DNA of 42,291 bases from Nitrospirota bacterium (GTDB lineage Bacteria; Nitrospirota; Nitrospiria; SBBL01; JAADHI01). Within the stretch, counting starts at the first letter, position 1. Each line of letters starts with the position of its first letter. The stretch lies in the NCBI GenBank assembly GCA_029261215.1, contig JAJDBT010000080.1, positions 1-42,291 of the forward strand. The letters run 5' to 3'. The notes beneath the pieces are model-generated. The model was not told the DNA's origin, searched no databases, and saw only the letters and a list, made by a program, of their open reading frames with translations. This document shows, piece by piece, positions 1-42,291 of this stretch. The translations under genes were made by a program, and so were the position numbers.

Positions 1-137
1 TGCCTCCCGTTGCAAAATTATCCCGGGAGCATGGCAGAAAAAATGACCGTGGTTCAAGTCGGTAACAGACAAAATGATAATATTTCCCTTTAATTACATG
101 ATGTTGTATAGCTTAGGGCTCATTTAACCGGACAGTA
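1..137 (+). pseudogene. Broken upstream part of a CheA-like kinase
   Basis: No single frame is open here, but pieces in different frames resemble the dimer-to-ATPase junction of CheA kinases. Frame 3 gives PPVAKLSREHGRK at about 3-41. After a run of six A's at 37-44 the similarity seems to continue in frame 1 with MTVVQVGN, and then in frame 2 with FNYMMLYSLG at about 89-118. The expected RNAxDHG N-box is not visible, and an in-frame TAG lies at 114-116 ahead of the intact segment. This could be genuine decay or assembly indels. The family match is my reading of short motifs, so confidence is low. Confidence 0.35.
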
Positions 138-479
138 GTGGTCGAGAATAACGAATTTGTCATTTCGATTGAGGATGATGGTCGAGGGATAAACTGGAGC
201 GCGATTCAGGAAATCGCGACAAAAGCCGAACTCCCACATGAAAATCAGGAAGATCTTTTCATGGCCATTTTTCATGACGGTATCACAACAAAACAAACCG
301 CCACACAATTTTCAGGCAGAGGCGTTGGTATGGGCGCAGTTCGCGAGGAATGCACAAAACGCGGGGGTAAAATAGAACTCGACAGCCAAATAGGGAAAGG
401 GACAAAGTTTTTCTTCCGTTTCCCCATGAACAATACCATCTACACTCCGGACCATGATTCGATCGCCAATGCCGCATAA
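138..479 (+). CDS. CheA-like histidine kinase ATPase domain, C-terminal fragment
   Basis: The 113-aa product from a GTG start is the end of a GHKL/HATPase domain of the CheA type. The G1 box DDGRGI is at residues 13-18, the G2-like box GRGVGM at 60-65, and the closing KGTKFFFRFP motif follows. Such a domain phosphorylates a histidine phosphotransfer site, which then feeds a CheY-type regulator; a cheY follows 80 bp downstream. A complete CheA has several hundred more residues upstream, including Hpt, dimerisation and the N-box. None of these is in frame, because a TAG lies at 114-116. There is also no CheW-like regulatory domain after the ATPase. It is either a pseudogene remnant or a frame-disrupted gene. 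Confidence 0.55.
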   Translation: MVENNEFVISIEDDGRGINWSAIQEIATKAELPHENQEDLFMAIFHDGITTKQTATQFSGRGVGMGAVREECTKRGGKIELDSQIGKGTKFFFRFPMNNTIYTPDHDSIANAA

Positions 480-559
480 AGGAAAGGGCTTGCCTTTTGA
501 GATATGAGAGACAATGTCACCAGGGATAAGAGGGGTTTTTATAAAAAGGGAGAACAACG

Positions 560-928
560 ATGGGAAAACAGATATTAGTCGTAGATGATTCTGCTGCAAT
601 CAGACAACAAGTCGGGCTGGCCCTGGCTCAGGCGGGTTTTGAAATTATTGAAGCCGCTGACGGAAACGAAGGGGTGTCTGCCGTCGATCAACATCCGAGT
701 ATTGCCATGGTCATTAGCGATGTCAACATGCCCAATATGAATGGACTTGAAATGGTTTCTGCAATCAAAAAGAAACCAGCAAACAAAGCGCTGCCCATAC
801 TCATGCTCACCACTGAAGGTCAGCCTTCGCTCATCAAACAAGCCAAGGCCGCGGGTGCAGTGGGCTGGATCGTAAAACCCTTCAACGCCGGACAATTGGT
901 GGCGACGGTGCAAAAACTGACCGCATGA
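560..928 (+). CDS. cheY: CheY-like single-domain response regulator
   Basis: A 122-aa stand-alone receiver domain. The acidic pair is D9/D10, the phosphoacceptor D54 (SDVNMP), the switch threonine T84 and the conserved lysine K106 (KPF). There is no output domain, so it probably acts by protein-protein contact, as CheY does on the flagellar motor or on a kinase partner. A Shine-Dalgarno sequence AAGGGAGAA precedes the ATG. It follows the CheA-like fragment and overlaps the next gene by four bases (ATGA), so it is probably translationally coupled to the MCP-like protein. Whether it controls flagella, pili or another output cannot be told; no motility genes are in the window. Confidence 0.93.
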   Translation: MGKQILVVDDSAAIRQQVGLALAQAGFEIIEAADGNEGVSAVDQHPSIAMVISDVNMPNMNGLEMVSAIKKKPANKALPILMLTTEGQPSLIKQAKAAGAVGWIVKPFNAGQLVATVQKLTA

Positions 929-2040
929 ACTTTTTCTGGTGGAAAAAAGAAACACTATCGCCGGACTGTGAAGACCTGCAGGGGCGGCTGTCTCTCGAAG
1001 CGCAGTCTCAACAGACTTCAAACGGGAAAGCGATGCCCCCTTCAGAAGAGTCGTTTTCGATGCCGTCGAAAGACACTGAAAATCCGGGAAAACAGATGAA
1101 AGCTGACATGGAAACCATCGCAATGCAGGAAACACCCGCCGCAGAGAAGATTCCGATCTGTGAAGACCCTTCAATCTTGCACAACATGCTTTCCGATTTT
1201 CGAAAGCATGTCAACGGGCAAATACAAACGGCAAAGGAGATCAGCGAAAAAGAAATCTTATGCATCGGAGACTGCGTCAACAAAATCGTCAACCATGCCC
1301 GCGAGTACATCGACCAGTCCAAGAACACGATGGATCACAGTTTTTCGGAGCAAAGCACCGCGATGGAAGACTATCTCAACTATTCTAGACAGACGATTGA
1401 AACACAAAGCAATACAGTGAAAAACGCCCTTTCTCTTTCAAATCAGATCTCCGAGGCAGGAGAAGCCGTGGATAGACTCGCAGGCGAAGCCAAATTACTG
1501 GCGCTCAATGCCACGATTGAGGCGGCACGTCTGGGCGGCAGCTCAGGAAAAGCCTTTGGCGTCATTTCTGAGGAAATGAATCATCTGAGCAATCAAATAG
1601 CGACTACCAACGGCATGATCGGGGACACCATCAAGGCTGTCCAGGAAAGCCTGCCGAGCATCATGAAACAAACGACTGCCCAAATCGAAAAACTGGAAAC
1701 ATTCATGGGCGTCATGGATCAACTGAAAAAAAACATGGGCGACGATTTATCCACTTCAAATGACGCCGGAAACACCCATCTTGAGATGATCATGAGTTTA
1801 GCCTATGCCGCACTTTCCCATCTTCAGTATCAAGATCCCATGATTCAAAATTTACAAAAGATCGACTACCTGATGAAAGACCTGCACGAGGAGCTAAACC
1901 AGGGCCTCAATATCAATGACACACCAGACCAAATAAAACAGACACAACTTGGCTGCTTGCCCGAATACCAACATCATGAAGATCTGGACGAGGGAGATAC
2001 GCAGAACAGTCAAAATTCTGGAGAAATCGTCCTCTTTTAA
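925..2040 (+). CDS. Soluble MCP-like chemosensory signalling protein
   Basis: A 371-aa protein with no signal peptide or membrane segment. Residues about 85-330 are predicted coiled coil, with the methyl-accepting chemotaxis hairpin tip at about 186-214 (LLALNATIEAARLG), the part that docks CheA/CheW in MCPs. The N-terminal 80 residues are polar and look disordered. There is no recognisable ligand domain. A later segment, LQYQDPMIQNL (about 300-310), resembles the LQFQD motif seen near the C-terminus of some cytosolic MCP-like proteins. It overlaps cheY by four bases, so kinase, CheY and signaller form one transcriptional module. Missing CheW, CheR and CheB are either elsewhere or not needed. 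Confidence 0.85.
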   Translation: MNFFWWKKETLSPDCEDLQGRLSLEAQSQQTSNGKAMPPSEESFSMPSKDTENPGKQMKADMETIAMQETPAAEKIPICEDPSILHNMLSDFRKHVNGQIQTAKEISEKEILCIGDCVNKIVNHAREYIDQSKNTMDHSFSEQSTAMEDYLNYSRQTIETQSNTVKNALSLSNQISEAGEAVDRLAGEAKLLALNATIEAARLGGSSGKAFGVISEEMNHLSNQIATTNGMIGDTIKAVQESLPSIMKQTTAQIEKLETFMGVMDQLKKNMGDDLSTSNDAGNTHLEMIMSLAYAALSHLQYQDPMIQNLQKIDYLMKDLHEELNQGLNINDTPDQIKQTQLGCLPEYQHHEDLDEGDTQNSQNSGEIVLF

Positions 2041-2323
2041 TCCACATTTCCCTTCTCATTTCTGCCCCTATTTTTCAGTGATCACCCCCGTTTTTTTATC
2101 TTGAATCAAAACCGGCATTTCCCCGGCCAAAAAACGCCCCGAAGCTACAACAGGACAAAAAGCCGCGTAGACCAGAGACCTTAAACATTGCTCATCCAAA
2201 CTTATTCATGCTATGTATATTACCAGCGCGTTCAATTGCTGCCTTTCAGATATTCAACAAAAACCTTACAAGGTCTTATTCAGAAAGGGTTCTATGGAAA
2301 AAGAAAAAAAAGGAGATGGCCCG

Positions 2324-2560
2324 ATGAATCCTAAATTGATCGTCGGCTTAGTCCTCATTGGTTTGCTTGTGGTTTTTGTCATTCAAAATGTCGCCGTGGT
2401 CGAAATTCAGTTTCTTTTGTGGACGATGTCGATGTCCCGCGCCCTGATGATGTTTTTCCTCATCGCCATCGGCATTGTGATCGGCTGGAGTCTCCATAGT
2501 TTTAAAATACATAAAAGCCATCTTCACGACGAGCAAAACCACCCACCCGCAAAACACTGA
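2324..2560 (+). CDS. LapA-domain (DUF1049) small inner-membrane protein
   Basis: A 78-aa protein with two transmembrane helices (residues about 4-21 and 36-54) separated by the motif NVAVVEIQFLLWTMSMSRAL. This layout is typical of the LapA/DUF1049 family, whose E. coli members assist lipopolysaccharide assembly. The C-terminus is short, basic and His-rich. An upstream in-frame ATG at 2213 would add 37 unrelated residues. I chose 2324 because a strong AAGGAG lies 8-13 bases before it and the family begins with the first helix. It stands 22 bp before the FGGY kinase gene, which may be cotranscribed. Confidence 0.8.
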   Translation: MNPKLIVGLVLIGLLVVFVIQNVAVVEIQFLLWTMSMSRALMMFFLIAIGIVIGWSLHSFKIHKSHLHDEQNHPPAKH

Positions 2561-2582
2561 CCCTGTGTAGTGGATATCACAC

Positions 2583-4079
2583 ATGCTTCAGAAAGCGATT
2601 CAAGCAAAACGGCCTGAATCACACATCGCCCCAAGTTCACCCCTATACCTTGCAATAGATCAGGGCGGACATGCCAGCCGCGCGATGGTATTTGACACGC
2701 AGGGCGCGGTACTTTCCGAAGGGCATTGTGCACTTCAAACCCACCGGCCTCAAAACAACTGGGTCGAACACGATCCCGATGCACTCACAGCCTCGGTTCA
2801 CGAAGCCATCTCACAAGCCCTTTCAAAATTGGGCAAAGATCGCACACAAATCGCCGCCGCCGCTTTGGCCACGCAGCGATCCAGCATCGTCTCCTGGAAC
2901 GGCACCACAAAAACAGCCCTCTCAAAAGTCATCAGCTGGCAGGACCGGCGGGCGGCGGAATGGATGACTCCGTTTCAAAACAACGCGGCCGATATCCGAA
3001 AGCGCACCGGCCTCTTTCCCTCTCCCCATTACGGGGCCAGCAAACTACGCTGGTGTCTTGAGCATCTGCCAAAAGTCAAAACCGCATTACAATCAGGCGA
3101 ACTCGTTTTTGGCCCACTCTCAAGTTTTATCATCGCCAGACTGACCCAGGAAGGCCAGGCATGGGTTGACCCCGCAAATGCCTCACGGACATTGCTTTGG
3201 AATATCAACACCGGAGACTGGGATCCTCACCTTCTTCAGCTCTTTGGCATTCCAAAACAGGCTTTGCCAAAAACCGTGCTTTCACGCCATGCTTTCGGCC
3301 ATATCTCCGTTTCCGGCCAGCGCATTCCCTTGTCCCTCGTTACAGGAGATCAATCCGCCGCTCTTTTTCAGGAGGGGATCCCTCAGAAAGAAACCGTCTA
3401 CCTCAATATCGGCACCGGCGCATTTCTGCAACAGATACAAACAACACCAATGGAACACACGGACCGACTCTTATCCAGTATTGTTTTTGAAGATGCCGAA
3501 GTGAAATACACGGCACTCGAAGGCACAGTGAATGGCGCAGGGGCGGCACTCGACTGGTTTAAAGATCACGATCAATTAGATGACCTTTTTAAAAAAGCCG
3601 AGCCCTGGCTAGAAACAGCCAAACATCCGCCCATTTTTCTAAATGCCGTAGGCGGCATCGGCTCACCTTTCTGGAAACCTGGGATAAAATCTCGTTTCAT
3701 CGGAGAAGGCGAGCACTCTGAGCGATTCACAGCAGTGATCGAAAGCATCATTTTTCTCATTCAAGCCAATTTGCAGGAAATGAACCAGATCAGAAAAGCA
3801 CCCAAAAGAATCATCATCAGCGGCGGCATCGCAAGGCTGGATGGTCTCTGCCAACGCTTGGCCGACCTTTCAGATTTATCCGTCATTCGGCCTGAAGCGC
3901 ATGAGGCCACAGCCCGTGGGCTTGCTTTTTTGCTGTCAAAAACCCACACGCCCTGGCCTTCAACCCGCCCCTCCAAACATTTTTCTCCCAAAAAAAACCA
4001 GGAATTAAAAAAAAGATACCGCTCCTGGCAGAACATCATGCTGAACACCTGCAATAAAAAGAAAACCGAGGTACACTAA
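2583..4079 (+). CDS. FGGY-family carbohydrate kinase, glycerol kinase-like
   Basis: A 498-aa FGGY kinase. The N-terminal phosphate/ATP motif is AIDQGG at 24-29. Other glycerol-kinase landmarks are TQR at 97-99, SWQDRR at 118-123, PHYGASKLRW at 148-157 and TGDQSAALF at 254-262. A C-terminal SGGIARLDG adenosine motif follows. In canonical GlpK the arginine of TQR/NQR is followed by a glutamate that binds a glycerol hydroxyl; here it is serine (S100). The DQGTTSSRA signature is DQGGHASRA. The neighbours GDPD and GlpD argue for glycerol or a close polyol as substrate, but the altered pocket leaves this open. It carries about 16 extra residues at the N-terminus compared with E. coli GlpK, and its ribosome site is weak. 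Confidence 0.85.
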   Translation: MLQKAIQAKRPESHIAPSSPLYLAIDQGGHASRAMVFDTQGAVLSEGHCALQTHRPQNNWVEHDPDALTASVHEAISQALSKLGKDRTQIAAAALATQRSSIVSWNGTTKTALSKVISWQDRRAAEWMTPFQNNAADIRKRTGLFPSPHYGASKLRWCLEHLPKVKTALQSGELVFGPLSSFIIARLTQEGQAWVDPANASRTLLWNINTGDWDPHLLQLFGIPKQALPKTVLSRHAFGHISVSGQRIPLSLVTGDQSAALFQEGIPQKETVYLNIGTGAFLQQIQTTPMEHTDRLLSSIVFEDAEVKYTALEGTVNGAGAALDWFKDHDQLDDLFKKAEPWLETAKHPPIFLNAVGGIGSPFWKPGIKSRFIGEGEHSERFTAVIESIIFLIQANLQEMNQIRKAPKRIIISGGIARLDGLCQRLADLSDLSVIRPEAHEATARGLAFLLSKTHTPWPSTRPSKHFSPKKNQELKKRYRSWQNIMLNTCNKKKTEVH

Positions 4080-4107
4080 AAGTAAAAATGAATCGGAAAC
4101 CACGACT

Positions 4108-4866
4108 ATGAGTATTCCGCAGCTTGTCGCGCACCGGGGCTATGCCGCCCGTTACCCGGAAAATACAGTACTTTCATTGACCAAGGCGATCGAACACGGC
4201 GCCTGTTTTATCGAGTGTGATGTTCAGCTCTCTGCCGACGGCATCCCTGTTCTGTTCCACGATGCCGCGCTCGAACGCACAACAGGACTGGAACACACGC
4301 TTTTGGATTGTGCATATGAAACGCTTCAATCGATAGAAGCCTGCGAAACAGCAAAATTTGGAGACCAGTTCGTGGGCCAAGGGGTAGAGATTCCACATCT
4401 TGAGACGCTGGTCCAAATCCTAAAAAAGGCCCCGCAGGTGACCGCCTTTGTGGAACTGAAAGATGAAAGCCTGCAAAGACACGGCGTCGAACACATGATC
4501 GACATTGTCTTGGCAATCCTTCAGCCTGTTTTAAAGCAATGCTGCATGATTGCCTACGATGCCGCAGTCATTCGTTCTGTTAAAAAAAGAGGCGCGCCTC
4601 AAAGCGGCTGGGTACTCAAGACTTGGTCAGAGGCCAGTCATCAGGAAGCAAGGGCCTTGTCTCCAGACGTTCTCATTTGCAATCACAAAAAAATCCCTTC
4701 AGATTTAACGCCGCTTTGGGCCGGGCCCTGGACCTGGTGTTTTTATGAAGTCGTCGAGCCAGATCTGGCGCTTGCGCTCCATGCGCGTGGCGCGGGCTTG
4801 ATCGAAACAATGGACATCGGAAAAATGCTGGCCGACCCGCGCCTGCGTAAAGGAGGCTACTTTTGA
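4108..4866 (+). CDS. ugpQ: Glycerophosphodiester phosphodiesterase (cytosolic, UgpQ type)
   Basis: A 252-aa GDPD-family TIM barrel without a signal peptide. It hydrolyses glycerophosphodiesters, the head groups left by phospholipid turnover, to glycerol-3-phosphate and an alcohol. The catalytic and metal-binding residues are visible: H9-R10-G11, E18-N19, E36 and D38 (ECDVQLSADG), H51-D52 and the barrel strand VELK at 115-118. The length matches bacterial UgpQ. It lies 28 bp after the FGGY kinase and overlaps the glpD start. Its product is the substrate of the next enzyme, so the operon makes metabolic sense. Confidence 0.92.
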   Translation: MSIPQLVAHRGYAARYPENTVLSLTKAIEHGACFIECDVQLSADGIPVLFHDAALERTTGLEHTLLDCAYETLQSIEACETAKFGDQFVGQGVEIPHLETLVQILKKAPQVTAFVELKDESLQRHGVEHMIDIVLAILQPVLKQCCMIAYDAAVIRSVKKRGAPQSGWVLKTWSEASHQEARALSPDVLICNHKKIPSDLTPLWAGPWTWCFYEVVEPDLALALHARGAGLIETMDIGKMLADPRLRKGGYF

Positions 4867-6038
4867 CCGTCCCGCATTTTGACATGGTTGTGGTCGGGGG
4901 CGGAATTCACGGGGCGGGCGTCGCACAAGCAGCGGCCGCACGCGGACACGCCGTACTCGTTTTAGAACAACACGACATTGGAAGCGGCACCTCCAGCCGC
5001 TCCAGCAAACTCATCCACGGCGGGCTGCGCTACCTCGAAACGGGACAGCTTCCCCTCGTTTATCAATCCCTGCATGAGCGGGAAAGACTCATCAAAAACG
5101 CGCCGAATCTGGTTCACCGCATTCCCTTTTATCTCCCGGTGTATCAGCACTCAAAACGCGGCCCCCTCAAAATCCGTATGGGGCTTTCCCTGTATGCCTT
5201 GCTCGGCGGCCTTGGGAAAGCGGTCTCTTTTCGGAAAGTGCCAAAAACCGAATGGGCTGCATTGGATGGATTGGAAACAAAAGGACTTTCCGCCGTATTT
5301 CAATATTGGGATGCACAAACAGACGATCAGGCCCTGACACAAGCTGTCATGCGCTCCGCCCAAACCCTTGGCGCAAAACTGGCCCTCTCCGCAACGCTCA
5401 CATCCGCCGTGAAAGAAGAGGCTCGATACCGCATCCATTTTTTAGAAAATGCTGAGCGGCAACAATGCACAACCGACACCCTCGTGAATGCGGCCGGGCC
5501 CTGGGTCAATGCCGTCGCGGATTGCGTCTCGCCCCCCCTTCAAAAAATTGAAACCGAATGGGTGCAAGGCACGCATATCATTATCGACGACACCGTTCAG
5601 CAGGGCATTTATTATTTGGAAGCACCGCAGGATCGTCGGCCTGTGTTTGTGATGCCCTGGAAAGGACGGTTAATGGTCGGGACGACCGAAACCATTTTTA
5701 AAGGCGATCCCTCAGAAGTAAGGCCGCTCGAAAGTGAAAAAACATATCTGATCGAAACCCTCGCGACCTATTTCCCACGGTTTCGATCCCTTCAAACATC
5801 AGACATTCAATCCGCCTTTGCGGGATTACGCGTTCTGCCCAAAGCAGAAAGTGGCCTGGGTCAACGACCCCGCGAAACGCGCTTTGTTGTTGATGATGGG
5901 CAACAACCCCGCCTACTCAGCATTTACGGCGGAAAACTCACCACCTACCGTGCCACCGCACAACAAGTGATGGATCAATTGGCCAAGAGCCTGCCCCGGA
6001 GAAAAATAATCGCCGACACGGCGGAGATCAAATTATAA
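4863..6038 (+). CDS. glpD: FAD-dependent glycerol-3-phosphate dehydrogenase, short form
   Basis: A 391-aa DAO-family flavoprotein. The FAD-binding GGGIHGAGVA is at 12-21, followed by GSGTSSRSSKLIHGGLRYLE (about 41-60), a signature of GlpD/GlpA. It oxidises glycerol-3-phosphate to dihydroxyacetone phosphate and passes electrons to quinone at the membrane. Canonical GlpD is about 500 residues. This protein stops near the end of the FAD domain (YGGKLTTYR) and lacks the C-terminal alpha-helical DAO_C domain. Translation starts at TTG 4863, with AAAGGAGG at 4849-4856, and overlaps the GDPD stop by four bases. The truncation is clean, with no frameshift remnant. Confidence 0.9.
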   Translation: MTVPHFDMVVVGGGIHGAGVAQAAAARGHAVLVLEQHDIGSGTSSRSSKLIHGGLRYLETGQLPLVYQSLHERERLIKNAPNLVHRIPFYLPVYQHSKRGPLKIRMGLSLYALLGGLGKAVSFRKVPKTEWAALDGLETKGLSAVFQYWDAQTDDQALTQAVMRSAQTLGAKLALSATLTSAVKEEARYRIHFLENAERQQCTTDTLVNAAGPWVNAVADCVSPPLQKIETEWVQGTHIIIDDTVQQGIYYLEAPQDRRPVFVMPWKGRLMVGTTETIFKGDPSEVRPLESEKTYLIETLATYFPRFRSLQTSDIQSAFAGLRVLPKAESGLGQRPRETRFVVDDGQQPRLLSIYGGKLTTYRATAQQVMDQLAKSLPRRKIIADTAEIKL

Positions 6039-6081
6039 ACTGAAATACCCATTGCTCAAGATGCGTTTGTTCCCTCAAACA

Positions 6082-6128
6082 AAGCAATTCAAGTGCGCTC
6101 GACCCTGGGCAGAGCACTTCAATTGCTT
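6082..6128. promoter_or_regulatory. Long stem-loop between glpD and the radical SAM gene
   Basis: Two 15-base arms, AAGCAATTCAAGTGC at 6082-6096 and GCACTTCAATTGCTT at 6114-6128, pair with one C-C mismatch around a 17-base loop. No T-run follows, so it is not a standard intrinsic terminator. It could stabilise the glpD mRNA end, act as a protein-binding site, or be a small palindromic repeat. Confidence 0.5.
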
Positions 6129-6179
6129 ATCGCATAACACACATGATAGGTTGACATAGGATATTTACTAAAACTTAGG

Positions 6180-7868
6180 ATGGGTGTGTCTTACGTGCAA
6201 GCGGCTCTGATTCAAGAAGAAAAAAAACAGTTTCACCTGATTATGATCAAGCCCTCACATTATGATGATGAGGGGTATGTGATTCAGTGGCTGCGTTCTT
6301 CAATTCCCTCCAACACGCTTGCGGTATTAAATGGCCTTGCCCTGGAGTGTGCCGAACGCAAGGTATTAGGGGAGAACACCTCCATTGAACTGCAAACATT
6401 CGACGAAACCAACACTCGAATTGATATCCATACACTCTCCAAGCTCATTTTAAATTCTGGAAATAACAGCCTGATCGCCCTGGTCGGCGTGCAATCCAAT
6501 CAATTTCCTCGCGCCGTAGACATCGCCCGTCAATTTATTGCAAAAGGGATTCAGGTTGCTATCGGGGGGTTCCATGTGAGCGGTTGTTTAGCGATGCTGC
6601 CCAAACTACCCACTGAAATTCAGGAGGCGAGTAATATGGGCATCTCTCTGTTTGCCGGAGAAATCGAAGGCCGCTTCGACTTGCTCTTAAAAGATGCCTT
6701 TTCAAAAAAAATGAAGCCGATCTATAACTATATGGACGACCTGCCCAATATCGACGGCGTGGCAATTCCATACCTCCCCATTTCGATGCTGAAAAAGACC
6801 TCGGGAACAAGAGCAAGCTTTGATGCCGGCAGAGGATGCCCTTTTCTCTGTAGTTTCTGCACAATTATTAATGTGCAAGGACATAAGTCTCGTTTTCGCA
6901 CGGCGGATGACATTGAGAAAATTATACGAACAAATTACGAAGAGGGCATTAAGAATTTTTTTATCAGCGACGATGACTTTGCGCGTAACCGGCAATGGGA
7001 AGCCATCTTTGACCGGATTATCGCACTCAGGGAAAATGAGGGACTTGAGGTCTGGATCATTATTCAGGTCGATACCATGTGCCACAAGATCCCCCGATTC
7101 ATCCAAAAGGCCGGACAGGCTGGCGTCACACGGGTTTTTATCGGCCTCGAAAGTATCAACCCTGAAGCGTTGGCAGGCGCAAAGAAAAAACAAAATAAAA
7201 TTTCAGAATACAAGGTAATGCTCGACGCATGGCACCAAGCGGGGGCATTGACCTATGCAGGATACATCCTTGGCTTTCCGACAGATACGCCTGAGAGTAT
7301 TTTGATGGATATTAAAACCATTCAGGAAGAGCTTCCAATTGACTTGCTCGAATTTTTTATTCTCACACCCCTTCCGGGCTCGGAAGACCACAAAGTCTTA
7401 CATCAAAAAGGCGTAAAGATGTCCACGGACATGAATGAGTACGATATCGTGCACATCACAACAGCACACCCCCTGATGACCGATTCAGAATGGCTGGGCA
7501 TTTACGAAAAAGCCTGGGATGCCTATTACACGCCGGAGCATGTTGAAAAAGTCATTCATCGCGCGCGGGAATGGGGCTACCCCGCAGAAAATATGATGAC
7601 AAAGTTACTCCATTTTTATGCCTGTCCCAAAATAGAAAAAGTGCATCCCCTCGAAGGGGGTTTATTGCGGCTTAAATACCGACTGGATCGCCGCTATGGC
7701 ATGCCCATTGAAAATCCCCTCGTTTTCTATCCACGCTATCTATTCGAGACCCTCCGAAAATTCAGTCAATTTCTGCTGTTATTTTATCGATTTAAAAGAA
7801 TCTTAAACAAAGCCAATCGCGCCCCTTTACAAGAACCACTCGAAGAACCTCTAAAGATCCTTGCTTAA
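6180..7868 (+). CDS. B12-type radical SAM protein of unknown substrate
   Basis: A 562-aa protein. The radical SAM cluster motif CxxxCxxC is C220, C224, C227 (GRGCPFLCSFC), followed by a TIM-barrel region to about residue 430. The first 180 residues resemble the Rossmann-like cobalamin-binding domain of this superfamily (IAIGGFHVSG near 127-135), but no DxHxxG cobalt-ligand motif is visible, so B12 may bind base-off without a histidine ligand or not at all. The last 100 residues are basic and hydrophobic and may touch the membrane. Such enzymes do radical methylations or ring rearrangements on lipids, cofactors or peptides. No neighbour suggests a pathway. The ATG at 6180 has no well-placed SD; GTG 6186 would sit better behind AGGA. 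Confidence 0.82.
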   Translation: MGVSYVQAALIQEEKKQFHLIMIKPSHYDDEGYVIQWLRSSIPSNTLAVLNGLALECAERKVLGENTSIELQTFDETNTRIDIHTLSKLILNSGNNSLIALVGVQSNQFPRAVDIARQFIAKGIQVAIGGFHVSGCLAMLPKLPTEIQEASNMGISLFAGEIEGRFDLLLKDAFSKKMKPIYNYMDDLPNIDGVAIPYLPISMLKKTSGTRASFDAGRGCPFLCSFCTIINVQGHKSRFRTADDIEKIIRTNYEEGIKNFFISDDDFARNRQWEAIFDRIIALRENEGLEVWIIIQVDTMCHKIPRFIQKAGQAGVTRVFIGLESINPEALAGAKKKQNKISEYKVMLDAWHQAGALTYAGYILGFPTDTPESILMDIKTIQEELPIDLLEFFILTPLPGSEDHKVLHQKGVKMSTDMNEYDIVHITTAHPLMTDSEWLGIYEKAWDAYYTPEHVEKVIHRAREWGYPAENMMTKLLHFYACPKIEKVHPLEGGLLRLKYRLDRRYGMPIENPLVFYPRYLFETLRKFSQFLLLFYRFKRILNKANRAPLQEPLEEPLKILA

Positions 7869-7940
7869 CATTCCATTTTAGAAAAGGGGCTATAACTACA
7901 ATTCCTCCCTCACTCAGGTCGTCATTTTTTCGATGATCGC

Positions 7941-7958
7941 CGCAGGGGTACCCCTGCG
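7941..7958. repeat. Perfect 18-bp GC-rich palindrome
   Basis: CGCAGGGGTACCCCTGCG is identical on both strands and lies in the 109-bp gap between the convergent radical SAM and livM genes. It could form a tight hairpin in either transcript, but no long T-run follows immediately. It might serve as a weak bidirectional terminator or as a protein-binding site. Confidence 0.55.
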
Positions 7959-7977
7959 TTCCCCGACAAAAAAGTCC

Positions 7978-9126
7978 TCATGTTTTTTTCCCCAAAAGTC
8001 CTTGCGGACGGAAGATCATCATTACGACGAGGGCGATGCCAAAAATCAGCATGCGGTAGTTGGCCAGGCCCCTTAGCATTTCAGGCAGGATGGTCAGCAG
8101 GAAGGCCCCTAAAATCGCGCCGGGCAAACTCCCCATGCCGCCCAATACCACCATCGAAAGAATGCGGACGGATTCCAAAAAGGTAAAGCTTTCTGGGGAT
8201 ATAAACGTGTATCGCGCTGCGAAAAAAACGCCTGCGACCCCCGCAATGCCCGCGCCAAGGACAAAAGCCAGGATCTTAATCCGTGTGGTATCGATTCCCA
8301 TCGCCTCGGCCGCTGTTTCATCTTCACGAATGGCAATCCACGCACGTCCGATCTGGGATTTCATTAAACGGTGAATGGCCACCGCGGTCAACACGACAAA
8401 AACCAACATTAAATAATAAAAATCCATCGGTGTACGAAAGACAAAACCGCCGAGCGCAGGCCGCCCAATCTGCATAATGCCATTCGGGCCTTGTGTCACC
8501 GAATCCCAATTATTCAGACAAAGATACATAATTTGAACAAAACCCAAGGTAATAATCGCGAGGTAATCTCCCCGAAGCCGCAGCGTCACCACCCCCAGGA
8601 TCAGACCAAAAAATGCGGCCACGACCCCGCCCAGGGGAATGCCCAGCCAAAAGGAAAGACCCAGTCCGGTCGAGAGCAGGGCATAGGTGTATGCACCGAT
8701 GCCGTAAAAGGCCGCGTAACCCAAATCCAAGAGCCCGGCGTAACCCACGGTAATGTTCAGCCCTATTGCCAGCAGGGCGTAAAGCACGGCAAGGTTTAGG
8801 ATATCCAGATAATAGTTATTCAAAAAGAACGGCAAGATGGTAAAGAGGAGCCCGCAAGCGCTAAACAGGAGAGATTTGGCAATACGACCTTCAAAACGCT
8901 TCCGCCAAAGGTCTGAATAAAAGGGGAGTGTTCCAAAAAGGGAACCAAACCACCCATAGGGAAAAAACCGATAAATAAATCCGCCAGTGATACCGGACAC
9001 CATCAGTACCAGAGTCAAGCTTCCGGCATCCGCCCAGCCCATCAAAGGCCATGCGAGTAATCCGAACCAAAGCGGCAAGAGCAAAAAAACCTTGAGCCGC
9101 TTTTTTGAAACAAGGGACTTTGTCAT
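7978..9126 (-). CDS. livM: Branched-chain amino acid ABC transporter permease LivM
   Basis: A 382-aa polytopic membrane protein of the LivM family (BPD_transp_2). The usual helices and loops are present: ALLAIGLNITVGYAGLLDLG, then DYLAIITLGF, the EAA-like loop AWIAIREDETAAEAMGID, and the closing LPEMLRG and FRPQGLLG. With LivH it forms the channel for leucine, isoleucine and valine or related amides. The N-terminus has an extra hydrophobic segment, common in LivM. Its ATG overlaps the livH stop by one base (TAATG), so the two are coupled. No LivG or LivF ATPase or LivJ/K binding protein follows; they must be elsewhere if the transporter works. Confidence 0.93.
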   Translation of the reverse strand: MTKSLVSKKRLKVFLLLPLWFGLLAWPLMGWADAGSLTLVLMVSGITGGFIYRFFPYGWFGSLFGTLPFYSDLWRKRFEGRIAKSLLFSACGLLFTILPFFLNNYYLDILNLAVLYALLAIGLNITVGYAGLLDLGYAAFYGIGAYTYALLSTGLGLSFWLGIPLGGVVAAFFGLILGVVTLRLRGDYLAIITLGFVQIMYLCLNNWDSVTQGPNGIMQIGRPALGGFVFRTPMDFYYLMLVFVVLTAVAIHRLMKSQIGRAWIAIREDETAAEAMGIDTTRIKILAFVLGAGIAGVAGVFFAARYTFISPESFTFLESVRILSMVVLGGMGSLPGAILGAFLLTILPEMLRGLANYRMLIFGIALVVMMIFRPQGLLGKKT

Positions 9127-10028
9127 TAGACCCGGTCGACTCCCTTTTCCCCTAATAACCCGGTTGGCCGAAAAATAAGCACTAAAATGAGAATCAAAAA
9201 AGCGAAGCCATCTTTAAATTCTGTCGAAATATATGCGGAGCCCATGCTTTCAAACAATCCCAGAATCAGGCCGCCGAGCATGGCTCCGGGCAAATTGCCA
9301 ATCCCGCCCAAAACGGCTGCCGTAAAGGCCTTGAGACCTGCAACATATCCGATCGAAAAATTAACGACGCCGTAATAAATCGACACCATCACCCCGGCGG
9401 CGGCGGCCAACATCGACCCGATGATAAAGGTGATGGCAATAATCCGGTCAATCGGAATCCCGCAGAGCGTGGCCATCGTCTTATCCTGAGAGGTTGCCCG
9501 CATCGCCTTGCCTAAACGGGTTTTCCGGATAAAAAAATGAAGGCCCGCCATAAGCAAAAAGGAAGCGGCGATGATGAAGGCCTGAATTTTACTCATCGGG
9601 AAGCCGCCCGGGGTAATCGGGTCTGCTGGAAGGATATGAGGAAAAACCTTGTCGGACGACCCTTGCGCCAGCATGACGTAATTCTGCAAAAAAATGGACA
9701 TGCCAATGGCCGAAATGAGGGGCGAAAGCCGGTGAGCAGATCTTAAGGGGCGATAGGCGATCCGCTCTAAAGTCATGCCATAGCCCGCGCAGGTGAGTGC
9801 AGAAAGGACAAACACAAGAAAAAGGGAAAGCAGTAAATGTGATTCAGTCAGACCTGCGAGGGTAAAGAGGCCCATATAAATAATCCCCAGATAGGCCCCG
9901 ATCATGTAGATTTCCCCGTGGGCAAAATTAATCAAACCCAGAATGCCGTAGACCATGGTATAGCCCAAGGCAACTAGGGCATATACACTTCCCAGCGTTA
10001 ATCCATTGATCAATTGCTGTAAAAACAT
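9126..10028 (-). CDS. livH: Branched-chain amino acid ABC transporter permease LivH
   Basis: A 300-aa LivH-family permease. The conserved start LINGLTLGSVYALVALGYTM is at 7-26, GLINFAHGEIYMIGAY follows, the cytoplasmic loop KAMRATSQDKTMATLCGI contacts the ATPase, and GGLILGLFES is near the end. About eight membrane helices can be seen. It is first in a two-gene minus-strand operon with livM. A well-formed promoter lies at 10094-10122, giving a leader of about 58 bases. Substrate cannot be fixed from the permease alone: branched-chain amino acids are usual, and urea or short-chain amides are possible in this family. Confidence 0.93.
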   Translation of the reverse strand: MFLQQLINGLTLGSVYALVALGYTMVYGILGLINFAHGEIYMIGAYLGIIYMGLFTLAGLTESHLLLSLFLVFVLSALTCAGYGMTLERIAYRPLRSAHRLSPLISAIGMSIFLQNYVMLAQGSSDKVFPHILPADPITPGGFPMSKIQAFIIAASFLLMAGLHFFIRKTRLGKAMRATSQDKTMATLCGIPIDRIIAITFIIGSMLAAAAGVMVSIYYGVVNFSIGYVAGLKAFTAAVLGGIGNLPGAMLGGLILGLFESMGSAYISTEFKDGFAFLILILVLIFRPTGLLGEKGVDRV

Positions 10029-10093
10029 CCGAATCGCTTTCTCTTGTTTTAACTTAAAAAAAGGATGATCTGCATCAGATATATCGCCCTCGT

Positions 10094-10122
10094 CTTATAA
10101 GCAGAAGCCCCTGCCATGTCAA
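10094..10122 (-). promoter_or_regulatory. Sigma-70-type promoter for livHM
   Basis: On the minus strand a perfect -35 TTGACA (10122-10117) is separated by 17 bases from a -10 TATAAG (10099-10094). Transcription would start near 10087 and run into livH. The two boxes match consensus at 11 of 12 positions. Confidence 0.7.
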
Positions 10123-10176
10123 GGGCTTTGTCTTGAATGTTCACAATCCATTTTCCCAATAAGGGATAACGCGCTA

Positions 10177-10205
10177 TTGACCTCCGTACCCTCAGGTGCT
10201 AAGGT
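10177..10205 (+). promoter_or_regulatory. Candidate promoter for hflK-hflC
   Basis: TTGACC at 10177-10182, a 17-base spacer ending in an extended TGC, then TAAGGT at 10200-10205. The -10 match is weak, but the extended TG and the position 45 bases before the hflK ATG support it. Confidence 0.4.
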
Positions 10206-10250
10206 AATCTTTCGGGCTATTTTTTTCTACCTTTCATGAGGATTCATTAT

Positions 10251-11285
10251 ATGTCTTGGGAACCCCGCGGCCCCGGTAATATGGAAGATCCAATCGCAAA
10301 GATCATCCAGGAATTTCAAAACATGTTAAAGCAGCGTCCAGGTGGACCTCTTTTTAAGGGGTGGAAAGTTATTGCCGTCATTGCGCTGGCCTTGTTCCTG
10401 CTCTGGAAAGGGTTTTACATCGTTGCCCCGGATGAACAGGGGATTGTGCTTCGTTTTGGAGACATGGTTCGCACTGCAGGGCCGGGCCCCCACCTTAAGA
10501 TTCCCATGATTGAAAACGTGCTACTCCCCAAAATTACCAAGCTGCACCGCATCGAAATCGGGTTTTTTACAACAAGAGGCGGATCGACTCAGGTCGTTCC
10601 CGAAGAGGCCTTGATGGTGACCGGGGATGAAAACATTGTCGGCATCCAAGTGATTGTCCAGTTTCGGATCAAAGACGCACGGGAGTTTCTGTTTAATGTG
10701 GCCGACACCACCGCCACCATCAAGTCGAGCGCTGAAGCTTCGGTTCGGCAAATCATCGGGCAAAGCAAAATTGACGAAGCGCTGACTGTCGGTAAAGCCA
10801 GGATACAGCAGGAAACCCAGGTTTTACTTCAAAGTATTCTGGATGATTATGCGGCAGGGGTTCAGATCACCGCCGTTCAACTCCAGGATGTCAATCCGCC
10901 AACAGACGTCGCCGCCGCTTTTAAAGATGTGGCCAGTGCAAAAGAAGACAAGGAAAAATTGATTAACGAATCCCACGGTTACCGGAATGATATTATTCCC
11001 AAAGCAAAGGGGCAGGCGGCTCAAATCATCAATGAAGCACAAGCCTATTCCGAAGCCCGTGTGCTGCGCGCAACAGGGGAAGCCAACCGGTTTTTGGCGA
11101 CACTTAAAGAATACAAGGAATCTGAAACCATTATTCGAAAACGCATCTACATTGAAACGATGGCAGAAATTATGCCAAATGTCGAAAAAATTATTATCGA
11201 TAAAGCCATTAGCGGGAAAGTGCTTCCCTTGTTACCACTGGGTCAATCCAACCTTGATGAAGCACTGAAAAGGGGTGGACAATGA
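10251..11285 (+). CDS. hflK: HflK-type SPFH membrane protein
   Basis: A 344-aa SPFH/prohibitin-family protein. The Gly/Pro-rich N-terminus (MSWEPRGPG) is typical of HflK. One transmembrane helix (about 36-56) anchors it, with the SPFH domain outside the inner membrane and a long Ala/Glu-rich coiled coil to the C-terminus. HflK and HflC form a cage around FtsH and restrain its proteolysis of membrane proteins. I chose ATG 10251, not 10236, because GAGGA at 10238-10242 is well spaced and the family starts with MSW. It overlaps hflC by three bases (ATGA). ftsH is not in the window. Confidence 0.92.
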   Translation: MSWEPRGPGNMEDPIAKIIQEFQNMLKQRPGGPLFKGWKVIAVIALALFLLWKGFYIVAPDEQGIVLRFGDMVRTAGPGPHLKIPMIENVLLPKITKLHRIEIGFFTTRGGSTQVVPEEALMVTGDENIVGIQVIVQFRIKDAREFLFNVADTTATIKSSAEASVRQIIGQSKIDEALTVGKARIQQETQVLLQSILDDYAAGVQITAVQLQDVNPPTDVAAAFKDVASAKEDKEKLINESHGYRNDIIPKAKGQAAQIINEAQAYSEARVLRATGEANRFLATLKEYKESETIIRKRIYIETMAEIMPNVEKIIIDKAISGKVLPLLPLGQSNLDEALKRGGQ

Positions 11286-12145
11286 AAAAAACACAGTTCT
11301 TCGTAATCGGAATTCTGGGCTTTCTGATTTTGATTATGGTCGGTGGCTCCCCCTTCTTTATTGTGGATATCATTCAAACCGCCATCGTGGTTCAGCTTGG
11401 AAAGCCCGTGCGAACCATCACAGAACCGGGGCTGAAATTCAAAATCCCTTTCATACAGGACGTGATCAAGTTTGATAAACGTCTGCTCGATTATGATTCC
11501 GAACCACAGGATGTCGTCACCCGAGACAAAAAAACCCTCGTGATTGACAACTTTGCAAAGTGGCGGATCGTCGCACCTTTACGTTTCTACGAAGCCTTCC
11601 GAACCGAAGAGGCCGCTCGCGCACGTCTCGATGACATCATCTATTCAGAACTGCGTGTGGACTTGGGTCAACATGATCTCTCTGAAATTATCTCTCAAAA
11701 CCGCTCGGACATTATGGCGACCGTCACCCGTATCGCCAATGAAAAAGCCCTGGAGTATGGGATCGAAATCAAGGATGTTCGGCTTAAACGGGCCGACCTT
11801 CCGGAGCAAAACGAAAAAGCGGTCTTTACCCGGATGCAGGCGGAACGTGGACGTGAGGCAAAACGCTATCGCTCTGAGGGGGAAGAAGAGGCCCAAAAAA
11901 TTCGATCCACAGCCGAAAAAGAACGGGAAATCCTGTTGGCGGAAGCCTACAACAAAGAGCAGCAATTGATGGGTGCTGGCGATGCAAAAGCATTCAAGAT
12001 TTATGCACAAGCCTACGGGCAAGATGCCGCTTTCTTTGAATTTCTCTTGTCGATGGAAGCCTATAAAAAAGTGCTCACCAGCAAGACAAAGCTTGTCCTC
12101 ACCCCTGAGTCAGAATTCTTCAAGTACATTCAAAAAAATAAATAA
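11282..12145 (+). CDS. hflC: HflC-type SPFH membrane protein
   Basis: A 287-aa partner of HflK. It has an N-terminal signal-anchor helix at about 5-28, then the SPFH domain starting VVQLGKPVRTITEPGLKFKI, and a coiled coil with the family motif RMQAERGREAKRYRSEGEEE (about 183-202). It would assemble alternately with HflK around the FtsH protease. Length is slightly below E. coli HflC (334). Its ATG overlaps the hflK stop, and only 23 bp separate it from the helicase gene downstream, so all three are probably cotranscribed. Confidence 0.93.
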   Translation: MKKTQFFVIGILGFLILIMVGGSPFFIVDIIQTAIVVQLGKPVRTITEPGLKFKIPFIQDVIKFDKRLLDYDSEPQDVVTRDKKTLVIDNFAKWRIVAPLRFYEAFRTEEAARARLDDIIYSELRVDLGQHDLSEIISQNRSDIMATVTRIANEKALEYGIEIKDVRLKRADLPEQNEKAVFTRMQAERGREAKRYRSEGEEEAQKIRSTAEKEREILLAEAYNKEQQLMGAGDAKAFKIYAQAYGQDAAFFEFLLSMEAYKKVLTSKTKLVLTPESEFFKYIQKNK

Positions 12146-12168
12146 GCCGTTCGGAAAACAACCGATTT

Positions 12169-15100
12169 ATGCAAAAAGAACCACAGGTACCTGACCAGAC
12201 AGATGTTTTAACACTTTTAAAAGAACTCCAGCCCAACAGCCTTTATCTCATTACCTCGAAAACAATCTTTCTGCGGGGCTTTCAATATTATAAAGAAGAG
12301 CGACTGAAATCCTTTGCGTGGCACAACGAGCAAATGCGGCTTGATGCCGCCGTCCTGGGAAAATCATTCTATACCATCACATTTTCTTCAAAAAATGCGC
12401 GGCTTAAATATGAATGTACCTGCCCGGCATGGCGTGCCGAGACACAGTGTAAACACGTCATCTGCGGCCTGCTCACGATCCTGAACCTCTTTTCGTCCAA
12501 ATTGTTTTACCAGATTGAGCAAGACGAAAACCGACTGCAGGCGCTCAAGGCCGTCCTTCTCAGAAATCAAGTGATCACAGAAAGAAAAACGCCCCCCCAG
12601 ACACATCCGACAAAACTTAAAAACACAAAGCCTCGCGTGGAGAAACATCCATCAGAAGATGAAGTCGAAATTGTGATTGAGTCAAAAGGAGACTATCCAG
12701 CCATTTTTCTCAGAAGAGGGAAAATCGTGGTTGATTCACCCTTTGGTCTGCCTGAAGGTTTGTCGCCCTTTACCTATCGCTATTACACAGACCAATCGCT
12801 GCGAGATCGTTTTTTCGAACACCTGACCCATTTTGGAAATAAATATCCGCTGGTGCTCGAATGCAACAGCGGCCGAATCCCGCTTGAATGGAATCCGAAG
12901 CTGACCTATAAAAGCAAAACAGAATTGAATGCTTCGGGCGCGCATGTTGAAATTCATGCACTCACTCTTTTAGACAATGTGATTTCCAAAAATGCAGAGC
13001 GATTTTGGGATTTTGTGGTAAACCCGGAAACAGGGCAATTTGGCCGGGTCACAGACACAACGGGCTGGCACCTCTTTGACAACCTTGACCGCCTTTTCCG
13101 TCCTCCGGCTCCATCCTTCGCCAACTTTGATGATCTGCAGGACCGACGACTTTCAGAGCGAGAATGGCTTGTGCAAAACATCCACTTCAAAGTCCCGCTC
13201 GACACTTTTCAATCTATACAATTTAATATTTCAAAGTCTTCGCTTGATCAAACCCTCGGAGATCTTTTTTTAAAAGTAGATGGAAAGCAAGTCCAACCGC
13301 AAGAGGCAAAACACCAGCATCGCCTCACCATCGACCCCGGAGATGGTGAAATGGCCATCCTTAGAACAGAATGTTGCCTTGAAGACGCACAGGGGCAGAC
13401 GACAGCACACACCTTTCGTTTTTTTACGGATTTAAATTCCCGCACCTTTCCGAGCGCATTAAAAGCCTTGAAAAGGCTGACCGTCCTCTACCAAACTTTT
13501 TTTCACCTCTTTCGCCTCAAAAAGGATATGGATGAAAATCAGGTCATTCGAAAGGCCCTTTCCAATGGTGATTTCACTCAATATACGCTGAAAAAAGAAG
13601 CCCGGGATCTGCTCAAACGCTATGCGGCGATCATCAAAGATGAAGATGTTCGGCTTCATTTTCATACACAGCAATGGTTTATTGTCCCGAATGAAAAGGA
13701 AAAAGAAGCTCTGCTGTATCAACTGCCCTTTGACCTTTTCGGTCCAAAGATTTTTAAAGAAATGAACACCTACCACGAAATGACCCTGCCCGCAAAACAG
13801 CTCTATGCCCAGATTTCTCTATTGCATGCGGAATGCAAGGCAGCAGGCGTTGCCCTTTTTCACAAAGGTCAACCTGTGAAAACAGTCAAGTGGGATTTTT
13901 CCTTTGATGCCCGGCGACGACCAGGCATCGACTGGTTTGAAATCCGCCCGGAAATCAGGTCGGACGGGGTGGTCGTTGGAGACTCAATCTGGCAAAAATT
14001 ACTGGAAAGAAAAGGCGTGGTCGAAAAAGATGGCGTAATTCAGATTGTCGATTCAAACGCCCAAAAAATCATCAACGCGCTTTCTCTGATTTATAGCTCA
14101 CAAAAATCAGAGAAACGCGAAAAAAGAGAGATTGTTCAGGTTCCCAGAATGCAGATTCTCGACTGGGTTGCCCTTCGCAAGGAAGGGGTGACGATCAAGC
14201 TCCCTGAAGAAGATGAACGCTTGATTGAACATCTCACGCAGCTTGAAAAAATTGAGACGATCACCACCCCCAGAAATTTAATCGCAAAACTCCGACCCTA
14301 CCAAAAAGAAGGACTTGATTGGCTGGCCTTTCTCTATCAACACCGCTTTGGGGCCATTTTGGCCGATGACATGGGCCTTGGAAAAACCCTGCAATCCATC
14401 TCTTTACTGGCCGCCATTCATGAAAAAATTATTCCCTCGGCATCCGCCTCCGATAAACCGCATCTGATTGTCGTTCCACCGACCCTTCTGTTTAACTGGG
14501 AACAGGAACTTCAACGATTTTATCCAAAACTGAAGGTCTATCAGTATTTCGGAAAAAACAGAACGACGCAATTTAAGGGCTATGATGTCGTGCTGACGAC
14601 CTATTCTCTTGTGCGCCGTGATATCCGATTTTTAAAAGAAACCCCCTTCCATGTTATTATTTTTGATGAGGCACAGGCCGTCAAAAATGTGTATGCAGAC
14701 ACAACCGGAGCCGTTCGTCAGCTTCAAGGCGTGTTTAAACTCGTCATGACCGGAACGCCTTTGGAAAATCATCTGGGTGAATATTATTCCCTGATAGACC
14801 TTGCCCTGCCAGGCTTGCTTGAGGAGTATGATCGGTTTAAATCACAAATCAAGCTGGATGACTCACCCATGCTGCAGATCCTTATCGCACGGACACGCCC
14901 CTTTGTTTTGAGAAGAATGAAAGAATCGGTTTTAAAAGATCTGCCTTCAAAAATTGAAACAGACATTTATCTTGACCTGACTGACAAACAAAAAACGCTT
15001 TATCAACAAACCGTTGCCTCTGTTTCCTCACAAATCAACAGCGCCTATCGTGATAAAACGTCGGGTCAGGCTAAAATCATCGCATTAACCGCAATTATGA

Positions 15101-15687
15101 AGCTTCGGCAATTGTGTGTTTCACCCCGGCTGATTACCGCTGATTTTAAAACAGGGAAAGACCACTCCCCAAAGATGAGTTTTCTGATAGATCAACTCCA
15201 GGCACTTTATGATGAGGGACACAGCGCGCTTGTTTTTTCTCAATTTACCCGCGGCCTGGATCTTCTTGAAGCGGACATTCAGGCGATGAAACTTCCTTTT
15301 TACCGCTTGGATGGTTCAACACCCACCCAGAAGCGAAAAACCCTCGTGAAGGCCTTTCAAAATTCAGAAACGCCTTCCGTCTTTTTGCTCAGCCTAAAAG
15401 CGGGAGGACAGGGGTTAAATCTAACAAAAGCCTCTTATGTCTTCCATCTCGACCCCTGGTGGAACCCGGCCGTTGAAAACCAGGCCTCAGACCGAGCCCA
15501 TCGTATCGGGCAAAAAAGAAATGTCTCCATCACACGGATTTTGATGCGGCATACGATTGAAGAAAAGATGATGTTGCTTAAGCAGAAAAAAAGCGCACTT
15601 TATGAAGCAGTCATGGGTGGAACCGAGCAAGCCATCACCGGACAAACACTGAGCAAATCAGACTTTGATTTTCTCTTGCACGGATAA
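12169..15687 (+). CDS. SWIM zinc-finger SNF2-family helicase
   Basis: A 1172-aa protein. A SWIM zinc finger (C83, C85, C94, H96) is near the N-terminus, followed by a long middle region of about 600 residues and then a SNF2 ATPase: Walker A DDMGLGKT at about 733-740, Walker B IFDEAQ near 832 and the C-terminal helicase motif RAHRIGQKR near 1110. The motif II box is DEAQ rather than the more common DEAH. Bacterial SWIM-SNF2 proteins translocate on double-stranded DNA, and HepA/RapA relatives recycle RNA polymerase; the target here is unknown. It sits 23 bp after hflC, an unusual partner. No methylase, nuclease or other defence gene is next to it. Confidence 0.9.
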   Translation: MQKEPQVPDQTDVLTLLKELQPNSLYLITSKTIFLRGFQYYKEERLKSFAWHNEQMRLDAAVLGKSFYTITFSSKNARLKYECTCPAWRAETQCKHVICGLLTILNLFSSKLFYQIEQDENRLQALKAVLLRNQVITERKTPPQTHPTKLKNTKPRVEKHPSEDEVEIVIESKGDYPAIFLRRGKIVVDSPFGLPEGLSPFTYRYYTDQSLRDRFFEHLTHFGNKYPLVLECNSGRIPLEWNPKLTYKSKTELNASGAHVEIHALTLLDNVISKNAERFWDFVVNPETGQFGRVTDTTGWHLFDNLDRLFRPPAPSFANFDDLQDRRLSEREWLVQNIHFKVPLDTFQSIQFNISKSSLDQTLGDLFLKVDGKQVQPQEAKHQHRLTIDPGDGEMAILRTECCLEDAQGQTTAHTFRFFTDLNSRTFPSALKALKRLTVLYQTFFHLFRLKKDMDENQVIRKALSNGDFTQYTLKKEARDLLKRYAAIIKDEDVRLHFHTQQWFIVPNEKEKEALLYQLPFDLFGPKIFKEMNTYHEMTLPAKQLYAQISLLHAECKAAGVALFHKGQPVKTVKWDFSFDARRRPGIDWFEIRPEIRSDGVVVGDSIWQKLLERKGVVEKDGVIQIVDSNAQKIINALSLIYSSQKSEKREKREIVQVPRMQILDWVALRKEGVTIKLPEEDERLIEHLTQLEKIETITTPRNLIAKLRPYQKEGLDWLAFLYQHRFGAILADDMGLGKTLQSISLLAAIHEKIIPSASASDKPHLIVVPPTLLFNWEQELQRFYPKLKVYQYFGKNRTTQFKGYDVVLTTYSLVRRDIRFLKETPFHVIIFDEAQAVKNVYADTTGAVRQLQGVFKLVMTGTPLENHLGEYYSLIDLALPGLLEEYDRFKSQIKLDDSPMLQILIARTRPFVLRRMKESVLKDLPSKIETDIYLDLTDKQKTLYQQTVASVSSQINSAYRDKTSGQAKIIALTAIMKLRQLCVSPRLITADFKTGKDHSPKMSFLIDQLQALYDEGHSALVFSQFTRGLDLLEADIQAMKLPFYRLDGSTPTQKRKTLVKAFQNSETPSVFLLSLKAGGQGLNLTKASYVFHLDPWWNPAVENQASDRAHRIGQKRNVSITRILMRHTIEEKMMLLKQKKSALYEAVMGGTEQAITGQTLSKSDFDFLLHG

Positions 15688-15734
15688 AGCTGAAAATAAT
15701 ATGGGCCAATTTGGTTTTTAGGATAAACAACACA

Positions 15735-18653
15735 TTATTCCCGTCTTAAAAAGGACGGAACATCTTCCACAACAACAGGTTGACTAAAATAGTAACCTTG
15801 CGCCTCATTGCAGTCGATGGCTTTTAAAAAAGCCCACTGCTCTTTTGTTTCAACCCCTTCTGCAACCACCCCGACCTGCAGACTTTTTCCCAGCGCATTG
15901 ACCGCACGTGTGATGGCGACGTCATTAAGATCTTGAGGAATATCCCTTACAAATGATTTATCAATCTTTAAGCGATTGATGGGGAGCCGTTTCAAATAAC
16001 TCAAAGAAGAATACCCGGTTCCAAAATCGTCAATCGCAATTGTCACACCCATTTGAGAGAGTTCATCGAGTATACGAACCACCTGATCCATCCGTTGCAT
16101 GATGGCACTTTCAGTGATTTCAATTTCCAAACGCTCAGGGGCGAGTTTTGTTTTTTCTAAAATACGAACAATGGTGTCAACAATATTCCCACGCTGGAAC
16201 TGAACTCCCGACATATTCACGGCAACACGCTGTAATTTTAAACCCCCTTTAATCCATCGCTGCATTTGTTCACAGGCCGTTTCAAGCACCCATTCACCAA
16301 TCAGTAAAATAAGATTCGACTCTTCTGAAAAAGGAATAAACTTATCGGGCAAAATCAGACCCAGCTTCGGGTGGTTCCATCGGATCAGTGCTTCGAGATT
16401 TGTGACTTCACCGCTTGCTAGGGAATACTGCGGCTGATAATGGAGCACCAATTCATTTTCTTTAAGGGCATAATGAAGTTCGCTTTCCAGGGTCAAGCGC
16501 TTAAAAGCAGCCTGCGTCATTTCTCTGGTATAGAATTGGAAATTATTTCGACCTTCTTCTTTTGCACGATACATCGCAGCATCTGCATTACTGATGAGCG
16601 TTTCACTGTTACGAGCATCCTTGGGGTACAGACTAATGCCCATACTAATACTCAGATGCAGGCAGTGTTCCTCGACTTTAAAAGGATTAGCAAAAGCCAT
16701 AATGAGTTTATGTGCCAAAACAACCACATCAAGCGCCTGCTGACTTTCCTCCATAATAATAACAAACTCATCTCCACCGTGACGGGCCACCGTGTCCACA
16801 TCTCGAATATTTTCTTTAATCCGTTTAGCCACTTTTTGTAAAATGACATCTCCCATCGGATGACCAAGGCTGTCGTTAATATTCTTGAAATGATCTAAAT
16901 CAAGAAAAATGAGACCCACCTGTTGTTTATCACGCTGCGCCCGCCTTAGAGCATGATCAAGACGATCATTAAACAGGATGCGGTTGGGTAATCCCGTTAA
17001 AGGGTCATGATGAGCCAAAAAATCAATCTTTTCCTGCGACTTTTTGATCATTGAAATATCTGAAAAAACAGAAACATAATTAAGAACCGCTTGATCTTGA
17101 TCACGCACAGTCGATATCGTCTGCCAGACAGGGTAGATCTCGCCATTCTTGCGTTTATTCCAAATCTCGCCTTGCCACATGCCTTTGTTACGAATATCTT
17201 GCCACATGCTTTTATAGAATTTTTCCCCATGTTTTCCCGATTTTGAAAACCCAGGGTCATTGCCCAGGACTTCTTCCCGTTCATACCCTGTAATTCTAGA
17301 ATAGGCCCGGTTCACCTCAATAATTTTATTGTGTTGATCTGTCACCTCAATTGCATCTGCAGTGTTATCTACAATGACAGCAGATTGCCGCAGTTTTTCC
17401 TCAATGACTTTTTGTTCTGTAATATCCTGGACAATCCCGAAAGAACGCACAGCATTTCCGGATGGCCCATAATATGTTTCACAACGTTCATTCACGTATT
17501 TAATGGAGCCGTCTTTTAATAAGAGGCGATGAGAAATATTATAGGTTTTTTTTTGCTGAATCGATGCCCGAAAAGTCTGCTCAACTTGCTCCCGGTCATC
17601 CGGGTGCACCATCTGGAAAAATCCCTCAAGTGTGGGTAGAAATTCCTGAGACTGCCCAAAAATGCGATACACTTCATCTGACCATGTTAAGGTATTTTCG
17701 TCAAAATTGAGTTCCCAGTTCCCAATGTGGGCAATTCGTTGGGCTTCCGCCAGTGCAGATTCTTTTTTATGAAGCTCCTGGATACTTAAAAATATGCTCA
17801 ATGCCTCTGTCAACTGCTGTGTGATCTCGTAAAATAACTGCCTATCCTCTTCCAAAAAAACATATGGTTTGGCGCAATGATGAATTCCAAATAACCAGGG
17901 TTTCCCAACTTTAGGTTTAATGCACATCACCAACATCGACTGGATGTGAAATTCAACATTGATCGGCAAATGGTCTTCGGGCCACCCTGTCTCAGAATCG
18001 TAGGCATTTGGGTGCTCCGAGAAGAGCGCTCGACGAAATACTTCTGCAATGGCGGGGACAATCGGGACGGCCAGATTTTGTCTGTCCGCGCCTGGCCACT
18101 CACTCCGAGTGACCTCTTTGATGGCTTTGAATGTTTCCGCATCGGGATCGCAAGGGTAAATGAGCCAAGCCCGGTCACAGGCAAAGGTTTTGAGAACAAC
18201 CCCAAGCACCTCCTCCAGCATTTCCTCCTGATGACCCGCTTTCAAGGCGATGTAACTGACATGCTTTAAGATTTTGTTGCGCTGTTCAATCTTGTACTGG
18301 TGCGTTACATCAATGACAAACCCTTCTAAAAAAAGAAGAACCCCTTTCTCAGAATAGACACCCTGTCCTTCTCCCCAAACCCATTTTTTTTCGCCAGTGG
18401 CAGTAACCAATCGGAATTCCAGGGTGTAGGGTTCTTTTTTACTGATTCCACGTTGAACCCTTTCTCGAACCCTCTCCCGATCTTCCGGGTCAATTAAGTG
18501 AGCATAATGAAAATTCCCAGAGGTCAGGTCATTAATGGGATATCCTGTCAAATGCAAGCAGCCCGCATTCGCAAACAAAAATGTCCAATGCTCATCATTT
18601 TGGCAACGATAAACCAGACCAGGCAGATGATCTACTACTGTTAACGGCATCAT
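15735..18653 (-). CDS. PAS-GAF-PAS-PAS-GGDEF-EAL cyclic-di-GMP turnover protein
   Basis: A 972-aa soluble sensor. Domains in order: PAS (about 5-120), GAF-like (130-295), PAS (300-420), PAS (425-540), GGDEF (545-705) and EAL (715-965). The cyclase motif is an exact GGDEF near residue 624, with an inhibitory I-site RDVD just before it. The phosphodiesterase has EAL near 752, NMSG, EITES, DDFGTGYSSL, KIDKSF and EGVET, so both active sites look complete. No membrane helix was seen, so signals are probably cytosolic small molecules or redox state. It is monocistronic. The ATG at 18653 follows AAGGGG, and a small dyad lies just upstream at 18670-18684. Confidence 0.93.
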   Translation of the reverse strand: MMPLTVVDHLPGLVYRCQNDEHWTFLFANAGCLHLTGYPINDLTSGNFHYAHLIDPEDRERVRERVQRGISKKEPYTLEFRLVTATGEKKWVWGEGQGVYSEKGVLLFLEGFVIDVTHQYKIEQRNKILKHVSYIALKAGHQEEMLEEVLGVVLKTFACDRAWLIYPCDPDAETFKAIKEVTRSEWPGADRQNLAVPIVPAIAEVFRRALFSEHPNAYDSETGWPEDHLPINVEFHIQSMLVMCIKPKVGKPWLFGIHHCAKPYVFLEEDRQLFYEITQQLTEALSIFLSIQELHKKESALAEAQRIAHIGNWELNFDENTLTWSDEVYRIFGQSQEFLPTLEGFFQMVHPDDREQVEQTFRASIQQKKTYNISHRLLLKDGSIKYVNERCETYYGPSGNAVRSFGIVQDITEQKVIEEKLRQSAVIVDNTADAIEVTDQHNKIIEVNRAYSRITGYEREEVLGNDPGFSKSGKHGEKFYKSMWQDIRNKGMWQGEIWNKRKNGEIYPVWQTISTVRDQDQAVLNYVSVFSDISMIKKSQEKIDFLAHHDPLTGLPNRILFNDRLDHALRRAQRDKQQVGLIFLDLDHFKNINDSLGHPMGDVILQKVAKRIKENIRDVDTVARHGGDEFVIIMEESQQALDVVVLAHKLIMAFANPFKVEEHCLHLSISMGISLYPKDARNSETLISNADAAMYRAKEEGRNNFQFYTREMTQAAFKRLTLESELHYALKENELVLHYQPQYSLASGEVTNLEALIRWNHPKLGLILPDKFIPFSEESNLILLIGEWVLETACEQMQRWIKGGLKLQRVAVNMSGVQFQRGNIVDTIVRILEKTKLAPERLEIEITESAIMQRMDQVVRILDELSQMGVTIAIDDFGTGYSSLSYLKRLPINRLKIDKSFVRDIPQDLNDVAITRAVNALGKSLQVGVVAEGVETKEQWAFLKAIDCNEAQGYYFSQPVVVEDVPSFLRRE

Positions 18654-19321
18654 AATTCCCCTTCGTCACCGTATTATCAATACGTGTTTTAGACACCCGA
18701 TTTTTTTCGAAATCAGCTAAAAGAGCGCCATACCTCAATACCATAAAGAACGGCCATTGCCTTTACAGCTTAATGAAAACACATCTTTAATTGTCTGCCA
18801 CGATACAGACTTTTGTAGTAAAAAAATGGGAATATAGAGCGGACTAGCGCTCCTGGGTTTACGACATAATGCGTTTATTATAATTTATTTTCAATAAAAA
18901 TCAAAGAAAATATACAAACTGTCTTAATTTTCAAGGTCAACCCCGATCTTTCCAGACTCATTAAAGAAACAACTCGTTGTTCCCCTCCCTTTTCTAAAAC
19001 TTAAACACAACAACAAAGAGGAGGGCGTTCAATATTTTGTGTCACTTAGGCCAAGGGGATTGACTTAGATTTTATTAAGGAATGAGCAAAGAAGAAAATG
19101 GTTTTGATTTTCAAGACAATTTTCTCAATCAGAACCGTCTCTTGAAGCTTCTGTATTTGGACCCTCAGAACGCGAAAAAGGGACAATCCCGATTCAATAT
19201 AGCTGCTTCAGGTGTTCAAGCGCACTCCATTGGCGGTGAAAGGTAGGCGTTAGGGATTAGGGCATTAGTGAAGCGGACACCCTGTTCTCTGACGTAACAT
19301 CCTGAAAACGATCACAGAACC
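18654..19321. other. 668-bp AT-rich intergenic region
   Basis: This gap separates the GGDEF/EAL gene and the LuxR gene, both on the minus strand. It includes a dyad CGTATT-ATC-AATACG at 18670-18684 in the GGDEF/EAL leader, a small hairpin GTCTG-N8-CAGAC at 18793-18810 followed by TTTTG, and GAGCG-N6-CGCTC at 18837-18852. A 54-codon plus-strand frame (19082-19246) has AAGGA placed too close to its ATG and no recognisable motif. No RNA gene was recognised. Confidence 0.5.
18670..18684. promoter_or_regulatory. Dyad overlapping the GGDEF/EAL gene leader
   Basis: CGTATT-ATC-AATACG is a 15-base inverted repeat 17 bases before the start codon. On the minus strand it contains GATAAT, a possible -10 box, but no good -35 was found. 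A repressor bound here would block the gene. Confidence 0.3.
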
Positions 19322-20005
19322 TTATTCTGCATCCAGTTTTCCAACAATACCTGCACGGGTGTGAACACCCACTTTACTCATGATCCGCTTGAGATGATCT
19401 TTTACAGTATGGACACCAATGTCCAATGCGCAGGCAATCTCCTTATTGGTGTATCCTTTCCTAATATAAAAAAGCACTGACTTCTCTCTAGGGGTAAAAT
19501 AGGGGGACGACGTCGAAGTCGCTGGAACACGTTGACTATGCTTCACTTTTTCGACTAATACCATGACCAGGTGCTGCGTTTCGCCAGTACCGTTTAAGAG
19601 AAGCCCCCGAAAAGAAACAACTGAGCCACAATACGGAAATAATACGGTTGGAGATGCTATCGGCCGTTCTATCACTGGAAGTCGCTCACGCGACAACACC
19701 AATTCCCGTAATCCACTCAACAATACTTTCAGGCGTCTTGCCGTTTCAAAGTCTTTTGATGTCACTTGATCGTTATTTAAAAGGGCCAATGGGGAGCCTT
19801 TCGTCCTGCTTAAAAAAAGGATTTCGTCTCGATGTCCGATAATCAGAACATCAGGGGTACTCCGCTGCCGAATCACATCAACACTTGCAAGAGCCTCTCG
19901 TTTCAACTCCGATGGATAGGATTCCGATACGCCAATAAAACCAGAATAGCCTTTCATTCCAGATTCTAAAACCAGGTTTTGCCCGTTTGATTCCAAAAGC
20001 GACAT
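19322..20005 (-). CDS. LuxR-type transcription regulator with unknown sensor domain
   Basis: A 227-aa protein. The last 60 residues are a LuxR/GerE helix-turn-helix: FTPREKSVLFYIRKGYTNKE followed by IACALDIGVHTVKDHLKRIM. The N-terminal 160 residues lack the receiver aspartate pocket and show no autoinducer-domain motif that I recognise. They may be PAS-like (CGSVVSFRGLLL before the linker). It would bind DNA as a dimer in response to an unknown signal. It starts 24 bp after the 155-aa protein, and both genes have a G-rich SD (GGGGGGA and GGGGGA), so they form an operon. Likely targets include the palindromes at 20608-20798, but this is inference. Confidence 0.85.
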   Translation of the reverse strand: MSLLESNGQNLVLESGMKGYSGFIGVSESYPSELKREALASVDVIRQRSTPDVLIIGHRDEILFLSRTKGSPLALLNNDQVTSKDFETARRLKVLLSGLRELVLSRERLPVIERPIASPTVLFPYCGSVVSFRGLLLNGTGETQHLVMVLVEKVKHSQRVPATSTSSPYFTPREKSVLFYIRKGYTNKEIACALDIGVHTVKDHLKRIMSKVGVHTRAGIVGKLDAE

Positions 20006-20029
20006 GATTTCCCCCCTATGTTTAAATGT

Positions 20030-20497
20030 TTACAGTTCCAATTGAAAAATATTGCATTCCTTTTTTAACAACCCCAGTCTTGAATTCAATGAGTCCAAAG
20101 CCTGAGACAACCGCTTCCTGTCATCCGGCAAAGTCTGGTCGATAATTTCATCCGTCAATTTCAAAAGACCACGCACCCATACCGGGTTTAAGAGCAAGTT
20201 AAAGGCGACCATCGCAATTTCTTTGCCCATGTCTTCCAGTTTCGCTCCTGCTTCTTTTTTTGAAATATCGATATAATGCAATTGTTTGTATATTTTTCGT
20301 CGATACCGTTCTGGGCAAATGCGACAGGCCTCTATTTCTTTCAATAACTTTGTTTTATTTTCTCGTAATGCCCTGAGACATTGCGTTTCATACTCAACAT
20401 TTTTTCGTGGTTTCGGTGTGTTTTCCCCAAATAAATCAGAGATGTCTTCAAATTTGTATTCAAGCCCATTGCGATATTTCGTCTTGCTTCCAGTCAT
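20030..20497 (-). CDS. Hypothetical protein, 155 aa
   Basis: I do not recognise a family. The protein is soluble, charged and mostly helical, with a basic N-terminus. A CxxC pair is in the motif EACRICPERYRRK (about 57-69), and a hydrophobic patch MVAFNLLLNPVWVRGLLKLT sits around 95-114. There is no signal peptide. The ATG is well supported by AGGGGGA seven bases upstream. It is first in an operon with the LuxR-type regulator. It could be a cofactor, anti-activator or signalling partner of that regulator, but nothing in the sequence proves this. Confidence 0.7.
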   Translation of the reverse strand: MTGSKTKYRNGLEYKFEDISDLFGENTPKPRKNVEYETQCLRALRENKTKLLKEIEACRICPERYRRKIYKQLHYIDISKKEAGAKLEDMGKEIAMVAFNLLLNPVWVRGLLKLTDEIIDQTLPDDRKRLSQALDSLNSRLGLLKKECNIFQLEL

Positions 20498-20607
20498 TGA
20501 TTTCCCCCTGAACTGACAATACGATATCCAGTGATACCCGCCTCAACGTGATGACACGGAAACAAAGCAATCCATATGCCTTACACCATTTAAAGCATTT
20601 ATTATCC

Positions 20608-20634
20608 AATATATTGAATAACTCTCAATATATT
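20608..20634. promoter_or_regulatory. Inverted repeat AATATATTGA-N7-TCAATATATT
   Basis: Two perfect 10-base arms (20608-20617 and 20625-20634) flank ATAACTC. Size and spacing suit a dimeric regulator. It lies about 110 bp upstream of the 155-aa gene. Confidence 0.45.
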
Positions 20635-20666
20635 CCTCTTTGTTTTCTAAAACGATTGCACAATCA

Positions 20667-20712
20667 TTCCGGTTTCTGGAATATAGATGGAAGGCCCTTC
20701 CGAAAACTGGAA
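20667..20712. promoter_or_regulatory. Two phased TTCCG-N4-CTGGAA sites with a central dyad
   Basis: TTCCG-GTTT-CTGGAA is at 20667-20681 and TTCCG-AAAA-CTGGAA at 20698-20712, spaced 31 bp start to start, or about three helical turns. Between and overlapping them is GGAAGG-C-CCTTCC at 20689-20701. The conserved halves and variable centres suggest operator sites rather than a chance repeat. Confidence 0.5.
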
Positions 20713-20766
20713 TCCCAAGATAAAATTCAGATTCTTTGAGTATTTAGGCCTATTGAATGAATGATC

Positions 20767-20798
20767 AATAAATAACACTATATATAGTGTTATTTATT
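20767..20798. repeat. Perfect 32-bp AT-rich palindrome
   Basis: All 16 base pairs match around the centre at 20782/20783, with the core CACTATATATAGTG. It sits 120 bp before smc. It could be an operator, a cruciform or a bidirectional transcription-stop hairpin (A-rich on one side, T-rich on the other). Confidence 0.6.
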
Positions 20799-20918
20799 TC
20801 TAACTATACTGCATAATGGATCTTACGCTTTACAAGTGATTTGGGATATGCTATTACACTTTCAGGCTGAGGAGGCTCAGCTTTTCTTTTATTTTGCTTT
20901 TCACTATTCAGGTCGGAC

Positions 20919-23900
20919 ATGCGTCTCAAACGTTTAGAAGTTTTTGGATTTAAATCTTTTTTTGATAAAACAGTCGTCACTTTTAGAAAAGGGATTACGG
21001 GAATTGTCGGGCCGAATGGCTGCGGAAAAAGCAACTTTTCAGACGCGATCCTTTGGGTGCTCGGCGAACAAAGTCCAAAAAGCCTCCGTGGAGAACGGAT
21101 GGAAGATGTCATTTTCAGCGGAACCGAGCACAGAAAACCGCTTTCGCTCGCGGAGGTCTCCCTAACCATTGGCGATATCGCGAATGAATTGCCCCCGCCC
21201 TATACGGTGTATTCCGAGTTGACCTTCAGCCGTCGGCTTTACCGTTCGGGTGAAAGTGAATATCTCATCAATAAAACGCCTTGCCGTCTTAAGGATATCC
21301 GGGATTTGCTGATTGATATGGGTGCCGGCTATCACGCGCATACCATTATCGAACAGGGAAAAGTGGATGACATCATCACCGCTACGCCAATGCAGCGCAG
21401 GGAAATTGTTGAAGAAGCGGCCGGAATAGCAAAGTACCGATTAAGAAAAGTAGAAGCCTTACGAAAACTTGAGGCGACGGAACGAAACCTCACGCGTGTT
21501 TCAGACATAATCGGGGAAATAAAACGCCAGCGAAATGCACTTGATCGTCAGGCAAAAAAGGCAGAAAAATGCCAGGAGGCGACAGAAGCCCTCAAAGTGC
21601 TGGAGTTACAGATTGCGCGTCATGAATGGCTGAGCTGGCAATCGGAAGAAAGAGACCTCCAGGAAGAGGAAAAGCATCTTCAAGTCCAAACATCAGAACT
21701 TTCAGCCCGCCTGGCCGCCGTAGAAACAGCGCAAACACAGCATAAACTCACATTGACCGAAAAAGAAGACGCCTTGGGAGAATTAAGCCGAGAAATCTCC
21801 GAGGTAGAAAAAAATATCCAGCGATGGGAAGGAAAGATCGAAACAATTCGCGCACAACGCCAGGAATGGCATGAAACAGACTTAAGAACCGAACAAACGC
21901 TCAGTGAAGTGCAGCAAGAGATGAGTACGCTTGACTCAGAGTCGGCCACGCTTGAGGGAGAATTACACATCATTACAGAAACCCTGCCCGTTGCAGAGCG
22001 ATCGTTAGCAGAACATGAGGAACAAAGAGCCGACCTCGAAGCCGCCGTGCTTTCTGAAAATGCAGCACTTGAGCGGGCCAAGGTCGAGATCTTTGACCTC
22101 AGTGCCCAGTTAACAACTTCAAAAAACAATCTTCTTCATTTTCAAAACCGCAAAGACATGCTCTTTAAACAAAAAGAGCGCCTTCGTCATGAGCGGGAAA
22201 TACTCGAAGAAAAACAGAGGAATGCGGCAATCGCATCAGAAAAAACCAGCACGACGCTTAAGAAAAATCAAGGCGCCTTGACTGAGTTTCGTCACGAGCG
22301 GGAGGAAAAAACCAGCCTTCTCAATCAAGTCGAAGCCTCGATTCAAGTCAAAGAAAAACAGCTGTTTCAGGTGAAAGAGCAGTGGGGAGAGGTCAAATCC
22401 CAGGTCGCCTCCCATGAAGGATTTTACCGGGGTTTCTTAAACAAACGGGAAGGCAGTGAAAATCTCCTACTCCAACTCGAAGGATTGCAGGGGATGGTGG
22501 CTGATTTAATCGAAGTGCCCCCGAAATATGAACAAGCCCTTGAAGCCGCACTCGAAAGCAGACTGCGGGGGATTGTTGTCGAAGACCACGACGAAATCCA
22601 AAAGGGCATTAAACACCTCAGAGAAACAGAAATGGGCCGAGGCACCTTCTTTCCCCGCCACCCCCGCACAGGAAAACCCCGGCAAAAATTTTCAGTCACC
22701 CATGAAACCGAAGGTATTTTTGGCGCAGCCCTTGATCTGGTCACCATCAAACCTGGATATGAATCCATCGCCGAAGCCTTGCTGGAGGACATCGTGCTCA
22801 CCACTCATCTCGAAGCGGCGTTGCAGGCCTGGGGCCATCATCCAGAGATTTCCCTATGGGTCACTTTAGACGGAGAAATCATAGATCGATTTGGTGTCGT
22901 CTCCGGCGGTGAGCAGGGAAAAAAAGGCTTGCTCGGCCAAAAACGGGAGCTCCAACTGCTCACCAACGAAGCCAGTCGCCTTCAAAAAGAAACAGAGGGA
23001 CTGCAAGGTCAAATCAACGAACAGCAAGAAACGCTCAAGACAACACGCATCGCACTTGCAGGGCTGGAGGAGCAAATCCGTGCTTTGGATGTTGAGCTGG
23101 TCAAAGGGCAAAATGAGCAAAAAACCCTGGATTACGAACTGACACGGCTAGAGGGTGAGCTGGAAACGATCCTTTTTGAGCAGGAAGAGGGCAACAGGGA
23201 AGAAGAAACCCTGATCGAATCCATTGAAGCGGAACATCGCCTCATCACTGAAACAAATGAACTCAAACAAGAGAAAGAGGGTTCCCTTGACATGCTCAAC
23301 GAGGGCCTAAGTACAAACCGTGAGACACTGGGGAGCCTCAATGAAGCCGTGATGCAGCTTCGCATGCAAACCAATACCATCAAAGAACAACAACGGCACG
23401 CACTCGAAAAACAGGCCCGTATCCATCGTGAAAAAGAAAACCGCACAACACGGCTGAATGAAATGACCGCACTCAAGACAAAACTCCAGGAAAAGTTACG
23501 TCTGGGCCAGGGCGAAGAAGAAGAAGCCGCCGCCTCAATTGAAACCCTTGCCTCGGAACTCTCCACGCGAATGGAAACCCTGCGAAATGCGCAAGAGTCA
23601 CATGCAGATCTCTTAACCCTTCTGGACGATGCCCAAAAAGGTATTTCTTCTATTCGGTCAGGGTTGAATTTGGCGCACGAAGCGCAGCAGAAAAATGCGC
23701 TTCGAAAAGTCGCCGTCGAAATGAATCAGCAAAAAATTGAAGAAGCCATTGCCTCCCGATACCAAATCGACATTACAGGCGGCCTTGAGGTCTCTGATGA
23801 ATTACCGCTCGAAGCCGCAAAGGCGCAGGCCGAAACACTCCGACAACAACTTGAAACCATGGGGCCTGTGAATCTGGCCGCCATAGAGGAATACAAAGAA

Positions 23901-24506
23901 CTCGACACTCGTTTTCAATTTTTAAGTGAACAGGAAGAAGATCTGAACCAATCCATTCAAAGTCTGCATGAAGCCATTACTAAAATCAACAAAACCACAC
24001 GGGGTCTTTTTGTTGAAACCTTCCACACCTTGAATCAAAAATTTGGAGAGGTCTACGCCTCCTTTTTTGGGGGCGGTTCCGCTGAACTGGTGCTGCTCGA
24101 CGAAGCCCATCCGCTCGAGTCCGGCATCGAAATGCTTGCGCAGCCGCCGGGAAAAGGGAAACGGAATATCCTGCTTTTATCCGGAGGAGAAAAGGCACTC
24201 ACTGCCATTTCACTGCTCTTTGCCACCTTCTTAATTCATCCGACCCCCTTCTGTCTTTTGGATGAAATCGACGCGCCGCTGGATGAAGAAAACACCCGTC
24301 GTTTTGCGCAAACCCTTGAAAGCATGTCCGATCAGACCCAGTTCATCGTCGTCACCCATAACAAGCTTACAATGGAGATTGCGGATATTCTGTATGGGGT
24401 CACGATGGAAGAAACTGGCATTTCCAAACTGGTCTCAGTCAATCTTAAAAAAGAGCTGGATGAGAGTGAAGGGAACCCCGCAGAGACCATCACGATCTCT
24501 GGCTAA
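20919..24506 (+). CDS. smc: Chromosome segregation protein SMC
   Basis: A 1195-aa SMC ATPase, the usual length. Walker A GPNGCGKSN is at 31-39. Two long coiled-coil arms run about 170-500 and 670-1010, separated by the hinge (about 512-670). The ABC signature LLSGGEKALTA is near 1086 and Walker B CLLDEIDAPLDEEN near 1111. SMC forms a ring with ScpA and ScpB that loads near the origin and aligns the chromosome arms. ScpA and ScpB are not in the window. The start codon has a modest SD (AGGTCGG). It is transcribed divergently from the 155-aa/LuxR operon and ends against the zinc-ribbon gene with a hairpin over its stop codon. Confidence 0.97.
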   Translation: MRLKRLEVFGFKSFFDKTVVTFRKGITGIVGPNGCGKSNFSDAILWVLGEQSPKSLRGERMEDVIFSGTEHRKPLSLAEVSLTIGDIANELPPPYTVYSELTFSRRLYRSGESEYLINKTPCRLKDIRDLLIDMGAGYHAHTIIEQGKVDDIITATPMQRREIVEEAAGIAKYRLRKVEALRKLEATERNLTRVSDIIGEIKRQRNALDRQAKKAEKCQEATEALKVLELQIARHEWLSWQSEERDLQEEEKHLQVQTSELSARLAAVETAQTQHKLTLTEKEDALGELSREISEVEKNIQRWEGKIETIRAQRQEWHETDLRTEQTLSEVQQEMSTLDSESATLEGELHIITETLPVAERSLAEHEEQRADLEAAVLSENAALERAKVEIFDLSAQLTTSKNNLLHFQNRKDMLFKQKERLRHEREILEEKQRNAAIASEKTSTTLKKNQGALTEFRHEREEKTSLLNQVEASIQVKEKQLFQVKEQWGEVKSQVASHEGFYRGFLNKREGSENLLLQLEGLQGMVADLIEVPPKYEQALEAALESRLRGIVVEDHDEIQKGIKHLRETEMGRGTFFPRHPRTGKPRQKFSVTHETEGIFGAALDLVTIKPGYESIAEALLEDIVLTTHLEAALQAWGHHPEISLWVTLDGEIIDRFGVVSGGEQGKKGLLGQKRELQLLTNEASRLQKETEGLQGQINEQQETLKTTRIALAGLEEQIRALDVELVKGQNEQKTLDYELTRLEGELETILFEQEEGNREEETLIESIEAEHRLITETNELKQEKEGSLDMLNEGLSTNRETLGSLNEAVMQLRMQTNTIKEQQRHALEKQARIHREKENRTTRLNEMTALKTKLQEKLRLGQGEEEEAAASIETLASELSTRMETLRNAQESHADLLTLLDDAQKGISSIRSGLNLAHEAQQKNALRKVAVEMNQQKIEEAIASRYQIDITGGLEVSDELPLEAAKAQAETLRQQLETMGPVNLAAIEEYKELDTRFQFLSEQEEDLNQSIQSLHEAITKINKTTRGLFVETFHTLNQKFGEVYASFFGGGSAELVLLDEAHPLESGIEMLAQPPGKGKRNILLLSGGEKALTAISLLFATFLIHPTPFCLLDEIDAPLDEENTRRFAQTLESMSDQTQFIVVTHNKLTMEIADILYGVTMEETGISKLVSVNLKKELDESEGNPAETITISG

Positions 24507-24520
24507 GTTTTTTATTTTTT
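24481..24520 (+). terminator. Candidate intrinsic terminator of smc
   Basis: The stem CAGAGA (24481-24486) pairs with TCTCTG (24496-24501) around a nine-base loop and is followed within six bases by a T-rich run at 24508-24520. The stem lies inside the last smc codons. The gap before the T-run makes it imperfect. Confidence 0.4.
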
Positions 24521-24721
24521 GATAGAAGCGGGGTCAGAGCCGCTTTTGCCTAGGCGTCTTTCACGTTTTGAGCCCAGGGAACAGCCACAGCCCTGACAGA
24601 GATATTCGTAAATCTCGCCATGCGATAACACCAACAAGAGCCGTTCATCTACCGGCATCGCCTGTTTGCAGGTGTTGCAATACAATAGTGATGCTTTAAA
24701 CTGCTCGAAGCACTTTTCCAT
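24512..24721 (-). CDS. Small zinc-ribbon protein
   Basis: A 69-aa protein with two cysteine pairs, YCNTCK and LCQGCGC, about 26 residues apart, as in zinc ribbons. The C-terminus is basic. No further function can be read. I chose ATG 24721 over the adjacent GTG 24724; neither has a strong SD, and translation may be coupled to thiL, which ends 27 bases upstream. It is the last gene of the lon-thiL run and converges on smc. Confidence 0.6.
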   Translation of the reverse strand: MEKCFEQFKASLLYCNTCKQAMPVDERLLLVLSHGEIYEYLCQGCGCSLGSKRERRLGKSGSDPASIKK

Positions 24722-24748
24722 CACCCGATCCCGGCATTAAAAAATAGA

Positions 24749-25747
24749 TTACAAAAAATGATCGTAGCCTTTGGGGACAATTTTTCGAACCACCCCGTCA
24801 AGGTTCTTGAGCACAAGACCCTCTTTTTCAGGCAAAATTTGTCCGATGCAAGTGGCCTGAATCAGGTTCTTTGCCAACAACTCTATCAACTTTTTTTCTT
24901 TTTTTTGAGGCACGGTAAAGAGGAGTTCGTAATCTTCTCCGCCGTACAGCGCAAAGTCCAGGGCTTCTTTTTGAACTTGCTTGGCATAGCGCTTCAAAGC
25001 GGGAGAAAGCGGAATCTGCTCCAAAATAAGCGCTGCGCCCACATGACTCTGCTTGAGAACATGATTGAGATCCGCAGTCAGTCCATCCGAAAGATCAATC
25101 ATGGCGGAGGGAATTTTTGACTGACCTAAAAGACGTCCGGCATCACATCGGGCCTCTGGGATTTGATGACGCCGAACAAGACGCGCAAAAGACCTGCGAT
25201 CCACCTCATTGTTCAAGCCCTCGAGACCGGCAGCCGCATCTCCCAGGGTGCCGGTCACATAAAGCTTGTCTCCCACCTGTGCTCCCGCGCGGGTAAGCAT
25301 CTCCTTTTTGGGCACTTCTCCAAAAAGCGTAATGGAAATAAAAAAAGGGCCATTTGTCCGGGTGGTGTTGCCTCCAATTAAGTCGATCCGGGTTTTCTTG
25401 CAGCCTTTTGCAATACCGCGATAGAGATTGTTTAAGTCGTCCAAAACCATTTGGCCGGGGACCCCCAGTGAAACCAGTATTGCACGAGGACACCCGCCCA
25501 TTGCGGCGATATCACTTACATTGCTCGCGACCGCCTTCAAGCCGACCTGTTCAAAGGAGGAATAGGCGCGATTAAAATGTGTCCCTTCAATCAGGGTGTC
25601 TGTGGTAAGTAAGCTGTAGGTTTGAGGGGAGGGAAGCAGCGCTGCGGCATCGTCTCCGATGCCGAGCGGTATTTTCGCGTGCGAGGATTTAAATTGTTTC
25701 TGGATTTGCTCAATAAATCCAAACTCGCCGATTTCCTTTAAATTCAT
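24749..25747 (-). CDS. thiL: Thiamine-monophosphate kinase
   Basis: A 332-aa AIR-synthase-type ATP enzyme that phosphorylates thiamine monophosphate to the active cofactor thiamine diphosphate. Motifs are GIGDDAAALL (31-40), TTDTLIEGTHF (48-58), the NVSDIAAMGG stretch (75-84), VTGTLGDAA, the substrate-site DLSDGLTADL and the closing YGGEDYELLFTVP. The length matches the family. Its ATG overlaps the lon stop by one base (TAATG), so expression is coupled to lon. No thiamine riboswitch precedes it and no other thi genes are nearby. Confidence 0.96.
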   Translation of the reverse strand: MNLKEIGEFGFIEQIQKQFKSSHAKIPLGIGDDAAALLPSPQTYSLLTTDTLIEGTHFNRAYSSFEQVGLKAVASNVSDIAAMGGCPRAILVSLGVPGQMVLDDLNNLYRGIAKGCKKTRIDLIGGNTTRTNGPFFISITLFGEVPKKEMLTRAGAQVGDKLYVTGTLGDAAAGLEGLNNEVDRRSFARLVRRHQIPEARCDAGRLLGQSKIPSAMIDLSDGLTADLNHVLKQSHVGAALILEQIPLSPALKRYAKQVQKEALDFALYGGEDYELLFTVPQKKEKKLIELLAKNLIQATCIGQILPEKEGLVLKNLDGVVRKIVPKGYDHFL

Positions 25748-28173
25748 TAGACCACTGCCGAACGAGTTGATCCTTTCGGGGAACGCCGGGGAGACTTTGG
25801 AGCAGCCTTTTTTCTTGTTTTTGTTTTCTTGGCAAAAACCGTTTTTAAAACGGTTTCAATGCCATCCGCAAAAATCAGTTCCAGGCCTTTTTGCATATGT
25901 TTTGGCACTTCTTCAAGATCCTTTTCATTTCGCTTGGGTAAAATAATGGTCTTCACCCCGGCCCGCTTTGCCGCCAGAATTTTTTCCTTTAATCCACCAA
26001 TCGGCAGCACGCGACCACGAAGCGTGATTTCTCCGGTCATCGCCACATCCCCACGCAAAGGCTTCCCTGTTAATGCCGAAGCCAGCGCCGATGCCATGGT
26101 AATGCCCGCAGAAGGCCCATCTTTTGGAATCGCCCCGGCAGGCACATGAATATGAATATCGTTCTTTGAAAAAAGCGTCGGATTGATATTCAGGGCCTTT
26201 CCCTGCGATCGAATATACGAAAGCGCCGTTTGCGCGGATTCTTTCATCACTTCTCCGAGGGAGCCGGTTAAAATCAAGGCCCCTTTTCCTGCCATCAAAG
26301 TGGCTTCGATTTGAAGCACATCGCCGCCGGTCGGCGTCCACGCTAGACCCGTCGCGACACCAATCTGATCGCCCTCCCGCTCCGTTTCGGGCATGTATTT
26401 TGGAATGCCCAGAAACCGAGACAGGTTCTCCGGTGTCACGCGTGTTTTCTTGTTTTTGCCCTCGGCCAGTTTACGCGCAATCTTCCGAAGCACGTGACCA
26501 ATCTCCCGCTCCAGATTTCGAACGCCCGCTTCACGGGTATAATGCGTCACAATATTTTCTAAAGCCGCATCGGTCATCTGGACGGCCTCAGGCGTTGTAC
26601 CGTGTCCTTCGAGTTGTCTTGGCAATAAAAAGTTTTTGGCGATTCCAACCTTTTCTTCAACGGTGTAGCCGGAAAGCTCTATCATTTCCATCCGATCTCG
26701 CAAAGGCAGTGGAATAGGGTCAACCTGATTCGCAGTGGTAATGAACATGACATTCGAAAGATTAAAAGGCACCCCAAGATAGTGATCGGAAAAAGAGTTA
26801 TTTTGTTCCGGATCCAGGACTTCCAGTAAAGCCGAGGAAGGGTCCCCCCGAAAGTCCGTACCAATTTTATCTATCTCGTCCAGCATAAACACCGGATTAG
26901 AGGTCTCCGCCTGTTTCACGCCCTGAATCAGGCGGCCTGGAAGCGCTCCGACATAGGTTCTGCGGTGCCCACGGATTTCAGCTTCGTCCCGAACGCCACC
27001 CAGTGACATTCGGACAAACTTTCGTCCGAGTGAACGGGCAATCGATTTCCCGAGGGAGGTCTTTCCAACTCCCGGCGGCCCCACAAAACACAGGATCGGC
27101 CCTTTCAGGTTCGACTTCATTTTTCGAACTGCGAGGAATTCCAGAATCCGTTCTTTGACACGCTCAAGGTCATAATGATCCTCATCCAGAATTTTCTTTG
27201 CCGCAACAATATCAAGGCGATCTTTGGTCTGTTTGCTCCAGGGAATTTCGACCATCCATTCGAGATAAGTGCGAACTGTCGCGGCTTCTGCAGAATCCGG
27301 GTGCATGCGCTCAAGTCGTCTCAGTTGTTTGCTTGCCTCTTTTTCCACCTTTTTCGGCATTTTCGCTTTGACAAGCTTTTCACGAAATTCCTGAATTTCC
27401 TCCGAACGGTCATCCGTTTCGCCCAACTCTTTCTGGATGGCTTTCAACTGTTCTCTTAAAAAATATTCCCGTTGGACCTTGTCCATTTCTCCTTTGGCTT
27501 CGGACTGTATTTTTTGCTGCATGATCAAAACATGCAGCTCTTTCCCCAAAATTTCACTGGCTTTTTTAAGACGCTCGACCGGATCAAGGGTTTCCAAAAC
27601 GTCCTGGGCCACCTCAACCTTAAGACCCAGGTTAGAGACCACAAGGTCTGATAAACGGCTGGGGTCTTCAAGATTTTCGATCAAGGCCACCACATCCGGC
27701 ATTAAAAACTTCCCGAAAGCAATGGCTTTTTCCATTTGCTCTTTCACGGCACGTACTGTGGCTTCAACCTCTGGGGTCACTTCAGAAAGCAACGGCTCTT
27801 CGATCTTTTCAATCGCGACTTCGTAATAGGGCGTGGTCTTCGTGAATGACGTAATTTTGGCTTTTGAAAGACCTTGAACCAGGATCTTGATACGCCCATC
27901 AGAAAGTTTGAGCATCCTCATGATGGTGCCAACCGTCCCGACAGCATAAATATCTTCCGGTTTTGGCACTTCAACATCAAGGGATTTCTGGGCCGCTAAC
28001 AAGACCAGTTTTTTGCCTGAAATGGCTTTTTCAATCGCTTTCACGGAAACTTCTCTTCCAACAAAAAGTGGCAAAACCATATGAGGAAAGACAACGATGT
28101 CCCGAACCGGAAGCAAGGGTAACTTTGAGGGAATTTTTTCTTTTTCTGATTTCTTTTCAGATGACTTGGCCAC
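25747..28173 (-). CDS. lon: ATP-dependent protease Lon
   Basis: An 808-aa LonA. The N-terminal substrate-binding LON domain begins [20 protein letters not shown]; the AAA+ module has Walker [14 protein letters not shown] near residue 363 and Walker [10 protein letters not shown]. The serine-lysine protease follows, with [14 protein letters not shown] (Ser near 686) and [14 protein letters not shown] (Lys). It degrades misfolded and regulatory proteins in the cytosol. I prefer GTG 28173, because AGGAG lies six bases before it; the TTG at 28179 would abut the SD. The C-terminus is a basic Lys/Arg/Ser tail. Confidence 0.97.
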
Positions 28174-28211
28174 AAACAACTCCTAAAAAAATGATCGTAA
28201 GATGATATGAG

Positions 28212-28241
28212 AGTATATGCAATTAGAGAAAGTGAAAGCAA
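28212..28241 (-). promoter_or_regulatory. Candidate promoter for lon
   Basis: On the minus strand TTGCTT (28241-28236) and TATACT (28217-28212) are 18 bases apart, about 40 bases before the lon start. No CIRCE element or clear sigma-32 motif was seen. Confidence 0.4.
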
Positions 28242-28279
28242 CGCAGATCCTTCTTTCAGGCATTGCTGCGAAATTCGGA

Positions 28280-29152
28280 CTATAAGGCCAGTTTTTTAAG
28301 ATATTGTTTGAAGGCCCCTCCCAATTTTGGATTTTTAAGACCCATCTTAACGGTGGCCTGCAAAAAGCCCAGTTTATCTCCGGCATCATAGCGATCTCCC
28401 TTGATGACATAACCATACATCGTTCTCAAGGTGGTTAGGTCATTCAGGGCATCGGTAAGCTGGATCTCATTGTTTTTCCCGGGTTTGGTTTTTTCGAGCA
28501 AGTCGAATATTTCAGGGATCAGAATATAACGTCCGATCACCGCAAGATCCGAAGGAGCATCTTCCACAGCGGGCTTTTCGACTAAATGATTAATTTTATA
28601 GAGGTCGTCGATGGCCGGGGTGGCATCCAGTATTCCGTATTGATGTACTTCTGATTTATCCACACGCTGAATACCAATAATAGGCGCAGGCGTTCGCTCA
28701 TAGACATCAATCATCTGTTTGAGTGCAGGGGTGCTGTGGTCTACGATATCATCTCCGAGTAACACAGCAAAGGGCTCATCTCCAATCAAATGTTTCGCAC
28801 AAAGAATCGCATGCCCCAATCCTTGAGGCTGGCTTTGACGGATATAACAAAAATCCGCCATATCGGAAATGCGCCTCAAACCCGGGATATAATGTTCCTT
28901 TCCCGTCTGTTTCAAGATCTCTTCTAACTCGAAAGAGATATCAAAATGATCCTCAATCGCCCTTTTTCCGCGACCGGTGATAATAATAATCTGGCTAATC
29001 CCGGCAGCGACCGCTTCTTCAACGACATACTGAATCAGTGGTTTATCCACAAGGGGTAACATTTCTTTCGGGGATGCCTTGGTCACGGGCAAAAACCGTG
29101 TACCCAGACCCGCTGCGGGAATAACCGCCTTTGTAATCTTCTCTTTACGCAT
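28280..29152 (-). CDS. galU: UTP-glucose-1-phosphate uridylyltransferase
   Basis: A 290-aa nucleotidyltransferase that makes UDP-glucose from UTP and glucose-1-phosphate, the donor for envelope polysaccharide and trehalose synthesis. The nucleotide-binding start AVIPAAGLGTRFLPVTKASP is at 9-28, followed by KEMLPLVDKPLIQYVVEEA, the LLGDD metal site near 131 and VEKP near 190. Length matches GalU. The ATG is preceded by GAGAGGA. It sits 53 bp after coaE in the same direction. Confidence 0.96.
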   Translation of the reverse strand: MRKEKITKAVIPAAGLGTRFLPVTKASPKEMLPLVDKPLIQYVVEEAVAAGISQIIIITGRGKRAIEDHFDISFELEEILKQTGKEHYIPGLRRISDMADFCYIRQSQPQGLGHAILCAKHLIGDEPFAVLLGDDIVDHSTPALKQMIDVYERTPAPIIGIQRVDKSEVHQYGILDATPAIDDLYKINHLVEKPAVEDAPSDLAVIGRYILIPEIFDLLEKTKPGKNNEIQLTDALNDLTTLRTMYGYVIKGDRYDAGDKLGFLQATVKMGLKNPKLGGAFKQYLKKLAL

Positions 29153-29205
29153 TTTCCTCTCCGGTTAAATGTCAGTGATACAGACCATACATCAGAATTT
29201 GGGGG

Positions 29206-29808
29206 TTAACGTTTTTTTATGAGTCTCTGATAAATATCGCGCACTTCTTTTTTGACGACTTCGCGCGGCTTTTGATTATCAATGATTTCATCTGCAAATA
29301 CTCTCTTTTCATCCAGAGGCATTTGGGTGTCTATCCTTAATTTCGCCGCTTCTTTCGTTAGACCATCTCTTTGGGTTAAACGCGCCAACTGTGTCTTCTG
29401 GTCAACATAAACCAGCAATACCCAGTCCATTCTCTGATGGGCATTAACCTCGATCAGCAAGGGGGCGTCAAAAACCATCACGCTCTGAGGCTGCTTTTGT
29501 TCGATTCTTTTTTTCTCCGATTCCAGCTGCTCAAAAACCAGCGGGTGGATGATTTCATTCAATTGCGCCAATTGGAGTGGATGATGAAAGACAATCTCCC
29601 CCAATTTTTTACGATCAATTTCACCGGATACACTCACTATTTCCTGCCCAAAGAAATCAATGACGGGTTGATATGCGCGATTTCCCTTGAGAATGACTTC
29701 GTGAGCAATCTCGTCTGCATCAACGATCACAGCTCCTTCTTCTCTCAAGAAGTCGGAGACGGTACTCTTTCCGGAGGCAATGCCTCCAGTTAAGCCGACT
29801 AAAATCAT
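29206..29808 (-). CDS. coaE: Dephospho-CoA kinase
   Basis: A 200-aa P-loop kinase for the last step of coenzyme A synthesis. Walker A is GLTGGIASGKST at 5-16, followed by DADEIAHEVI (31-40), the NEIIHPLVF motif and the VFDAPLLIE strand. The preceding CoA step, coaD, is at 36522-37049 on the other strand. The SD is weak. In many genomes coaE neighbours DNA repair or replication genes; here it lies between galU and the TPR gene. Confidence 0.96.
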   Translation of the reverse strand: MILVGLTGGIASGKSTVSDFLREEGAVIVDADEIAHEVILKGNRAYQPVIDFFGQEIVSVSGEIDRKKLGEIVFHHPLQLAQLNEIIHPLVFEQLESEKKRIEQKQPQSVMVFDAPLLIEVNAHQRMDWVLLVYVDQKTQLARLTQRDGLTKEAAKLRIDTQMPLDEKRVFADEIIDNQKPREVVKKEVRDIYQRLIKKR

Positions 29809-29895
29809 CTCGTCACTCTAACAATTTGATGAATCATATCATATATTGATTGATTTTTTTGGAGGGAATGCCCAGGAAAATAAAGGGAGAGATTG

Positions 29896-29916
29896 AAAAG
29901 AAGGGGAGGGAACCCC
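29896..29916 (-). terminator. Weak terminator candidate after the TPR gene
   Basis: On the minus strand GGGG-N6-CCCC (29916-29903) is followed by a T-rich tract (29902-29896). The four-pair stem is short, so this is tentative. Confidence 0.25.
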
Positions 29917-29936
29917 GATACGAACCTACCCCGCAT

Positions 29937-31955
29937 TTATAGGAATGAGACCTGATCTCTCGAACTGCCTTTTTCAGAAGCGATGGATCCATCGCTGATC
30001 TCTGAATCAGGGCTATCGTTCTTTTTCGAGAAAGTTGAATGCTGACATTTTTCAGCAACCTTTCTGAAGGTTGGGTCAATATGATAAATTTCCTGAAAAA
30101 GGGCGGCCGCTTCTGCATCCCCCGTTTCTTCGTAAAGGAGCGCCAATTCGTATTTTAGGGCGATCATCTGCTCACCTTTGTGTTTTGAATTGACAAGGGC
30201 TTTTTGAAGCACTTCTATAGCTGAAGAAATGGACCCTTCATCGCGATGACAAAGCGCAAGCATCATCATCGCGCCTTCGAAACGATCTCCGACGGCAGCG
30301 AGTTCAAAGGCCTCCATGGCTTCGGAGATCATACTCATCTCCTTATAGGCCATTCCAAGGTCATACTGTGTTTCCGCCTCTTCCTCTTTTCTGTCCCCTA
30401 AAGCGGACTCCTGCCCTCTAAAGGATTGCTCCAATGCATGCTCAGGCCCCTCGTCATCGCCACTAAAATTGCCTGAAAGAACATCATTCAAATCCACAAA
30501 GTCTTCATTAGACGGCTCCACTTCAAAGGCCGAAAGCAGATCGGCTTCTTCATCGAATGAGATGGCTGAAGGCTCGTCATCCCTTGGAGCCTTTTTAGTC
30601 GATGAAACATCATCAAGAGCAACAATGGTGGGTTCAGAAAGATCACCCGAAAAGGAATCCCCGAGCGATATCGCTTCACCAAAAGCATTCCGCTCCGTGG
30701 ATTCTGTTGATGACAACGTGGTTTCAGCCAAAAGAGGGGTATCGCTAGAAAGCGCTTCTGCTTCAGAAAGCGGCGAAGCAGAGAACCCTTCCTGTTTTTC
30801 CCATTCGGGAAATGCTTCTTTTAATTCATTCTGAAGACGACTGCTGGTTTTTTCGTCACCCAGCGCTTCGTAACGCGCAATCAAAAGTTGGCATGTTTCA
30901 ATCGCTTGTTCCCTCATGCCCTGCTGTGTGTAGATTTCTTTTAACTTTAGGTGGGGCTTTAATTCTGAGGGAAACGCTTTCGAAATAATTTGAAGCTGGT
31001 CGATTGCTTTTTCAAACAAGCCATACTGGATAAAAACCTCGACCTCAGTCAATCCATTTTCCAATGCATTTTCATCTTCAGCAGCGGAGGCCAGGTCCCC
31101 AACATCCTGGAAATCCATCATCGAATGGCCTGTCTGATAAAGCGTCTGTTCTTCCGCCATCGGCTCTGACTCTGGTGTGATAAAACCTTCCATGGCTTCT
31201 TCTGAAGTGCCCGATTGCTCAGAAATTGCATCCTCAGAAGCAATCTCTGAAACGGGATCCGGAGGAATAAGCGAATCGAAAGGCACATCGTCTAAAGAAG
31301 CCCCCTCTTCCGCGATGCCTTCTTCAAGGACGGGTTCCGGAAATTCCTTTTCCCCAAATGTGGGGTCCAATGCCATCACGATATTTCGAATCTCGTCTGC
31401 TTCAACTGTTTTATTTTTTGATTCATAAATAGCAATTATTTTTTTATATTCTTCTATAGCCTCATCATTCATCTCACCTTTAAGGCACATTTCCGCAATT
31501 TCAATTCTTATTTTGACATTGTTTGCATCAAGGCTGGAGAGCTTGCGATACACCGTCAGGGCTGCAATAAAGTTTTTTTCCTTGGCATAGTGTTTGGCCG
31601 CCTTTAAATAATCATCAATGGCATTGCCGATAAGGCCGCGTTCTTCATACACAGCAGCCAGTTTTTCATAGACTTCATATCTGGAAGGATCAACTTTGAG
31701 GGCTTTTTTGTAGAGAGCAATACTTTTTAGTTCAAATGCTGCAAATTGAAATGCCTCTCCCGCTTTAATGTAGGCCGTCGTCGCCCCCTTTTTATTGTTT
31801 GCCTTAAGGTAGAGATCTCCAATCGCGTTGTGGGTATTGCCATCATTCGGAGCCTCCGCAGCAAGTTTCTCCCACTCCTCAATGGCCTCCTTAAACTTTC
31901 CTTTTAAAACAAGCTTTTGAGCTTTCTCAATGATCGTGCTCTTGCTGATAGACAA
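29937..31955 (-). CDS. Large acidic TPR-repeat protein, FrzS/PilF-like context unknown
   Basis: A 672-aa cytosolic protein. Tetratricopeptide repeats fill about 5-205, with repeats such as AIEEWEKLAAEAPNDGNTHN and AIDDYLKAAKHYAKEKNFIA, and return at about 310-385 and 530-645. Between them are long, acidic, Ser/Glu-rich, probably disordered linkers (210-300 and 390-515). TPR scaffolds of this layout hold protein complexes in motility, secretion or polarity, but no partner is identified here. Translation starts at TTG 31955, with AAGGAGG eight bases upstream. A TTGACA -35 hexamer at 32014-32009 (minus strand) has no good -10 box. Confidence 0.85.
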   Translation of the reverse strand: MSISKSTIIEKAQKLVLKGKFKEAIEEWEKLAAEAPNDGNTHNAIGDLYLKANNKKGATTAYIKAGEAFQFAAFELKSIALYKKALKVDPSRYEVYEKLAAVYEERGLIGNAIDDYLKAAKHYAKEKNFIAALTVYRKLSSLDANNVKIRIEIAEMCLKGEMNDEAIEEYKKIIAIYESKNKTVEADEIRNIVMALDPTFGEKEFPEPVLEEGIAEEGASLDDVPFDSLIPPDPVSEIASEDAISEQSGTSEEAMEGFITPESEPMAEEQTLYQTGHSMMDFQDVGDLASAAEDENALENGLTEVEVFIQYGLFEKAIDQLQIISKAFPSELKPHLKLKEIYTQQGMREQAIETCQLLIARYEALGDEKTSSRLQNELKEAFPEWEKQEGFSASPLSEAEALSSDTPLLAETTLSSTESTERNAFGEAISLGDSFSGDLSEPTIVALDDVSSTKKAPRDDEPSAISFDEEADLLSAFEVEPSNEDFVDLNDVLSGNFSGDDEGPEHALEQSFRGQESALGDRKEEEAETQYDLGMAYKEMSMISEAMEAFELAAVGDRFEGAMMMLALCHRDEGSISSAIEVLQKALVNSKHKGEQMIALKYELALLYEETGDAEAAALFQEIYHIDPTFRKVAEKCQHSTFSKKNDSPDSEISDGSIASEKGSSRDQVSFL

Positions 31956-32057
31956 GGCAGTCCCCTCCTTACAGTCCTATCAAATGGGTACCATAGAACC
32001 CCTGCACTGTCAAGAAATCTGCCGGGGTTTTGGCGGGAAGTTTTATTTTAATTTAGT

Positions 32058-32079
32058 ATTAAATTTTATAAAATTTAAT
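32058..32079. repeat. Perfect 22-bp AT-only palindrome
   Basis: An AT-only palindrome centred at 32068/32069 in the 181-bp gap between polX and the TPR gene, both on the minus strand. It lies about 100 bases before the TPR start. It may be an operator or a terminator-like hairpin at the polX end. The rest of the gap shows no gene. Confidence 0.55.
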
Positions 32080-32136
32080 TAAGGATGAGATTTGATTTTG
32101 GCTTTGCGAGAGATCGAAAAAATGAAAGAGGTCAGC

Positions 32137-33879
32137 TTATTTTTGATTTAAATAAGCAAGGATCCCTTCTTTAGGCAGGGTGTTAATGAGATCATCAGAA
32201 GAGAGCCATCCTTTTCGGGCAATCCCGATGCCTGCGGAAAGATCGGTCATGCTTGCAATCTGATGAGCATCCGGGTTTAAACTCATACGAACACCCGCCT
32301 CTTTGGCTAAGATGCAATACCGCCAGTCCAGGTCAAGCCGAAAAGGACTTGCATTCAGCTCGATGACCACTTCGTTTTTCCGTGCAGCTTCAATCACAGC
32401 GGGCATATTTAAAGGATACGCTTCACGGGACAACAAAAGTCGCCCCGTCGGATGCCCAAGCATGGTGACCGATGGATGCGAGACCGCCCGGATCACCCGC
32501 TCCGTCATCTCCGCTTCATTCATACTAAAATTGGAATGAACCGAGGCAATCACAAAATCAAATTCAGAAAGCGTTTCCTCATCATAATCCAGGCTACCGT
32601 CCGGCAGAATATCCGACTCAATCCCCTTTAAAATCTCAATCCCTTGAAACTTTTTTCGAAGTCCATCAATTTCTTTATGTTGCTTTCGAATACGATCGGC
32701 TTTCAGTCCATGGGCATAAACAGCAGATTGACTATGGTCTGATATTCCAATGTATTCATAACCCGCTTTTGCGGCAGCCGCCACCATTTCGGAAAGCGAG
32801 GCGGAACCATCACTATAGGTAGTATGCACATGAAAGATACCGCGGATATCGTTCTCCGTAACCAGCTTTGGAAGACGGTGATGAACAGCGGCATTCATTT
32901 CACCCCGTCCTTCACGTAGTTCCGGTGGGATGTAGTCAACATCCAGCGTCGAAAACAGATCATATTCATCCTTGCAAGGCAAAAGATGGTCTTCTAAAAA
33001 AAGACCATACTCACTCACTTTAATCCCAAACTGTTTCGCCCGCGCAGCAAATGACTGCTGATATGCGTCATTCCCTGTTAAATGGTGCAATAGAAAAGAA
33101 AAGCGGTCATCGGGAACAAGATATATCCGGAGGGCAATCCCATCATTCATTGTGCAATTTAAAATCTCAAATCCAGATTGGATTTGAGATTGGCATTGCG
33201 TTGCGACAATGCCATCAATGGCATACACTTCCGCTTTCAGATCTGGCGGTGATTCGCAGGAGACGATCAGATCAATCCCGCTCACGATTTCATTTCGACA
33301 CCTTAGTTCACCCACAGAACTTGCACGCATGACGCCCTTGATTTTTTGGAGTTCAGACAACAGGGACTCGCAGAGCCTTTGAGCCGTGTGTGCATGAAGA
33401 TATCCCTGGTGCTTTTTATGAAAGACGATGGCGTTCTGTATTTTTTCCTGTGTTTTTTTTCCAAACCCCGGTAAACTCACGAGCCGGTTTTCAACACAGG
33501 CATACTCCAAATCCACCAGGTTTGAGACCCCTAAGGACTCATGGATTTGACGTATTTTTTGGACACCCAAACCCCGCAGCGCCAACATTTCAAGAAGGCC
33601 GATCGGAACCGACGCTTTGGTCTCTTCATAATATTGCGACTGACCAGAACCTGCCCACTCAGCTATCGTTTCAAAAATCCCTGGCCCAATACCCTTCTCT
33701 TTTAAAAGAGAACGACTTGCGATGGCTTCTGAGAGATCGCCTTCCAAATCTTCCAAAACCCTGGCCGCATTCGCATAGGCTCTCGATTTAAAAGGGCTTT
33801 CCCCTTTAAGCGCCAGCAAAACAGACAATTCTTCCAAAAGCGGAATCAAGGCTTCTTTATCGAGTGGTCCTACAGACAA
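32137..33879 (-). CDS. polX: PolX-family protein with intact PHP nuclease and altered polymerase site
   Basis: A 580-aa PolX: helix-hairpin-helix motifs (GLGVQKI, GFGKKTQEKI), a Pol beta-type palm and a C-terminal PHP domain. Bacterial PolX fills short gaps and has 3'-5' exonuclease activity. In the palm the usual GDID is SGID (G201, D203), and the later vDLR is IALR (A249), so two of three metal-binding aspartates are gone. The PHP metal site is complete: H350-V-H352, D357, SDH, GIESD, SVHSN, GHPTGR and NPDAH. The protein is probably a nuclease only. The start is TTG 33879; an in-frame TGA just upstream leaves no earlier ATG. It follows the small membrane protein gene by 14 bases. Confidence 0.93.
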   Translation of the reverse strand: MSVGPLDKEALIPLLEELSVLLALKGESPFKSRAYANAARVLEDLEGDLSEAIASRSLLKEKGIGPGIFETIAEWAGSGQSQYYEETKASVPIGLLEMLALRGLGVQKIRQIHESLGVSNLVDLEYACVENRLVSLPGFGKKTQEKIQNAIVFHKKHQGYLHAHTAQRLCESLLSELQKIKGVMRASSVGELRCRNEIVSGIDLIVSCESPPDLKAEVYAIDGIVATQCQSQIQSGFEILNCTMNDGIALRIYLVPDDRFSFLLHHLTGNDAYQQSFAARAKQFGIKVSEYGLFLEDHLLPCKDEYDLFSTLDVDYIPPELREGRGEMNAAVHHRLPKLVTENDIRGIFHVHTTYSDGSASLSEMVAAAAKAGYEYIGISDHSQSAVYAHGLKADRIRKQHKEIDGLRKKFQGIEILKGIESDILPDGSLDYDEETLSEFDFVIASVHSNFSMNEAEMTERVIRAVSHPSVTMLGHPTGRLLLSREAYPLNMPAVIEAARKNEVVIELNASPFRLDLDWRYCILAKEAGVRMSLNPDAHQIASMTDLSAGIGIARKGWLSSDDLINTLPKEGILAYLNQK

Positions 33880-33892
33880 TTGAAACCCGCGT

Positions 33893-34096
33893 TCATTTTG
33901 GGTTCATCCCTTTTTTCTTGTTTTTGTGCGACATCCATTTCGAAAAAATCATGATGAGATAAACACCGAGAGCCGTTCCACTCATAAAATAGAAATTTCC
34001 GATGATGTGTGAGTAGTTCTCGGCAAGGAAAAAAAACCCGGACAAAATGACTGAGGTCGCCAAAACCATTAGCCATAAATTAATTAGTGGACGCAC
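33893..34096 (-). CDS. Small two-helix membrane protein
   Basis: A 67-aa protein with two hydrophobic helices (about 6-24 and 35-52), then a basic tail SKWMSHKNKKKG that should stay in the cytosol. I know of no family match. The ATG has AAAGGAG four bases upstream. It lies between radC and polX, 45 bp after the first and 14 bp before the second, so it is likely part of that operon. Confidence 0.65.
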   Translation of the reverse strand: MRPLINLWLMVLATSVILSGFFFLAENYSHIIGNFYFMSGTALGVYLIMIFSKWMSHKNKKKGMNPK

Positions 34097-34141
34097 ATAA
34101 AGCTCCTTTCGGTTCTATATTCAATAGTGAGGAGCATTGTA

Positions 34142-34882
34142 TTACAAATCCTCCCCATAGGCCACAGGGCCTTGACTTGCGACCGACAGGTTTTTCCTGT
34201 GATTATTCGTGTATCCAGCGTCGGCAAAACTAAAATAATCTTTACTCCCAATAATGACATGATCCAAAACAGGAATTCCCATGAGTTCCCCTGCGGAAAT
34301 GAGGCGCGTGGTAATCATTTTATCTTCCTCACTCGGGGTCGGATCACCACTCGGATGGTTATGCAAAAAGATCACTGCGGCGGCAGAATCCCGGACAGCG
34401 GGTTGAAAAACTTCCCTCGGGTGTACAATGGTCGCCGTTAAGCTCCCTTCAGAAATCATCACATCCCGAATAATTCTATTTTTCTGGTCGAGTAAGATGA
34501 TTTTAAAATACTCTTTCTTCGCACTTCTTAAAAGGTGCGCATAGTGCTGGAAGACATCCTGGCTTTTGGAAACAATCGCTCCTTCAAAAGTAGAAACAGC
34601 AAGAGAGCGTCGGCCCAGCTCAATCGCAGCTTTGATCTGAGCCGCCTTGGCCGGACCGACTCCTTTTATAGCACAAAGCTCTGTGACACTCGCATGAACC
34701 AATTGAGACAATGAAGAGAACTTCTTTAAGAGGTATATCGCTAACTGAAGCGCGTCTCCCTCATCAGAGCCCGTTCTTAATAAAATGGCCAGAAGCTGAG
34801 CGTCCGAAAGAGACGCAGAGCCATTTCTAAGCAGCCGCTCTCTCGGCCGCTCCTCTTTTGGCCAGTCTTTCAGTTTAATCAT
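34142..34882 (-). CDS. radC: RadC-family JAB/MPN-domain protein
   Basis: A 246-aa protein with an N-terminal helix-hairpin-helix (LCAIKGVGPAKAAQIKAAIE, about 69-88) and a C-terminal JAB1/MPN domain whose metal motif HNHPSGDPTPSEED is at 174-187. The name RadC implies DNA repair, but that role was not upheld in E. coli; the family is a putative metal-dependent isopeptidase or nuclease. The start MIKLKDWPKEERPRERL is typical. It opens the minus-strand run toward polX. The upstream 205-bp gap is shared with the plus-strand zinc-ribbon gene. Confidence 0.94.
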   Translation of the reverse strand: MIKLKDWPKEERPRERLLRNGSASLSDAQLLAILLRTGSDEGDALQLAIYLLKKFSSLSQLVHASVTELCAIKGVGPAKAAQIKAAIELGRRSLAVSTFEGAIVSKSQDVFQHYAHLLRSAKKEYFKIILLDQKNRIIRDVMISEGSLTATIVHPREVFQPAVRDSAAAVIFLHNHPSGDPTPSEEDKMITTRLISAGELMGIPVLDHVIIGSKDYFSFADAGYTNNHRKNLSVASQGPVAYGEDL

Positions 34883-34934
34883 TTTCTTAAATCCGGAATC
34901 ACTTTTTAAAAACCGGGATCTGTCTAGAACAAAA

Positions 34935-34975
34935 TTTTGTCACTTTCGTCAAAAAATTGTCGCCCATAGACGACA
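34935..34975. promoter_or_regulatory. Two tandem dyads upstream of the sigma-54-like promoter
   Basis: TTTTG-N10-CAAAA (34935-34954) and TGTCG-N8-CGACA (34958-34975) have centres 22 bp apart, about two helical turns. They lie roughly 60-90 bases before the candidate -24/-12 promoter, where enhancer-binding proteins normally sit. They are also 53-93 bases upstream of radC. Confidence 0.35.
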
Positions 34976-35023
34976 TATCCGTCTTAATTCCGTCGAAACC
35001 CCCGTTAATCCGCTATTAAAATC

Positions 35024-35039
35024 AGGCATACCATTTGCA
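35024..35039 (+). promoter_or_regulatory. Candidate sigma-54 (-24/-12) promoter
   Basis: AGGCATACCATTTGCA has the invariant GG (35025-35026) and GC (35037-35038) exactly ten bases apart, with TTTGCA matching the -12 box. The -24 box AGGCAT is weaker than TGGCAC. Transcription would start near 35050, giving a leader of about 38 bases before the zinc-ribbon ATG. Confidence 0.45.
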
Positions 35040-35087
35040 TCTAAAACTAAGCGTCTTGCTTTCACTCAATTTTTAAGGAGAAAAAAT

Positions 35088-35261
35088 ATGAAATGTCCTA
35101 AATGTAGCGGCCTAATGTACCTAGAGCGTCTTTCTGACTTTTTTGTGATCTTCAATGTCTGGAAATGCATCAACTGTGGGGCAGTCATGGATAAGACCAT
35201 TCTGGATAATCGAAGAAAAAGTCTCGCCGCCCTTGATGCAGTCGAGAGCATCTCTCAATAG
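35088..35261 (+). CDS. 57-aa zinc-ribbon protein
   Basis: A short but well-supported gene. AAGGAG at 35075-35080 lies seven bases before the ATG. The product starts MKCPKCSGLMYLERLSD, has a second pair CINCG 24 residues after the first, and ends in a helical basic-acidic tail. This is a compact zinc ribbon of the kind used as a small regulator or RNA/protein-binding adaptor; its target is unknown. A candidate sigma-54 promoter with tandem upstream dyads precedes it. It converges on the lipoprotein gene with a 17-bp gap. Confidence 0.75.
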   Translation: MKCPKCSGLMYLERLSDFFVIFNVWKCINCGAVMDKTILDNRRKSLAALDAVESISQ

Positions 35262-35278
35262 TTCCTTTATTCAAAAAC

Positions 35279-35875
35279 CTACTTCTTCTCGGCACATGAA
35301 AATGAGAAGGAGAAACGTTTTTCTTCGCCTGTTCGGATGACAGTAATCCGCTCAAAAGCGAGCGCGACATCCCGGCAATCTTTTTGGCGAACCTTTTTAA
35401 AAAGGATAAGTCCTTTCTTCTGGGCTCCAGAAGAAAGATCCCCATCTTTCAATCGGGAAGCCTTAATGAGCGCAATTTCTTCTTCAACGGTCTTTTTGGA
35501 TTTAGGAATCAAGACAAGCCGGGAAGGATCATCCCCTTTCTTGTAATATTGGATGCTTCGGTTCTCATCTAAAGGACGTTGCTCTGTTTCTGCATCAATC
35601 ATCAGCGAAATATCCGACAATGAAAACGTAATGGCTTCTTTGGTTCGATTGACAAGTGCAACATCAAAGGCCGTAAAATAATCGGAAAGATTAATTCCCA
35701 AACGTTTTTCATCCTCAGAGCCAATGCCTTGCGTGGTGATCGGCTTCACAATCACTTGAATTGCTTCATGATTCGGGGTATTTTTCCCTGCGGCAGTGGG
35801 TATTAAAAGAGGGGCCGTTGTCGTACAACCCGCGAGTACGACGTAAAACAAAGAAACGAATGTTAGTTTAGACAT
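35279..35875 (-). CDS. Hypothetical lipoprotein
   Basis: A 198-aa protein with a type II signal peptide: a hydrophobic stretch LTFVSLFYVVL followed by the lipobox AGC, lipidated at about C17. The mature part is mixed beta/alpha, with no family I recognise. It contains a paired-Lys/Asp segment (KKVRQKDCRDVALAFERITV) and ends in a basic tail. GGAGG is four bases before the ATG. It is monocistronic and divergent from rsmD. It should be anchored in the inner or outer membrane facing the periplasm. Confidence 0.8.
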   Translation of the reverse strand: MSKLTFVSLFYVVLAGCTTTAPLLIPTAAGKNTPNHEAIQVIVKPITTQGIGSEDEKRLGINLSDYFTAFDVALVNRTKEAITFSLSDISLMIDAETEQRPLDENRSIQYYKKGDDPSRLVLIPKSKKTVEEEIALIKASRLKDGDLSSGAQKKGLILFKKVRQKDCRDVALAFERITVIRTGEEKRFSFSFSCAEKK

Positions 35876-35992
35876 AATGCCTCCAAAGGAGAGTAATTAT
35901 ATTCACTCACCTCTTTAAAGTCAAAAATGGATCTGCCCTTGAAACCGCATTTTCAGGATGATTTCCCTGTTTAACTGAACTGGAATTAGAAC

Positions 35993-36535
35993 ATGAGAAT
36001 TATTTCGGGGTTTTTAAAAGGCCGCAGAATTTTCGCCCCCGCAGGCCTTGCCTTGCGCCCCACTCCCAGTAAAGTCAGAGGGGCCTTGTTTAATATTCTG
36101 GCAAACACAATTTCAAATACCTCTTTTCTGGATCTCTATGCCGGAACAGGAGCAATCGGCATAGAGGCTTTAAGCCGCGGCGCACAATCTACAACCTTTA
36201 TTGAGCATGATCATCGTCACTTACAATATCTCAGAAAAAACATTACGACAACCGCAATAAACGACAAGAGTACGGTTCTCGGCATTAGCGTAAACGACTA
36301 TCTAAAAGCGACAGACCAATCATTTGACATTGTATTTCTTGATCCGCCCTATGCAGGCGATGAGATTGAAAAGGTGTTGCCAAGGCTACAAGAGGGTGAT
36401 ATTATTGCGAAAAATGGCTTTTTGGTCATTGAGCACTTCCACAAACAGACACTCCCGGAGGTGGCTGGGGAGATCTGTTTTTTAAAAAAATATCGTTACG
36501 GAGAAACCATCCTCTCTTTTTATGGAAAATCATGA
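35993..36535 (+). CDS. rsmD: 16S rRNA (guanine966-N2)-methyltransferase RsmD
   Basis: A 180-aa SAM-dependent methyltransferase that modifies G966 in the 30S subunit head. The family start is MRIISGFLKGRRIFAP, the SAM motif LDLYAGTGAIGIEALSRGA (about 46-64) and the catalytic DPPY at 117-120. Length is normal. It overlaps coaD by 14 bases, an arrangement found in many bacteria. Confidence 0.96.
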   Translation: MRIISGFLKGRRIFAPAGLALRPTPSKVRGALFNILANTISNTSFLDLYAGTGAIGIEALSRGAQSTTFIEHDHRHLQYLRKNITTTAINDKSTVLGISVNDYLKATDQSFDIVFLDPPYAGDEIEKVLPRLQEGDIIAKNGFLVIEHFHKQTLPEVAGEICFLKKYRYGETILSFYGKS

Positions 36536-37049
36536 GCAAGCCCAAGTCGCGGTCTACCCAGGGACTTTTGATCCCATTACCAAGGGCCATATCGATATAA
36601 TTGGCCGCGCCCTTCGTCTCTTCCAAAACGTCGTTGTTGCTGTAGCTCCCAACCCAAGTAAAGTACCTCTTTTTGATATTGATGAGCGTATCGACATGAT
36701 TCGCCAAGCCACTCAAGAATTTTCAAATGTCAGCGTAGAAACGTTCCCAGGGCTTTTAATTCACTATATGCGGAAAAGAAAAGCCGTGGCCATTATTCGC
36801 GGCATCCGAGCTATTTCTGACTTTGAATACGAGTTTCAGATGGCCCTTATGAACCGAAAACTAGACCGGCATGTAGAAACCGTATTCCTCATGCCCAGCG
36901 AAAAATATACCTACTTGTCTTCCAGCCTGATTAAGGAAGTCGCCAGTTACGGTGGAGAAATCTCCGACTTGGTTCCTGAGATTGTTTCTGCCAAAATGGC
37001 TGAAAAGGCTGCGTTGAAAAAATCTCAATCTACGACGAGGAAACCATGA
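36522..37049 (+). CDS. coaD: Phosphopantetheine adenylyltransferase
   Basis: A 175-aa nucleotidyltransferase catalysing the fourth step of coenzyme A synthesis, joining phosphopantetheine and ATP. The HxGH-type motif is TKGH at 20-23, within AVYPGTFDPITKGHIDIIGR. The later motifs are IIRGIRAISDFEYEFQMALM and SSSLIKEVASYGG. The ATG lies inside the rsmD end, and its TGA overlaps the aspC start by four bases. Confidence 0.96.
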   Translation: MENHEQAQVAVYPGTFDPITKGHIDIIGRALRLFQNVVVAVAPNPSKVPLFDIDERIDMIRQATQEFSNVSVETFPGLLIHYMRKRKAVAIIRGIRAISDFEYEFQMALMNRKLDRHVETVFLMPSEKYTYLSSSLIKEVASYGGEISDLVPEIVSAKMAEKAALKKSQSTTRKP

Positions 37050-38239
37050 AGCTTTCAAGACGGATGCAACAAATCAAAACCTCCGCAACGATGGAAATGG
37101 CTGCGCGGGAAAAAACATTGAAAGCCCAGGGAATCGACATCATCAGCTTCGGGCTCGGCGAGCCTGACTTTCCCACCGCGCCCGTGGCGGCCGAAGCAGG
37201 AATTGCAGCAATCCGCGACGGAGAAACCCGCTATACCCCGCCCGCCGGGACAGATCGCTTAAAAGAAGCGATCATTCAAAAGCTCAAAAAAGATAACCAT
37301 CTTGAGTACGAAAAAAAAGAAATCATTGTTTCTTGCGGGGCAAAACATACCCTGTACAATGTCTCACAGGTACTTTTTGAAGAAGGCGATGAAGTCATCA
37401 TTCCAGCCCCCTATTGGGTCACCTACCCGGATCAGGTCCGCTTGAGCGGGGCCACTCCGGTTTTTGTGGAAACAACAGAAACAGATGGCTTTCTCATGAC
37501 ACCCGCTCAATTAAAAACAGCCATCACCCCCCGGACCAAAGGGATTATCCTAAACTCCCCATCCAACCCGACGGGCGCAATCTACAAAAAAAAAGACTAT
37601 GAAGCCTTCTCAGATCTTCTGCTTTCGACCGACCTGACCATTATCTCCGACGAAATTTACGAAAAGTTTCTCTATGGCGACGCAGCCCATTTCAGCATCG
37701 CCGCCCTTGATCCGGCAATCAAGAAAAAAACCATCGTGGTCAACGGCGTCTCCAAAGCCTACTCTATGACCGGCTGGCGCATCGGATACGCTGCAGGACC
37801 CGTCGAAGTTGTGCAAGCCATGACCACCCTGCAAAGCCAAAGCACCTCTAACCCGACATCCATTTCCCAAAAGGCATCAGAGGTCGCTCTCGCTAAAGGG
37901 GAGCACTTTATTACAGAAATGGTCTCAGCCTTTGCAGAACGACGAGACATGATGGTCGAACAACTCAAACAAATCGAAGGCGTCTCCTGTTCTTCCCCGC
38001 CAGGAAGCTTTTACCTTTTTCCAAATGTAAAAGGACTTATTGGAAAACAGCATTCCCGTGGTATAATCCAAAACACTTCCGATCTGGCTTCTTTTCTTCT
38101 GGAGGAAGGTGGGGTCACCACGATACCAGGAGAAGCCTTTGGCGCACCCGGCTATTTAAGACTTTCTTTTGCCTCATCCAAATCGGTCTTGTCAGCCGGA
38201 CTGGAAAAGATTAAAATCGCAATTTCCAGACTATCCTGA
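37046..38239 (+). CDS. aspC: Aspartate aminotransferase, class I
   Basis: A 397-aa PLP enzyme of the aspartate/aromatic aminotransferase fold type I. The PLP lysine is K237 in VSKAYSMTGWRIGY. Other markers are LGEPDFPTAP near 31, NSPSNPTGAIY (about 172-182) with the cofactor-binding asparagine, SDEIYEK and the final LRLSFASS arginine that binds the carboxylate. It interconverts aspartate and oxaloacetate with glutamate/2-oxoglutarate. Prephenate aminotransferases look alike, so substrate range is not certain. It is coupled to coaD by an ATGA overlap. Confidence 0.92.
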   Translation: MKLSRRMQQIKTSATMEMAAREKTLKAQGIDIISFGLGEPDFPTAPVAAEAGIAAIRDGETRYTPPAGTDRLKEAIIQKLKKDNHLEYEKKEIIVSCGAKHTLYNVSQVLFEEGDEVIIPAPYWVTYPDQVRLSGATPVFVETTETDGFLMTPAQLKTAITPRTKGIILNSPSNPTGAIYKKKDYEAFSDLLLSTDLTIISDEIYEKFLYGDAAHFSIAALDPAIKKKTIVVNGVSKAYSMTGWRIGYAAGPVEVVQAMTTLQSQSTSNPTSISQKASEVALAKGEHFITEMVSAFAERRDMMVEQLKQIEGVSCSSPPGSFYLFPNVKGLIGKQHSRGIIQNTSDLASFLLEEGGVTTIPGEAFGAPGYLRLSFASSKSVLSAGLEKIKIAISRLS

Positions 38240-38261
38240 ACAATGTAAGGGGGAAACAGCT

Positions 38262-38537
38262 TTGCCGATTTACGAATACGAATGTGAAAAATGTCATAAA
38301 CGAACAGAACTTTTGCAAAAACTATCCGACCCGCCCCTTGAGTCCTGTCCCGAGTGTAAAAGTCCCGTCCATAAAATCGTCTCTCCACCTGGGCTTCATT
38401 TTAAAGGCACGGGTTGGTACGTCACCGATTACGCAAAAAAAAGCGGGGAGCCGACTGCAACAAAAGCACCTGCTTCAAAAGAAAAATCCGAGAAAGCGGC
38501 GAGCACCCCAAAACCGACTTCAGGATCAACAGACTAG
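38262..38537 (+). CDS. FmdB-family zinc-ribbon regulatory protein
   Basis: A 91-aa FmdB-type protein. The start MPIYEYECEKCHKRTELLQK gives the first cysteine pair and CPECKSP the second; a GTGWYVTDY motif and a Ser/Pro/Lys-rich tail follow. I chose TTG 38262, since MPIYEYEC is the invariant family start and TAAGGGGGA lies eight bases before it. Family members are predicted regulators, first linked to formamidase genes, but the role here is unknown. Confidence 0.88.
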   Translation: MPIYEYECEKCHKRTELLQKLSDPPLESCPECKSPVHKIVSPPGLHFKGTGWYVTDYAKKSGEPTATKAPASKEKSEKAASTPKPTSGSTD

Positions 38538-38660
38538 CGTTACCGGACTTACCCCTTTGGGTGCCAATACCTGCGGCTTTTTAGGATTCACTGCGCAATA
38601 AACCCTTGCCTTTGAACATAATTCAAAGCACCTTTGCCCACGCAAGTGCCAGTGATTTTG

Positions 38661-38689
38661 TTGACTCTCCATAGGCAAAATGCTAGATT
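38661..38689 (+). promoter_or_regulatory. Extended -10 promoter for serS
   Basis: TTGACT (38661-38666), a 17-base spacer ending TGC, and TAGATT (38684-38689). The start site would be near 38696, only about six bases before the serS ATG, so the mRNA may be leaderless. Confidence 0.65.
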
Positions 38690-38701
38690 GTCTCCACTTT
38701 T

Positions 38702-39970
38702 ATGCTGCCAGTCAAGACACTCCGGGATAACCTGGACTCCGTTAAAAAGGGCCTTGCCCTCAGAAATTCCGATCTCTCTTTTGAGCAATGGGCCAAAGCT
38801 GACCAGCGGCAGCGCCAGCTGAAACAAGAAGTCGAAACCCTTAAATTCAGACGCAATCAAGCCTCGCAGGAAATTCCAAAGCTTAAAAAGGAAAAACAAC
38901 CTGTTGATACCCTGCTCAATGAAATGAAAATCGTCTCAAAAGAAATTACAGCCTTCGAAACAGAACTCAAACAAATCGAAACCGAACAGGAAGACTTTCT
39001 CCTTCGAATTCCTAACCTGCCCCATACCAGCGTACCCCTCGGAAAAAGTGAAGCAGACAACCTCGAAATCCGCCGCTGGGGGAAACCTGCGGACTTCCCC
39101 TTTGAAGCCAAAAGCCATTGGGAAATTGGGGAAACCCTTGGCATTCTTGATTTTGAACGCGGGGCAAAAATCTGTGGCGCACGATTTGTCCTTTATCGGG
39201 GTTTGGGCGCAAGACTCGAACGCGCACTCATTAATTTCATGCTGGATCTGCACACAGGTGCGCACGGATACACCGAAACACTGCCCCCTTTTATTGTCAA
39301 CCGAAACAGCATGACCGGCACAGGGCAACTGCCCAAATTTGAAGACGACCTGTTTCACCTCAAAGATAACGACTACCTGCTCATCCCGACCGGCGAGGTG
39401 CCCTTAACCAATATTCATGCGGACGAAATTCTTGACGAGTCTGATCTCCCGATTTCCTATGTCGCCCACACGCCCTGTTTTCGGCGAGAGGCTGGATCTT
39501 ATGGGCAAGACACGCGCGGCCTTGTCCGGCAGCATCAGTTTAATAAAGTCGAGATGGTCAAATTTTGCACGCCGGCACAATCCTATGCACAGCTCGAACA
39601 ATTGCTGAACAACGCCGAAACCGTGCTTCAAAAACTAAATTTGCCCTATCGCATCGTTTCCCTCTGCACCGGAGATTTGGGTTTTAGCTCAGCGAAAACC
39701 TACGATATCGAAGTTTGGGTTCCTTCACAAAAAAAATACAGAGAAATCTCTTCCTGTAGCAATTTTGAAGATTTTCAGGCACGCCGCGCCAAAATCCGCT
39801 ACCGGACAGAAGCGGGAAAAGTCCAGCACCTTCACACAATCAACGGCTCCGGTCTTGCCGTCGGACGAACTGTCGTGGCCATATTGGAAAACATGCAGCA
39901 GGCTGATGGCTCTATCGTCATCCCGAAAATTTTACGACCCTACATGGGAGGCGTCGAAAAAATCTCATAA
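38702..39970 (+). CDS. serS: Seryl-tRNA synthetase
   Basis: A 422-aa class II synthetase. The N-terminal coiled-coil arm (about 28-100) grips the long variable loop of tRNA-Ser. Motif 2 is [20 protein letters not shown] (about 259-278), and motif 3 is [16 protein letters not shown] (about 381-396) in the adenylation site. ATG 38702 is right, because [10 protein letters not shown] matches the family start, but no SD precedes it. Two tRNA-Ser genes lie downstream, the first 15 bp away, so charging enzyme and substrate are clustered. Confidence 0.97.
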
Positions 39971-39985
39971 ATCGCAAACCCGAAA

Positions 39986-40073
39986 GGAGAGGTGGCTGAG
40001 CGGTCGAAAGCGGCGGTCTTGAAAACCGTTGAACTGAAAGGTTCCCAGGGTTCGAATCCCTGCCTCTCCGCCA
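39986..40073 (+). tRNA. tRNA-Ser(UGA)
   Basis: An 88-base cloverleaf with a long class II variable arm. The acceptor GGAGAGG pairs with CCTCTCC, the anticodon loop CTTGAAA carries TGA, the T-loop is GGTTCGAATCC, and CCA is encoded. It reads UCA and other UCN serine codons. It starts 15 bp after serS. Confidence 0.96.
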
Positions 40074-40090
40074 ATTAAGATGAACCCACT

Positions 40091-40417
40091 ATGACTGAAT
40101 CCGAATTTAATCACCTCGTTGACCAAACCTTAGAGCAAATCGAAGACGCACTTGATCGCTCAAATGTCGATTTCGACTATCAAAATGCCGACGGCCTCTT
40201 CACTTTTGAATACGAAAATGGCGTCAAGCTCATCCTTAGCCGCCAAACACCCGTCACCCAGCTTTGGCTGGCCACGCCAAAAGGCGCCTTGCATTTCGAA
40301 TACGATGCAGGTCGGAAAAAGTGGCTTGACGACAAAACAAAGGCAGAGTTATTCGAAGTACTCAGCGCCCATTCTTCGGAGCAATCCGGAGAGAATATCC
40401 AATTAACATCCCATTGA
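40091..40417 (+). CDS. cyaY: Frataxin-like iron-binding protein CyaY
   Basis: A 108-aa protein with the frataxin fold pattern. The N-terminal helix MTESEFNHLVDQTLEQIEDA carries acidic iron-binding residues, followed by sheet motifs GLFTFEYENGVKLILSRQ and QLWLATPKGALHFEY and the final helix AELFEVLSAHS. Frataxins deliver or restrain iron for Fe-S cluster assembly with IscS. CyaY is best known from gamma- and beta-proteobacteria, so its presence is a taxonomic clue. It lies 17 bp after tRNA-Ser. No isc genes are in the window. Confidence 0.88.
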   Translation: MTESEFNHLVDQTLEQIEDALDRSNVDFDYQNADGLFTFEYENGVKLILSRQTPVTQLWLATPKGALHFEYDAGRKKWLDDKTKAELFEVLSAHSSEQSGENIQLTSH

Positions 40418-40480
40418 TGAAAAACCAGCCTGCCTCTTTACTTTTAAGAAGACACAACGCAACACTCACCTGGAGTTGAT

Positions 40481-40675
40481 ATGAGCGAAAAAGAAAAAGA
40501 AGAAAGCATTTTTTCAAAATTTTCAAATCAAGACCCTTCATCCGGCGGGTACGGAGAAAAAGAAGAGGAAGACGCCTCCCAACCCACAAAACCCAAAACA
40601 AGCCCCGCCACAAAATCAAAAAAGAAAAAAAAGAATAAAACGGCCAAACAGTCTCGAAAGAAAAACCGGCGGTAA
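40481..40675 (+). CDS. Small Lys-rich protein of unknown function
   Basis: A 64-aa protein with an acidic N-half and a strongly basic C-terminus (KKKKKNKTAK and RKKNRR). It has no domain I recognise and is probably disordered. GGAG lies five bases before the ATG. Such tails bind nucleic acids or membranes. Low complexity makes coding status less certain. Confidence 0.5.
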   Translation: MSEKEKEESIFSKFSNQDPSSGGYGEKEEEDASQPTKPKTSPATKSKKKKKNKTAKQSRKKNRR

Positions 40676-40852
40676 TCATCTAAGGTCCACATAAACCTCG
40701 TGAATTGATGACATTCACATCTCTTGACGTATCCTCGCTTCAAGCATCTAGATTCCGAGGGTACTTTGTGGTATAAAGCTGTTCTAAATAATAGGCATAG
40801 AGCCGTTCGCGCAGTTTGCATTGGGTGACGATTACAATTTTTTAAATATTCA

Positions 40853-40945
40853 GGAGAGATGGCCGAGCGGCTGAAGGCAACGGTTTGCTAAACCGTCGTA
40901 GGGGGTTGACCTCTACCCAGGGTTCGAATCCCTGTCTCTCCGCCA
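40853..40945 (+). tRNA. tRNA-Ser(GCU)
   Basis: A 93-base class II tRNA. The acceptor GGAGAGA pairs with TCTCTCC, the anticodon stem-loop GGTTTGCTAAACC carries GCT, a long variable arm and GGTTCGAATCC follow, and CCA is encoded. It reads AGC and AGU serine codons. Confidence 0.96.
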
Positions 40946-40973
40946 AAATTTCAGCACATTGTTAGGGAGACTT

Positions 40974-41528
40974 ATGAAACACATACCGCATTTCATGCTT
41001 GCAGTCAGCCTGATGTTCTTTGTTTCCTGTAACAAAACGGAAACAAACTATATGGGAGAAGTCAATGAGCCTGTTGTTTCCTCTGCCCAAGTCGAGATCG
41101 AACCAGTAGATGAATCGCCCACACCCCCTCCCTTACGGGGCGGGGCGCACGATGACATCCCCGATCTTTCCGGCGCACAGGTCATTGTGCCCGACATGGT
41201 TAAAGGAAAGTGGAAGGGCGTTGTCTTTATGCTTGAAGACAAAATCAGCCATGAAATCACCGAACATACCGTAAATATTGGCGATGAATGGAGCATCCCC
41301 AATTCCAAGATTAAAGTCAAAACCGGCACCTTCCTGCCCGATTTATTGATACAAGGCACCGTCTTTACCTCCGTCAGCAATGAATTGAAAAACCCGGCGG
41401 TGCATGTGATCATCGTTGAAAACGGGCAAGAAGTTTTTAAAGGCTGGCTTTTCTCACTCTTTCCAGGGATGCACTCCTTCGAACACGCGCAATTTGCGAT
41501 TACCTTGAAGGATGTCATCCCCTCATAA
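40974..41528 (+). CDS. DUF2155-like lipoprotein
   Basis: A 184-aa protein with a signal peptide and lipobox FVSC (about C17), then a Pro-rich linker (SPTPPPLRGG) and a C-terminal domain. The end VFKGWLFSLFPGMHSFEHAQ is the hallmark of the DUF2155 family, whose members usually read GWMFasSPgLnalEHP. The function of that family is unknown. I chose ATG 40974 over TTG 40959, because AGGGAG lies four bases before it. It lies between two tRNA genes and should be anchored in the periplasm-facing membrane. Confidence 0.78.
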   Translation: MKHIPHFMLAVSLMFFVSCNKTETNYMGEVNEPVVSSAQVEIEPVDESPTPPPLRGGAHDDIPDLSGAQVIVPDMVKGKWKGVVFMLEDKISHEITEHTVNIGDEWSIPNSKIKVKTGTFLPDLLIQGTVFTSVSNELKNPAVHVIIVENGQEVFKGWLFSLFPGMHSFEHAQFAITLKDVIPS

Positions 41529-41534
41529 AATGTC

Positions 41535-41611
41535 GCGCCCATAGCTCAGCTGGATAGAGTACTTGACTACGAATCAAGGGGTCGGGAGTTCGAATCTCTC
41601 TGGGCGCACCA
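41535..41611 (+). tRNA. tRNA-Arg(ACG)
   Basis: A 77-base tRNA. The acceptor GCGCCCA pairs with TGGGCGC, the anticodon stem-loop TTGACTACGAATCAA carries ACG (read as ICG), the T-loop is AGTTCGAATCT, and CCA is encoded. It reads CGU, CGC and CGA codons and starts six bases after the lipoprotein stop. Confidence 0.97.
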
Positions 41612-41688
41612 TTTTTTCAATGACTTAGAACACTTTCAAGTTATACTCCAAAAAATGAGTGACCTATAAGTGACCAACGGAATCCGTT

Positions 41689-42291
41689 TCACGCTCTTAA
41701 ACCAGGATTCCCCAAACCGTGTTTTTTCATCAAACGAATGAGATGTTGCCGACTTATCTCCAGTTTTTGAGCCGTTGCCGTCTGGTTCCCTTTCATCTCT
41801 CTAAGCGCCGCTGTAATGAGGCCTTTCTCAAACCAGCACATCTCCTGTTTGTAAGTTCCCACCCCTTCTGAGCACGTGTCTTTTTGCGGACTCCCTTTTT
41901 TTGAGTACGGCTCAGGTAGGTCGATGTGTTCGGGGGTCAGATATTGCGCTTCAGAACACAGCAAGGCCCTTTGCAGCACTTTTCCGAGTTCACGGATATT
42001 TCCCGGCCAATGGTATTCTGCTAATTTTTCGAATGTTTCTGGAAGCACCTTCGGTGTGGACCTTGAGCCAGAGTGATATCGATCGATAAAATAGCGGACG
42101 AGCAAAGGAATATCTTCTTTTCTGTCCCTCAAGGGAGGCAGCACAATGGACACTTCGTTTAGGCGATAGAATAAATCTGCCCTGAATCGTCCTTGTTCAA
42201 CTGCTTTGAATAGATCGGCATTTGTTGAGGCGAGTACCTGTGATTTTAACGGCAATGTTTTGTTTGCACCCAAGGGTGAAAAGGTCTTTTC
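41689..42291 (-). CDS. Sigma-54 enhancer-binding protein, C-terminal part
   Basis: The frame is open to the window edge, so the N-terminus is missing. The visible part holds the end of the AAA+ domain: QVLASTNADL, the arginine-finger segment RFRADLFYRLNEVSI and sensor II WPGNIRELGKVLQRAL. A linker and a Fis-type helix-turn-helix (NQTATAQKLEISRQHLIRLM) follow. Such proteins drive open-complex formation at sigma-54 promoters, the class seen as a candidate at 35024. No direct link between the two is shown. It converges on tRNA-Arg. Confidence 0.93.
   Translation of the reverse strand, partial: EKTFSPLGANKTLPLKSQVLASTNADLFKAVEQGRFRADLFYRLNEVSIVLPPLRDRKEDIPLLVRYFIDRYHSGSRSTPKVLPETFEKLAEYHWPGNIRELGKVLQRALLCSEAQYLTPEHIDLPEPYSKKGSPQKDTCSEGVGTYKQEMCWFEKGLITAALREMKGNQTATAQKLEISRQHLIRLMKKHGLGNPGLRA

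Follow-up and report, generated by a model that had tools for sequence, protein, structure and literature searches.

The closest described counterparts of the locus are the RpoN/PilSR (Npa/Nps) circuits that control type IV pilin genes such as Pseudomonas pilA and pilE of commensal Neisseria, where, in the available parts of the reports, a GG-N10-GC promoter is combined with an upstream NtrC-type site. RpoN, IHF and a UAS act at pilE (PMC6528607, available in part), and PilR acts with sigma-54 at pilA, GTCT elements being among the hallmarks of PilR sites (PMC6058289, available in part). A similar combination could be seen ahead of a small gene in the window, that is, the whole stretch of 42,291 nucleotides of a Nitrospirota bacterium analysed here, whose genome encodes a PilS-like sensor and a PilR-like enhancer-binding protein (EBP); an IHF-like site is found at some pilA genes and at promoters of clade f6. 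The target is different, being a putative zinc-ribbon microprotein and not a pilin, and no such target appeared among the literature matches listed, as far as their available text extends.

The PrsK/PrsR-sigma-54 regulon of PEP-CTERM genes is made of single-gene units with an upstream motif and a sigma-54 box (Haft 2006; PMC1569441, available in part), and resembles the present case in that a conserved motif and a sigma-54 box at single-gene units were found by genome comparison. However, the 17-nt motif 1 of that regulon ends in TTTACA in the available text (PMC1569441), whereas the motif found here is TGACA-N5/6-TGTCA and TTTACA is absent from both strands of 34880-35024; the PEP-CTERM/PrsR regulon was rejected on these grounds. 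The zinc-ribbon protein FlgZ/HP0958, which prevents RpoN turnover (PMC3372290, available in part), is like the microprotein a two-CxxC ribbon tied to sigma-54 and a surface appendage, a similarity of idea only. FlgZ carries a DUF164 domain, whereas none was present among the 15 Pfam matches of the 57-aa protein up to E 10, a list from which weak matches may have been filtered. Neither the microprotein nor a pilus-type sigma-54 regulon in Nitrospiria was found among the literature matches listed.

The microprotein gene, its orthologues and the predicted sigma-54 promoter

The gene (35088-35261, plus strand) encodes 57 residues (MKCPKCSGLMYLERLSDFFVIFNVWKCINCGAVMDKTILDNRRKSLAALDAVESISQ) and is preceded, as the preliminary description had it, by a good Shine-Dalgarno sequence; this is AAGGAG (35075-35080, plus strand), placed 7 nt 5' of the ATG. 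The exact GG-N10-GC promoter claimed there is also borne out: the predicted -24/-12 element AGGCATACCATTTGCA (35024-35039, plus strand; GG at 35025-35026 and GC at 35037-35038) matches TGGCACG-N4-TTGCW at 9 of 12 positions, and from its position transcription is predicted to start at about 35050. The genome carries rpoN (Sigma54_DBD at G000:C50, E 4e-58), so that the refuting condition set out in the preliminary description, a genome lacking rpoN, does not apply.

Of the 58 genomes of the class that were examined, 53 have orthologues of the microprotein (E <= 1e-13), among them one broken by stops (G052, clade f6); G001, G015, G016, G042 and G045 gave weaker matches and none at this threshold, and the two f13 genomes, although they hold pilA-like and PilR-like genes, have no orthologue. 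Clades f1 to f13 are labels of the genome set used, among which f1 and f5 alone could be linked to named records. Named relatives in the class are 'Nitrospiria bacterium', 'Candidatus Manganitrophaceae bacterium', 'Candidatus Manganitrophus' and a record labelled 'Nitrospira sp.'; an f5 contig matches 'Candidatus Manganitrophus', and f1 contigs match the 'Nitrospiria bacterium', 'Candidatus Manganitrophaceae bacterium', 'Nitrospirota bacterium' and 'Nitrospira sp.' records. We take f6 to be the Nitrospira family proper, and f13 is presumably Leptospirillum-like. The counts below refer to the 75 copies, from 48 genomes, that a fixed pattern parsed out of 84 orthologue places fetched at the same threshold; the other nine, eight clear orthologues read by eye and the degenerate L092 with two stops, stand outside all counts.

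An equivalent box (at least 9/12, with exact GG-N10-GC) lies between -105 and -15 in 69 of the 75 copies, frequently some 60 bases 5' of the ATG and at a nearly fixed distance. Dinucleotide shuffles of the same interval (200 rounds) gave a mean of 1.0 and a maximum of 6 copies with such a box, and it occurs in 2.4% of 4500 random 90-nt windows from the same loci. The six copies below 9/12 are L019, L021, L024 (all f9), L039, L082 and L086. One or more boxed copies are present in 45 of 48 genomes, and the three without are those of clade f9. The shuffle and random-window controls led us to reject a chance sigma-54 promoter. A sigma-70-like match (9/12) does lie at 34993-35022, from which the gene might be read if box and dyads had arisen by chance; this match is near shuffle level (three such matches in 34800-36000 against 1.6 +/- 1.5 expected) and was rejected for that reason, and set against the retention of the sigma-54 box it leaves an ordinary sigma-70 promoter barely credible. 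Rfam returned no structured RNA at gathering score over 33800-36600, and a known structured RNA was rejected there.

The divergent radC gene (34142-34882, minus strand; NCBIfam NF000642, 260.7 bits against a cut-off of 180) is a conserved neighbour outside the transcription unit. A RadC-start signature is divergent upstream in 42 of the 75 copies, one per genome in 42 of 48 genomes, and a RadC-like ORF was recognised by eye in the f9 genomes G026 and G030, which the pattern missed. Downstream, rsmD-like and coaD-like genes follow in all three f6 loci read, as in the window. With these neighbours conserved, the locus looks vertically inherited. The f6 genomes carry extra scattered copies (six parsed in G048). 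To judge from the translations, L057, L060, L064, L076 and L082 follow HD-GYP-like genes, and L051, L058, L068 and L086 precede a RAYT-like transposase gene.

The upstream palindrome

Two helically phased dyads had been described ahead of the promoter. Both are present, the first, TTTTGTC-ACTTTC-GTCAAAA, at 34935-34954 and the second, TGTCG-N8-CGACA, at 34958-34975, their centres separated by 22 bp or roughly two turns of the helix, and five GTC elements on the plus strand (34939-34994; at 34939, 34948, 34959, 34981 and 34992) are spaced by 9, 11, 22 and 11 bp. In the comparison of the orthologues, what is conserved is the palindrome GAACAAAATTTTGTCA (34927-34942; TGACA-N6-TGTCA type, 8/10), a candidate activator site placed 97 bp upstream of the box; a perfect palindrome, ACAAAATTTTGT, spans 34929-34940. 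Only the window and L010, two of the 75 copies parsed, have the second dyad in exact form; it is scored as a terminator-like hairpin on the minus strand, too, and may equally be a terminator there.

The palindrome was searched for 50 to 130 bases upstream of the box. TGACA-N5/6-TGTCA is matched at 8/10 or better in 53 of 75 copies and at 9/10 or better in 20, the remaining 22 copies falling below 8/10; among 4168 AT-matched windows, drawn from 71 of the 75 orthologue loci, the corresponding figures are 9.0% and 0.4%. At 8/10 or better it is found in 31 of 47 f6 copies (5.5 in shuffles) and in 22 of 28 copies outside f6 (2.1 in shuffles), figures that are not fully independent, as the consensus had been spotted in the microprotein and pilin sets before scoring. 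The distance to the box is nearly fixed: the best palindrome lies 97-98 bp before it in five of six f1 copies (123 in the sixth), 100-101 bp in all four f5 copies and 109-112 bp in 34 of 47 f6 copies. Because of this conservation of promoter and operator, control of the gene by sigma-54 and an EBP is strongly supported.

Operator and promoter at pilin and kinase genes

Of the twenty prepilin-type matches examined in the genome of the window, three come with a box scoring 9 or more. In two of the three, which are major-pilin-like, TGACAAAAAATGTCA or TGACAAAAAATGACA is present as well, in the same layout as in the window (TTGACAAAAAATGTCATT with TGGCATTTAATCTGCA at L286, TGACAAAAAATGACA with TGGCACGCTAAATGCT at L287); the third (L289) has no such palindrome. 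Compared with these pilA operators, GAACAAAATTTTGTCA has similar half-sites and a spacer one base longer. Among the pilin loci of relatives the palindrome reaches at least 9/10 in 15 of 24 and is perfect in 9 of 24 (shuffles 0.10 and 0.00, respectively, with the same reserve as to independence), and in all loci with at least 9/10 the site lies 111-133 bp before the box. Thirty pilin loci had been fetched: L323, L329, L331 and L333 were left out because the sequence fetched did not contain the pilin start pattern, and L310 and L330 because it contained no box of at least 8. On later reading, an operator-like site (GAACAAAAATTGTCA) was seen in L310 together with an imperfect box, operator and box are both present at a neighbouring pilin of L330, L329 and L333 (f13) have no pilA-type site, and no pilin start was seen in L323 and L331.

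A similar layout occurs at an orphan PAS histidine kinase gene, to which a scan of 19 genomes for ACAA-N2-4-TTTGTCRC led, the scan as a whole being at control level (55 matches against 56). Operator and box were seen at the kinase gene in G002; the orthologue in the genome of the window is L167 (G000:C53:19575-21233). Seven genomes of family f1, including this one, have the kinase (E < 1e-140); a box of 8 to 10 of 12 is retained in our genome and the six relatives, and most of the seven promoters have, by eye, a GACAATTTTTGTCA-like site. Neither box nor operator-like site is present at the three f11 loci with kinase homologues. There is no EBP among the ORFs around the kinase gene in G002 or in the genome of the window.

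These parallels bear on the proposal that sigma-54 control is dedicated to the microprotein. The gene has no partner on its strand and a conserved promoter of its own, and a scan of its genome for TTGTC-N60-90-GGC-N7-TTGCW gave six distinct places against seven control matches; among the six, just two, in the window and at a nirD-like gene, were judged promoter-region-like; since the matches are at control level, no regulon list can be drawn from them. A pattern one base off, GG-N11-GC, was used as a negative control only and gave eight matches. Against a switch for the microprotein alone stands the fact that operator and promoter are arranged in a similar way at pilA and at the orphan kinase gene, which makes membership in a pilus-type regulon more likely, and the neighbours radC, rsmD and coaD suggest no nutrient. 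The sigma-54 and EBP part of the earlier proposal is strongly supported by conservation, its exclusiveness and a stress or nutrient role are not supported; we consider a dedicated switch of that kind improbable.

Candidate activators

A pilB-pilT-pilC-pilS-pilR cluster could be placed on contig C106 of the same genome. The PilS domain (PF25323, 6TM_PilS) scores 52.4 bits against a cut-off of 27 and the adjoining PilB and PilT are over their cut-offs; for PilC the corresponding model is the best match, under its cut-off. The EBP at the pilR position (L110) combines a receiver domain with a sigma-54 AAA+ and a Fis HTH domain, and its name rests on gene order, no PilR model being present among the best 25 of its 41 NCBIfam matches. 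The genome has 21 EBP matches, 15 of them strong (E < 1e-60), and among the 14 compared L110 alone gave reciprocal best hits in every one of the nine profiled genomes, which include both f13 genomes and just one f6 genome (G052, where the microprotein is broken); L119 of this genome and L232 of G009 were not parsed in the comparison. At the end of the window itself, the C-terminal part of another EBP (41689-42291, minus strand) is cut by the contig end.

The microprotein gene is best explained as a whole as a member of a PilS/PilR-like sigma-54 regulon of type IV pili, a reading to which we give slightly better than even chances. Its candidate activator site resembles that of the type IV pilus genes, so production of the microprotein probably coincides with that of pili. 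According to this model the gene would form a single-gene sigma-54-dependent transcription unit, in which an NtrC-family EBP, bound to the TGACA-N5/6-TGTCA palindrome some 97 bp before the -24/-12 box, would contact sigma-54 RNA polymerase via DNA looping, with a start at about 35050. The type IV major-pilin genes of the lineage have enhancers of this kind, and for this reason the likeliest activator would be phosphorylated PilR (or a relative) with its partner PilS, both presumably those encoded on C106. The microprotein would then be produced together with pilin and, in f1, with the orphan PAS histidine kinase.

TGTC/GACA half-sites are common among EBPs, and another EBP may therefore bind the palindrome. 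The promoter would in that case be as described, with an activator of equal half-site preference, such as the pseudopilin-linked L115 or an EBP outside those profiled, and the microprotein and kinase genes would form a small regulon separate from pilA. By eye, the kinase operators (GAACAATTTTTGTCA, CGACAATTATTGTCA) look nearer to those of the microprotein than to those of pilA, and in f6 the microprotein operator (TGACAAAAAAATGACG type) is unlike the pilA operators (TGCCAATTCTTGGCG, TGCCAAAACTTGTCA); outside f6, on the other hand, the two share half-sites and layout. At E <= 1e-130, L115 with its own PAS kinase was found in 32 of the 56 genomes; a search of 20 f6 genomes did not find it at this threshold, and it was not found in G030 or G034 either, although f6 and G034 have boxed microprotein copies. 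L115 therefore does not explain the f6 copies, and it was rejected as the main reading and kept as a rival. The IHF-like site (YAA-N4-TTG-M-W) is also distributed unevenly, being present in 33 of 47 f6 copies (26 of these 30-32 bp before the box), at 8 of 24 pilA genes and, at chance level, at 3 of 28 microprotein promoters outside f6. The differing f6 operators, this inconsistent IHF-like site and the f13 genomes with pilA-like genes and without the microprotein make a separate EBP a real rival, possible although rather doubtful; it gains some weight from the fact that the L110 comparison covered a single f6 genome. In many f6 copies TACGTA was noted by eye farther upstream of the IHF-like site.

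Proximity of pilin and microprotein genes was also seen in places. In four f6 genomes (G033, G037 and G051 as read, G043 from coordinates) some 13 kb separate a pilin gene from the microprotein gene next to radC; this is not general, the distance being about 50 kb in G035 and G050 and the genes being far apart in the single-contig G039 and G054. G046 has a microprotein copy 20 kb from a pilin gene without radC linkage, and in G001 the orphan kinase and pilA are present and the microprotein orthologue was not found.

The predicted product

The four cysteines of the two CxxC pairs (CPKC...CINC) are invariant in all six microprotein sequences aligned. An AF2 model built from this shallow alignment of six sequences (mean pLDDT 72, moderate confidence; residues 46-57 below 50) places strands at residues 9-17, 20-27 and 33-35, followed by a C-terminal helix, with the two CxxC knuckles predicted on beta hairpins. 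The best Foldseek match of the model in the PDB is the MqsA/YgiT zinc domain (3gn5, E 0.047), followed by the small zinc-finger protein ZifS (8yoz, E 0.09) and then RNA polymerase II subunit I ribbons; HVO_0758 (8q5b), another such small protein, was matched at E 1.3, and nothing was found at E <= 0.001. The likeness to the MqsA/YgiT, ZifS and HVO_0758 zinc domains is one of fold class only and implies no membership. Neither Pfam (best Zn_ribbon_ACC, 20.5 under a cut-off of 24.5) nor NCBIfam (best rubredox_RCKP, 17.7 under 45) has a model at cut-off for the protein, the best match of a PDB sequence search has E 0.02, and the literature matches listed for ZifS were only zeolite papers. The zinc-ribbon label given earlier holds for the CxxC pairs and the fold class, and the protein is a putative zinc ribbon in that sense, which would presumably bind zinc. 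It is probably cytoplasmic. PADLOC gave no match for a defence gene at E 0.01, and that reading was rejected.

In the pilus-type regulon, this small ribbon with its C-terminal helix would most likely have an accessory or regulatory part in the expression or assembly of pili, and it may be either a pilus accessory or a feedback element of the circuit. That it acts as a feedback regulator, made under the control of the EBP itself and binding the EBP, sigma-54 or RNA polymerase to tune pilus expression, is a specific form of the latter that we consider unlikely. Usually encoded at one locus per genome, a tiny protein with a well-conserved sigma-54 promoter and a pilus-type enhancer is a new candidate for a role in the regulation of pili or the cell surface. 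It belongs to bacteria that are difficult to culture, from a class with nitrifiers and metal oxidisers among its members, the manganese oxidiser Manganitrophus being one; operator, promoter and candidate EBP offer concrete handles on the regulon.

Other sigma-54 sites and neighbouring ORFs

A second zinc-ribbon paralogue (L008; G000:C76:29442-30733, read as L111 and L008) has a sigma-54 box of its own (TGGCATAGACTTTGCT, 10/12 at -60) and lies directly 3' of an EBP with a dehydrogenase-like N-terminus, between mdh-like and nuoF-like genes. Similar ribbon-EBP pairs occur in G008, G009 and G031, with no box found in G031; overall, four of seven orthologous EBP loci of this type have the ribbon, three of these four with a box of 10/12. 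Since this second ribbon adjoins an EBP and has a sigma-54 box (C76; also G008 and G009), a general pairing of ribbons and EBPs in the class is hinted at.

Upstream of the nirD-like gene, which forms a pair with a FAD reductase-like gene, a sigma-54-like box ending in GGCATGATGATTGCT and a repeated TTTTCTAAGTGTTT were noted (G000:C51:11512-11591, L103). Two further ORFs on the minus strand of the window, both without a Pfam match, lie near the microprotein gene. A 67-aa membrane-protein-like ORF is found past radC (33893-34096), and ORFs resembling it by eye adjoin the microprotein gene in G010 and G012. A lipoprotein-like ORF (35279-35875) was also seen, by eye, beside the microprotein gene in f9 and f11 loci.
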